Source: an uncultured Caryophanales bacterium (GTDB taxonomy: Bacteria; Bacillota_I; Bacilli_A; RF39; UBA660). From it: a stretch of DNA of 45,754 nucleotides. The notes beneath the pieces are model-generated. The model made no database searches, was not told where the DNA came from, and was given only the letters and a program-made list of their open reading frames with translations. The stretch lies in assembly GCA_946614095.1 (NCBI GenBank), contig CAMOGG010000007.1:1-45754 (forward strand), given 5' to 3'. How positions within the stretch are numbered: the first letter of the stretch is position 1; each line of letters opens with the position of its first letter. A program made the translations under genes and the position numbers. Shown piece by piece: positions 1 through 45,754 of this stretch.

Positions 1-796
1 AAATTAACTTTATTTTGAAGTCGACCAGCAGTATCTACCAATACAACATCATAATTTTCAGCTTTTGCTTTTTCAATTCCATCATAAACTACACTTGCAG
101 GATCACTTTCTTCTTTACCAAAAAAGCCAACTTCTACTCTTTCACTCCATTCTTTTAATTGATCAACCGCTCCTGCTCGGAAAGTATCAGCACCCACTAA
201 AAGAACTTTTTTTCCTTCATTTTTCAATTGATAAGCAATTTTCCCAATCGTAGTAGTCTTCCCAACTCCATTTACGCCAATAAATAGAATAACGGTTGGT
301 CCATTTTCATTATATTGAATTTTGTTACTTAATACTTCATCATTAACATAAATAATAAATAATTCATCAACAATAATTTCTTTTAATAGACTTGGATCAG
401 TAATATTCTCTGATTTAACACGGTCTCTTAAACGATCCATAAAATCCATAACAGTATTAACTCCAATATCAGCCATAATTAAAATTTCTTCTAACTCTTC
501 AAAATACTCCTCTGTAATCTTATGATATTTATTAGTAAGATTTGCAAGTTTAGAAACAAAACCTTGTCGTGACTTTGTAAGACCTTTTTCATATATTTCA
601 ACATTATCTCTTGTCTTTTTCTTTTTTTCTTTCTTTTTATGATCAGCTTTTACAATACTAGGCTGCTTAGAAACAATTTCTACGTCACTAATATCTTCTC
701 TTTCTTTTTCCTCTTCTTGAACTTGTTCTATTTCAATCTTTTCTTCTTTTTTTTCGTCAGAAGAAAACATATTTTTAATTTTCTGAAATAAACCCA
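1..796 (-). CDS. ftsY: FtsY, signal recognition particle receptor GTPase (3' part missing)
   Basis: FtsY is the membrane-associated receptor that docks SRP-ribosome complexes; with Ffh it forms a paired GTPase that hands nascent membrane proteins to SecYEG. The 265 visible codons begin with MGLFQKIKNMF, followed by a long Lys/Glu-rich acidic A domain (about residues 12-75), the helical N domain, and the G domain with P-loop GVNGVGKTTTIGK, the ADTFRAGAVDQL motif and the DTAGRLQNK motif near the window edge. The start is set by GAGGTG eight bases upstream. The C-terminal end lies beyond base 1. It lies downstream of the mgtC-like gene on the same strand; a TATAAT at 817-822 could give it its own promoter. 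Identification is secure from the G-domain motifs. Confidence 0.97.
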
Positions 797-832
797 TAAT
801 ATTCACCTCAATTACTATTATATCATAATAAA

Positions 833-1540
833 CTATTCATCAGAAGATGCATCTTCATTATCACTTTGATAAATCTTGGTATGTTTCCAAGAAATAGAAG
901 TAACCCCTGGCTCAGCACTAATATTTTTAACTAAACTTTCAACAACATCAACTCGACTGGTAATAATTTCTGCTTTTAATTTAATTTGTTCTTTCGCAAT
1001 TTCATGCTTTTCTAAATGAACTAATCGGATTCCATTCTTCTCTACATAATTGGAAAAAGAACTTCGCACAACAATTTCAATATCACTTTGACAAGAAATT
1101 TGAATAATACATTTTTCCCGATACCATTTTTTTACTTTATCCATAATAAAAATAGAAACTAATCGTAATAAAACATTAGAAAAAACAACTAAAAAAGTTC
1201 CAATAACAGCTTCCCAAATCATTCCAATAGATGTCAATAAACCAATAGATGCTACACACCATAATGTCGCCGCTGTATTAAGTCCTTTAATTTTATTACC
1301 ATTTCGAATAATCATTCCAGCTCCCAAAAAACCAATACCAGAAACAATAGATGCCGCAATACGGCTTTGATCATGAGAAATAAAACCATAAGTTGCATAG
1401 TTAAACATAAAAGAACCAATTCCTACCAAAACATTGGTTCTTAATCCAACAGAACCATGCCGATATTGTCTTTCTACTCCAATAATAATACTCAATAATA
1501 AACATAAAACAATTCGAACAACAAATACTTTTAACTCCAT
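833..1540 (-). CDS. MgtC/SapB family membrane protein
   Basis: A 235-residue member of the MgtC/SapB family. The N-terminal half is hydrophobic, with about four to five membrane segments and the family signature: the IGVERQYRHGSVGLRTN stretch (residues 21-37), then GIGFLGAGMIIRNG and the AATLWCVASIGL segment. The last 75 residues are a soluble domain resembling the ACT-like tail of MgtC proteins. MgtC in pathogens modulates the F-type ATPase and Mg2+ or phosphate homeostasis; in non-pathogenic Bacilli the role is unclear. RBS GAGGTG precedes the ATG. It is divergent from rnj and reads toward ftsY. Family assignment is strong; substrate or partner is unknown. Confidence 0.9.
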   Translation of the reverse strand: MELKVFVVRIVLCLLLSIIIGVERQYRHGSVGLRTNVLVGIGSFMFNYATYGFISHDQSRIAASIVSGIGFLGAGMIIRNGNKIKGLNTAATLWCVASIGLLTSIGMIWEAVIGTFLVVFSNVLLRLVSIFIMDKVKKWYREKCIIQISCQSDIEIVVRSSFSNYVEKNGIRLVHLEKHEIAKEQIKLKAEIITSRVDVVESLVKNISAEPGVTSISWKHTKIYQSDNEDASSDE

Positions 1541-1561
1541 AAAAACACCTCACAGACCTTC

Positions 1562-1567
1562 ATTTTA
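1562..1567 (-). promoter_or_regulatory. Candidate -10 box for the mgtC-like gene
   Basis: Reading on the minus strand the sequence is TGTTAAAAT, an extended -10 (TG-n-TAAAAT) about 20 bases before the start codon. No convincing -35 box is visible, so this is tentative. Confidence 0.4.
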
Positions 1568-1597
1568 ACATATCTAAAAAAAGAACAAAAGAACAAT

Positions 1598-1626
1598 TAG
1601 ACAAAATAAAAAAAATATAGTATAAT
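1598..1626 (+). promoter_or_regulatory. SigA-type promoter of rnj
   Basis: TAGACA (1598-1603), a 17-base spacer and a perfect TATAAT (1621-1626). It lies 45 bases before the chosen rnj start and points away from the mgtC-like gene. Confidence 0.75.
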
Positions 1627-1670
1627 CTTTTCGTTAGTTCTTTATGAAATTTAAAAAGAAAGGAGATATT

Positions 1671-3347
1671 ATGAATAAAAACGAAAACAACGACACAAAA
1701 ATTGTTGTTTTAGGTGGTTTAGGAGAAGTTGGTAAAAATATGTATTGTGTAATGCATAAAGATGCCATCGTTATTATTGATGCCGGTGTAAGCTTCCCAG
1801 AAAGTGAGTTAATGGGAGTAGATTACGTTTTACCTGATTTTACATTTTTAAAAGAAAATGAAGATAAAATTCAAGCACTTTTAATTACTCATGGACATGA
1901 AGACCATATTGGTGGAATACCATTTTTACTACAAAGTATTAATATTCCAGCTATTTATGCTCCAAACCATGCTAAAGAATTAATTGCTGTAAAATTGCAA
2001 GACAGAAATATTCGCTATGACAATTTATTTGTTTATACCGATCAAACAAAATTAAAATTTAAAGAAATTGAAGTGGAATTTTTTAGAATAACTCACTCTA
2101 TTCCAGACTCTCATGGAATTAGTGTCAAAACTCCTGATGGAAGAATTGTCACAACAGGAGACTATAAATTTGACCTAACACCAATTGGTCCTATGGCTGA
2201 TCTATATAAAATGGCAGCTCTTGGAGAAGAAGGAGTCGACGTTCTAATAGGAGATTCAACAAACGCATTAAATGAAGGATTTTCAAATAGTGAATCAGTA
2301 GTAGATGAAACACTAAATGAAATGTTTGCTAAATGTAAAAACAATCGTATTATCATCGCAACATTTGCTTCTAACATTTATCGTGTTAAGCATATATTTG
2401 AAACTTGTTACAAGTATAACAGGAAAATATGTATTTTTGGTAGAAGTATGGAGAACAATATTAATATTTCTCTAAATGGAGGATATATTGATCATAAAGA
2501 ACTACTAGTTTCTCCAGAAGAAGCCAATAATTTAAAACCAAATGAAGTAACAATTTTATGTACAGGAAGTCAAGGAGAACCACTTGCTGCTCTTTCAAGA
2601 ATTTCCAATGGTACACATAAATATATTAAATTAAGACCAGATGATGTAGTTATTTTCTCATCTAGTGCTATTCCAGGTAATGCATTAAGTATTTCTAAAA
2701 CAATAAATAAGTTATATCTAAAAGGCGTAAAAGTATATACAAACAATGTTTTAGCAGATCTTCACACTTCAGGACATGCCAATGAAGAAGAAATCAAATT
2801 GATGATTAGACTGATTAAACCAAAATATTTAATGCCATTCCACGGAGACTATAGAATGTTAAAAAAACAAGCCAATATTGGAATAAACTGTGGCATTCCA
2901 AAAGAAAATACTTTTATTCTAAAAAATGGTGATACACTAACATTAAAAAATCATATTTTAACTCGTGGAGAAAGTAAACCAGGAGCTGACATTTATGTAG
3001 ATGGAAATAGAATTGGTGAAATTGGTGGAGCCGTTATTAAAGATCGTAAAATAATGGCCAATGATGGTATCTTAGTTGTTATTATTAATGTAGATATGAA
3101 AAAAAGAGAATTATTAATTAAACCAAATATCACTACAAGAGGTTTCATCCTAGTAAATGAAAATGAAGAGTTAATACATAAAATTGAAAACAAAGCAGAA
3201 CAAACAATCACAACATCTCTACAAAATCCTAAAACAACATTCGCAACTCTAAAAGGTGAAATAACAGATACCTTATATCCATTTATAAACAATTTAACAG
3301 GAAGAAAACCAATTATTCTCCCTGTCATATTAGACATAAAGCGATAA
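1671..3347 (+). CDS. rnj: Ribonuclease J
   Basis: RNase J is a beta-CASP metallo-beta-lactamase enzyme with 5'-to-3' exo- and endoribonuclease activity in mRNA decay and rRNA maturation of Bacilli. The 558-residue product shows the metal-binding HGHEDHIGG motif (from His74), later ligands in the THSIPDSHG and TGDYKFD segments, the beta-CASP block with GSQGEP, and HTSGHA and PFHGDYR in the C-terminal half. Length matches the family (about 555). An in-frame ATG exists at 1644, but AAAGGAGAT stands just before 1671 and the earlier ATG has no RBS, so 1671 is chosen. The stop codon lies inside the terminator stem. RNase Y is encoded nearby on the other strand, so two main decay enzymes are neighbours. 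Confidence 0.96.
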   Translation: MNKNENNDTKIVVLGGLGEVGKNMYCVMHKDAIVIIDAGVSFPESELMGVDYVLPDFTFLKENEDKIQALLITHGHEDHIGGIPFLLQSINIPAIYAPNHAKELIAVKLQDRNIRYDNLFVYTDQTKLKFKEIEVEFFRITHSIPDSHGISVKTPDGRIVTTGDYKFDLTPIGPMADLYKMAALGEEGVDVLIGDSTNALNEGFSNSESVVDETLNEMFAKCKNNRIIIATFASNIYRVKHIFETCYKYNRKICIFGRSMENNINISLNGGYIDHKELLVSPEEANNLKPNEVTILCTGSQGEPLAALSRISNGTHKYIKLRPDDVVIFSSSAIPGNALSISKTINKLYLKGVKVYTNNVLADLHTSGHANEEEIKLMIRLIKPKYLMPFHGDYRMLKKQANIGINCGIPKENTFILKNGDTLTLKNHILTRGESKPGADIYVDGNRIGEIGGAVIKDRKIMANDGILVVIINVDMKKRELLIKPNITTRGFILVNENEELIHKIENKAEQTITTSLQNPKTTFATLKGEITDTLYPFINNLTGRKPIILPVILDIKR

Positions 3348-3363
3348 ATTATATCGCTTTTTT
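3338..3363 (+). terminator. Terminator of rnj
   Basis: AAAGCGAT (3338-3345) pairs perfectly with ATCGCTTT (3353-3360) across a 7-base loop and is followed by a T run. The rnj stop codon is inside the stem. Confidence 0.8.
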
Positions 3364-3715
3364 ATATGCGAAAATAATACTGATTGCGAATAAAATCAAC
3401 AGTCCCCTCAAAATCACTATTAAATAATAAAGACAATTGAAAATAAAAAAATCTCTCATCACGATTGCGAATATTTAACAATACTTTGTATTGTTCCCAT
3501 GAAATTTTCTCCAACAAAGAATAAAAAATAGGAAAATTCAAGTAGAACCTCTTCATAAAATGAATATTCTCTCTAGTAAATAAAAAACTGTTTCCAAATA
3601 AATAAGTATAATAATTAGAATACTTTTCAACAACATTTTCATAAAGTTCTTTTTTTTCACACACATCTTTTCCTATTTTCCAATATAATATCAACTTATT
3701 AGAAATAGATTTCAA
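3362..3715 (-). CDS. Solo DUF1016 (YhcG) N-terminal-like domain protein
   Basis: The 117-residue product has the landmarks I know from the N-terminal domain of YhcG/DUF1016 proteins: LYWKIGKDV, then FTRENIHFMKRFYLNFP, then ISWEQYKVLLNIRNRDERFFY. Full YhcG proteins carry a C-terminal PDDEXK nuclease domain; here the protein ends soon after the N-terminal domain, so no nuclease activity is predicted. An in-frame ATG exists at 3754, but AAGAAAGGAG lies within that extension and points to the TTG at 3715 as the true start. It lies between the terminators of rnj and rny with no partner gene. Either a shortened relic or a stand-alone adaptor; function unknown. Confidence 0.7.
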   Translation of the reverse strand: MKSISNKLILYWKIGKDVCEKKELYENVVEKYSNYYTYLFGNSFLFTRENIHFMKRFYLNFPIFYSLLEKISWEQYKVLLNIRNRDERFFYFQLSLLFNSDFEGTVDFIRNQYYFRI

Positions 3716-3773
3716 TGAATCATCTCCTTTCTTAAAAATAATAATGATAAACACTATCTATTAGTATTATTCG

Positions 3774-3801
3774 AAAAAAAAAGAGTTCTGTCCAAGAACT
3801 C
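3774..3801 (-). terminator. Terminator of rny
   Basis: On the minus strand GAGTTCT pairs with AGAACTC (plus-strand arms 3783-3789 and 3795-3801) and is followed by nine T, directly after the rny stop codon. Confidence 0.85.
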
Positions 3802-3803
3802 TC

Positions 3804-5357
3804 TTATTTTGCTTCCTCAATAGCTCTAGTTTCACGAATAACCGTTATTTTAATGGTACCAGGATATTTCAAATTAGCTTCAATATTTTCCTTTACTTCA
3901 CGAGCAATTCTATGTGCTTCCAAGTCATCTACTTCTTCTGGTTTTACAACAACACGTAATTCACGTCCTGCCTGTACAGCATAAGTTTTTTCAACACCTT
4001 TAATCTGATTACCAACTTCTTCAAGTTGAGATAAACGATTAATGTAATTTTCTAAAGAATCATTTCTAGCTCCAGGACGAGAAGCGCTCAAAGCATCTGC
4101 AATTGCAACAATTTCAGCAATTACACTAGTAGCCTGAGTATCTCCATGATGAGAAGCAATTGCATTAATAACAGTTTCATTTTCATGATATTTTTTCGCA
4201 ATATCAACACCGATATCTACATGACTTCCCTCTACTTCATGATCAATTGCCTTACCAATATCATGTAGAAGACCTGCACGTTTTGCTAAAGCAACATTTT
4301 CTCCTAACTCTCCAGCTAAAATACCAGAAAGTTCTGCAACTTCTTTGGAATGTTGTAAAGCATTTTGACCAAAACTAGTTCGAAAATGAAGTTTTCCAAT
4401 AATTTCAATTAATTCAGGATCAAATTTTGTAAGACCAAGTTCAAAAGTAGTATCCTGACCAAACTGAATAATTTGTTGTTTTATATCTTTACAAGTCTTA
4501 TCATATAACTCTTCAATACGAGTAGGATGAATTCTACCATCTTTAATTAAGTTTTCCAAAGTAACTCGCGCAATCTCACGCCTCAATGGATCAAAACTAG
4601 ATAAAACGACAGCTTCTGGAGTGTCATCAATAATTAAATCAACACCAGTAATTGCCTCTATTGTACGAATATTACGACCTTCACGTCCAATGATTCTACC
4701 TTTCATTTCATCATTTGGTAAATCAACTACCGTAACAGTTTGATCACTAGCAATATCAGCAGCATAACGATGCATAGAATTAACAATCAATTCACGTGCC
4801 TTTTTATCTGCTACTAACTTAGCTTCGTTTTCACTTTCTCGAATATACTCAGAAATCTCTTTCGTCATATTTTCTTTTACTTTGGCCATAACTAATTCTT
4901 TAGCCTTTGATTTACTAAACCCAGATATTTTTTCTAGTAAATCTAATTGTTCTTTCTTTATTTCCTCCACTTTACTTTTTTCTACTTGAATTTCTTCTTG
5001 CTTTTCAGATAATTTATTCTCTCTTTCTTCCAAAGCAGATTCCCTTTTTTGAAAAAGTTCATCACGTTTATCCATACTAGATTCTCGCTGTAATAAACGA
5101 GCTTCACTTTCTTTCATTTCTGCTTTCTTCTCACGAATTTCCTTATCCAAATCCATTTTCATTTTGTGAGCTTCTTCTTTTTGCTCAATAGCTGCATCTC
5201 TTTTTAATTTTTCTATTTCTTTTTTTGCTTGATTAATCATTTTTTCACTCTTAGCAGATGCTAAATTACCACTAAAATAATTAATTACAAAAGACACAAC
5301 AAAACCTATTACTAGGCCAATAATAATAAGTAAAATGGAGAATAAAACATTACTCAT
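3804..5357 (-). CDS. rny: Ribonuclease Y
   Basis: RNase Y is the membrane-anchored endoribonuclease that starts bulk mRNA decay in Bacilli. The 517-residue product has an N-terminal membrane segment (about residues 4-27), a long Lys/Glu coiled coil to about residue 190, a KH RNA-binding domain containing [17 protein letters not shown], and an HD phosphohydrolase domain with [17 protein letters not shown] and the later ASHHGD segment. Length equals the usual 510-520. The start follows GGAGGTATT. It is monocistronic, with its own promoter and terminator. Confidence 0.97.
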
Positions 5358-5403
5358 ATAATACCTCCATCTAGATTAAGTCCTAAATACCCAATCTAAT
5401 TCT

Positions 5404-5432
5404 ATTGTAATTTTTTTCATAATCATTGTCAA
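5404..5432 (-). promoter_or_regulatory. SigA-type promoter of rny
   Basis: On the minus strand TTGACA (5427-5432), 17 bases, TACAAT (5404-5409). It gives a leader of about 40 bases before the rny ATG. Confidence 0.85.
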
Positions 5433-5473
5433 GTCAAACACAGACCTCTTTACAGAATAATAAACTAATAAAA

Positions 5474-5488
5474 GTGTCATTATGACAC
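5474..5488 (-). terminator. Palindrome at the end of the broken zinc-ribbon gene
   Basis: GTGTCATTATGACAC is a perfect 15-base inverted repeat. On the minus strand it is followed by TTTTATTAG and overlaps the end of the membrane-segment reading frame, so it probably ends that transcript, weakly. An operator cannot be excluded. Confidence 0.45.
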
Positions 5489-5706
5489 ATTTCTAAAAAA
5501 CAAATGATAACGATTCCCAAGAACCCAAATAGTAGAAAAAATCAAAATAACAATAATAATCATAATAATAGTTATAATCTTTTTAATATGCTTTCCTTTT
5601 TCACTCTTAGCAATTTTAGTCGTGGAAATAGTATTTCAAATAGAGAAAGTAAAAAACAAAATATAAAAGATTCATCTACAGTTTGATTACATTTTGGGCA
5701 AATCAT
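5480..5706 (-). pseudogene. Frameshifted small zinc-ribbon membrane protein
   Basis: From the ATG at 5706 the frame reads MICPKCNQTVDESFIFC, the first half of a zinc-ribbon as found at the N-terminus of many small Bacilli membrane proteins, but the second CxxC pair is lost and the frame stops at 5572 after 44 codons. A different frame, open from 5635 to 5480, encodes a basic linker (IAKSEKGKHIKK) and a strongly hydrophobic helix (IITIIMIIIVILIFSTIWVL), the expected rest of such a protein. The two halves are offset by a frameshift near 5610-5650. An extended -10 (TGTTATAAT, 5722-5727) precedes the ATG. A broken gene or a sequencing error fits best; a genuine 44-residue peptide is the alternative. 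Confidence 0.5.
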
Positions 5707-5721
5707 ATCATCACTACATTT

Positions 5722-5727
5722 ATTATA
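5722..5727 (-). promoter_or_regulatory. Extended -10 before the zinc-ribbon relic
   Basis: The minus strand reads TGTTATAAT, 15 bases before the ATG at 5706. No clear -35 box, as is common for extended -10 promoters. Confidence 0.45.
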
Positions 5728-5744
5728 ACACAAATAAATTGAAT

Positions 5745-5777
5745 AAAGAAAATCTATAAAAAACTATTCAATAGATT
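5745..5777 (-). terminator. Terminator of murE
   Basis: On the minus strand AATCTAT pairs with ATAGATT (plus-strand arms 5751-5757 and 5771-5777), followed by TTCTTT. The stem is A/T-rich, so strength is uncertain; the murE stop lies in the loop. Confidence 0.55.
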
Positions 5778-7155
5778 GAAAATACTCACATATAACATCA
5801 TAATCTGAATATGGTATTTTTTTATTCTCAATCGCCATATAATCATCCCTTCCCTTACCTATGATTAAAACAACACTATTGGAATGAGCATGTTCTAAAG
5901 CATACCAAATTGCATCTTTCCGTTCAATAATTCTTAAATAATCATTTCTATCTCCTACCATTTCATCAATAATGGTATCAACATCCTCATATCTAGGATC
6001 ATCCATTGTAAAAATAGCCTTATCAGCAATGTCCATTACCATCTTCCCGATAATCGGCCTCTTAGAAGCATCTCTTCCTCCTGCAGCCCCAGTAACAACA
6101 ATCATATCATCAAATTTACGATAAGAATTTAAAATACTTTTAACACCATTTATAGTATGAGCATAATCTAATACAATGCAAAAATCTTGTCCAAAATTTA
6201 ACCTTTCTCCTCTACCAGAGATGGAAGGGAGATTCTTAATTTTTTGAAGTAAAATATTTTCTGGCATTCCAAAAATAAAACTAATAACAAAAGCCTCAGC
6301 TAAATTATAAATATTATATTCTCCATAGAAAGGACTTATAATCGAAAATAAACGGTCCTGATATTTAAGAGAAAAAGTAGTTTTATTATCATAAAATTTT
6401 AAATCAGAAATAATAAAATCATTAGAGTAATCTTTACCAAAAGAAAACAAATTTTGACACATAATATTTTGTAAATTTACATCATCTTTATTTACAACAA
6501 CTTTACTATCTTTTCTAATATAGTTTAATAAACTCATTTTATTTTTTACATAATTATCAAAACTTTTATGAACATTTAAATGATCACCTGTTATATTGGT
6601 GAAAGCAATAATATCAAAAGTTATTCCATCTATTCTATGATGAAGAAGAGCTTCACTTGATACTTCCATCACAATATTAGTAATTTTAGACTTCTTAATT
6701 TTTGCCAAACATTCAAATAATTCTGAAACACATGGTGTAGTATTAGAAAGAGGAATTAGTTCATCACAAATGATTAATCCATTCGTACCAATATAAGCAC
6801 AATCTCCTATTAGTTCTTTTACAATAGTTGCAGTAGTGGTCTTTCCATCTGTACCAGTAATTCCGATAAAATGAAAATCATCAAAAGAAATTTCATAATA
6901 CTTTTTACACAGTTCTAAGAAATATTCATTGATATTCTCCACAACGATATGTGGAAAACTATATTGAATTTCTCGATCAGCAACAACAAAGCAACATCCC
7001 TTATCAATTGCATCTGCAATATAATCATAATGATCGACATAAAACCCCTTTGTTGCGACAAAGATATATCCTTCTTTAACATTCCTAGAATCATCCGTAA
7101 TCCCCATAACAACAATATCACTATGAATAGATATCATTTTTTCTAATTTTTTCAT
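5764..7155 (-). CDS. murE: UDP-MurNAc-tripeptide synthetase (MurE-type Mur ligase)
   Basis: MurE is the cytosolic ATP-dependent ligase that adds the third amino acid of the peptidoglycan stem peptide to UDP-MurNAc-L-Ala-D-Glu. The 463-residue product has the N-terminal MurE domain with the TDDSRNVKEGYIFVA segment, the ATP loop GITGTDGKTTTATIV, the NITGDHLNVH segment, GRGERLNF, and the C-terminal residue-selecting motif DDPR. Diaminopimelate enzymes usually have DNPR; a DDPR form is known from the Thermotoga enzyme, which also accepts lysine, so the third residue is not certain here. RBS GGTGGAG precedes the ATG. It lies downstream of recA but behind the recA terminator. Confidence 0.93.
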   Translation of the reverse strand: MKKLEKMISIHSDIVVMGITDDSRNVKEGYIFVATKGFYVDHYDYIADAIDKGCCFVVADREIQYSFPHIVVENINEYFLELCKKYYEISFDDFHFIGITGTDGKTTTATIVKELIGDCAYIGTNGLIICDELIPLSNTTPCVSELFECLAKIKKSKITNIVMEVSSEALLHHRIDGITFDIIAFTNITGDHLNVHKSFDNYVKNKMSLLNYIRKDSKVVVNKDDVNLQNIMCQNLFSFGKDYSNDFIISDLKFYDNKTTFSLKYQDRLFSIISPFYGEYNIYNLAEAFVISFIFGMPENILLQKIKNLPSISGRGERLNFGQDFCIVLDYAHTINGVKSILNSYRKFDDMIVVTGAAGGRDASKRPIIGKMVMDIADKAIFTMDDPRYEDVDTIIDEMVGDRNDYLRIIERKDAIWYALEHAHSNSVVLIIGKGRDDYMAIENKKIPYSDYDVICEYFQSIE

Positions 7156-7180
7156 AAAATCAACTCCACCAAATTTTATG

Positions 7181-7217
7181 AAAAAAAAGAAAAGTAAATT
7201 ACTTCTTATTACTTTTC
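7181..7217 (-). terminator. Terminator of recA
   Basis: GAAAAGTAA pairs perfectly with TTACTTTTC (plus-strand arms 7189-7197 and 7209-7217), followed by eight T on the minus strand. The recA stop codon is inside the stem. Confidence 0.85.
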
Positions 7218-8252
7218 TTCCTTTTTAGTAGAACCTTTTTCTTCTTTTGAAAAATCAATATCATAATATTCACGAACTTTCTTTTCAAGTTCCTGACACA
7301 ATTCTGGATTATCCTTTAACAATAATTTAACGTTTTCTTTTCCTTGGCCAAGCTTTTCTCCTTCATAAGAATACCAAGCACCAGTTTTTTCAACAATATT
7401 TGCCTCAGCTGCTAAATCAATTACTTCACCTTCACGAGAAACACCTTCTCCATACATGATATCTACAACACAAGTTTTAAATGGAGGTGCTACTTTATTC
7501 TTAACTACTTTAACAGTTGTCTTATTACCAACAACTCCATCTCCCATCTTTAATTGTTCATTACGACGTATTTCCAAACGAATAGTAGAATAAAATTTTA
7601 AAGCTCTTCCTCCTGTTGTTGTTTCTGGATTACCAAACATTACTCCAACTTTTTCTCTTAATTGATTAATAAAAATAACAGTTGTATTAGTTTTACTAAT
7701 AGTACCATTTAATTTACGCAAAGCTTGAGACATTAATCTTGCTTGTAATCCCACATGAGAATCTCCCATTTCGCCATCAATTTCAGCTTGTGGAACTAAT
7801 GCTGCTACAGAATCTATAACAACAATACTAATTGCTTCACTTCTAACCAAAGCATCACATATCTCTAACGCTTGTTCTCCAGTATCTGGTTGAGATAATA
7901 ACAACTCATCAATATTAACACCAAGTCTTTCAGCATAAACAGGATCAAGTGCATGCTCTGCATCAATAAAAGCAGCCCTACCTCCAACCTTTTGATGTTC
8001 TGCAATTGCTTGTAAAGCGAAAGTTGTCTTACCACTTGACTCAGGACCATAAATTTCAATAATACGTCCTTTTGGATATCCGCCAACTCCTAAAGCAATA
8101 TCTAGAGACAATACTCCACTTGAAACAACATCTACTTTCATATGTTTATTCTCACCAAGCTTCATAATAGAACCTTTACCAAATTGCTTCTCAATATCAT
8201 TTAATACTTGTTCTAAAGCTTTATCTTTAGAAACTTCTTTACTTACAGCCAT
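7209..8252 (-). CDS. recA: RecA recombinase
   Basis: RecA is the DNA-dependent ATPase that forms filaments on single-stranded DNA, drives strand exchange and triggers LexA self-cleavage. The 347-residue product has Walker A GPESSGKT (residues 69-76), Walker B with VVIDSVAAL, the loop containing [17 protein letters not shown], and [19 protein letters not shown]. Length is typical (about 345). The C-terminal tail is Lys/Glu-rich. Start is set by GAGGAGG a few bases upstream. It is a single-gene unit with its own promoter, a LexA-like box and a terminator. Confidence 0.98.
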
Positions 8253-8284
8253 GTTTTTCCTCCTCGTAAATAACTTACAATATC

Positions 8285-8313
8285 ATTGTATAATATTATT
8301 TTTTAAAAAGCAA
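8285..8313 (-). promoter_or_regulatory. Promoter of recA
   Basis: On the minus strand TTGCTT (8308-8313), 17 bases, TACAAT (8285-8290). It lies between the LexA-like box and the recA start. Confidence 0.65.
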
Positions 8314-8321
8314 TACTTTTT

Positions 8322-8335
8322 CGAACAATTGTTTT
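8322..8335. promoter_or_regulatory. LexA (DinR)-like operator upstream of recA
   Basis: CGAACAATTGTTTT matches the Bacillus-type SOS box, CGAAC-n4-GTTYC in outline, except for the last base and one central position. It lies about nine bases upstream of the recA -35 box, which fits SOS control. No lexA gene is in the window. Confidence 0.65.
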
Positions 8336-8365
8336 ATTAAATTCACCTGTTTTTTCTCTTCAAAA

Positions 8366-8395
8366 AGAAAAAACCTCTTAAGCAAAAGAAGTTTT
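8366..8395 (-). terminator. Terminator of the rodZ-like/pgsA unit
   Basis: On the minus strand AAACTTCTT pairs with AAGAGGTTT (one G-U pair; plus-strand arms 8386-8394 and 8371-8379), followed by a T-rich run. Confidence 0.7.
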
Positions 8396-8416
8396 TGGAC
8401 CAAATAATCCATTGAA

Positions 8417-9019
8417 TTATTCATTTTCACCTTTTTTAAAAATAATACTTTTATTAAGATTAAAATATTGGACAGCACTAACAATAGACATAATACAAGC
8501 AAAATAAAGTAAAAACAAATCTACTCGTATATTAATAAATTCAAATGGAATATTATAGAAAAATACTAATACAATTCCAATCATCATAGCAGCAGTCTTT
8601 AATTTACCAGATCCAATAGCAGCTACTACTTTTCCTTTACTAGCAGCTTCCATCTTAATAGCATCTACAATAATATCTCTAGTAATATAAATAACTGGTA
8701 TAATAACTGGTATAGAACGCGTTACACATAAAATAATCAAAATAGGATTAACTAATACTTTATCCGCAATAGCATCCAACATTTTTCCAGTATCAGTAAC
8801 TTGATTATTCTTACGAGCAAGATAACCATCTAAAAAATCTGTCAAACTAGCAATCACAAAAATAATTCCTGTCACAATATAAAGTAATTCTACTTTTACT
8901 CCATAAAAATCATATTGTGGAAGATGAATTCCCAATGATGAAAAAGGAACACATAATAATAAAATAATAAATATAGTTAATATTAATCGTAATACTGTAA
9001 TTTTAGTTGGTAAGTTCAT
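8417..9019 (-). CDS. pgsA: CDP-diacylglycerol--glycerol-3-phosphate 3-phosphatidyltransferase
   Basis: PgsA makes phosphatidylglycerol phosphate from CDP-diacylglycerol and glycerol-3-phosphate in the membrane, the committed step to phosphatidylglycerol. The 200-residue product has several hydrophobic helices and the CDP-alcohol phosphotransferase signature DG-x2-AR-x8-G-x3-D-x3-D, seen here as DGYLARKNNQVTDTGKMLDAIAD. The N-terminus MNLPTKITVLRL is typical for the family. AAGGAGAG precedes the ATG, and the gene overlaps the end of the RodZ-like gene by 17 bases, so the two are co-transcribed. The rodZ-pgsA-recA order is common in Bacilli. Confidence 0.96.
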   Translation of the reverse strand: MNLPTKITVLRLILTIFIILLLCVPFSSLGIHLPQYDFYGVKVELLYIVTGIIFVIASLTDFLDGYLARKNNQVTDTGKMLDAIADKVLVNPILIILCVTRSIPVIIPVIYITRDIIVDAIKMEAASKGKVVAAIGSGKLKTAAMMIGIVLVFFYNIPFEFINIRVDLFLLYFACIMSIVSAVQYFNLNKSIIFKKGENE

Positions 9020-9497
9020 AAATACTCTCCTTTTCTATAAAAGATTCTAATTCATTAACTCTCTTTGGAGCTTTATTAATATGACTAAAAATAATATAAA
9101 GAATCAAAATAAAACATAGTAAAGCAATAAGAATAGAAAAGAATGGCCAAAGATTTACCTTTTCTTTATACTCTTTCGTATATGGAGATTTGACTTTTCT
9201 TTGAGCTTCTTCTTTTCTCTTTTGAGCCTCTAAAATATCATCCAATGAAATTTTAGAAGTATGTTGAAATAAGAAACCATTAAATTCATCTACAACTTTA
9301 TCAGAATCTAATCCCAAATATTTAGCATACAGCTTAATATTATCTTTTAACTCATACACATCCTTAAAAGCTCTAACATTACCACTTTCTATATTTTCTA
9401 ACTGAGATGTTGAAAATTCAAGGTCTTCACAAGCTTCAGTGATACTAACACCATTACTTATTCTTGTTCGTTTTAAATACTCTCCTAATTCTTTCAT
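9003..9497 (-). CDS. RodZ-like helix-turn-helix membrane protein
   Basis: A 164-residue protein with an N-terminal HTH_25-type helix-turn-helix (ELGEYLKRTRISNGVSITEA through about residue 70), a basic juxtamembrane stretch, one membrane helix (about residues 123-145) and a short outer tail. This is the layout of RodZ, which links the MreB cytoskeleton to the elongation machinery, but the large external beta domain of full RodZ is missing. An upstream in-frame ATG at 9509 is rejected because it overlaps the Shine-Dalgarno GAGGTG that serves the ATG at 9497. The position directly upstream of pgsA is typical for rodZ in Bacilli. Confidence 0.8.
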   Translation of the reverse strand: MKELGEYLKRTRISNGVSITEACEDLEFSTSQLENIESGNVRAFKDVYELKDNIKLYAKYLGLDSDKVVDEFNGFLFQHTSKISLDDILEAQKRKEEAQRKVKSPYTKEYKEKVNLWPFFSILIALLCFILILYIIFSHINKAPKRVNELESFIEKESIYELTN

Positions 9498-9515
9498 ATA
9501 ACACCTCATCTTACT

Positions 9516-9875
9516 GACAATAATATAAATAAGCCATGTTCTGTACCCTTTCAGGTGACAAACATTTATCTACTAATGAAACACATTAGTCTCTAACTCT
9601 GTTCATTTCCTTTGTTAGAACTCCCCTACCAAATTTGGGTTTCTCACTCGCGGGGTTTACCACGTTTCACTCTTTCCTTTCAAAAAGCATCGTCACTGTG
9701 GCACTTTATGGACGATTCCATATCAAAGACTTAGGAATCTAATCCGCCGTTAGTATAAACTACCCTAGGTTATGACTTCCCTAGGCACGAACACTACAAT
9801 CATCTCAGATTGTGTGAGCATGGACTTTCCTCAAGAGTCTCAAGAACTCCAGCGTTTGTCTATATATTAATTGTC
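9516..9875 (-). ncRNA. rnpB: RNase P RNA, Bacillus (B) type
   Basis: Catalytic RNA of RNase P, which matures tRNA 5' ends. On the minus strand it has the universal P4 strand GAGGAAAGTCC (plus 9822-9832) followed by ATGCTC, the conserved ACAGAA near the 3' end (plus 9539-9544), and the GGTAAACCCC segment. The terminal helix P1 can be drawn between 9863-9875 and 9516-9527, giving about 360 bases. The 5' end overlaps the gpsB stop codon. The gpsB-rnpB order matches Bacillus subtilis. End points are accurate to a few bases only. Confidence 0.95.
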
Positions 9876-10217
9876 GTCGCTTACTTGATTATTTCTAGAT
9901 TCATAAACCAATTTTTCAAGTTGAGAAAGTCTACGCATAATATCAACATTCGTAACTTCACCATTACTTCTACTATTAGAAGCAACCTCCATAGTAAGTT
10001 TAGAATTACGCAATTCCTGCTTCAAATTCATATTCTCTGTAATTAAATCTGCTTTTTCTTTCTCAAGATTATTAATAATCTCTAAAAATTGTTCATAATC
10101 CCCAATAATGTCATCTAAAAATTGATCAACTTCTTTCAAGCGATATCCTCTAGTATCAATTTTAAAATTTTTTTCAAGGATATCTTGAGGCATAAGCTTA
10201 ATTTTATTTTGATACAT
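9867..10217 (-). CDS. gpsB: Cell division regulator GpsB
   Basis: GpsB is a cytosolic DivIVA-family coiled-coil hexamer that shuttles peptidoglycan synthases such as PBP1 between septum and side wall. The 116-residue product has the DivIVA N-terminal signature (ILEKNFKIDTRGYRLKEVDQFLDDII, residues 13-38), then a coiled coil and a short C-terminal segment, which is the usual GpsB size. RBS GGTGATAG stands before the ATG. It has a strong promoter of its own and ends inside the 5' helix of rnpB. A gene for its known class of partner, a class A PBP, is about 1.1 kb away. Confidence 0.93.
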   Translation of the reverse strand: MYQNKIKLMPQDILEKNFKIDTRGYRLKEVDQFLDDIIGDYEQFLEIINNLEKEKADLITENMNLKQELRNSKLTMEVASNSRSNGEVTNVDIMRRLSQLEKLVYESRNNQVSDDN

Positions 10218-10242
10218 TCTATCACCAATCCCTTATATTAGT

Positions 10243-10271
10243 ATTATGTCATTTCTTAATATTTTTGTCAA
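10243..10271 (-). promoter_or_regulatory. SigA-type promoter of gpsB-rnpB
   Basis: On the minus strand TTGACA (10266-10271), 17 bases, CATAAT (10243-10248), about 25 bases before the gpsB start. Confidence 0.8.
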
Positions 10272-10367
10272 TTTATTCTTACGATTATAGAAAGGTATTT
10301 TCTTATCTACTTTTGTCGTATTTATGATTTTTTTTGAAAAATATATTAAAATAGCAATGGTGATAAA

Positions 10368-10484
10368 ATGAATTATTTAGAAATCAATATCGTATTAGGA
10401 AAAATGATTAGTAAGACAAAGACAATAAAAAGACAATTAAATCAACATACAATGTTACAAAAACAAAATCATTATAATCAATAA
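10368..10484 (+). CDS. Candidate 38-residue basic peptide
   Basis: An ATG preceded by GGTGATAAA, the Shine-Dalgarno form used by recU, gpsB and others here, opens a 38-codon frame starting MNYLEINIVLGKMISKTK and ending HYNQ. The product is basic and probably helical, without a membrane segment. A good intrinsic terminator follows 42 bases after the stop, so a short transcript is plausible. I do not recognise it. It could also be a chance frame within a 520-base gap between gpsB and recU. Confidence 0.4.
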   Translation: MNYLEINIVLGKMISKTKTIKRQLNQHTMLQKQNHYNQ

Positions 10485-10525
10485 CCTCACATTACCTGTC
10501 CTATAATATATATAAATAATAAAGC

Positions 10526-10560
10526 ACTAAGTATAATCCAATTTCATACTTAGTTTTTTA
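10526..10560 (+). terminator. Terminator in the gpsB-recU gap
   Basis: ACTAAGTAT pairs perfectly with ATACTTAGT (10526-10534 and 10546-10554) across an 11-base loop, followed by six T. It would end the transcript of the 38-codon frame. Between here and the recU promoter (10561-10690) I see no gene or structure. Confidence 0.75.
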
Positions 10561-10718
10561 TGATGGACTAACTGAATAATAAGTAAAAGACTTTATACAT
10601 AGCAATCTTCTACGATACAAATAGATTTCAACATTGAAGTTTTAGTTTATTTATAATTTTAATCAAAAGAAATTATCTAGTTAACGAAAAATCTATGGTA
10701 AAAAAAGAAACTTTATAG

Positions 10719-10724
10719 TATAAT
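10719..10724 (+). promoter_or_regulatory. -10 box of recU-pbp1A
   Basis: Perfect TATAAT 17 bases before the recU ATG. The matching -35 position (TGGTAA, 10696-10701) is poor. Confidence 0.5.
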
Positions 10725-10741
10725 GAATCATAGGTGATGAG

Positions 10742-11323
10742 ATGAACTATCCAAGTGGTATTAGAAAAGAAAAGGAAAAGGATTTATTTCTCCAAAAATT
10801 AAATTACAAAAACAGAGGAATGACATTAGAATCTGACATCAACATCTCCAATGAGTATTATAGAGAAATAGAAAAAGCCTTTATCTATAAAAAGCCTACA
10901 CCAATAAAGATCACCAAAGTAGATTACCCATCACGAGATAAAGCTGTAATAAAAGAAGCTTTTTTTACAATTCCATCTACTACAGATTATAATGGATTAT
11001 ATAAGGGAAAATATATTGATTTTGAAGCCAAAGAAACAAAAAGTAAATCTTCTTTTGCTCTGAATAATATTCATCCACATCAAATAAAACATATTGAAAA
11101 TATTCATTATCATGAGGGAATTGCTTTCTTAATTGTTAGATTTACAACATTAAATGAAACGTACTTACTTCCAGCCAAAGATTTTTTAAGCTTTTTACAG
11201 AAAGAAGAAAGAAAGTCAATCCCACTAGAATTTTTTAAAACAAATGCTTATCAAATAAAAGATGGTTATAATCCTAGACTAGATTATTTAAAAATAGTAG
11301 ACCAAATAATTGGAGGTATATAA
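10742..11323 (+). CDS. recU: Holliday junction resolvase RecU
   Basis: RecU cuts four-way DNA junctions in recombination and chromosome segregation of Firmicutes. The 193-residue product begins with the typical MNYPSGIRKE stretch and carries the catalytic core with STTDYNG and YIDFEAKET (acidic metal ligands and lysine), then the LNNIHPHQIKH segment. RBS GGTGATGAG precedes the ATG. Its stop codon abuts the start of pbp1A, the recU-ponA pairing seen across Bacilli. Length is near the family norm of about 200. Confidence 0.94.
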   Translation: MNYPSGIRKEKEKDLFLQKLNYKNRGMTLESDINISNEYYREIEKAFIYKKPTPIKITKVDYPSRDKAVIKEAFFTIPSTTDYNGLYKGKYIDFEAKETKSKSSFALNNIHPHQIKHIENIHYHEGIAFLIVRFTTLNETYLLPAKDFLSFLQKEERKSIPLEFFKTNAYQIKDGYNPRLDYLKIVDQIIGGI

Positions 11324-14095
11324 ATGCAAAAAAAAGATAAAAAAGGTACAAAAAATAGTTCTAAAAATAAAACTACTATAAAAAACAATAGTAAACCAAA
11401 GTTTAATGGTTTAAAGATTGCTTTTACAATCTTAGCAATCACCATATTATTAGCCGTTTATACAGTATTAGGATTTTCCTTTACTCTATTGACAGGCATA
11501 GGAATTGCAATTCTAGTTGGGCTTTGGTATTTACTCTTTCAACAAAATACAAGTAAGAGAAAAAGAAGAATTCTAAGTATATTATTAATTCTATTTCTAC
11601 TAATGGGAATTACTGGATTAATTGCATTTAGTGCCTTTATTATGTATGTTAAAATGCAAGCCGATCCTAAATTTCAAACTTCAAAATTAAACACACTAGA
11701 AATATCTAGAATCTATGACAGTCAAAATGTAGAAATTGCCAAACTAGGTTCTGAAAAAAGAGAAAAAGTAAGTTATGAAGAATTACCAGAAGTATTAGTA
11801 GATGCTATTATAGCAACAGAAGATTCTAGATTTTTCCAACACAATGGTTTTGATGCTCCAAGATTTTTAAAAGCAACTATTGGACAAATTACAAGAGGTT
11901 CTGGAGCCGGTGGTGCTTCCACTCTATCTATGCAAGTTGTTAAAAATAGTTTCACAGATAAATATGGACAAAAAACTTCTGGTGTATCTGGAATCGTTCG
12001 TAAATTTGAAGATATTTATCTATCAATATTTAAGTTAGAAAAAAAATTTACAAAAGAACAAATTATTGAATTTTATGTAAACAATCACTTCTTAGGTGGA
12101 AACATTTATGGTGTAGAAGAAGCTGCCAATACTTATTTTGGAAAAAGTGTTAGTGACTTAAATCTTAGTGAAGCAGCAATTCTAGCTGGAATGTTCAAAT
12201 CTCCTAACTTTTATCGACCAACAGTAAATCCAATTAATGCAACAGAAAGAAGAAAAACAGTTTTATACTTGATGAGAAGAGCAGGATATATTACAAAAGA
12301 AGAAGAAAAAATAGCAAATGCTATTCCAGTAGACTCTCTTACTTCTGAAATAAATACATCAACAGAAAATCCTTATCAAGGATATATTGATACTGTTGTA
12401 GAAGAAGTTCAAGATACCTATGGAGTAGATCCATACACAACACCTTTACTAGTTTATACAAACTTAGATAGAGGAAGACAAGACGCAGTAAATGCAGTAT
12501 TAGCAGGAGAAAATTACAATTGGATTGATGACCGTGTACAAAGCGGTGTAGCTGTACTAGAATCTGAAACTGGAAAAATACTAGCGATTGGAAATGGACG
12601 TAATATCAACGGAAGAAGCAATTCAAGTGCAAGAATTCTAAATTATGCAACACAAATCAGACGTCAACCGGGATCAACTGCAAAACCACTATTCGATTAT
12701 GGACCAGGTATGGAATACAATGGATGGTCTACCTACGAGCAATTTAATGATTCACCATATTCCTATTCTAATGGAAGATCTATTAAAAACTGGGATGGCG
12801 GATACTATGGACAAATTACCTTAAGAAGAGCTTTATCAGCTTCCCGTAACATACCAGCATTGAGAGCCTTCCAAAGTGTAAAAAATGAACAAATCAAAGA
12901 ATTTGTTACCAATTTAGGTATAACACCAGAATTATGTAATTCAGGATATCAATATAATAAAGAAAAAGATATTTGCGTAAATCCAAAAGATGCCACGGAT
13001 ACAAAAGAGACAATTGCTCTTCATGAAGCACATTCTATTGGAGCATTTACAGGAGTTTCTCCATTAATAATGGCTGGAGCCTATGCCGCATTCTCTAATG
13101 GCGGTTACTATAACACTCCATATGCAGTAAATAAAATAGTATTCAGACAAACAAATAAAACAGAGGAACATAAACCAGAACACAAACAAGTAATGTCAGA
13201 CTCTACTGCATTTATGATTTCAAGCGTACTACAAGACGTTGCTCTTACAGGAGGAACACCACACAATGTAGCATGTAAAACAGGAACAACAAACTTTGAT
13301 GAGAAAACAATGAATGACTATAATATGCCAGGAGATGCCATTCGTGATTCTTGGGTAATAGGATACTCAACAAAAACAACAATTGGAATGTGGTATGGTT
13401 ATGATGACTTCACAAAAGATTCAATTGCTCAAGGATATATATTACATAACGTTCCAGCAACTATCCAAAAAGATCGACTATTTAATGCATTGGTATCAGC
13501 TGGTGCCATGGAAGGAGATCGTAGCGACTTTGTTCCACCATCAAGTGTTTCAAGAGTAGCAGTTGCACCTGGATCAAATCCACCAAAACTTGCCTCTCCT
13601 GGAGGAGCTGCAGTATATGAATATTTCAAAAAAGGAACAGAACCAACAGAATATGATTTAACAACTTATACAATCAGTGCACCAGGAAACTTTAGAGCAA
13701 CAGAAAATAATGGAAAAGTTACCCTATCATGGTCAGCTGTATCACCTGGAGAATTAGGAGATAGTTCTCATGGAAAATTTGGTTATAATATTTATAAAGA
13801 CGGAGTCTTAATTGATTGGACAGACAAAACATCATATACTTATACTCCAAGTGGAGGACCTTATGGTACTTATTCAATCATAGCAACTTACAAATCATAT
13901 AACGATATTCAAAGCGAAATGGCTTCTTATCGATTAGAAAAGAAGGAAAAGCCAAAGCCAATCGAACCTGTAGAACCAGAAGAGCCTGAAACGCCAACAA
14001 TTACATGTCCTGAGGATGCAAAAGTAGACGGAGATACATGTAGTTGCAACGACACGTCTAAAACTTATGATGAAGTAACAAAAACATGCAAATAA
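11324..14095 (+). CDS. Class A penicillin-binding protein (PBP1A type) with Cys-rich tail
   Basis: A bifunctional peptidoglycan synthase that polymerises lipid II and cross-links stem peptides outside the membrane. The 923-residue product has a basic N-terminus, about three hydrophobic segments (residues 30-112, more than the single usual anchor), a GT51 domain with EDSRFFQHNGFD (catalytic Glu166) and GGASTLSMQVVKN, and a transpeptidase domain with Ser451 in STAK, Ser507-Arg-Asn and Lys652-Thr-Gly. Then come a fibronectin-III-like domain (about 785-870), a Pro/Glu linker and a Cys-rich tail with CPEDAKVDGDTCSC. GGAGG at 11311-11315 lies in the 3' end of recU. The extra membrane segments and the Cys-rich end are unusual. 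Confidence 0.95.
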   Translation: MQKKDKKGTKNSSKNKTTIKNNSKPKFNGLKIAFTILAITILLAVYTVLGFSFTLLTGIGIAILVGLWYLLFQQNTSKRKRRILSILLILFLLMGITGLIAFSAFIMYVKMQADPKFQTSKLNTLEISRIYDSQNVEIAKLGSEKREKVSYEELPEVLVDAIIATEDSRFFQHNGFDAPRFLKATIGQITRGSGAGGASTLSMQVVKNSFTDKYGQKTSGVSGIVRKFEDIYLSIFKLEKKFTKEQIIEFYVNNHFLGGNIYGVEEAANTYFGKSVSDLNLSEAAILAGMFKSPNFYRPTVNPINATERRKTVLYLMRRAGYITKEEEKIANAIPVDSLTSEINTSTENPYQGYIDTVVEEVQDTYGVDPYTTPLLVYTNLDRGRQDAVNAVLAGENYNWIDDRVQSGVAVLESETGKILAIGNGRNINGRSNSSARILNYATQIRRQPGSTAKPLFDYGPGMEYNGWSTYEQFNDSPYSYSNGRSIKNWDGGYYGQITLRRALSASRNIPALRAFQSVKNEQIKEFVTNLGITPELCNSGYQYNKEKDICVNPKDATDTKETIALHEAHSIGAFTGVSPLIMAGAYAAFSNGGYYNTPYAVNKIVFRQTNKTEEHKPEHKQVMSDSTAFMISSVLQDVALTGGTPHNVACKTGTTNFDEKTMNDYNMPGDAIRDSWVIGYSTKTTIGMWYGYDDFTKDSIAQGYILHNVPATIQKDRLFNALVSAGAMEGDRSDFVPPSSVSRVAVAPGSNPPKLASPGGAAVYEYFKKGTEPTEYDLTTYTISAPGNFRATENNGKVTLSWSAVSPGELGDSSHGKFGYNIYKDGVLIDWTDKTSYTYTPSGGPYGTYSIIATYKSYNDIQSEMASYRLEKKEKPKPIEPVEPEEPETPTITCPEDAKVDGDTCSCNDTSKTYDEVTKTCK

Positions 14096-14123
14096 AAAGG
14101 GATTCATTATTGAATCCTTTTTA
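14094..14123. terminator. Bidirectional terminator between pbp1A and nth
   Basis: GGATTCA-type stem (GATTCA 14101-14106 with TGAATC 14111-14116, extended by flanking G/C and A/T pairs), with T runs on both strands. It ends two convergent genes; the nth stop is at its right edge. Confidence 0.8.
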
Positions 14124-14744
14124 CATGTTTTTTTTCTTCTCACGACAAACATCTAGTAATTTACAATCCTTACATAATGGTTTAACAGCCTTACAATAAT
14201 ATCTACCAAATAACACCATTTGCAAATGCCTTTTTCCCCATACATCCTGAGAGAACTTGTTCATAAGCTTATTTTCAATTACAAAAACATCATCAGATAA
14301 AGATGCTAAGCCTAATCTCTTTGATACTCTCTCTACATGAGTATCCACCGCAATAGCAGCTTCACCATAAAATTCACTTAAAAAAACATTGATAGTTTTT
14401 CTTCCAACGCCAGGAAATCGAATTAATTCATCACGTTCTCTAGGAACAACACCATCATATTCATCACAAATCATTCTCGCAATCTCGTGAATATAATAAG
14501 CCTTTTTATGAAAAGAGCCAACCGTACGTATTATTTTTTCCAAATCAACCACAGAAGCCTCTTTTAAAGCCTCTAAAGAAGGATATTGATGAAACAATAC
14601 TGGAGTAACTTGATTAACTCTTTTATCTGTAGACTGAGCACTTAAAACAATAGAAATTAAAAGTTCATAATCACTATGATAAACCAATTCACACTGAGGA
14701 TTGGGAAATAACTCATCTAAATAATCTTCGATTTTATTCATCAT
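14121..14744 (-). CDS. nth: Endonuclease III
   Basis: A DNA glycosylase/AP lyase that removes oxidised pyrimidines. The 207-residue product has the helix-hairpin-helix with catalytic lysine (FPGVGRKTINVFLSEF), the catalytic Asp in AVDTHVERVSKRL, and the 4Fe-4S loop C-x6-C-x2-C-x5-C at the C-terminus. An in-frame ATG at 14789 would add 15 residues that match nothing in the family; the ATG-ATG at 14744/14741, overlapping the end of dnaD by some bases, gives the usual N-terminus (NKIEDYLDELFP). The dnaD-nth pair is standard in Bacilli. Confidence 0.95.
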   Translation of the reverse strand: MMNKIEDYLDELFPNPQCELVYHSDYELLISIVLSAQSTDKRVNQVTPVLFHQYPSLEALKEASVVDLEKIIRTVGSFHKKAYYIHEIARMICDEYDGVVPRERDELIRFPGVGRKTINVFLSEFYGEAAIAVDTHVERVSKRLGLASLSDDVFVIENKLMNKFSQDVWGKRHLQMVLFGRYYCKAVKPLCKDCKLLDVCREKKKNM

Positions 14745-15411
14745 CAAACCAATCCCAATCAAAAATTTCTGTATCAATATCTTCATCATCAGTGTTTTCT
14801 TTTTTTAACTTTTGATTTCTTTTTTTTCTCATATTATCCACATCTTCAACAGTTTCAACACCAGACTTCCCCCATTCATATAAAATCTTATCAATATAAC
14901 GCAAATTAGATACTCCATTAAAAGTAGCCTCCCGAACAGCTTCTTTAATCAAATCTTCACTAATACGACTATCTAACCAAGCCTTAATAATCTCATATTC
15001 CATAGGGCTTAAAGTACGTCCAAATTCTTTTTCAATTAATTCATAAACATTAGAATAACTTTTTTCATCCACTTGATTAACTTCTTCCATAGTCAACAAA
15101 GATAGTTTTTCAAAAAAATCATCTAATAAAATAAATTCTTCCATAAGACCTTTTTCATTTTTCAAAACTTCTACTCGAATCATACCTTTGTCAGTTAAAA
15201 TACCAATATAATTCATAACTACTTTTGTTTCAATTCCCAAATCATCACCAAAACGACTAGGATTAAAAGGACAATTACCCAAATGATATAAATACATTAA
15301 AAAGACAAACTCTTCCATCTCCAAATTTAATTTCTTATAGTGTTTTAAAAAGAAAAGTGGAATTACAATATTACCATCACGAAAAATACTCAATAATTCA
15401 ATACTTTTCAT
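14734..15411 (-). CDS. dnaD: DnaD-domain replication initiation protein
   Basis: DnaD helps load the replicative helicase at the origin and at restarted forks in Firmicutes. The 225-residue product has an N-terminal winged-helix region and the C-terminal DnaD/DnaB_2 domain, recognised by FGRTLSPMEYEIIKAWL and the YIDKILYEW segment, followed by a charged tail (Lys-rich then Asp/Glu-rich). The start follows GGAGATGATAGT. It has its own SigA promoter and overlaps nth. Confidence 0.9.
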   Translation of the reverse strand: MKSIELLSIFRDGNIVIPLFFLKHYKKLNLEMEEFVFLMYLYHLGNCPFNPSRFGDDLGIETKVVMNYIGILTDKGMIRVEVLKNEKGLMEEFILLDDFFEKLSLLTMEEVNQVDEKSYSNVYELIEKEFGRTLSPMEYEIIKAWLDSRISEDLIKEAVREATFNGVSNLRYIDKILYEWGKSGVETVEDVDNMRKKRNQKLKKENTDDEDIDTEIFDWDWFDDE

Positions 15412-15445
15412 ACTATCATCTCCAAAAACTGATAATTATTTATTT

Positions 15446-15474
15446 ACTATAAAATACTATTTTTACCTTGTCAA
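15446..15474 (-). promoter_or_regulatory. SigA-type promoter of dnaD-nth
   Basis: On the minus strand TTGACA (15469-15474), 17 bases, TATAGT (15446-15451). Confidence 0.8.
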
Positions 15475-15484
15475 CATTCCAGAT

Positions 15485-15527
15485 AAAGAAAAAGAGAATC
15501 TATTTAAAAAATTTTGATAAATCTGAT
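15485..15527 (-). terminator. Terminator of the exported-protein gene
   Basis: On the minus strand GAGAATC pairs with GATTCTC, with TTTA/TAAA continuing the stem after a small internal loop, followed by TTTTTC. The stop codon lies inside the hairpin. Confidence 0.6.
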
Positions 15528-16543
15528 TCTCCCTCTTTATTATTAATGATTTTCTTTTCTTCTTTCTTTTCTTTTGAGTCTGTACTCTTTAGGTTAGAAT
15601 CACTTAAAGACTCTCCTTGAGAAATGTTGAACAAATCTCCCACATCATTTACATTATTATTTCCTAAAGATGGACTACCTTGGCTCTCATCTGATACCTC
15701 TCCATGATAACCTAAATCAATGACTTCATTACCAGCACCATTTTCTATAAAAGACTGTTGACCATTATTGGTATCATTATTTTTAGTATCATTCAAAGTA
15801 TCTTCTTTTTCACGCTTAAAATTAGGCTTTCCAAAACTTAAAGTTCTAGATGCTATTTTATTATATATCAATTTTAAAACAAATAATACAATAGCCAAAC
15901 ATACAAATCCAACTACACCAAAAATAATCTTTTTCATAAGTTCTGGATTATTAGTTGTTTGAGAAACAACATCATGTCCTTCTTGTCCTGAAGAAGTAAG
16001 TTTAACAATCTCATCCAACTTCATTTCTTTATAATTATCATATCCACCTATTTTGCAATATTCATTATCATCTAATACGGCAATATACTTAACATCTTTT
16101 GCTTGATATTTTTCAGTCTTAGGAACACTATTTTCAGTATATTGATAGGTTGCAAAATAACGAGAAGTAACAGTAATAGAAAATGGGGTACTTTGCTTTT
16201 TATCCAATTTAAATTGATTATATTCACTATCTAAATCCTTATCAGTGCAATAGGTAACAAACCCTATATTTTTTTGATCACTATTGAATAGTAAAATATC
16301 AATACTAACAGGAATTTTAGAATTCGTACGATTCACAATTTGATTAAAAGTAATCTTAGCATTTCCCTTAGAATCAACAGCAGACTGATAACTAAAATCT
16401 TGATAAGTAAACAAATCAGTTCCTACTGTAGCTACCGTATCCACAGGAATCAATGTTTTAACAGCATAGTTAGTAGCATTTACCGTAGCAGAAAAACTAA
16501 AAATTAAAAATCCAAATAATAGTCCTCTAACAATCTTTTTCAT
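15500..16543 (-). CDS. Exported single-pass protein of unknown function
   Basis: A 347-residue protein with a signal peptide (MKKIVRGLLFGFLIFSFSATVNA), a beta-rich outer domain to about residue 200, one membrane helix (about 203-228) and an Asn/Ser/acid-rich cytosolic tail ending in DLSKFFK. The outer domain, with VSIDILLFNSDQKNIGF and a pair of cysteines, loosely recalls small FxLYD-type beta-sandwich domains; I would not name a function. A longer frame from 16642 is rejected because GAGGTGG stands just before the ATG at 16543. It overlaps the end of cca by 17 bases, so it is co-transcribed. Confidence 0.8.
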   Translation of the reverse strand: MKKIVRGLLFGFLIFSFSATVNATNYAVKTLIPVDTVATVGTDLFTYQDFSYQSAVDSKGNAKITFNQIVNRTNSKIPVSIDILLFNSDQKNIGFVTYCTDKDLDSEYNQFKLDKKQSTPFSITVTSRYFATYQYTENSVPKTEKYQAKDVKYIAVLDDNEYCKIGGYDNYKEMKLDEIVKLTSSGQEGHDVVSQTTNNPELMKKIIFGVVGFVCLAIVLFVLKLIYNKIASRTLSFGKPNFKREKEDTLNDTKNNDTNNGQQSFIENGAGNEVIDLGYHGEVSDESQGSPSLGNNNVNDVGDLFNISQGESLSDSNLKSTDSKEKKEEKKIINNKEGESDLSKFFK

Positions 16544-17651
16544 AATCCACCTCATCTTTATATTTATGAATAACAAAATCAACAATAGCCTTTTTATCAT
16601 TATCCAACCGATGATATAAAATCTCCCTCTCAATATCTTCATAGATATCTTTTAAATACTCTCCAGGAGCCTTTCCAAGTACATCCATAATCTCTTCTGC
16701 ATCTATTTGAATATCTTTCCTACTCTTAATTGGTAATGACGCATAAGCCTCTGTAATAGCCTTAATATCATATCCTTGAATCTCTCCAGCAACACTATTT
16801 ACATATAAACCATATCGATACAATATCATAGCATCCATAGGATTATTTCCTATCACTTGATTAATATCTCGAATTAAATCCATTTCATTCTTATTAAATG
16901 GATATTTATCTTGAACATTCACGATACTCCAAATTCCCATTAAACCAATTGTATCAGTATTCAATACTTTCTCAAGATTTTGTAATTCTAATTCTTCATC
17001 CAATCCCAATTCTATAATTAATTTTATACCATTTTTATAATTTGGACTAGTAAAAATTTTCTCTAACTCTATTTTTTTACGATAATAGGATAAATTACGT
17101 ACCAAAGTTTTTACTTCTAAAATAGCATCTATGATTTCCTGGTCCAATGAAAAGTCAAGTATTGTCGCAAAACGAACAGCTCGTAAGATTCTTAAACTAT
17201 CTTCTTCAAATCTTTCTTTAGCATTACCGACTGTTCGAATAACTTTATTATCTAAATCATTACGTCCATTTAAATAATCAATAATCTTTCCATTCTCATC
17301 CATACAAATCGTATTAATTGTAAAATCTCTTCTTAATAAATCTTCATACAAATCATCAATATATTTAATTTCAACAGGCTTACGGTTATCTACATATTGA
17401 ATCTCTTTTCGAAAGGTTGTAATCTCAAATTGAACCCCATGTTTCTCAACTTTAACTGCTCCATAATCATCACAAGGCAAACAACTATCTTCAAAAATTT
17501 CCTTAATCTCTTTAGGAGTAGCATTCGTGGTAATATCAATATCTTTAGAATTAATATTTAGTAAAGAATCTCTAACAAAGCCACCAACAATATAGGCTTG
17601 ATAACCATGACTAGTGATTTTTTTTAATAATTTTAAAGCAACATCTTGCAC
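16527..17651 (-). CDS. cca: CCA tRNA nucleotidyltransferase
   Basis: This enzyme adds or repairs the 3'-terminal CCA of tRNA. The 374-residue product has the class II head with the GGFVRDSLLN motif and the DIDITTNATP metal site, RRDFTINTICMD, and the DSLRILRAVRFA segment; the helical body and tail follow. Length is in the family range. An ATG at 17675 lies in frame, but it overlaps an extended -10 (TGGTATAAT), so an mRNA from that promoter would not contain it. GTG at 17651, preceded by GGTGGTGATAGG, is the likely start. This differs from a simple longest-frame call by eight residues. Confidence 0.94.
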   Translation of the reverse strand: MQDVALKLLKKITSHGYQAYIVGGFVRDSLLNINSKDIDITTNATPKEIKEIFEDSCLPCDDYGAVKVEKHGVQFEITTFRKEIQYVDNRKPVEIKYIDDLYEDLLRRDFTINTICMDENGKIIDYLNGRNDLDNKVIRTVGNAKERFEEDSLRILRAVRFATILDFSLDQEIIDAILEVKTLVRNLSYYRKKIELEKIFTSPNYKNGIKLIIELGLDEELELQNLEKVLNTDTIGLMGIWSIVNVQDKYPFNKNEMDLIRDINQVIGNNPMDAMILYRYGLYVNSVAGEIQGYDIKAITEAYASLPIKSRKDIQIDAEEIMDVLGKAPGEYLKDIYEDIEREILYHRLDNDKKAIVDFVIHKYKDEVDYEKDC

Positions 17652-17673
17652 GAACCTATCACCACCTACTACC

Positions 17674-17679
17674 ATTATA
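17674..17679 (-). promoter_or_regulatory. Extended -10 promoter of cca
   Basis: The minus strand reads TGGTATAAT. The box lies directly after the hup terminator and overlaps the upstream in-frame ATG of cca. No -35 box is evident. Confidence 0.6.
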
Positions 17680-17687
17680 CCACATTC

Positions 17688-17720
17688 AAAAAAAAAGAAC
17701 CGTTAACAGCTCTTTTTTTT
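17688..17720 (-). terminator. Terminator of hup
   Basis: On the minus strand AAGAGC pairs with GTTCTT around a TGTTAACG loop (one G-U pair), extended by flanking A and T runs, with nine T at the end. Confidence 0.75.
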
Positions 17721-17733
17721 CACTAATTTATAA

Positions 17734-18006
17734 TTAGTTTACAGCATCTTTTAAAGCAGAACCTGCTTTGAAAGTAACAGCATTTCTAGCAGCAATCTTA
17801 ACAGTTTCACCTGTTCTAGGATTACGTCCTTCACGTGCAGCTCTTTTTGAAACTGCAAAAGTTCCAAATCCAACTAGTGGCACTTTGTCTCCTTTTACTA
17901 ATGCTTCTGTAATAGCAGCAAAAGTAGCATCAATTGCTCTAGTAGAGTCAGCTTTTGTTAATCCTGTAGCTGTAGCAACAGCTTCTACTAATTCAACTTT
18001 TTTCAT
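17734..18006 (-). CDS. hup: DNA-binding protein HU
   Basis: HU is the small basic histone-like dimer that bends and compacts DNA. The 90-residue product shows the usual fold sequence: KKVELVEAVATATGLTKADS, VPLVGFGTFAVSKRAAREGRNPRTGE (beta-arm base and arm) and AFKAGSALKDAVN-like end. GGGAGG precedes the ATG. In Bacilli the HU gene (hbs) usually stands near spoIVA and der; both are within 5 kb here. Confidence 0.97.
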   Translation of the reverse strand: MKKVELVEAVATATGLTKADSTRAIDATFAAITEALVKGDKVPLVGFGTFAVSKRAAREGRNPRTGETVKIAARNAVTFKAGSALKDAVN

Positions 18007-18031
18007 ATTATATTTACCTCCCTATGTAAAT

Positions 18032-18051
18032 TAAGCATTTTAGCATGCTTA
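18032..18051. repeat. Inverted repeat in the hup leader
   Basis: TAAGCAT (18032-18038) and ATGCTTA (18045-18051) form a perfect 7-base inverted repeat with a 6-base centre, 26 bases upstream of the hup ATG. No T run follows, so it is not a terminator; it may be an operator or an mRNA 5' hairpin. Confidence 0.55.
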
Positions 18052-18090
18052 CACATTAAAATTATCATGTTTTAAAAGAAAAAGCAATAT

Positions 18091-18435
18091 TTATGAACGA
18101 AATTTAGTAAGTTTTTTATTAATATCAGTCAAAAGAGCAATAATATGACCAATAGCAAAAATAAATAATGACAACAATAAACTAATAAACCATATAGCAA
18201 TTGTTAAAGAAAAATTAAACTGTTTTACCAAACAAGCATCAGAATAAAAGTAGGAACTAGTTTCACAAGTTGCAAATAAATTACCAAAAATGATTCCTAA
18301 AAAGAAACAGAATACAAATACCCCTATCGCAAAAGCTTGATAAAAATTGAAAGAATGCTTACGTACTTCTTTTGTAACCACATTCATCTTTGGAAAATCT
18401 TTCTTTTCTTTTCGAACCTCATCAAAAAAATTCAT
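18091..18435 (-). CDS. Small two-helix membrane protein
   Basis: A 114-residue protein with a charged N-terminus (MNFFDEVRKEKKDFPK) and two hydrophobic helices: FAIGVFVFCFFLGIIFGNLF and the later TIAIWFISLLLSLFIFAIGH; two cysteines (in ATCETSS and DACL) lie in the loop between them, likely outside. The start at 18435 follows AAGGGG with good spacing and is one base after the stop of the upstream membrane gene; longer in-frame starts lie inside that gene. Not recognised. The tight coupling suggests that the two proteins work together. Confidence 0.75.
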   Translation of the reverse strand: MNFFDEVRKEKKDFPKMNVVTKEVRKHSFNFYQAFAIGVFVFCFFLGIIFGNLFATCETSSYFYSDACLVKQFNFSLTIAIWFISLLLSLFIFAIGHIIALLTDINKKLTKFRS

Positions 18436-18436
18436 C

Positions 18437-19300
18437 TTACTCATCCCCCTTATCATTAGATTTTTTAATATTTTTCTTTTTTGTAATAGTCTTTTTTTCT
18501 TTAACTTCTTTACCATCCGTAAGAAAATCACTAACTTCTTGTGAAACTTCATTTACTTTATCTTTAACATTTTGTACAGCATCATCTAGATCAACATTTT
18601 CAATAGTAGTTTTAATCTTATCGTGAGTTTCATCAACAGTCTGTTTAATCTCATCTTTAATACTATCAAAATTACCATCATTGACAGCATCAATATTTAA
18701 AGAATCTAAATAGCTACGATATAAAAAGATATATCTACCAAACAACACCTCAAAAACAGTATCCAATGTTGATAAAATCACTCCACTAATCACAACAGTA
18801 CTAATCAAATTAACAGCTAATAGAAAAATACTAACTACAATAATGCTATAAAAAGAAATTTCATTAGTAAATTCATTAAAAGGAGAATGATATAACTTTA
18901 ACTCTTTCCAAACTCTAGTATCTCTTAAAAAAGTATGAATCAAATAGATTAAGAAAATAAAATCTAATACAAAAGATAAAAGAGTATTTAAAGAAAAAGA
19001 CTGAACCATTGTAAGTAATGATGTAACAGAAGATATGCAATATAAAAACATTAAAAACACATTAAAATAATTAAAATATTTCCTACCAACTGATAACTTC
19101 AATAAAATAAAATAAACTAATATCAATAAATAAATACTATTATGATTAATAACACTTCCAAACAAAGTAAGAGATAAATCTCCCCTATAAGTATAAGATT
19201 GACTACATACAACAATTGCTATAATAACTGCAATAATACAATTAATTATAGTACTAGGATTGTCATACCATACTTCAGATTTTTTTTGTACTTTTTCCAT
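18437..19300 (-). CDS. Multi-pass membrane protein with charged helical tail
   Basis: A 287-residue protein with about six hydrophobic segments in the first 200 residues, then a polar amphipathic tail (about 205-287) with repeated Asp/Lys heptad-like stretches such as DEIKQTVDETHDKIKTTIEN and a Lys-rich end. The tail resembles apolipophorin- or YtxH-like helices in composition. The layout begins with a WYDNPSTIIN segment before the first helix. I recognise no family. GGAAGGTGATAG precedes the ATG. It is the first gene of a two-gene unit and is divergent from der. Confidence 0.8.
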   Translation of the reverse strand: MEKVQKKSEVWYDNPSTIINCIIAVIIAIVVCSQSYTYRGDLSLTLFGSVINHNSIYLLILVYFILLKLSVGRKYFNYFNVFLMFLYCISSVTSLLTMVQSFSLNTLLSFVLDFIFLIYLIHTFLRDTRVWKELKLYHSPFNEFTNEISFYSIIVVSIFLLAVNLISTVVISGVILSTLDTVFEVLFGRYIFLYRSYLDSLNIDAVNDGNFDSIKDEIKQTVDETHDKIKTTIENVDLDDAVQNVKDKVNEVSQEVSDFLTDGKEVKEKKTITKKKNIKKSNDKGDE

Positions 19301-19340
19301 TCTATCACCTTCCTTTTAAATTATAACATTATTTAGACTA

Positions 19341-19346
19341 ATAAAG
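19341..19346 (-). other. No feature beyond AT-rich divergent promoter region
   Basis: The 118-base gap 19301-19418 separates the membrane-protein gene from der. On the minus strand it carries a TGTTATAAT extended -10 near 19322-19330; on the plus strand it carries the der -10 box. I see nothing else. Confidence 0.3.
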
Positions 19347-19388
19347 TACCCAAAACTAAAATTTCTTTAAAACTTGACAATCCTATGA

Positions 19389-19394
19389 TATAAT
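19389..19394 (+). promoter_or_regulatory. -10 box of der
   Basis: TATAAT about 25 bases before the der ATG. At the right distance upstream stands only TTTAAA (19366-19371); a perfect TTGACA at 19374-19379 is too close to be its partner. Confidence 0.5.
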
Positions 19395-19418
19395 AGGAAC
19401 GGATACGGAGGGGATTCT

Positions 19419-20726
19419 ATGAAACTACCAACAGTTGCTTTAGTAGGAAGACCAAATGTAGGAAAATCAACTTTATTTAATAAAATAATTGGAAAAAAAG
19501 TCTCAATCATCGAAGACCTTCCAGGGGTCACAAGAGATCGTATTTATCAAGAAGCGTCTTATAATAGAAAAAGATTTTATCTAATTGATACCGGTGGAAT
19601 AGATGCAACGAAAATGGACTTTAATACTGAAATAAAAATGCAAGCAGAAATTGCTATCAGAGAAGCAGATATTGTTGTATTTATTGTTGATGGAAAAGAA
19701 GGTATCACAGCAAATGATTTATTTGTAAGAGATCTTTTAAGAAAATCAGATAAAAAAATAATAGTAGCAATCAATAAAATAGATACAAAAGAAGCTCAAA
19801 ATAATCTTTATGATTTTTATGAATTAGGCTTTGATACCTATATTCCAATTAGTAGTATCCATAATACTGGTTACATTGAATTAATGGACACGGTAACGAT
19901 GAACTTTAAAGAACAGGAAGAAGTAGAAGACAATCGCGTAAAATTCTGCATCATAGGAAGACCAAATGTCGGAAAAAGCTCTTTAATGAATGCCCTATTA
20001 AAAGAAGACCGAGTAGTAGTATCTAATATTGCTGGAACAACAAGAGACTCAATAGATTCCGTTTTAAAATATAATAATGAAGAATTTGTTATGATAGATA
20101 CTGCTGGTATGAGAAAAAAAGGAAAAGTCTTTGAATCTGTAGAAAAATATAGTCTTTTCCGTTCTCTAAAAGCAATTGATAGAAGTGACATATGTCTTGT
20201 TGTAATCAATGCCGAAGAAGGAATCAAAGAACATGATAAACATATCACAGGATATGCTATTGAAAGAGGAAAAGGACTAATCTTTGTAGTAAATAAATGG
20301 GATACTGTAAAAGAAACAACGATTCAAGAATTTGAAAAGCAGATGAGAGCTGAATTTCAATTCGCAACATATGCTCCTATTGTTTTCCTATCTGCTTTAA
20401 CGAAAAAAAGAATTCATACACTAATGCCAGAAGTAATCAAAGTAAAAGAGAATATTAACAAAGAAATTAAAACAAGTGTATTAAATGAAGTAATACAAGA
20501 TGCTTATCAATTGAATATTCCTCCATCTTACAAAGGAAAAAGACTAAAAATATACTTCTCTTCCCAAACAGGAGTAAAACCTCCTAAATTCACCTTCCGA
20601 GTAAACAATAAAGGACTAGTACATTTTTCTTATGAGAGATATCTAGAAAACAAAATAAGAGAAAACTTCGATTTCGAAGGAACTCCAATGATATTACAAT
20701 TTAAAAATAGGAGTGGTGATGAATAA
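19419..20726 (+). CDS. der: Ribosome assembly GTPase Der (EngA)
   Basis: Der is an essential tandem GTPase for 50S subunit assembly. The 435-residue product has two G domains, each with GRPNVGKS; the first continues with DLPGVTRDR, DTGGID and NKID, the second with NIAGTTRDSID, DTAGMRKKGK and NKWD. The last 80 residues form the KH-like domain (PPSYKGKRLKIYFSSQ). Length is the family norm. GGAGGGG precedes the ATG. Its stop overlaps the start of the next small gene. The der-spoIVA-hup neighbourhood is conserved in Bacilli. Confidence 0.97.
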   Translation: MKLPTVALVGRPNVGKSTLFNKIIGKKVSIIEDLPGVTRDRIYQEASYNRKRFYLIDTGGIDATKMDFNTEIKMQAEIAIREADIVVFIVDGKEGITANDLFVRDLLRKSDKKIIVAINKIDTKEAQNNLYDFYELGFDTYIPISSIHNTGYIELMDTVTMNFKEQEEVEDNRVKFCIIGRPNVGKSSLMNALLKEDRVVVSNIAGTTRDSIDSVLKYNNEEFVMIDTAGMRKKGKVFESVEKYSLFRSLKAIDRSDICLVVINAEEGIKEHDKHITGYAIERGKGLIFVVNKWDTVKETTIQEFEKQMRAEFQFATYAPIVFLSALTKKRIHTLMPEVIKVKENINKEIKTSVLNEVIQDAYQLNIPPSYKGKRLKIYFSSQTGVKPPKFTFRVNNKGLVHFSYERYLENKIRENFDFEGTPMILQFKNRSGDE

Positions 20727-20938
20727 TGATTATCGGAAATAATAACAATCAAGATTATAATAATATTTTGAAAAATCCATCTATAGAAAATGAACGTATC
20801 AAACAACATACAAACGTATACAGTAAAAAAGAAATGTCATCAAAAGCCTACAGTATACTAGAAGAACGTTATCAAAACGGATTCATTTCCTTAGAGGAAT
20901 TTACCAAAAAATGTAATGAAATAAGAAAACAACAATAA
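20726..20938 (+). CDS. Small SHOCT-like protein
   Basis: A 70-residue acidic-basic soluble protein. The last 30 residues (AYSILEERYQNGFISLEEFT and following) resemble the SHOCT motif, a short helical end domain seen on many bacterial proteins; the first half is Asn-rich and probably disordered. GGAGTGGTG lies in the end of der, and the ATG overlaps the der stop codon, so translation is coupled. Function unknown. The family call is tentative because SHOCT is short. Confidence 0.65.
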   Translation: MIIGNNNNQDYNNILKNPSIENERIKQHTNVYSKKEMSSKAYSILEERYQNGFISLEEFTKKCNEIRKQQ

Positions 20939-20945
20939 TGAAAAG

Positions 20946-20978
20946 AAACCTTCTACATATAATATAGGTAGGAGGTTT
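20946..20978 (+). promoter_or_regulatory. Hairpin over the spoVIF-like ribosome binding site
   Basis: AAACCTTCTAC (20946-20956) pairs with GTAGGAGGTTT (20968-20978; one U-G pair). The 3' arm contains AGGAGG, the Shine-Dalgarno of the next gene, so transcripts reading through from der would mask it. The loop side holds CATATAATA (20956-20964), which fits CATAnnnTA, the -10 form of the late sporulation sigma factor SigK. It could also act as a weak terminator, but only three or four T follow. Confidence 0.6.
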
Positions 20979-20982
20979 TATA

Positions 20983-21219
20983 TTGAAAGATAGTCTATTC
21001 CATAAAATAGAGAAAAAAACAAATATTAATAAAGAAACAATTCTGAATCTAGCAAATAAATTACAAAAGAATGATATGAAAAATGAAAATTCCATTAGAG
21101 AAATCATTCAAGATATTAGTAATCTTACTGGTAAAGAAGTAAGCAAAGAACAAGAAGATAAAATTATCGAAGCTATTCAAAAGGATAAAGTCCCTAAAAG
21201 CATTGATAAAATGTTTTAA
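20983..21219 (+). CDS. spoVIF: Stage VI sporulation protein F-like (SpoVIF)
   Basis: A 78-residue helical protein whose sequence follows the SpoVIF/YjcC pattern: FHKIEKKTNINKETILNLAN, then IREIIQDISNLTGKEVSKEQED and an end with VPKSIDKMF. In Bacillus subtilis SpoVIF is made in the mother cell under SigK and is needed for late coat assembly. The start is TTG at 20983, with AGGAGG seven bases upstream; no ATG fits. The position directly before spoIVA supports a spore coat role. Identity is from remembered family pattern. Confidence 0.8.
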   Translation: MKDSLFHKIEKKTNINKETILNLANKLQKNDMKNENSIREIIQDISNLTGKEVSKEQEDKIIEAIQKDKVPKSIDKMF

Positions 21220-21240
21220 AAAGATTTTGTTCTTTTTTTT
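21218..21240 (+). terminator. Weak terminator after spoVIF-like gene
   Basis: AAAAAGA (21218-21224) pairs with TCTTTTT (21231-21237), followed by more T. The stem is nearly all A-U, so read-through into spoIVA is likely. Confidence 0.45.
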
Positions 21241-21249
21241 ATACTTTTT

Positions 21250-21258
21250 CATACATAT
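21250..21258 (+). promoter_or_regulatory. Candidate sporulation -10 box of spoIVA
   Basis: CATACATAT resembles the CATACAnT -10 of SigE. The -35 region is a T run and does not match well, so this is weak. Confidence 0.35.
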
Positions 21259-21276
21259 AAAATAAGGAGAGAATTT

Positions 21277-22752
21277 ATGGAAAAATATGAAATCATTAAA
21301 AACATCGCCCAAAGAAGTGGCGGAGACATTTACCTAGGAGTAGTAGGAGCTGTTAGATCAGGAAAATCAACCTTTATTAAAAGAATGGTAGAAACACTAA
21401 TTATCCCAAATATGGAAGATGAATTTGAGAAAAAAAGAGCGTTAGATGAAATTCCACAAAGTGCAGCAGGAAAAACCATTATGACAACCGAACCAAAATT
21501 TGTACCAAATAATACAGCAAAAATAACCATTGATGATATTAGTTGTAATGTTAAACTAATAGATTGTGTAGGATACATGATTAATAATGCCATTGGTGCT
21601 AGTGACGAAAATGGTCCTAGAATGGTAAAAACTCCATGGTACAATGAAGAAATCCCATTTACAGAAGCTGCGGAAATTGGAACTGAAAAAGTGATTAAAG
21701 AACATTCCACAATTGGTATTGTAGTAACTTCAGATGGATCTATTGGAGAATTTCAAAGAGATGATTATTTAGAAGCAGAAAAAAGAGTCGTAGAAGAGCT
21801 TAAAACAATAGGTAAACCATTTATTGTATTATTAAATTCTACTCATCCAAACCTACCCGATACAGAACATCTAACAAAAAATATGCAAGATGAATACAAA
21901 GTCCCAGTGTTACCAATCAATATTGAAACAATGAGTGAAAAAGACATGGTAAACATATTAAGAGAAGCATTATATGAATTTCCTGTCTTAGAAGTAAGAA
22001 TTAATATGCCTGAATGGATTGCAATCTTAAATCCAGATAATAAAATAAAAAAAGCATACATCGAATCCATCAGAGAAAGTGTTACTGAAATTGATAAGAT
22101 AAGAGATATTGAAAAAATAACAGAACACTTTTTAGAAAATGAATACATTGAAAAATGTTATTTATCAGATATTGATACCTCTACTGGCATCATTACCGTA
22201 AACTTAACTGCTCCAATAGAACTGTATAATGAAACACTAAAAGACTTAATCAATGTTGATATAAAAAGTAAGGCAGACTTATTATCTTTATTTCAAGAAT
22301 TTAATATTGCAAAAAAAGAATATGACAGCATCAAATATGCATTAAAAATGGTCAAACAAACCGGTTATGGAATTGCTACTCCAGGAGTAGAAGATATGAA
22401 ATTAGATAAACCAGAAATCATCAAACAAGGGCCAAGATACGGAGTAAAACTAAAAGCTGTTGCTCCATCTATTCATATGATAAGAGTTGATGTAGAATCT
22501 ACTTTTGAACCTATCATTGGTAGTGAAGTTCAATCAAAAGAATTAATTGATTATTTAACAAAAGATCAAGATAAAAATCCAAATGAAATATGGAAAAGTG
22601 AAATATTTGGCAGAAGCTTAGACTCCATTGTACAAGAAGGTATCCAATCAAAAATAAATCTTATGCCTGATAACATAAGATTTAAACTACAAAACACTCT
22701 TACAAAAGTAATCAATAAAGGAAGTAACAATGTAATTACAATTGTAATTTAA
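21277..22752 (+). CDS. spoIVA: Stage IV sporulation protein A
   Basis: SpoIVA is the mother-cell ATPase that polymerises on the forespore surface as the base layer of the spore coat. The 491-residue product has Walker A GAVRSGKS (residues 24-31), the conserved IMTTEPKFVP segment, DCVGYMINNA-type Walker B, and the long C-terminal SpoIVA region ending in NVITIVI. Length equals the Bacillus protein (492). GGAGAG precedes the ATG. Upstream is CATACATAT (21250-21258), reminiscent of the -10 of the mother-cell sigma factors SigE or SigK. Confidence 0.97.
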   Translation: MEKYEIIKNIAQRSGGDIYLGVVGAVRSGKSTFIKRMVETLIIPNMEDEFEKKRALDEIPQSAAGKTIMTTEPKFVPNNTAKITIDDISCNVKLIDCVGYMINNAIGASDENGPRMVKTPWYNEEIPFTEAAEIGTEKVIKEHSTIGIVVTSDGSIGEFQRDDYLEAEKRVVEELKTIGKPFIVLLNSTHPNLPDTEHLTKNMQDEYKVPVLPINIETMSEKDMVNILREALYEFPVLEVRINMPEWIAILNPDNKIKKAYIESIRESVTEIDKIRDIEKITEHFLENEYIEKCYLSDIDTSTGIITVNLTAPIELYNETLKDLINVDIKSKADLLSLFQEFNIAKKEYDSIKYALKMVKQTGYGIATPGVEDMKLDKPEIIKQGPRYGVKLKAVAPSIHMIRVDVESTFEPIIGSEVQSKELIDYLTKDQDKNPNEIWKSEIFGRSLDSIVQEGIQSKINLMPDNIRFKLQNTLTKVINKGSNNVITIVI

Positions 22753-22775
22753 AAAGAAGAACACTTCTTTTTTTT
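22753..22775. terminator. Bidirectional terminator after spoIVA
   Basis: AAAGAAG (22753-22759) pairs with CTTCTTT (22764-22770) across AACA, with eight T on the plus strand and five on the minus strand. It can end both spoIVA and the convergent unknown gene. Confidence 0.75.
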
Positions 22776-22804
22776 ATGATATTAAATAATCAATAGCAGT
22801 AATG

Positions 22805-23497
22805 TTATGCCAATTTAGAAATATAAGTCATATATTGATTATATAAATCTTCTGTAACAAATTGAATCTTACCATCTTCTACTTTCCAGGAATCCTGATT
22901 TTTAGATAGAAAATTTAATACATCAACACTAACATCAATAACATGATTTACTTTTATTTTTGCGTTAGAAAGTAAGATATTATTATCAGAAAACCTCTGT
23001 TTCATATCATCACTCAACATAAATTGATTATATAAATCCATATAGTAAGAATCTTTTAACTTACTAGAACCCCCATCTCGTAGAGTATCCTCTTCAGATA
23101 AAGAAATTAAATAATCAATATTATGATTAAAAGATTCTTTTGTACTCTTTAAATAATTTAAAGACTTAGAAAAAGAAGGACCATCTTGACAATAGTTATC
23201 ATAAGATAAAATATTCAATAAAGTATCATCGTCCATAATACTCAATGTATCTTGTATAGAAACTGCATAGTTATCCAAATATTTTTTGACAGACTTCTCA
23301 ACAATAGCATAATCTCCTCTACTTTGTATTTCTCTAGTATATCGACTACTCGTCATAGAAAGCTTTAATAATTCTCTCTCTTCCTTTTTTAATACATTTA
23401 ACATAGTAGCATCCCGTATAACACAGAAACCAACTAACAAAAACATATTTAGTATACAAAAACAAAATGCTAAAAAGACTTTTCTCTTACTACTCAT
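22805..23497 (-). CDS. Membrane-anchored helical protein, unknown
   Basis: A 230-residue protein with one N-terminal membrane helix (about residues 6-27, Cys- and Phe-rich) and a helical polar domain rich in Asp, Ser, Tyr and Asn, likely outside the cell. It has no repeats, no metal motif and no cell-wall sorting signal. I do not recognise it. It follows the Phe/Tyr-rich gene by seven bases and faces spoIVA, at the end of the run ackA-nrnA-ysxC-unknown-this gene. Confidence 0.75.
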   Translation of the reverse strand: MSSKRKVFLAFCFCILNMFLLVGFCVIRDATMLNVLKKEERELLKLSMTSSRYTREIQSRGDYAIVEKSVKKYLDNYAVSIQDTLSIMDDDTLLNILSYDNYCQDGPSFSKSLNYLKSTKESFNHNIDYLISLSEEDTLRDGGSSKLKDSYYMDLYNQFMLSDDMKQRFSDNNILLSNAKIKVNHVIDVSVDVLNFLSKNQDSWKVEDGKIQFVTEDLYNQYMTYISKLA

Positions 23498-23504
23498 ACT
23501 ACAC

Positions 23505-23939
23505 CTACTTACTAACTAATAATAATTGATTAAAATCAATTTCCTTCTCCAATACAAATTCCCCAAACTCTACCTTTTCAAGAATCTCATCAAAAGAATC
23601 ATCCACTAGGCCATAATAAACTCCATCATAATAATAAATAATAGGACAAGACTCTACAACAAAATAATCCTCTGTTCGAAAATAAAAGGATGTCTCTGTA
23701 TCAAAAGTAATTCTATAATCAAAACCATTTTTATAATAAGAATCTTTTACTTCTAATAATTGAAAAAATAATCCAAAGAAGCGAGGAAAAACAACGACCT
23801 TATAAAATCCTCCTAATTTAAATTTTTTTTGAAAAGATAATAAAAATTGTTTGATAAAAGAAATAATATCATTTTCTTCTAAAAAGTGAAAACAAACCAT
23901 AATTTGATAATCAAAGTTCCCTATACTTTCAATTTTCAT
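23505..23939 (-). CDS. Phe/Tyr-rich small soluble protein, unknown
   Basis: A 144-residue protein with alternating aromatic residues (for example FFGLFFQLLEV and YYYDGVYYGLV) and acidic patches, suggesting a compact alpha/beta fold and no membrane segment. I cannot name a family. AGGTGAATAT precedes the ATG. It lies between ysxC and the membrane-anchored unknown gene in one strand-consistent run, so co-transcription is likely. Confidence 0.7.
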   Translation of the reverse strand: MKIESIGNFDYQIMVCFHFLEENDIISFIKQFLLSFQKKFKLGGFYKVVVFPRFFGLFFQLLEVKDSYYKNGFDYRITFDTETSFYFRTEDYFVVESCPIIYYYDGVYYGLVDDSFDEILEKVEFGEFVLEKEIDFNQLLLVSK

Positions 23940-23972
23940 ATATTCACCTAATAAATATATATGATAATAAAA

Positions 23973-24569
23973 TTATATAATGTCTTCTTTAATAATGCTT
24001 TCTATTTTATTTAATACTTCTTTTACCCCTAATTTTGTAACACTAGAAAAAACTACCAAATCATCCCCAACAATCAAATCAAAAGTATCCAAAATAACTT
24101 TTAAATTCTTTTGTTTTTTACTTCCACCAATCTTATCAGATTTGGTCGCTATAACAGTTACTGGTAAATTAAAATATTTTAAATAATTATACATTAATAA
24201 ATCATCTTCAGTTGGTTTATGACGAAAGTCAACTAATAAAAAGACTCTTTTTAAAACATTTCTTTTCTCTAAATACTCTTCTATCATCATTCCAAACTTA
24301 GCTTGTGTTTTTTTATCAGTCGCAGCATATCCATATCCAGGAACATCAATCAAATAAAAGCTATTATTAACTCCATAAAAATTTAGTGTTTGTGTTTTCC
24401 CTGGTTTAGAAGAAGTATGTGCCAAATTTTTACGAGATAATAAACAATTGATAAAGCTACTTTTTCCAACATTACTTCTTCCTACAAGTAAAAACTCTGG
24501 TTTTCCATCATCAGGATATTGACTTCTTCTAGTAGCAATAACCTCTAAATTTGCATCTTTAATTTCCAT
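23973..24569 (-). CDS. ysxC: Ribosome biogenesis GTPase YsxC (EngB)
   Basis: YsxC/EngB is an essential GTPase for late 50S subunit assembly. The 198-residue product has the P-loop GRSNVGKSSFIN, the switch segment SSKPGKTQTLNFY, DVPGYGYA and the G4 motif TKSDKIG. Length matches the family (about 195). A GTG at 24584 is in frame, but GAGGGG stands before the ATG at 24569, which gives the typical MEIKDANLEV start. The gene overlaps the nrnA stop by a few bases upstream of this ATG, so the two are coupled. Confidence 0.96.
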   Translation of the reverse strand: MEIKDANLEVIATRRSQYPDDGKPEFLLVGRSNVGKSSFINCLLSRKNLAHTSSKPGKTQTLNFYGVNNSFYLIDVPGYGYAATDKKTQAKFGMMIEEYLEKRNVLKRVFLLVDFRHKPTEDDLLMYNYLKYFNLPVTVIATKSDKIGGSKKQKNLKVILDTFDLIVGDDLVVFSSVTKLGVKEVLNKIESIIKEDII

Positions 24570-24570
24570 C

Positions 24571-25527
24571 TTATTTCCCCTCACTTATACCTTCAGTATA
24601 ATAACCTAATTCAAAATCCAATTCTTCCATAACAGCCAATGCTTCTTCTAGAGTTTTTGTCTTTACTCCAGAAGCAAACTTATGCCCACCACCATGATAT
24701 TTTTCAGCAATTTTATTAATCTCTGGTCCTCTGGAACGAATTGAAACACGATACTGATTATTTTTCACATCTTCCGTAATAGTAGCCCAAACATAAATTT
24801 CCTGAATAAAATTATAATTATTCACCATATTGCCAGCCGAAGCACTATCAACATTAAGCTCATGAATGACATCATCGCGAATGACAATATAACCCAAATG
24901 ATTATCTGTAACCACCATATTAGAAGAAATATAGCCTTCCAAACGAATTTCACTCAAAGGCCTCATATATAGCTTTTTATATGCCTTTGACAATTCAAAT
25001 GGATATTTTCTTAAATAATCAGAAATCAAAGAAAAAGTATCAGCTGTAGCACTATCAAACAAAAAACGATTCGAATCAGACACCAATCCGATATATAACA
25101 ATTCAGCAATAGCAGAATTGCATTTTAATTCAGTTTGATTTAAAATTTGCATAATAATTTCACAAGCAGAAGTTTTTGTATCTTCAATAATCTCCAAATC
25201 GCAAAACTTTTCAACAAAAGGATGATGATCAATTTTTATAGAATAATCAAAATCTGAAACATTAGCAGAATCAACTCTCTTTTGATCTGGTGTATCACAT
25301 ACAATCAACAAAGCATGTTCCACTTTCTCTACTTTATCTAATTTTCCAATAGACAAAAATTTCGCACTTCCAGTACCAACTGCTGTAACTTTCTTCTCTG
25401 GAAAAGTTAATAAAATGGAATCTCTCAACGCTAATTGACTACACAAAGCATCAGGATCTACACCAATATGTCTCACAATAACGATCTTATCATATTCCTT
25501 AATTTTCTTTATTAATTCATTATACAT
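24571..25527 (-). CDS. nrnA: Oligoribonuclease / pAp phosphatase NrnA (DHH family)
   Basis: NrnA degrades very short RNAs to nucleotides and removes the 3'-phosphate of pAp. The 318-residue product has the DHH domain with RHIGVDPDALCSQLAL, CDTPDQKR and the DHHPF motif, and the DHHA1 domain with the GGGHKFASG end motif. Length is as expected (about 313). AGGAAA precedes the ATG. The gene starts ten bases after ackA and runs into ysxC, forming one operon. Confidence 0.93.
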   Translation of the reverse strand: MYNELIKKIKEYDKIVIVRHIGVDPDALCSQLALRDSILLTFPEKKVTAVGTGSAKFLSIGKLDKVEKVEHALLIVCDTPDQKRVDSANVSDFDYSIKIDHHPFVEKFCDLEIIEDTKTSACEIIMQILNQTELKCNSAIAELLYIGLVSDSNRFLFDSATADTFSLISDYLRKYPFELSKAYKKLYMRPLSEIRLEGYISSNMVVTDNHLGYIVIRDDVIHELNVDSASAGNMVNNYNFIQEIYVWATITEDVKNNQYRVSIRSRGPEINKIAEKYHGGGHKFASGVKTKTLEEALAVMEELDFELGYYTEGISEGK

Positions 25528-25537
25528 TATACATTTC

Positions 25538-26719
25538 CTATCTATTTATAAACTTCAATGTTTCTCTAGCAATCATTAATTCTTCATTTGTTGGAATAAC
25601 ATAAACATCAATAGAAGAATCTGTAGTATTTAACTGAACAAAATCACCTCTAATGTTATTCGCATCTAAATCAATCTTAACACCTAAACAAGCCAATTTT
25701 TCACATATTTCACGTCGTATAGGAACATTGTTTTCTCCAACACCAGCTGTAAACACAATAGCATCTACTCCTTCTAGTAAAACATAATATTGAGCAATAT
25801 AATCCACAATACGTCGAACATACTTGTTTTTTGCAAGAATTGCCTTAGGATTCCCTTCTTCACACTGAGAGACTAAATCTCTTAAATCACTACTATACTC
25901 ACTTAATCCCAAAACACCACTATTCCGATTTAAATCATCAACAATTTCACTAGCATTTTTTCCTTCTTTTTCCATAACAAAAGGAATAATAGAAGGATCC
26001 ACATCTCCACTGCGAGTTCCCATCATAATTCCAGCTAAAGGAGTAAATCCCATAGAAGTATCAACTACTTTCATATCTTTAATAGCTGTAACAGAGCCAC
26101 CATTTCCAATATGACAACTAATTAATTTAAAATCATCACGTCCTAAGACTCTTTTAACCTCATTCGCAATATACTGATGACTTGTTCCATGAAAGCCATA
26201 TTTACGTACTCCATAATCTTGATACCAACGATAGGGAACTGGATAAAGATATGTCTCTTCTGCCATAGTCTGATGATAAGCCGTATCAAAAACAGCTACT
26301 TGAACAACATCTGGTAATACTTCTGAAAATGCCTCAATTCCTGCCAAATTAGCCTTCATATGTAGAGGACCTAAGTCAACCAATTCTTCTAATTTTTTCA
26401 AAACATCATTATTTATTCGAACACTCTCAGAAAAAACATCCTTTCCATGTAAAATACGATGTCCTACAGCATCAATTTCATCAAAAGATTCAACAATCTT
26501 TAGAGTAACAAATTTATCTAATAAAATCTGAACCGCAACATCATGATTCTCAATTTCAACCTCTTCACTAATTCTTTCTCCTTGATAATGAATACTATAG
26601 CAAGAACCCTCTATACCAATTCTTTCAATAGAGCCACTCGCAATAACATTTTCTTTTTCCATTTCAAAAAAAGAAAATTTAAGTGAACTACTTCCAGAGT
26701 TAATAGATAAAACTTTCAT
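25538..26719 (-). CDS. ackA: Acetate kinase, copy 1
   Basis: Acetate kinase turns acetyl phosphate and ADP into acetate and ATP, the last step of acetate fermentation. The 393-residue product has the ASKHA signatures SINSGSSSLKFSFFEM, FDTAYHQTM, CHIGNGGSV and GVGENN. An in-frame ATG at 26746 is rejected because GAGGGAG stands before the ATG at 26719, where the family's MKVLSINSGSSSLK begins. A second complete copy lies 1.1 kb away, with a PrsW-like gene between them. No phosphotransacetylase gene is in the window. Confidence 0.96.
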   Translation of the reverse strand: MKVLSINSGSSSLKFSFFEMEKENVIASGSIERIGIEGSCYSIHYQGERISEEVEIENHDVAVQILLDKFVTLKIVESFDEIDAVGHRILHGKDVFSESVRINNDVLKKLEELVDLGPLHMKANLAGIEAFSEVLPDVVQVAVFDTAYHQTMAEETYLYPVPYRWYQDYGVRKYGFHGTSHQYIANEVKRVLGRDDFKLISCHIGNGGSVTAIKDMKVVDTSMGFTPLAGIMMGTRSGDVDPSIIPFVMEKEGKNASEIVDDLNRNSGVLGLSEYSSDLRDLVSQCEEGNPKAILAKNKYVRRIVDYIAQYYVLLEGVDAIVFTAGVGENNVPIRREICEKLACLGVKIDLDANNIRGDFVQLNTTDSSIDVYVIPTNEELMIARETLKFINR

Positions 26720-26734
26720 ATGACTCCCTCTTTC

Positions 26735-26760
26735 TACAACTATCAATATTATACTATAAT
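26735..26760 (-). promoter_or_regulatory. Likely -10 region of the ackA-nrnA-ysxC run
   Basis: The minus strand reads TATTATAGTATAATATTG just after the prsW terminator; TATAAT is perfect, but no good -35 box stands 17 bases upstream. Confidence 0.45.
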
Positions 26761-26765
26761 ATGTC

Positions 26766-26799
26766 CAAAAAAAAAAGAAGAAGAGTTTTTTATCTTCTT
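26766..26799 (-). terminator. Terminator of the PrsW-like gene
   Basis: On the minus strand AAGAAGA pairs with TCTTCTT (plus-strand arms 26793-26799 and 26775-26781), followed by a run of ten T. The stop codon is inside the hairpin. Confidence 0.8.
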
Positions 26800-27716
26800 A
26801 ACTGATATCCACAAAATCCACAATAGTTCGCTCCATGAGCTGACTTACCACAAATAGGACAAAAATTAGGCACTGGAAAAGTGTTTGAAGGACCTGTATT
26901 TGGTACTGAAGATTGTTGTATAGCAGCTTGTTGAATAGCCGTCTGATTAATCTGCATAGTATTCATAGAAACAGTTCCCTGCATATAAGTAATATTACCT
27001 TGTTGAATATTTTGTGTAACATTATGCTGTATTTTAGAAATTTTATCAACAATTACAAAAGCAATTGCATACATAACAATAAGGAAAGTAAAAAAGAATA
27101 CTAGATAATAATTAGCAGTACTTTCAGAAACATCGACATAAAGCAAAATAGCATCATAAAAAGAATGAACTAGTACAGGAACAAATAAACTAAACAAAAG
27201 ATTTTGAGTAGATAAATCATGATTTTGATTAATATGATTAACCTTAGCCTTAGAAAGAAAGCACCCCATAAACACAGCGAAACACATATGACCAGGAACA
27301 GCTGTAATAGCCCTTAAAATAGCTGTTTGAAGCCCAAACAGAAAGGTATACTCTATATTTTCAATACAAGCAAATCCTAATGAAACAAAAACAGAATAAA
27401 CAATAATATCATAAATTTCATCAAACTCTTGATTATCATATCCAATTTTTTTAACAACAAGCCATTTAAATCCTTCTTCAACTAATCCAATTGAAATAAA
27501 AGTATTAATAAATAATGTAAGAAAATCATAAACCTCTTGAGTAGGAAAAAAATTTCTTAATGTCAACTCAAAAAAAAGAATCGGAATAACAGTTAAACAT
27601 CCAAAACCAAATAGTTTTTGTAATAACTCCTTAGGTTCTTTATGAATATCTTTCTTATAAATAAAATAACATAAAACTGCAACAGGAAGTAGCGCAGCCA
27701 CCAATAATATTTCCAT
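26790..27716 (-). CDS. PrsW-like intramembrane protease with C-terminal zinc ribbon
   Basis: A 308-residue multi-pass membrane protein of the PrsW family. It has the glutamate pair and lysine in VEEGFKWLVV (Glu80, Glu81), the FACIENIEY motif, and His143 in AVPGHMCFAVFMG, the residues expected for the active site; a later VHSFYDAIL helix follows. In Bacillus, PrsW cleaves the anti-sigma factor RsiW. A polar Gln/Asn-rich linker leads to a zinc ribbon with CPICGKSAHGANYCGFCG, absent from plain PrsW and likely cytosolic. TTGTTT-18-TATAAT lies upstream. No obvious anti-sigma substrate is in the window. Confidence 0.85.
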   Translation of the reverse strand: MEILLVAALLPVAVLCYFIYKKDIHKEPKELLQKLFGFGCLTVIPILFFELTLRNFFPTQEVYDFLTLFINTFISIGLVEEGFKWLVVKKIGYDNQEFDEIYDIIVYSVFVSLGFACIENIEYTFLFGLQTAILRAITAVPGHMCFAVFMGCFLSKAKVNHINQNHDLSTQNLLFSLFVPVLVHSFYDAILLYVDVSESTANYYLVFFFTFLIVMYAIAFVIVDKISKIQHNVTQNIQQGNITYMQGTVSMNTMQINQTAIQQAAIQQSSVPNTGPSNTFPVPNFCPICGKSAHGANYCGFCGYQLRR

Positions 27717-27772
27717 ATAATCCTCTCCTACTTATACTCTCATTATACAGATACAAAAATAAAAAAAACAAT

Positions 27773-27799
27773 AAAAAAAAGAGAAATCATATTCTCTTT
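27773..27799 (-). terminator. Terminator of ackA copy 2
   Basis: On the minus strand AAAGAGAA pairs with TTCTCTTT (plus-strand arms 27792-27799 and 27778-27785), followed by TTTTT; the stop codon overlaps the stem. Confidence 0.75.
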
Positions 27800-28997
27800 A
27801 CAGTTTACTGACAATCTCATAAGTATCTTTAATAATCATTAATTCCTCATTTGTTGGTACAACCCAAACAGGAACTTTTGATGTTTTAGAACTAATAAGA
27901 CCTTCTTGCTTGTCTCGATATCCAGCAATTCCATCATTTAGTTTTGCATCAATTTTAATTCCTAAACAAGCAACTCTTTTTAGAATTTCAGAACGTGCTT
28001 CAATTCCGTTTTCTCCTACTCCTGCAGTAAAGACAATAGCATCTACTTTTCCTTCCAATTCAACATAATAATCAGCGATATATTTTGCTACACGATCATT
28101 ATACATATTTAATGCTAAAGTAGCTCTCTCATCTCCACTAGCTGCAGCATTTTCAACATCACGACTATCACTAAAACCAGATATTCCAAGTAAACCACTC
28201 TTTTTATTTAAATCATCTGTAATATCTCCAATACTCTTTCCAGATTCTTTACAAACATACTCTAAAATAGAAGGATCAATTGCACCACTACGAGTTCCCA
28301 TCATTAATCCATCAAGTGGAGTAAGTCCCATTGTCGTATCAAAACATTTACCATCTTTAATAGCACTAATACTAGCCCCACTTCCAATATGGCATATAAT
28401 TAAATTAACATCATCTTTTCCTAACTTTTCTTTCATAACAGTTGTAATATATTTATGACTAGTACCATGAAAACCATATTTACGAACGCTATATTTTAAA
28501 TACCATTCATAAGGTACTGGAAACATATATTTTTCTTTAGGCATTGTTTGATGAAAAGCAGTATCATAAACAGCAACCATAGGAACTTTAGGTAATACCT
28601 CACGTAAAGCTTCAATTCCAGCTAAATTACCCGGATGATGAAGAGGTCCTAATTTTGTTAATTCACGAATATCTTCAATCACTTCATCCGTAATAATAAC
28701 AGAATCACTATATTTTTCTCCTCCATGTAAAACTCTATGTCCTACACCTTTTATTTCATCAAAAGACTGAACTGCTTTATGCTCAATTAATTCATCTAAT
28801 AATACTTGAACAGCTTCTTGGTGATTCTTTAAGTGTTTCGCTCCTTTAATCTTCTCTCCATTAACCTTTGTATTCCAAAAACTATCTTCCAATCCAATCT
28901 TTTCAATATATCCACTAATTAAAACTTTTTCTTCAGGCATTTCAAACAATTGAAATTTTAAAGAACTACTACCTGCATTTACACATAAAAACTTCAT
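27798..28997 (-). CDS. ackA: Acetate kinase, copy 2
   Basis: A complete 399-residue acetate kinase with CVNAGSSSLKFQLFEM at the N-terminus, FDTAFHQTM, CHIGSGASI and FTAGVGENG. It is clearly a paralogue of copy 1 but diverged through most of the chain, so it is an old duplication or a separate acquisition. Its promoter is separate (TTGAAA-17-TAATAT), suggesting independent control. One copy may be specialised for another short-chain acid such as propionate or butyrate; the sequence alone does not settle this. Confidence 0.96.
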   Translation of the reverse strand: MKFLCVNAGSSSLKFQLFEMPEEKVLISGYIEKIGLEDSFWNTKVNGEKIKGAKHLKNHQEAVQVLLDELIEHKAVQSFDEIKGVGHRVLHGGEKYSDSVIITDEVIEDIRELTKLGPLHHPGNLAGIEALREVLPKVPMVAVYDTAFHQTMPKEKYMFPVPYEWYLKYSVRKYGFHGTSHKYITTVMKEKLGKDDVNLIICHIGSGASISAIKDGKCFDTTMGLTPLDGLMMGTRSGAIDPSILEYVCKESGKSIGDITDDLNKKSGLLGISGFSDSRDVENAAASGDERATLALNMYNDRVAKYIADYYVELEGKVDAIVFTAGVGENGIEARSEILKRVACLGIKIDAKLNDGIAGYRDKQEGLISSKTSKVPVWVVPTNEELMIIKDTYEIVSKL

Positions 28998-29025
28998 AAA
29001 TTACTTCCTTTCTAAATCTAAACAT

Positions 29026-29054
29026 ATATTATCAAACAAATAAAAAGATTTCAA
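29026..29054 (-). promoter_or_regulatory. Promoter of ackA copy 2
   Basis: On the minus strand TTGAAA (29049-29054), 17 bases, TAATAT (29026-29031). Confidence 0.65.
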
Positions 29055-29063
29055 GCAGAATAC

Positions 29064-29094
29064 AAAAGAAAGGAATAGAAAGAATCTATTCCTT
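29064..29094 (-). terminator. Terminator of the SASP gene
   Basis: On the minus strand AAGGAATAGA pairs perfectly with TCTATTCCTT (plus-strand arms 29085-29094 and 29070-29079), followed by TCTTTTG. Confidence 0.75.
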
Positions 29095-29098
29095 AAAA

Positions 29099-29365
29099 TT
29101 ATTTACTTGATTTATTATTTTGTTTTCTACTTCTACTTTTTGCTTTAGATTTTGACTGATTCGAACTAGAAGTAGATTGAGTCATTCCATTTTCTACTAG
29201 TCTTTTAGTAATTTCTCCACCAACTCTACCATTGGCACGACTACTAGCATCAGGACCTAAATTAACACCGAATTCATTTGCAATCTCATACTTCATCTTA
29301 TCAATTGAATTCTTAGATCCAGGAACACGTACTTTCATTGAAGCAGTATTTTTCTTTCTAGGCAT
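29099..29365 (-). CDS. Alpha/beta-type small acid-soluble spore protein
   Basis: SASPs coat forespore DNA and protect it from UV and heat, then are cut by the GPR protease at germination. The 88-residue product has both family blocks: the [10 protein letters not shown] region containing the GPR cleavage site and the second block with [23 protein letters not shown]. It differs from the usual 60-70 residues by a basic Ser/Lys/Gln-rich tail of about 24 residues. RBS AGGAGGTG precedes the ATG. Single gene. Expression is expected under SigG, but I see only a partial match upstream. Confidence 0.95.
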
Positions 29366-29375
29366 TTTTTCACCT

Positions 29376-29391
29376 CCTATACATTTATAGG
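29376..29391 (-). repeat. Inverted repeat next to the SASP ribosome binding site
   Basis: CCTATA and TATAGG form a 6-base inverted repeat with a 4-base centre; on the minus strand its 3' arm runs into AGGAGGTG. It may shape access to the start site, but the SD is only partly covered. Confidence 0.4.
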
Positions 29392-29421
29392 TTGTGAAAA
29401 AAATACTTTTTCATACAATTT

Positions 29422-30609
29422 TTATAAAAAATCTTGAAATTCTTTTTCCATCTCACTAGAAATGGATATAGTAGTTATAGACTCTACAGCATCATCTATC
29501 ATCATTTGATAAGAAAATTTACCCTCTTCTTCCTCGCAAATCTCTAGTTTAGGATTAATAACAGGATGTTTTGGGACAAATACAGTACAGCAATCTTCAA
29601 ATGGTAAAATACTAATATCATAAGTATCTATCTTTCTAGCAATGTCAATGATTTCTAATTTATCTAGACAAGCAACTGGTCGAATAACAGGTTGATTCGT
29701 AACTTCATTAATAACAGACATACTAGTTAATGTTTGAGAAGCTACTTGACCAATACTTTCTCCATTCACAATAGCTAATCCATGATATTTAACTGCCAAC
29801 TGATCCATAATACGATACATCATGCGACGCATAATGGTAATACAATAATCTTCTCTACAGTTTTTATAAATCTGTTCTTGAATAGGAGTAAAATTAACGA
29901 TATGTAAAGAAATAGAATCCGTATATTGAGCTAACTTCTTACACAAGTCTATTACTTTATTACGGGCTTCTATACTAGTATGAGGAATTGCTTCAAAATA
30001 TACAGCATCTAAAACAACTCCACGCTTCATAGCTAAATATCCTGCTACAGGAGAATCAATTCCACCAGAAAGCATTAATAAAGCTTTTGGCTGTGTCCCA
30101 ACAGGATATCCTCCACATCCAGAAAAACTTTCATAGTAAATAAATGTTTCTTGATCGCGAATCTCAACTTTAATCCATAAATCAGGATGATGAACATCAA
30201 CTTTAATATTAGGTATATTTTTTAATAATAAACCACCAAGTACTCGATTATAATCCATAGTATGAATTGGAAAACTCTTATTACTTCTCTTTACTTCTAT
30301 CTTAAAGGTTGAAAAAGAACAAGTACGAATTAAATCTAAAAGCTTACTTTGAATAGATTCATCAACAGACTCTACTATTGTTGCTACATGATAAGTATGA
30401 ATACCAAATACTTTATCAATACTATTTTTTATATTTTCAAAATCTTTCTCTAAAAATTCTATATACATTCTAGCCCTATCTTTATGAATCTTTACATCAT
30501 AAGAAGATAATTTCTTTTGTATATTATGATACAAGGTATTAATAAAAAAATTCCGATTTCCCTTCTTAGTAGATAATTCCCCATATTTAATTAAAATTAC
30601 TTTATCCAT
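29422..30609 (-). CDS. thiI: tRNA 4-thiouridine synthase ThiI
   Basis: ThiI makes 4-thiouridine at position 8 of tRNA, and in some bacteria supplies sulfur for thiamine. The 395-residue product has the N-terminal ferredoxin-like/THUMP domain and the PP-loop ATP pyrophosphatase with SGGIDSPVAGYLAMKRG, plus NGESIGQVASQTL and a conserved CC pair in PFEDCCTVF. It lacks the C-terminal rhodanese domain of the E. coli enzyme, as is normal for Bacilli. RBS GGTGGTGA precedes the ATG. A sulfur donor desulfurase gene is not in the window. Confidence 0.95.
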   Translation of the reverse strand: MDKVILIKYGELSTKKGNRNFFINTLYHNIQKKLSSYDVKIHKDRARMYIEFLEKDFENIKNSIDKVFGIHTYHVATIVESVDESIQSKLLDLIRTCSFSTFKIEVKRSNKSFPIHTMDYNRVLGGLLLKNIPNIKVDVHHPDLWIKVEIRDQETFIYYESFSGCGGYPVGTQPKALLMLSGGIDSPVAGYLAMKRGVVLDAVYFEAIPHTSIEARNKVIDLCKKLAQYTDSISLHIVNFTPIQEQIYKNCREDYCITIMRRMMYRIMDQLAVKYHGLAIVNGESIGQVASQTLTSMSVINEVTNQPVIRPVACLDKLEIIDIARKIDTYDISILPFEDCCTVFVPKHPVINPKLEICEEEEGKFSYQMMIDDAVESITTISISSEMEKEFQDFL

Positions 30610-30645
30610 ACTATTTCACCACCACGCATATTTTATCATAATTAA

Positions 30646-30670
30646 AAGAAAAAAGACAACTTTTGTTGTC
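30646..30670 (-). terminator. Terminator of the ezrA/pilin-like unit
   Basis: On the minus strand GACAAC pairs with GTTGTC around AAAA (plus-strand 30655-30670), followed by six T. Confidence 0.85.
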
Positions 30671-30673
30671 CTG

Positions 30674-31288
30674 TTATTTCTGATATTCATTCTTTTCACG
30701 ATAAAAAGTTTTAGCAACCACTTTACAGTCTTCTACTGTATCAGCATAATAGTGTCCTGTTCCATAATCTTGATTAATGCGATATACAAAGTATAATTCT
30801 TCATAATATTCAGGATATTTTTCTTTACCATTTTCAATACAATTATATAACGTCTTTTGATCATTGCTTTTATCACTCTTTTTCTCTTCCCAATCAGACA
30901 CTTTATATAACTTTAATTTTTCTCCTCCAGCAAAAGTAGCACGATCAATTAAATATTCCCCACATTTTAATGTTGTGGTAGCAGTACCATTTATCATTTC
31001 AACAAAAGACTCTGAAACAGAACAATTTCCTCTACCGATAGGATTTTTAATTTCTTTAATTAACTTTTCATCAATAACTTCTCCCAAATATACAAAATTT
31101 GTATTATGAAATGTATCATTATTTGTCGCAACTGCACTAGAAAATTTAACAGCATCATTCTTCATCGTCTTCATTCCTTCTTCAGGAGACTGTTTAATTA
31201 CTCCATACAATAAAAATGTTCCTACTATCATTAATAATACAATGACAGTTAAAACTTCGAATTTTCCAAAACCTTTACTATTTTTCAT
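30674..31288 (-). CDS. Type IV prepilin-like protein
   Basis: A 204-residue protein whose N-terminus has the prepilin pattern: short basic leader MKNSKG, then FGKFEVLTVIVLLMIVG, that is G|F with Glu at +5 followed by a hydrophobic helix. The rest is a polar outer domain with four cysteines (in GNCSV, KCGEYL, NCIENG and DCKVV), which could form two disulfides. Prepilins are cut by a PilD-type peptidase and assembled into pili or competence pseudopili. No assembly ATPase or peptidase is in the window. The ATG overlaps the ezrA end, so it is coupled to ezrA; a GTG two codons earlier is also possible. Function unknown. Confidence 0.7.
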   Translation of the reverse strand: MKNSKGFGKFEVLTVIVLLMIVGTFLLYGVIKQSPEEGMKTMKNDAVKFSSAVATNNDTFHNTNFVYLGEVIDEKLIKEIKNPIGRGNCSVSESFVEMINGTATTTLKCGEYLIDRATFAGGEKLKLYKVSDWEEKKSDKSNDQKTLYNCIENGKEKYPEYYEELYFVYRINQDYGTGHYYADTVEDCKVVAKTFYREKNEYQK

Positions 31289-32990
31289 ATACACTCATCA
31301 ACTTTCTGTAAATATTTTCATCAACAATAGAAGTAACTTTAATAGAAATATCTAAAGAATCTTTATAGTTCCCATTATAGAAATACTTCTCTGCATCCTG
31401 TAAACCTTTATCAACCTCTTCATATTTATCACGATATCGATTTCCATAAACAATAGCCATCTCTGCAAGTTGAGCAGTACGAATCATATCAATAGTTGTA
31501 TTATATAATTTTAAAACCAAATCTCTTGCTGTATCTACTCGAGTATTTAAAGTCTTAATTACTATAGGTTTTCTAGATAATTCCTTTATTACTTCACCGA
31601 TTGCTTCATTTGCTTCACTTAATTGCACAAAGTAATTGTCACTAATAACTGGCAGTTTATAGCTTCTCATTTTATCTTTACAAACTTTTAAGAACTGTTG
31701 AATCTCTTCTAACTGTTCACGTGCTCTTACTTCATCATCATACATATTACCCAGAGACTTTAAAGCTTGATCAAAATCATCTTCCATTACTGTTAATCGA
31801 TTAGACAACGCTTCTACTTCTTCATTTAACATAGAATAAGGACTAGACTTATTCTCGTCTTTAGATATCATTATTTTATAATCATCATTAATCACTACTA
31901 AAGTCTTATTAACCTCATGAATAATATTAATATCCTCATCATTTAAATCATACATATTCTTAATATCATCCAATTGTTGATAAACATCTTGAACCAATTC
32001 ATTGGTCTTTTCTAATCGTTTTTGAAAATCAACTACTGTTTCCTCATAAACTTTTCGAGATAATCGTTCTTTTTCAAAATCAACAAACAAAGAATCATAA
32101 TACTCTAACATTGTTTTTAAATCAAACATAGAACTTTCTAGGTTTAACACTCGAGCTCGATCCATAATTTTATCAATATTTTTCTTTGATTCTTCAATAT
32201 TATAATCAATATTTAAATAATCCAAAACATATCCATCACGAATCATATCTTGATTGGTAAGTTCAACTTCTCTCATACGATTTGGAATTACTTGATTAGC
32301 CATTAAAAGAATATCAGGTAACTCACTAATAATAATCTCCATATGTTCAATCATAGTATCAAGTGCTTTACAAATATGAACAACTTCATTATATTCATTA
32401 GCTTCCATAACCTTTTCAAAATCTAAAAAAGTTCTTTCTATATTTTCCAGTTGCATCTCTACTGCTTCTTGAAGTTCTCCATATAATTCTCTATGGTCTT
32501 GGAATTCTTTATTTAATGTACGATATTTCGTTTTTAATTTAATAACAATAGCTCGATATTTTTCTTCACTCAAAGTAATGTCTTTAATTTCTTCTAGTAA
32601 GTGTTCAGCTGCTTCTCTTACTTTATAAATCTCAATTTCAACATCTGCAATACGATAACCACAAGATTTATAATCTCTTTTTTCTACATAAACATCTAAG
32701 TCAATTAACATATCATCAATTAAAGTTAAACGTTTTTCCTTAATTTCTGTAAATTTTTCTTGCCACTTAGTGTATTTTTCTTCCATTCGATCATTCTTGA
32801 TAATTGGTTCTACCTTTGATAATTCTAGTAAAACCGGAGTAGAAGCCACTTGATTTCGTTGTACCTCAAGATTTTTTACCTTACTTCGATAATAACGCAT
32901 TTCAGCTTTTTTGACTATGTGAAGTATCGCAATGACAATAATCAACGCAATAACAAAAGCAGAACCTATAATTAAAAATTGACCTTGCAT
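31278..32990 (-). CDS. ezrA: Septation ring regulator EzrA
   Basis: EzrA is a membrane-anchored spectrin-like protein that restrains FtsZ ring formation and links the ring to wall enzymes. The 570-residue product has a single N-terminal membrane helix (about residues 5-25, N-out) and otherwise coiled-coil helices; length and layout match Bacillus EzrA (562). RBS GAGGTGAAGTT precedes the ATG. It heads the unit ezrA-prepilin-like. Identification rests on layout plus segments such as DMLIDLDVYVEKRDY and the SLGNMYDDEVRAREQL segment, which corresponds to the conserved QNR-patch region. Confidence 0.9.
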   Translation of the reverse strand: MQGQFLIIGSAFVIALIIVIAILHIVKKAEMRYYRSKVKNLEVQRNQVASTPVLLELSKVEPIIKNDRMEEKYTKWQEKFTEIKEKRLTLIDDMLIDLDVYVEKRDYKSCGYRIADVEIEIYKVREAAEHLLEEIKDITLSEEKYRAIVIKLKTKYRTLNKEFQDHRELYGELQEAVEMQLENIERTFLDFEKVMEANEYNEVVHICKALDTMIEHMEIIISELPDILLMANQVIPNRMREVELTNQDMIRDGYVLDYLNIDYNIEESKKNIDKIMDRARVLNLESSMFDLKTMLEYYDSLFVDFEKERLSRKVYEETVVDFQKRLEKTNELVQDVYQQLDDIKNMYDLNDEDINIIHEVNKTLVVINDDYKIMISKDENKSSPYSMLNEEVEALSNRLTVMEDDFDQALKSLGNMYDDEVRAREQLEEIQQFLKVCKDKMRSYKLPVISDNYFVQLSEANEAIGEVIKELSRKPIVIKTLNTRVDTARDLVLKLYNTTIDMIRTAQLAEMAIVYGNRYRDKYEEVDKGLQDAEKYFYNGNYKDSLDISIKVTSIVDENIYRKLMSVYEK

Positions 32991-33105
32991 AACTTCACCT
33001 CAATTCTATCACCACTATTTTACCACAAGATATCAACATTTTTCTACAAATTCAAAAAATATTATAATTTTTTCTTCTGAAATGACAACATTCCCTAAGA
33101 ATTCC

Positions 33106-33134
33106 TTGACATATCAACACTTTTAACATATAAT
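33106..33134 (+). promoter_or_regulatory. SigA promoter of rpsD
   Basis: Perfect TTGACA (33106-33111), 17 bases, perfect TATAAT (33129-33134), as expected for a ribosomal protein gene. Confidence 0.92.
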
Positions 33135-33140
33135 TAAAAA

Positions 33141-33288
33141 TGCAAATTCCTTGAAACAGCGAATTTAGAATATTTCAAAGTGTTTATTTAAAGTTTAAGT
33201 AACTATTGCTGTTTACGCGAAAGAACCCGATAAACTCCCTGAAATATGGCTAAAAAGAAATTTGTAATAAAAAGAAAGGAGAAGAAAA
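33141..33288 (+). promoter_or_regulatory. Structured rpsD leader, candidate S4 autoregulatory element
   Basis: About 148 bases of leader between the promoter and rpsD, no reading frame. Possible helices: a closing stem between GCAAATT (from 33142) and AATTTGT (ending 33265), TTGAAA (33151-33156) with TTTCAA (33173-33178), and AAACAGC (33154-33160) with GCTGTTT (33208-33214); the latter two share bases, so they compete or stack as a pseudoknot. S4 represses its own mRNA through such leaders in Firmicutes. I infer the role from position. Confidence 0.6.
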
Positions 33289-33891
33289 ATGGCAAGATAT
33301 ACTGGACCAAGTTACAAAAAAGCTCGTCGTGTAGGTTTTTCTATTAGTGAAACTGGAAAAGAATTAGCACGTCGTCCATATCGTCCTGGTCAACATGGAA
33401 ATGATCGTCGTGGAAAAGAATCTGACTATGGAACACAATTAAAAGAGAAACAAAAAGTTCGTTTTATGTATGGTGTCAATGAAAGACAATTTAAAAAGAC
33501 TTTCAATGAAGCTGCAAAAATGAAGGGTGTTCATGGTACAAATTTCTTACAATTACTAGAATCTAGATTAGATAATATAGTATATCGTATTGGATTTTCA
33601 TCAACTCGTCGTGGAGCAAGACAATTAGTAAACCATGGACATGTAACAGTTAATGGTAAGAAAGTAGACATTCCATCTTACAGAGTAAAACCAGGTGATG
33701 TTATTTCTTTAAAAGAAAAAGACAGAAACCTAAAAGTAGTTGCTGAAGCTCTACAAAAAGTTACAAAACGTGTTGAATTCATTACTTACGATGAAGGAAA
33801 AATGGAAGCTACATTCGTTAGATTACCAGAAAGAAATGAACTTAATGCTGATATTAATGAGGCATTAATCGTTGAATTCTATAACAAATAA
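33289..33891 (+). CDS. rpsD: 30S ribosomal protein S4
   Basis: S4 is a primary 16S rRNA binder that starts 30S assembly and regulates its own synthesis. The 200-residue product has the N-terminal block [33 protein letters not shown], and the S4 RNA-binding domain with [13 protein letters not shown] and [27 protein letters not shown] precedes the ATG. It is a single gene outside the large ribosomal operons, as in Bacilli. Confidence 0.98.
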
Positions 33892-33917
33892 AAAGTTCTA
33901 TCAAGAACTTTTTTTCT
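33890..33917. terminator. Bidirectional terminator between rpsD and the phosphatase
   Basis: AAAAGTTCT (33891-33899) pairs with AGAACTTTT (33904-33912) across ATCA, with T runs on both strands. The stop codon of the convergent gene is in the loop. Confidence 0.85.
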
Positions 33918-34452
33918 TTTGATATTCAAATTCTTCACATTGACAATTATCAATAAATCCATCCAATAAATTTCCTTTTAATTCAGTACCTTGTATTAAA
34001 TGACGAATCGCACGATAAGGGACACTATGTGTAACAACAATTACAGTATCATTTTCATGATGTTCTAAAATATCATTCAAAAATTCACTGCATCTCATAA
34101 AAACATCCTGTATAGGCTCAACATGAAACTTATCCCAGTTCAAATCATAATCCCAAAAACGATATGCATTATATTCTTGTTTATTCTTTCCTTCTAAATA
34201 CCCCATCTCACGATCAATTAATCTTTGATCAGAAATCATTTCTACTCGTTCTCCAATCAAAATCATCGCTGTTTCTACACATCGAACAAGAGGAGACATA
34301 TAACAAGCATCGATTTTTTTATCATTAAGTTTTGATTTTAAACGTTTACATTGTCTTCTACCACCATCATTTAATAAATCATTTTTTCTACCTTGAATAT
34401 GACATAAAAAATTTTCTTCTGTCTCACCGTGTCTTACTAAAATAATTTTCAC
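33901..34452 (-). CDS. Histidine phosphatase (phosphoglycerate mutase-like)
   Basis: A 183-residue member of the histidine phosphatase superfamily. It has the catalytic RHGETEEN motif at residues 7-14, the second conserved Arg in SPLVRCVETA, the acid in DREMGYLEGK and the second histidine in VVTHSVPYRA. Substrates in this family vary (sugar phosphates, alpha-ribazole phosphate, phosphoglycerate), and the short length argues against a glycolytic mutase. Its ATG overlaps the end of the upstream gene in an ATGA, so the two are coupled. Confidence 0.88.
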   Translation of the reverse strand: MKIILVRHGETEENFLCHIQGRKNDLLNDGGRRQCKRLKSKLNDKKIDACYMSPLVRCVETAMILIGERVEMISDQRLIDREMGYLEGKNKQEYNAYRFWDYDLNWDKFHVEPIQDVFMRCSEFLNDILEHHENDTVIVVTHSVPYRAIRHLIQGTELKGNLLDGFIDNCQCEEFEYQKKKSS

Positions 34453-35684
34453 GATTCAACCCCCAATATCTTCAAAGCATCACTATAACGAATAAATTTA
34501 CTTAAATAACTACCATCTTCATAAGAAGAATATCCAACAACCAAATACTCTCCATGAATTAAGTGTAAATCTGTAAAAAAATCATCTCTTTCATCACCAT
34601 ATGTAATAACAGATATTTTTTCCAATGATGAATTATATTTTCCAATAATACCATCATAGGTATAAGTATCAGTTCTATGTCTAGTAGACTTTTTATTCTT
34701 CTCAATCACTCCAATGATAACTAAATTATAATCTGAATCAACAATCATCTTATGAAAACGAGTAGATCCAGTATTCTTATAAATAACTTGATTTTGCTGA
34801 ATACAACTCAAATCATATTCAACAATTAAAGCATTAGTATCATCTACATTTGTATGACTAGCACCGCTAACATACAAATGATTATCTAATAATACAATTC
34901 CACTAAAACCAATATCATCAGTATACTGATACTCATTATGTGTAATAAACTCTCCATTCATAGTATATTGACAAATAATTCCTAAATTACCCTCGTCCAG
35001 ACCAACCGTATAAATAGATTCTCCGACTACAAGCAAATCATTAAATACAGCAGTCTTGTTACTCCCATAATGAACAGTCCATAACAAATTACCTTCTTTA
35101 TCATATTTTAATAAAATTGCTCCTCCCACTTTACTACCTACTCTAGTATTTTGATAAATACTCTGTCCAGTAACCAAATAACCATCAGAAACAGAAAGAA
35201 TACTAGTAAACTTAGAATTATCTAGCAATTTAAAATCTTTAGAAAAAATAATTTCTCCCGCAGAATCATATTTTACAATCAAAGCTCTTCTTACCGAATC
35301 ATCATGCTCCTTTTTTGTTTTTTCATAACTCCCCACTGCAACAATAGAATCACCATCTAATAAAACACCAAAATAAGCACTATTGTAGCCAACATTATAT
35401 ACTTTTTCAAAAGTCTTCTCTCTTTTGGAATTATATTTTGATATCTTAGCCTTCTCATAATAGTAATCATTATCATTATTACTACCCACTGTAACATAGA
35501 AGTTTTCAGCACTAGCAACTGCATTAATACCATCAAAATACAAGGACAAAGAATGATGAAATAAAACAGAGTATCCAACATAAAGAAGTTCTAAAAATAA
35601 AATAAAGATTAATACAAAAGATATTTTCTTTAACCTGATAATCATCCTCTTATTAGACATTTTATTTTTTCTTTTCATTTTCAC
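34449..35684 (-). CDS. Membrane-anchored beta-propeller-like protein
   Basis: A 411-residue protein with a basic N-terminus, one membrane helix (about residues 22-44) and an outer domain made of about seven repeats of the form I-V-K-Y-D-x2-G-x-I/L followed by a strand with G-Y-L-V-x-G (for example ALIVKYDSAGEIIFS, ILLKYDKEGNLLW, ALIVEYD). This is the pattern of beta-propeller blades in secreted surface proteins. Ligand unknown. AAGGAGGG stands directly before the ATG. It is followed without a gap by the histidine phosphatase gene. Confidence 0.75.
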   Translation of the reverse strand: MKMKRKNKMSNKRMIIRLKKISFVLIFILFLELLYVGYSVLFHHSLSLYFDGINAVASAENFYVTVGSNNDNDYYYEKAKISKYNSKREKTFEKVYNVGYNSAYFGVLLDGDSIVAVGSYEKTKKEHDDSVRRALIVKYDSAGEIIFSKDFKLLDNSKFTSILSVSDGYLVTGQSIYQNTRVGSKVGGAILLKYDKEGNLLWTVHYGSNKTAVFNDLLVVGESIYTVGLDEGNLGIICQYTMNGEFITHNEYQYTDDIGFSGIVLLDNHLYVSGASHTNVDDTNALIVEYDLSCIQQNQVIYKNTGSTRFHKMIVDSDYNLVIIGVIEKNKKSTRHRTDTYTYDGIIGKYNSSLEKISVITYGDERDDFFTDLHLIHGEYLVVGYSSYEDGSYLSKFIRYSDALKILGVES

Positions 35685-35732
35685 CCTCCTTATCTATTTT
35701 CATTGTAACAAAAGAGCAAACTTTTTTCTACC

Positions 35733-35771
35733 CAAAAAAAACAAATAAATTATAAAATAACTTATTTGTTT
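35733..35771 (-). terminator. Terminator of the coiled-coil gene
   Basis: On the minus strand AAACAAATAA pairs perfectly with TTATTTGTTT (plus-strand arms 35762-35771 and 35739-35748), followed by T. Confidence 0.8.
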
Positions 35772-35775
35772 AAAA

Positions 35776-36948
35776 CTATTTGGTTTTAACTTTAGCCTCT
35801 TCCTGCATATCAGAATAATGTACTCTTCTAACTAGCACATCATCATACTCTGAATAATAAATATTTTCCAAAAAGAAATCTATCATTTTTTTATATTTAC
35901 CTATAAATAAATTCATTTTATCAGAAGATAATTCTGAATCTTGATTTTTCCATTTTTGAATTGCATTTTGAATTTGACTAAAAAGTTGTTCAACATAAGA
36001 TAAATCTATATTTTCTCTTTCAAACACTCTAGATAAAGAACGATACCATATATCAGAATCTATAACATGAGAATTCTCTTCAGACAAAACAGCATAAGAA
36101 TAATAATAAGGTGCATATTCTTTCAAATTAGAATAATCAAAGTTTAACTTCATCAATTCATCCGTTACCATTAAATATTCTATAATTGCTAATTTTTGTT
36201 CTTCACTTAATTCTTGATACTTTTGAATAGTTTCGAATTCAACAGTAGCATCTTGAATCATTTTATTAATTTTAAAAATATTTCTTTGAACATCTTCTAA
36301 TCTTCTAAGTTTAGCATCTTTATAAAATGGAAATTTAAGACTTTTTTCTACATCAGCCTTTTCTAATAACATACCTCCTAACTGTTCTTTTAATTCTCTT
36401 ATCTTAATAGCAGACTCCCGAAGTCCTTTTTCTCTCTTTTCAATAGAATCATCACTCTTTTTTAAGTTAGAAAAAATATCACTATCATACGAATAAAACT
36501 CTGAAAGATGTAATCCATTAAAAGAATCAAATACTTCCAATACACTAGAGTCATCAACAGATAAATCAGTAATATCTCTACTATCACCTAAATGAACATT
36601 TAGTGAATGTAATTTCTCTTCCAAATCTCTTAAACGAACAAAATATTCATAAAATTTACTTTTAATATTATTAATATTTTTGTCATATTTGGCTTTTTCT
36701 CTTTGATAATCTTCTTCTAATATTTCCTCTCCACAAGAATATAACTTTTTAAAGAAATCAGACAATTCAAAAGAATCACCATCAACTATTTCCTTTATTA
36801 AATAATGAGCATCTGTATATACAGGCTTTGTAACCTTTCTATTATGTCTACCATAATAATCATAATCATCATCATAATAACTACTAGAACGACTACTAGA
36901 ATATAGCGAAGATGATGCTAAAGTATGGAATGCACTACCCATACCCAT
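35776..36948 (-). CDS. Coiled-coil protein of unknown function behind a regulatory leader
   Basis: A 390-residue soluble protein. The first 40 residues are Ser/Tyr/Asp-rich and probably disordered, with runs such as SSRSSSYYDDDYDYYG; the rest is helical with coiled-coil segments (about 75-120 and 165-250). I see no signal peptide, membrane helix or enzyme motif. GGAGGG precedes the ATG. It has its own promoter and a 150-base leader with a strong terminator, so its expression is conditional. Not recognised. Confidence 0.75.
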   Translation of the reverse strand: MGMGSAFHTLASSSLYSSSRSSSYYDDDYDYYGRHNRKVTKPVYTDAHYLIKEIVDGDSFELSDFFKKLYSCGEEILEEDYQREKAKYDKNINNIKSKFYEYFVRLRDLEEKLHSLNVHLGDSRDITDLSVDDSSVLEVFDSFNGLHLSEFYSYDSDIFSNLKKSDDSIEKREKGLRESAIKIRELKEQLGGMLLEKADVEKSLKFPFYKDAKLRRLEDVQRNIFKINKMIQDATVEFETIQKYQELSEEQKLAIIEYLMVTDELMKLNFDYSNLKEYAPYYYSYAVLSEENSHVIDSDIWYRSLSRVFERENIDLSYVEQLFSQIQNAIQKWKNQDSELSSDKMNLFIGKYKKMIDFFLENIYYSEYDDVLVRRVHYSDMQEEAKVKTK

Positions 36949-36973
36949 ATTTTTCCCTCCTTGGTTTTATATT

Positions 36974-37098
36974 ATGAAGTCTAAAAAAACAAGACTTCAT
37001 GTTTTTTCATGAAAGTCTTGCCCAAATAATTACTATTTTTATGATACAGAATAAACGTGTTGTTGTATCATAACATTTAAGGACTACTCCCTCTCAAT
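36974..37098 (-). ncRNA. Terminator/antiterminator leader, resembling the yybP-ykoY Mn2+ riboswitch
   Basis: On the minus strand the leader reads TGAGAG-GGAGTAG (37096-37084), a perfect hairpin ATGATACA/TGTATCAT (37071-37041), then GGGCAAGA-CTTTCA (37023-37010). TGAGAG can pair with CTTTCA (one G-U), giving the P1-flanked GGAGUAG...CAAGA arrangement I know from yybP-ykoY. CTTTCA is also part of the 5' arm of a strong terminator, so P1 and the terminator exclude each other, the logic of an ON switch. The middle is shorter than usual for yybP-ykoY and I cannot place its second receptor loop, so the class is not certain; the switch-like layout is. Confidence 0.5.
36983..37020 (-). terminator. 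Leader terminator before the coiled-coil gene
   Basis: CAAGACTTTCATG pairs with CATGAAGTCTTG (plus-strand arms 37008-37020 and 36990-37001; one bulged base), followed by seven T (36983-36989). Its 3' arm can instead pair with AGACTTCAT just downstream (plus 36974-36982), a possible third state. Confidence 0.85.
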
Positions 37099-37104
37099 AA
37101 CCGT

Positions 37105-37133
37105 ATTATAACATAGTTTACTAAGATTTTCAA
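37105..37133 (-). promoter_or_regulatory. Promoter of the coiled-coil gene
   Basis: On the minus strand TTGAAA (37128-37133), 17 bases, TATAAT (37105-37110). It begins directly after the tyrS stop codon, with no tyrS terminator in between. Confidence 0.8.
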
Positions 37134-38366
37134 CTATTCATATATCCCAATAAAATACTTTTTCTTTCCACGACGAATAACGATATACTTAGACTCAATA
37201 CATTCCTCTTTTGTAACAACAAAATCATTATCCGTAATTTTAGTGCCGTTTAAAGTAATAGAAGAATTGCCAATAAACTCACGAGCCTCTCTCTTACTAG
37301 AGCATACTTTTCCATAAACAAGTAAATCAACAATATTCATATCCTCATGAATAGTAAATGGAGTAAGCCCCTTAAAAGCAACCTCAACATCCTTCTTCTT
37401 AAAATTCTTAATATCCCCACTAAATAAAGACTCACTAATCTTAACAGCTTCTAAATAACTCTTCTCTCCATGTAAATCTGTAATAATCTCACGAGCCAAT
37501 GCTTTATGAGCTTCACGAAGTTCTGGATGATTTTTATTTTTCTTTTCAAGCTCGTTTATCTCATCAACACTTAAGAAAGTAAAGATTTTTAAGTATGGAA
37601 TAACCATTTCATCATCAACATTAATTAAGTATTGATATAATTCATAAGAAGATGTTTTTTCTTCATCTAACCACAAAGCATTTCCTTCACTTTTACCAAA
37701 CTTATTCCCATACTTATCCAATACAAGAGGCATCGTAAATCCATACGCAACATCACCAGTTAATTTACGAATCAAATCAATTCCTGTTGTAATATTTCCC
37801 CATTGATCAGAACCTGCTGCTTGTAATGAACAACCCTTATGCTGATGTAACCACAAATAGTCATACCCTTGTATTAAAGTATAAGAAAACTCCGCAAAAG
37901 TAATACCTGTCTCTAATCTTCTACGAATAATATCTTTATCTAACATATAATTAACATTAATATATTTTCCTACATCCCTCAAGAAATCTGTAAAGGAGAA
38001 TTCCTTCATCCAATCGTTATTATTGACAATTTCAACATCTCCTCCAACAATTTCTTTAACTTGTTTACTTAAACACTTTAAATTATGTTCTACAGCTTCT
38101 TTAGAAATAATTTCTCTCTCAGCCGTAGGTCTAGGATCTCCAATTAAACCAGTAGCACCTCCAACTAATAATATTGGATGATGACCAGCTTTTGCTAATC
38201 TCTTAGCAGTAACCAAACTAGAGTAATGACCTAAATGCAAACTATCTGCAGTAGGATCTGTTCCCCAATAAAAAGTAAGTTTTTCATTGTTTAATTTATC
38301 CTCTAAATCATCTCCTGCTATATCTTTAACCAAACCTCTCCATTGTAATTCTTCAAAAAATGTCAT
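37134..38366 (-). CDS. tyrS: Tyrosyl-tRNA synthetase
   Basis: TyrRS charges tRNA-Tyr. The 410-residue product has the class I motif HLGH (residues 44-47), the tyrosine-site segment with SDQWGNITTG, the KFGKSEGN form of KMSKS, and a C-terminal S4-like RNA-binding domain (from about residue 340). Its ATG overlaps the stop of the CYTH gene in an ATGA, so they are translated together. The upstream T-box has a TAC specifier, in agreement with tyrosine. Confidence 0.97.
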   Translation of the reverse strand: MTFFEELQWRGLVKDIAGDDLEDKLNNEKLTFYWGTDPTADSLHLGHYSSLVTAKRLAKAGHHPILLVGGATGLIGDPRPTAEREIISKEAVEHNLKCLSKQVKEIVGGDVEIVNNNDWMKEFSFTDFLRDVGKYINVNYMLDKDIIRRRLETGITFAEFSYTLIQGYDYLWLHQHKGCSLQAAGSDQWGNITTGIDLIRKLTGDVAYGFTMPLVLDKYGNKFGKSEGNALWLDEEKTSSYELYQYLINVDDEMVIPYLKIFTFLSVDEINELEKKNKNHPELREAHKALAREIITDLHGEKSYLEAVKISESLFSGDIKNFKKKDVEVAFKGLTPFTIHEDMNIVDLLVYGKVCSSKREAREFIGNSSITLNGTKITDNDFVVTKEECIESKYIVIRRGKKKYFIGIYE

Positions 38367-38908
38367 TTTCTTTCCTCCTCTAATTTTAAATTATATATTT
38401 CATTCAAATCATAGCCATAATCACGATAGATTCCATCTACATCTCGTGTTGTACAATCTTCTCTTTTATATCCAAGTAATTCTAATACCTGATAGACTTC
38501 TTCTTCACTAGAACCTTCTATTTCCAAATAGGTAGGAATCAAAGGCCATGAATCAATATCAATTTCTACTCCATTTAAAGTATATTGAATTCTTCTATTT
38601 TCTTGATAACCCTTAGCTTGATATCCTAATTCTTGAAGTATCAAATTACATTTTTCAAAATCATCCACTTCTATTTCCAATTCTTGTGTTCCATCAATTT
38701 CAGAAGAAACCAAATTTTTAATCGTTAAAGTAGTTTTCTTTCCATTCGTACGTAGACGAATCCATTTTCCCTCTAGCTTAGGAATAAAATCATAAACGTA
38801 TCGTCTCTGTAATAAATCCCATTCAAAAACTGCTCCTAACTCTTCCAACTTATGAATGAATTTATCAACATCAATTTCTAATAATCTAACTTCATATTCT
38901 GTATGCAT
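38363..38908 (-). CDS. CYTH-domain protein
   Basis: A 181-residue protein of the CYTH/triphosphate tunnel family. It has the EYEVRLLEI signature at the N-terminus (ExExK/R-like) and the following acidic and basic strands: WIRLRTNG, TLTIKN, QELEIEVDD and YLEIEGSSEE. Known activities are adenylate cyclase, thiamine triphosphatase and inorganic triphosphatase; which one applies here is open. A longer frame from 39040 is rejected because it runs through the T-box; GGAGG stands before the ATG at 38908. Co-transcription with tyrS under a tyrosine T-box is unusual. Confidence 0.85.
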   Translation of the reverse strand: MHTEYEVRLLEIDVDKFIHKLEELGAVFEWDLLQRRYVYDFIPKLEGKWIRLRTNGKKTTLTIKNLVSSEIDGTQELEIEVDDFEKCNLILQELGYQAKGYQENRRIQYTLNGVEIDIDSWPLIPTYLEIEGSSEEEVYQVLELLGYKREDCTTRDVDGIYRDYGYDLNEIYNLKLEEERK

Positions 38909-39125
38909 AACTTCCTCCAAAGAAAAACGAATCAAACGTCTAAGGACGAATGATTCGCGGTACCACCTTAATTCATGTATAAACATGCACTTAAATGCTT
39001 TAACGGGGCATTCCGATTTTTCTCCAAACCTGTAATTCATAAAAATAACTTCTTTTAACTTCCACCTAACGTTAAATCTCTATCAACCATTATTTTTACT
39101 ACTAATGTTCTTCATCAAAAAATAT
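38909..39125 (-). ncRNA. T-box leader, tyrosine-specific
   Basis: T-box riboswitches sense uncharged tRNA and prevent termination. On the minus strand the leader has the T-box core AAGGTGGTACCGCG (plus 38956-38969), with TGGT for pairing to the ACCA end of tRNA, and a specifier-like GAATTACAGG in which TAC (plus 39032-39034) is a tyrosine codon. It ends in a terminator at 38922-38957. It controls the CYTH gene and tyrS. Confidence 0.93.
38922..38957 (-). terminator. T-box terminator
   Basis: On the minus strand CGAATCATTCGTC pairs with GACGTTTGATTCG (two mismatches in the middle), followed by TTTTTC. The 5' arm follows the T-box sequence directly, as in other T-box switches. Confidence 0.85.
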
Positions 39126-39131
39126 AACAAT

Positions 39132-39160
39132 AATATACAACACAAATAAAATCTTGTCAA
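39132..39160 (-). promoter_or_regulatory. Promoter of the CYTH-tyrS operon
   Basis: On the minus strand TTGACA (39155-39160), 17 bases, TATATT (39132-39137), four bases after the stop of the giant surface protein gene. Confidence 0.85.
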
Positions 39161-39164
39161 ATAA

Positions 39165-42100
39165 CTAGCTACAATGTGAATTAGAAGTTGCTGTAACATC
39201 ATAATCATTAGTAGGATTATTATTTTTACAAACATAGCCTGCAGTTCTAGTATAAGTTCCTGAATTATGCTTACTGACTCCTCCATCAGTATCAGCTCTA
39301 TTTTTTTTAATCGTTCCACCGCTTAACTTAAAGGATCCAGTACCAACTCGAATTCCTCCTCCATTGGCTCCTGCAGTGTTACTTGCAATCGTTCCTCCAC
39401 TCATTACAGTTGTGCCATTAGAACCAATTCCACCACCATTACCAGTAGAAGCAGTATTATTACTAATCGTCCCTCCACTAACTGTTATTTTGGAATTAGA
39501 GATACCATATATCCCGCCTCCTGCAGGCGCCGTATTATGATCCACAGTCCCATTTTGTAAAGTTATCTCTCCATATGCCCCAGCATACAATCCGCCACCT
39601 CTATAATCACCCGAACCAGTATCAACAGCAGTATTATATGAAATTTTAGCATTAGTTCCATTAATAGTTAGAGTTCCCTTTCTTGTTCCATCCGATGTTC
39701 CTTCAGTTGAAATTCCACCACCATTTTGAGCAGTATTATACGAAAAGGTTCCACCTGTTACATTAGTTGTACCCCAGTTTTTCAAAACACCTCCATGCTG
39801 TCTAGCAGTATTAGAATTTGCACTACTTCCTCCAAAAGTTCCAGCCGAGATAGTACATGTTCCATAATTATGAATAACACCTCCCGATCCCGATTCTCCA
39901 CTAGTTCCACCTGCTTTGTTTTTAGTATATGTTCCTCCACTAATATTTAAAGTTGATCCATCTACGGTAAATACAACACCACCATGAAGAGAAGTATTGC
40001 CAGAATAAGTTCCTCCTTTTAAACTGGAGGTCCCTCCCGCAACATACAAAAAGCCTCCATTTCCAGCTTGTGCTCCAGTTGTATTACTATTAAACGTTCC
40101 AGAATTTATAGTTAAAGTTTTTGTTGAATAAATAGCTCCTCCATTAGAACTAGATGAATTATTACTAATAGTCGTATTTGATATTGTTGTCTCTCCCGTA
40201 TTATAAATAGCTCCAGCTGCTGAATCTGTACATTGATTATATGTAATAGAACCACCAGTAAGAATTAATTTACCAGCCGATCCAACAGTAAATGCACCAC
40301 CAGCAGACTTTGAAGTATTTTTATTCGCAGCACTTCCCCCAAAAGTTCCAGCAGAAACATTACAAGTACCATAACAATAAGCTACACCACCAGAACCTGT
40401 TGTCGCACTATTTTTAGTATAAGTTCCTCCATTAATCGTTAAAGTTGCATTTGTATTTACACTTATTGCACCACCATGAGGTGCAGAATTACTAGAGAAA
40501 GTTCCTGTCTTAATAGTCATAACATTATTATTACGAAGTGCTCCACCTTGCGTAGTAGCAGTATTATTCGTAAACGTTCCATTTTCTATTGTTATCTCTG
40601 CCCTATTATTAAAAATTGCTCCACCATAGGTACCTTTATTTCCTGTAAAAGAACCATTAACAACTCTGATACTACCTGTTTCATTAAACACAGCACCTCC
40701 ATATGATGTAGCACTATTAGAATTAAAAGTTCCAGAGGTAATGGTAGTAGTATCATTATTAAAAATTCCACCTCCACTACCAGCCTGATTAGAAGTAAAT
40801 ATTCCACCATTAATTACTAATTCGTTATTATTTATTATTGCACCTCCATTTGAGGAATTCTTACTGTTTTTTAATGTAGCACTACTACCTATTGTTAAAG
40901 AATCATCATTTAATATCATTGCTTGTGTAGAAGTAATATTATTACCATCCAATGTAATTGTATTTAACCCTAATTTTCCATTTTTATTTTTAATAATAGA
41001 ATTAGTTAGTGCACTTCCTCGAATAATAGAATTGGCAGTACTCGTTGGACAAGACGTATCGCTTTCTTTCGTACAACTAGTTAGTGTGATATTTTTATTA
41101 TCATCAAAGCTAGTTGTTTCATTATAGGTTATATTATCCATCACATAAATCGTTGAGGTATCTTCTGCCATATTGTAGGCTTTTGTAAGAGTTACATAAG
41201 GACTTGCAATACTACCAACTCCAGTAGAATCATTTCCATCTGACTTTACATATAATTTATTAAATTTAACTTGATGAGAATTTGTAAGAGTAATATTATT
41301 ATAACTATCATCAATAGATGTAGTTAAATATCCAGCACTAGTAAAAGGAACTACAACAGAAGTACTTGTAACATTTACACTACTTCCATTATCTTTCTTG
41401 TATGAACAAGTTAATCCATTACTGCAACCATTAGGAAAAGTAATGGTAACATTTCTTGTTCCATTTTCAATAGCAGAATCTTGAAATCTCGTATTAGAAA
41501 TAAAATTACTTACTACATAAGGATCTTCCATAGTCCCAGTACCACTAGAATACTTTGTTCCTGGTACTAGAGAAATTGCTGGGCGAATGCCATCAGCTTT
41601 GTCCATGTGGCTATAAGAGTCGATCCCCATATGACCACCTGTATATACTTTTCTACCAACAGCAATGTTATCAGAAAAAAAGGCAGGTGAAGCGAGCCAA
41701 TAACGTTTTCCCGTCTTTCGTGCATTATCATTATTTAAAATGTTCATCTCTGGACTTGACATCAATCCTATTTTATAAGTTAATTTTGCTTTATTGTTCG
41801 ATATACTAAATTGATCAGTTATATTCGTACAACTTAAATCATTTGTAATGCTATATTCTTTAAAAGACATAAAAGCAAAAATACTACCTCCGTTTGGATT
41901 CCATGCATTTGTATCTGCATTATTTTGACTTCTATCATTACAGAATATGGTATCTTCTAACTTTTCAGAATAATTTAATAAATACTTCTTATACCAAGAA
42001 TCTACTCCTGTTTTTATGGTAGAGTTAATAGCATTCACATCATCATTATATAACATTTCATTCACTGCATCAGCAATACTTTTTCCATCTGTTAAATCAA

Positions 42101-43313
42101 CATAAAATACCCAAACATTTGATAAATCATATATATAAGAAACACTAGTACACTCACCTGTATCATTCCAACAAGTATAATGAGCATTATTAATACTTTC
42201 TTGATTTGCATTGTCAACAATATTCCAAAAATTAACAGATGTATTATCATCAAGTACATATTTATTTCCATCCCAAGTGTAACTTTTTGCATATTTATAA
42301 TCATCTGATACCTTAACATAAAGCATATTTGTAGCATAAGTATCAGTTACATACCATAAATCATTACAGGTGTCATTTACAGCATTCCTACATACATATT
42401 TATTTTTTACATTACTATAAGAAGTATTCAAGTCGTTACTATTTATTGTTGTTGGACTATTTATGGTATAAGTCCCATTTTCATTATGACGATAGCTATC
42501 CCCATATGTATAGGTATAATTTAAATTATTATAAAACTCAGAATTAGTAATATCCCTTACTTGAATTGGATATACAGTATTATACATATATCCTACATAA
42601 GATGGAGAATTATATTGTTGATTAAACTGTAATGTTCCAAATTGAGAATAATGGGAATTACCATTGAGTGGTAGTACATTATAGGTTGTTCCACTATTTA
42701 ATGTATCTACTAGATATAGAGTTGTACAAGTTCCATCTACCGTTGTAGATTTACAGGTATATTCTCCTACTTTTATCTCTCCTGTTGATGTAGTTCCTGA
42801 TAAGCTAAATACATTATTTGCTTTATCATAAGTATAATCTGTTCCATAATAGTATGTTGTAGATAGACTTTGAGTAGTTCTTTCTGCATACCCTACATGA
42901 TTCCCTCTGGTATTCAAACACTTTCCATCTTCTACTTCACCATTATAGATCATCTTCACTCCACCAGTATCTGTTGTTCTAATCATTTGCCAACAGTGAC
43001 CTGCAAAGATAACATTATTCTTATCTAATATTGCTGTTCCATTTGTATCATTACTTCCATACCAATGATATATTTTCTTGGAACCTACTCCTGCCATAGA
43101 GTCTTGATGAGCACCGGTATATTCTATAGCAAGACCACTCCCACTTTGAGCTTCTCTTCTTAAAACATCATATAATCTTCTACTATTATATAAGTAAGAG
43201 ACATCTCCACTCACCATTAAATCTTTTTGTAAAGCTGAATATCCTATTGATATGACAGAAAGAATTCCTGCTATAACAAATAAAAAAATTGTATTTAGTT
43301 TTTTTCTTGTCAT
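39165..43313 (-). CDS. Giant surface protein with GG-rich beta-helix repeats
   Basis: A 1382-residue exported protein. It has a signal-anchor region (residues 1-27), an opening IGYSALQKDLMVSG segment, a globular part to about residue 590 with the end motif RYWLASPAFF...GIRPAISLVPG that recalls DUF6273-like domains, a beta-sandwich with two Cys, and YVKSDGNDSTG leading into a parallel beta-helix. The helix has about 20 repeats with GGAI/GGGI and NNTA-like turns, as in chlamydial polymorphic outer membrane proteins. No outer-membrane barrel and no LPxTG. It ends in GYVCKNNNPTNDYDVTATSN and a final Cys-Ser. GGAGAAAG precedes the ATG. Anchoring is unknown. Confidence 0.9.
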   Translation of the reverse strand: MTRKKLNTIFLFVIAGILSVISIGYSALQKDLMVSGDVSYLYNSRRLYDVLRREAQSGSGLAIEYTGAHQDSMAGVGSKKIYHWYGSNDTNGTAILDKNNVIFAGHCWQMIRTTDTGGVKMIYNGEVEDGKCLNTRGNHVGYAERTTQSLSTTYYYGTDYTYDKANNVFSLSGTTSTGEIKVGEYTCKSTTVDGTCTTLYLVDTLNSGTTYNVLPLNGNSHYSQFGTLQFNQQYNSPSYVGYMYNTVYPIQVRDITNSEFYNNLNYTYTYGDSYRHNENGTYTINSPTTINSNDLNTSYSNVKNKYVCRNAVNDTCNDLWYVTDTYATNMLYVKVSDDYKYAKSYTWDGNKYVLDDNTSVNFWNIVDNANQESINNAHYTCWNDTGECTSVSYIYDLSNVWVFYVDLTDGKSIADAVNEMLYNDDVNAINSTIKTGVDSWYKKYLLNYSEKLEDTIFCNDRSQNNADTNAWNPNGGSIFAFMSFKEYSITNDLSCTNITDQFSISNNKAKLTYKIGLMSSPEMNILNNDNARKTGKRYWLASPAFFSDNIAVGRKVYTGGHMGIDSYSHMDKADGIRPAISLVPGTKYSSGTGTMEDPYVVSNFISNTRFQDSAIENGTRNVTITFPNGCSNGLTCSYKKDNGSSVNVTSTSVVVPFTSAGYLTTSIDDSYNNITLTNSHQVKFNKLYVKSDGNDSTGVGSIASPYVTLTKAYNMAEDTSTIYVMDNITYNETTSFDDNKNITLTSCTKESDTSCPTSTANSIIRGSALTNSIIKNKNGKLGLNTITLDGNNITSTQAMILNDDSLTIGSSATLKNSKNSSNGGAIINNNELVINGGIFTSNQAGSGGGIFNNDTTTITSGTFNSNSATSYGGAVFNETGSIRVVNGSFTGNKGTYGGAIFNNRAEITIENGTFTNNTATTQGGALRNNNVMTIKTGTFSSNSAPHGGAISVNTNATLTINGGTYTKNSATTGSGGVAYCYGTCNVSAGTFGGSAANKNTSKSAGGAFTVGSAGKLILTGGSITYNQCTDSAAGAIYNTGETTISNTTISNNSSSSNGGAIYSTKTLTINSGTFNSNTTGAQAGNGGFLYVAGGTSSLKGGTYSGNTSLHGGVVFTVDGSTLNISGGTYTKNKAGGTSGESGSGGVIHNYGTCTISAGTFGGSSANSNTARQHGGVLKNWGTTNVTGGTFSYNTAQNGGGISTEGTSDGTRKGTLTINGTNAKISYNTAVDTGSGDYRGGGLYAGAYGEITLQNGTVDHNTAPAGGGIYGISNSKITVSGGTISNNTASTGNGGGIGSNGTTVMSGGTIASNTAGANGGGIRVGTGSFKLSGGTIKKNRADTDGGVSKHNSGTYTRTAGYVCKNNNPTNDYDVTATSNSHCS
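39800..40440 (-). repeat. Internal duplication in the surface protein
   Basis: The segments at about 39800-39945 and 40310-40440 encode near-copies: GGTYTKN, a spacer, GGV, a GTC step (YGTCNVSAGTFGGSAAN versus YGTCTISAGTFGGSSAN) and then N-T. They are about 510 bases apart, so a block of about five repeat units was duplicated. Confidence 0.65.
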
Positions 43314-43341
43314 ATCTTTCTCCTATTCTACTTATAATATT

Positions 43342-43370
43342 ATTTTATTTTATTATTTATTATATTTCAA
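43342..43370 (-). promoter_or_regulatory. Promoter of the first giant surface protein
   Basis: On the minus strand TTGAAA (43365-43370), 17 bases, TAAAAT (43342-43347). Confidence 0.6.
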
Positions 43371-43371
43371 T

Positions 43372-43403
43372 AAAAAATAAGGATTTTACTTCATCCTTAT
43401 TTT
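43372..43403 (-). terminator. Terminator of the second surface protein
   Basis: On the minus strand AAAATAAGGAT pairs with ATCCTTATTTT (plus-strand arms 43393-43403 and 43374-43384), followed by TTATTG. The stop codon overlaps the stem. Confidence 0.8.
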
Positions 43404-45754
43404 AACTACAATTTGTATTAGATGTAGCCGTTGTATCATAACTATTTGTTGGAGAATTATTTTTACATACATAACCACCACTTTTAGTATATGTACCACC
43501 TGATGTTATCGAAATACCTCCATCAGTATTAGCACTATTATGTTTTATTGTGCTACCTGACTGTGTAAGTTTACCAGTTGCAGTAATATGAATTCCGCCA
43601 CCCTTTCCACTAGAGGCTGTATTATAAGAGATAGTAGCAGAGCCCTTTAATTGAACTGTTCCAGAAATTCCTATACCACCACCATTATTAGTCGTTGCTT
43701 TATTATTACGAATAGTTACAGAAGATATTTCACCAGTAGTACCATTCTCATAATGTATTCCTCCTCCAATGGAATAAGCTTCATTATATCTAATAGTTCC
43801 GCCTGTAATTTTTGCAGATCCACTATAAACAAAGATGCCTCCTCCACCGCCACTTTCTGTTTTATTTGCAGCTGAAGAACTAGTACCACCAATAGTTCCA
43901 CCACTCATTTCTAAAGTTTTAGAAGTATAGACTCCCCCTCCACGAACTTTAGCTGTATTAGAAGCAATAGTTCCACCTTTGATTTTTAAAATACCATGAT
44001 TAAGTATTCCTCCTCCGCTATTAGCAGTAGCCTTATTACTATTTATTTTAGCACTACCAGAAATTGTACAAACATTTTGATGATTATTATCATAATTGAT
44101 GTAAATTCCTCCGCCACTAGTAGCAGCAGTATTATTAGATATTGTTCCTCCACTAATGTTTAGCTTTCCTCTTTTCGTATTAGATGAAGTATAGGATGAA
44201 CTATCAGAATCATAAGTAATAATAATTCCTCCACCAGCACCTTCGGCTGTATTACCAGTTATCGTTCCACCACTAATTGTAAAAATTCCAGCTGAAGTAA
44301 TTATTCCTCCACCATGTCCAGTATATCCATTATTGTCAGTAGAAGTATTATTACTAATTGTGCCACTAGTAATTGTTGTATTACCATAATAAGTAACACC
44401 ATTTGTGTCTTCATAACTAGTATTATTTATAGCACCACCATATCCAGCAGTATTATTAGAAATAGTTGCTCCCTGAACTTTCAATGTTGAAGCATTTTGA
44501 ATTCCTCCTCCACCAGTTTGAGAAGTATTACCAGAAATTGTAACAGCACCTAATGTAAGATTTCCCCTATTCATAATAGCACCACCTCCAGCATAACAAT
44601 CCGATAAAGTACAAGAAGTAGAAGCATTATTACCGTTTAAAGTTCCACCTGTAATAGAGACTGTAGGAACTAAAACATTCGCATCGCTATTAATGTATAT
44701 CCCAGCACCGTTTCCAGAAGAAGTTGAATTACCAATTGAATTATTATTATTAATATTTCCACCAGTCATTGTTAGAGTACAAGCCATTGCACTATTATAG
44801 GTGCATTGAATTCCTCCACCCATTCTAGCAGTATTAGAAGTAATACTTCCTCCACTAATTTTTAAAACACTTGAGGTCCAAATAGCACCACCAGTAACTG
44901 GTACCGTATTATTACTAATCGTTCCAGAATTTACATTTACAGTACCTGCAGAAGAATAAATTCCGCCCCCTGAATTGGCTCGATTATTGCTAATCGTTCC
45001 ACCATTTAAATTAACCGTATCATAATTATAAACTCCGCCTCCATTATTAGAATTTATATTTCGTTTTAAAGTAGTGTCTGAATTAATATTTAAAATTTCA
45101 CGATTACTAATTAAGGCACTATCAGCTGAAACATTATTACCATCAAACGTAATTTTTTCTAAGTTAAGTGTTCCATATCTATTATAAATAATACAATCTG
45201 TATAAGAACTACCTCGAATCAAAGAATAATTACTCGAATAGGTACAAGTACTACCAGACTTTGTACAACTAGTAAGTGTAATATTTTTACTTCTATCAAA
45301 TGTAGTAAGTTCTGTCGCTGTAAGATTACTCATCACATAAATAGTAGCTGTATCCTCTGTCATATCATAAGCTTTAGTAAGAGTTTTATAAGGAGTAGCT
45401 ATACTACCATTACCAGAAGTATCATTACCCGATGACGATACATATATTTTATCAAAACGAACTAAATGTGAATTATTAAGAGTTGTCACATCATCACTAA
45501 CAACAGTATTTAAAGTACCAGCATTAGTAAAATTAACAACCACACTACTACTAGTAACATTAACACTACTACCATTATCCTTCTTATAAGAACAAGTTAA
45601 AGTATTACCACATCCACTAGGAAAAGTAATAGTAACATCGCGAGTACTATTAGAAATAGGTCCATCACTAAAATTAGTATTAGAAATATAATCACTAATT
45701 ATATAAGGATCTGCCATACTACCAGTACCACTTGAATATTTAGTACCAGGAATT
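43402..45754 (-). CDS. Second giant surface protein, paralogue (5' end missing)
   Basis: The visible 783 residues match the C-terminal half of the first giant protein: IPGTKYSSGTGSMADPYIIS, the beta-sandwich with TCSYKKDNGSSVNVTSSS, YVSSSGNDTSGNGSIATPYK, about 18 GG-rich beta-helix repeats and the same ending GYVCKNNSPTNSYDTTATSN plus a final Cys-Ser. The ATG at 45717 is internal: the frame is open to the window edge and the upstream residues match the paralogue, so the true start lies outside. It is upstream of the first protein in the same direction, with a terminator and a promoter between them. Confidence 0.9.
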   Translation of the reverse strand, partial: IPGTKYSSGTGSMADPYIISDYISNTNFSDGPISNSTRDVTITFPSGCGNTLTCSYKKDNGSSVNVTSSSVVVNFTNAGTLNTVVSDDVTTLNNSHLVRFDKIYVSSSGNDTSGNGSIATPYKTLTKAYDMTEDTATIYVMSNLTATELTTFDRSKNITLTSCTKSGSTCTYSSNYSLIRGSSYTDCIIYNRYGTLNLEKITFDGNNVSADSALISNREILNINSDTTLKRNINSNNGGGVYNYDTVNLNGGTISNNRANSGGGIYSSAGTVNVNSGTISNNTVPVTGGAIWTSSVLKISGGSITSNTARMGGGIQCTYNSAMACTLTMTGGNINNNNSIGNSTSSGNGAGIYINSDANVLVPTVSITGGTLNGNNASTSCTLSDCYAGGGAIMNRGNLTLGAVTISGNTSQTGGGGIQNASTLKVQGATISNNTAGYGGAINNTSYEDTNGVTYYGNTTITSGTISNNTSTDNNGYTGHGGGIITSAGIFTISGGTITGNTAEGAGGGIIITYDSDSSSYTSSNTKRGKLNISGGTISNNTAATSGGGIYINYDNNHQNVCTISGSAKINSNKATANSGGGILNHGILKIKGGTIASNTAKVRGGGVYTSKTLEMSGGTIGGTSSSAANKTESGGGGGIFVYSGSAKITGGTIRYNEAYSIGGGIHYENGTTGEISSVTIRNNKATTNNGGGIGISGTVQLKGSATISYNTASSGKGGGIHITATGKLTQSGSTIKHNSANTDGGISITSGGTYTKSGGYVCKNNSPTNSYDTTATSNTNCS

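Follow-up and report, generated by a model that had tools for sequence, protein, structure and literature searches.

Riboswitches of the yybP-ykoY class (Rfam family RF00080) are recognized by the sequence GGAGUAG/CAAGA of loop L1, located beside helix P1. The class is abundant and occurs upstream of genes for putative cation transporters, as described in a review (PMC7266159). Loop L3 has the sequence UCA41AU43UC (UCAAUUC) in L. lactis and ACA48U49ACU52 (ACAUACU) in X. oryzae; its invariable adenosine binds Mn2+ via N7, and a conserved adenosine is extruded from L1 (PMC6754395). In the L. lactis switch, P1.1 is directed into the antiterminator with Mn2+ and into the terminator without it (PMC11087558). 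The mgtA leader of S. pneumoniae, the gene of a Mn2+/Ca2+ ATPase, has been described as a three-way form, so the three-way junction itself is already known.

The stretch of DNA analysed here (the window; 45,754 nucleotides from an uncultured Caryophanales bacterium) carries a leader that is quite likely a compact ON switch of the yybP-ykoY type, with one junction arm lost, most likely responsive to Mn2+, and positioned before an orphan gene. The target of the S. pneumoniae mgtA leader, by comparison, is an exporter.

Architecture of the leader

The locus extends over positions 37133-36974 of the minus strand; its promoter is followed by a structured leader and by a terminator that reuses the 3' strand of P1 in its 5' arm. 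The order of elements on the minus strand is promoter, TGAGAG, GGAGTAG, 10-bp hairpin stem, GGGCAAGA, CTTTCA, terminator, complementary arm, Shine-Dalgarno sequence, and ATG. A preliminary description had named the promoter, the TGAGAG/CTTTCA stem, GGAGTAG, and GGGCAAGA, each of which lies on the minus strand where it had been placed. The terminator sharing CTTTCA with P1, also proposed there, is confirmed and appears as a hairpin in the predicted fold, and the proposed third hairpin on the terminator 3' arm is real, with nine perfect pairs between ATGAAGTCT and AGACTTCAT. The features of the locus are as follows:

37105-37133, minus strand: promoter TTGAAA-N17-TATAAT with TG before the -10 box (TTGAAA at 37133-37128, TATAAT at 37110-37105)
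37091-37096, minus strand: P1 5' strand TGAGAG, pairing with 37015-37010 and supported by covariation
37084-37090, minus strand: 5' side of L1, GGAGTAG, the last G of which also starts P2
37081-37084, minus strand: P2 5' strand GTCC, pairing with GGGC at 37023-37020; C-G changes to U-A with pairing kept
37080-37074, minus strand: 5' linker of 7 nt without an arm
37064-37073, minus strand: P3 5' strand TTATGATACA, pairing with 37048-37039; two-sided change in nine of ten pairs among relatives
37057-37063, minus strand: L3 bulge ACAACAC, with the putative Mn2+-discriminating adenosine at 37061, by comparison with L3 of L. lactis and X. oryzae
37049-37056, minus strand: remnant of the P4 hairpin, GTTTATTC, recognized from sequence; the closing G-C alone can pair in the window copy
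37024-37038, minus strand: 3' junction arm PB, with six possible pairs and 0.0 kcal/mol alone, present in columns 79-81/95-97 of the RNAalifold consensus
37023-37016, minus strand: GGGCAAGA, read in the sequence
37016-37020, minus strand: 3' side of L1, CAAGA; AAGA or GAGA in relatives
37010-37015, minus strand: P1 3' strand CTTTCA, common to the terminator 5' arm
36983-37020, minus strand: intrinsic terminator formed of CAAGACTTTCATG (37020-37008) and CATGAAGTCTTG (37001-36990) with seven T, -12.9 kcal/mol alone
36974-36982, minus strand: third arm AGACTTCAT, complementary to ATGAAGTCT (37000-36992) of the terminator 3' arm
35776-36948, minus strand: regulated gene of a 390-aa protein of unknown function (ATG at 36948, Shine-Dalgarno sequence AGGAGGG at 36961-36955)
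35734-35771, minus strand: AT-rich terminator-like repeat after the gene, by our own reading; absent from the list of the terminator scanner

The promoter is positioned 8 nt upstream of P1, matches the consensus at 11 of 12 positions, and has an extended -10 box. Among the 25 promoter-like sites in 33400-37400 it ranks first; shuffled sequences contain 26.5 such sites on average, so the mere presence of a site carries little weight. A -10 box with at least five of six matches is present within about 30 nt before P1 in 108 of 113 unique relatives, which is a raw count.

Folding of 37100-36985 gave an energy that was equalled by one of 200 shuffled sequences (z = -3.66). When the whole leader is folded, the terminator form has the lowest energy. 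In Vienna, whose model does not extend to the metal-docked form, the aptamer alone is about 0.4 kcal/mol more stable with GGGAGU/ACUUUC paired than with P1. At the place of the P4 hairpin, relatives have, for example, GGTTATCC; a P4 helix was rejected for the window copy, as only one pair is available. The terminator of the window is absent from the list of the terminator scanner, in our opinion because of its one-base bulge.

The 390-aa protein has no Pfam match over the cut-off, only weak sub-threshold ones, no NCBIfam match at E <= 0.01, and no match in the 38 other genomes of the genus. A similarity to the target of another leader, L028 (E = 6e-4, a single pair, 27% over 140 aa), was discounted because both proteins look coiled-coil. 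The AT-rich repeat behind the gene indicates that the leader probably controls this one gene.

Distribution of related leaders

A pattern search of 39 genomes of the genus, including that of the window, found one other copy (in G053), which is 92% identical and precedes an unrelated gene. The covariance model R1, made of these two copies, found at least 16 places in at least 12 of 386 genomes of the family, the genome of the window included; one of them is a second copy in that genome. All 17 leaders known at that stage were read as lying between a -10-like box and an open reading frame, with a terminator in between. A second covariance model, R2, was built from 16 of them, with L024 omitted because it was badly aligned by R1. 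R2 found at least 57 places in at least 53 of 395 genomes of the class, again including that of the window, and 6 of the 53 genomes belong to the window's family. When applied to the 15 family genomes known to hold the leader, R2 found at least 30 places, among them at least three in the genome of the window and at least six in G022.

A pattern scan of genome contigs provided at least 115 stretches, and R2 matches 112 of the 115 listed at E <= 0.1 (78 of 80 and 34 of 35), missing L100, L134, and L158. Since L1 and part of P1 are prescribed by the pattern, the matches are not independent of it, and those with the lowest scores (23-30 bits) carry little weight by themselves. The titles of the listed pattern loci are mostly those of metagenome-assembled genomes of Bacilli, Bacillales, Erysipelotrichaceae, Tenericutes, and Clostridia, together with Ruminococcus bromii, and many of the loci come from animal gut. 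A match on a viral contig (L011), which has only the pattern in common, was rejected as chance.

Conserved helices and junction

In the alignment of 16 leaders (15 distinct rows, fitted to the covariance model), pairing is found in 99.7% of the 299 cells of P1, P2, and P3, and two-sided changes that preserve it occur in 14 of 20 pairs. The covariation score of this alignment is 0.613, compared with 0.213 in shuffles and 0.03-0.16 for slid structures, and sliding of the 3' partners cuts the pairing to 28-46%. RNAalifold recovered P1, P2, P3, and PB, with two-sided changes in 11 of 20 pairs, from a MAFFT alignment that was fitted to no structure. The covariation of TGAGAG with CTTTCA, on which the preliminary description had staked its proposal, was found: the first pair of P1 is U-A, C-G, or A-U among the relatives, and the second is G-C, A-U, or G-U.

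The junction was compared in 117 leaders with a cleanly parsed P3, with the remaining 21 of 138 leaders set aside. Arms of at least four possible pairs are confined to the 3' linker in 54 leaders and to the 5' linker in 34; 20 leaders can form them in both linkers and 9 in neither. The corresponding numbers for shuffled linkers are 24.7, 6.5, 1.9, and 83.9. A three-way junction, with its arm on one side or the other, is thus typical of most leaders, and a four-way junction is still possible in some. The window copy is of the 3'-arm kind, and its six possible PB pairs are weak. The 20 relatives that can form both junction arms link the compact form to the four-way form.

Core loops L1 and L3

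The L1 sequence GGAGTA is present in all 44 leaders found by covariance model and all 78 found by pattern; it is fixed by the pattern in the latter and favoured by the model in the former. The 3' side of L1 is AAGA or GAGA in all 122 parsed leaders, in 78 of which AAGA is fixed by the pattern.

L3 is a bulge of 6-7 nt with the sequence WCANNNC, located after the P3 5' strand and before a small hairpin that adjoins the P3 3' strand. Its third base is A in 110 of the 117 leaders with a cleanly parsed P3, its second base is C in 111, and its seventh base is C in 86, with some bulges one base shorter. WCA is also present in all 21 set-aside leaders, as determined with a loose regular expression. 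The discriminator A of L3 is replaced by U in six of the 117 leaders (L062, L065, L123, L137, L155, and L168) and by G in one (L150), which makes these leaders candidates for altered metal specificity. L062, L065, L137, and L155 are all positioned upstream of the same lipoprotein cluster, which has seven unique leaders.

Terminators and the third arm

In 103 of 113 unique leaders, the P1 3' strand contributes 4 nt or more to a hairpin that is followed by a U tract, compared with 7 of 113 random positions, taken from the same loci with one position per leader. This test covers alignments A3, A5, and A6, from which three rows near contig ends and six duplicates were dropped. It supersedes a fixed 62-nt fold, in which later hairpins competed and the terminator was found in 81 of 113 leaders. 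The ten leaders without a P1-overlapping terminator include two leaders of OAD beta genes, which encode beta subunits of Na+-pumping decarboxylases (L029, 1501-1588, and L040, 1501-1596). By our own reading, the P1 3' strand of L040 seems complementary to the Shine-Dalgarno region, which suggests translational control.

The folds of shuffled sequences, the recurrence of the leader with covariation, and the P1-overlapping terminators of its relatives confirm that the leader with its structure is a real observation and more than chance.

The third-arm duplex at the window reaches -11.5, compared with a mean of -5.3 for shuffled sequences. Third-arm pairing at p <= 0.01 occurs in 53 of 139 tested leaders (1.4 expected), or in 50 of 139 when more shuffles are used, the shuffles preserving single-base composition only. 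It is present in 49 of 105 non-exporter leaders compared with 1 of 34 exporter leaders (Fisher p = 8e-7). Lineage is a confounder of this contrast, as the exporter leaders belong mostly to other families.

Comparison with the RF00080 model

The preliminary description had proposed a match to RF00080 or another riboswitch model as a test, and on this point its expectation failed: no Rfam riboswitch model reports the leader. A cmscan of the leader against Rfam gave only sub-threshold matches to snoRNA, plastid, sRNA, and plasmid antisense models (E <= 10), which were taken as chance. The cmscan of the window against Rfam 15 reported RNase P and a T-box only, and RF00080 has no match at E <= 10 in the genome of the window.

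The gathering score of RF00080 (45 bits) was reached in none of 62 genomes. In 40 genomes, comprising that of the window and relatives, one match with RF00080 reached E <= 0.001 but not the cut-off; in control genomes RF00080 exceeded the cut-off in 2 of 14, which indicates that the model itself works. A scan of 20 loci with RF00080 gave one match (L053, 33.3 bits). A scan of 18 loci gave none, although L007, which scores 22.5 bits elsewhere, was included, so the scan can miss weak true matches. L007 has GGAGUAA in L1 and UCAAUUC in L3.

R2 and RF00080 coincide at five places (in G713, G649, G560, G491, and G615), with RF00080 E-values of 5e-8 to 0.1. R2 matches seven of ten fetched RF00080 places, the five best among them; it misses L175, which has 27.5 bits with RF00080, and L178 and L179 are short, weak matches. 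The RF00080 places at G485:C88 and C89, G460:C4, and G719:C20 were absent from the class search by R2. With laxer filters, R2 recovers two of the three fetched from this group and misses that in G719.

The window leader resembles the yybP-ykoY switches of L. lactis and X. oryzae in that the P1 switch helix shares a strand with the terminator, making the two exclusive, in the L1 sequence GGAGUAG/CAAGA (37090-37084 and 37020-37016), and in an L3 of the WCANNNC type, with the discriminator A, between P3 and the hairpin on its 3' strand. Like members of the class, relatives of the leader occur upstream of P-type ATPases, Na/Ca exchangers, and MntP. In contrast to the class, the leader is about 90 nt long compared with the 177 positions of the model and lacks a match to it. 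The four-way junction is absent from the window, where the 5' linker is without an arm and the 3' arm PB is weak. The leader also differs in its third arm 3' of the terminator and in its orphan protein target, for which Pfam gave no cation transport function; genes of this function follow 34 of 143 unique leaders with an open reading frame. Because it reaches neither the Rfam threshold nor the four-way junction, the leader is filed as a yybP-ykoY variant and not as a plain member.

Genes downstream of the leaders

None of the 16 leaders used to build R2 has a cation exporter as its first gene. The best 25 of the 48 R2 places outside the family precede 15 P-type ATPases, four Na/Ca exchangers, four SPFH proteins, and two OAD beta proteins; these are raw counts, with gene calls based on Pfam for one representative each. 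The ATPase representative fits best to a PMR1-type Ca model, under its cut-off. Within the window's own family, one leader (in G300) precedes a Na/Ca exchanger. That a model trained on non-exporter leaders retrieves exporter leaders points, together with the L3 adenosine, to homology with the latter. P-type ATPases of this superfamily in the genome of the window have at best 36% identity, and none of the three R2 leaders of this genome is on a contig bearing a P-type ATPase.

The 181 leader rows reduce to 148 unique ones, five of which are without an open reading frame; the first open reading frame was chosen by an automatic rule, and some unique rows may represent one species present in two collections. 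Among the remaining 143 leaders, 34 precede exporters (23 ATPases, 10 exchangers, and one MntP), and 109 have no known exporter type downstream. The other targets are 16 SPFH proteins, two NfeD proteins, three OAD beta proteins, 12 deoxyribosyltransferase-like proteins, 13 members of a lipoprotein family, four other clusters of 18, 7, 3, and 3, and 32 others including the window gene.

SPFH/Band 7 proteins are a recurrent target in several families (L030, L042, L045, L050, L114, L125, L130, and others). One of them has a weak HflK match, and the NfeD targets were identified by Pfam. Behind L014, L021, L024, L025, L109, L193, and others lie members of a family of small proteins, either lipoproteins or membrane proteins, in which the motif 'F-PGEH ... 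P-GY' is repeated. This family has 23 HMM matches behind 17 of 132 leaders, sometimes in tandem and with some loci duplicated, and one representative is without a Pfam match. In searches of open-licence papers we found neither a link of yybP-ykoY with SPFH nor a compact subtype with such targets.

Proposed mechanism and alternative explanations

The leader very probably works like a yybP-ykoY riboswitch and descends from one, and its aptamer is almost certainly of this type. The preliminary description had suggested a yybP-ykoY-like leader on a new target, a suggestion that gains support from the discriminator A of L3 and the exporter leaders retrieved. Mn2+ is the likely ligand of the window copy. 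By analogy with the partitioning of P1.1 in L. lactis, it is highly likely that the leader is an ON switch that acts by antitermination. At high concentrations of the metal, most likely Mn2+, L1 and L3 would dock and stabilize P1; CTTTCA would then be withheld from the terminator, and the polymerase would read into the gene. At low metal, CAAGACTTTCATG would pair with CATGAAGTCTTG and transcription would stop. The third arm emerges past the termination point, so its role would be to lock the read-through form or to shape the 5' end of the mRNA; in the former case, the freed terminator 3' arm would pair with the third arm after read-through and lock the ON form.

The window gene has no known tie to Mn2+, and the same is true for most targets in relatives, which speaks against the yybP-ykoY reading. 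The 109 of 143 leaders that do not precede a known exporter type, as well as the loss of the discriminator A in some relatives, could be explained by descent from yybP-ykoY with a changed ligand, in which the same scaffold and switch would respond to another divalent metal or to a state such as alkaline pH. According to a review, other divalent ions are probably the ligands of some yybP variants, and this would account for target genes that seem out of place under Mn2+ control (PMC7266159). However, the window copy retains the A, the ACA of its L3 is also found in the Mn2+-binding aptamer of X. oryzae (PMC6754395), and one leader of the same family precedes a Na/Ca exchanger; we therefore consider a changed ligand quite unlikely for this leader.

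It is very improbable that the leader is bound by a protein or another RNA and functions as a protein-dependent antiterminator without a metal. The presence of the same leader before many unlinked targets resembles a protein-controlled regulon, but conservation falls on the bases of the metal-binding loops, and exporter leaders are retrieved with the same model. The absence of an Rfam match would also fit an ordinary 5' untranslated region with a terminator and a few suggestive bases. Such a coincidence is next to negligible when set against the covariation, which in our view already refutes it, the recurrence in at least 53 of 395 class genomes, and the association with exporters.

A wider scenario can be considered, which we regard as speculative and unlikely. 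A large group of Bacilli with small genomes, mostly from the gut, may have slimmed the Mn switch and copied it before unrelated genes of envelope or unknown proteins, with a three-arm platform of its own, and some copies may have swapped the discriminator base and read another signal.

The subtype, which the standard model does not report, precedes a far wider set of genes, including those of SPFH and NfeD proteins, the lipoprotein family, deoxyribosyltransferase-like proteins, and unknowns. It gives a first point of entry into the control of numerous uncharacterised genes of uncultured bacteria. The set of sequences, natural changes of the discriminator included, provides material for studies of the suspicion, published in the review, that some yybP RNAs respond to ions other than Mn2+ (PMC7266159).

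Other elements near the leader

A T-box leader (38939-39124, minus strand, 108 bits) is located upstream of a CYTH-domain gene, which is followed by a gene that we take, from its sequence, to be tyrosyl-tRNA synthetase-like. The region 39165-43313 of the minus strand encodes a 1382-aa repeat-rich protein, which is probably a surface protein.
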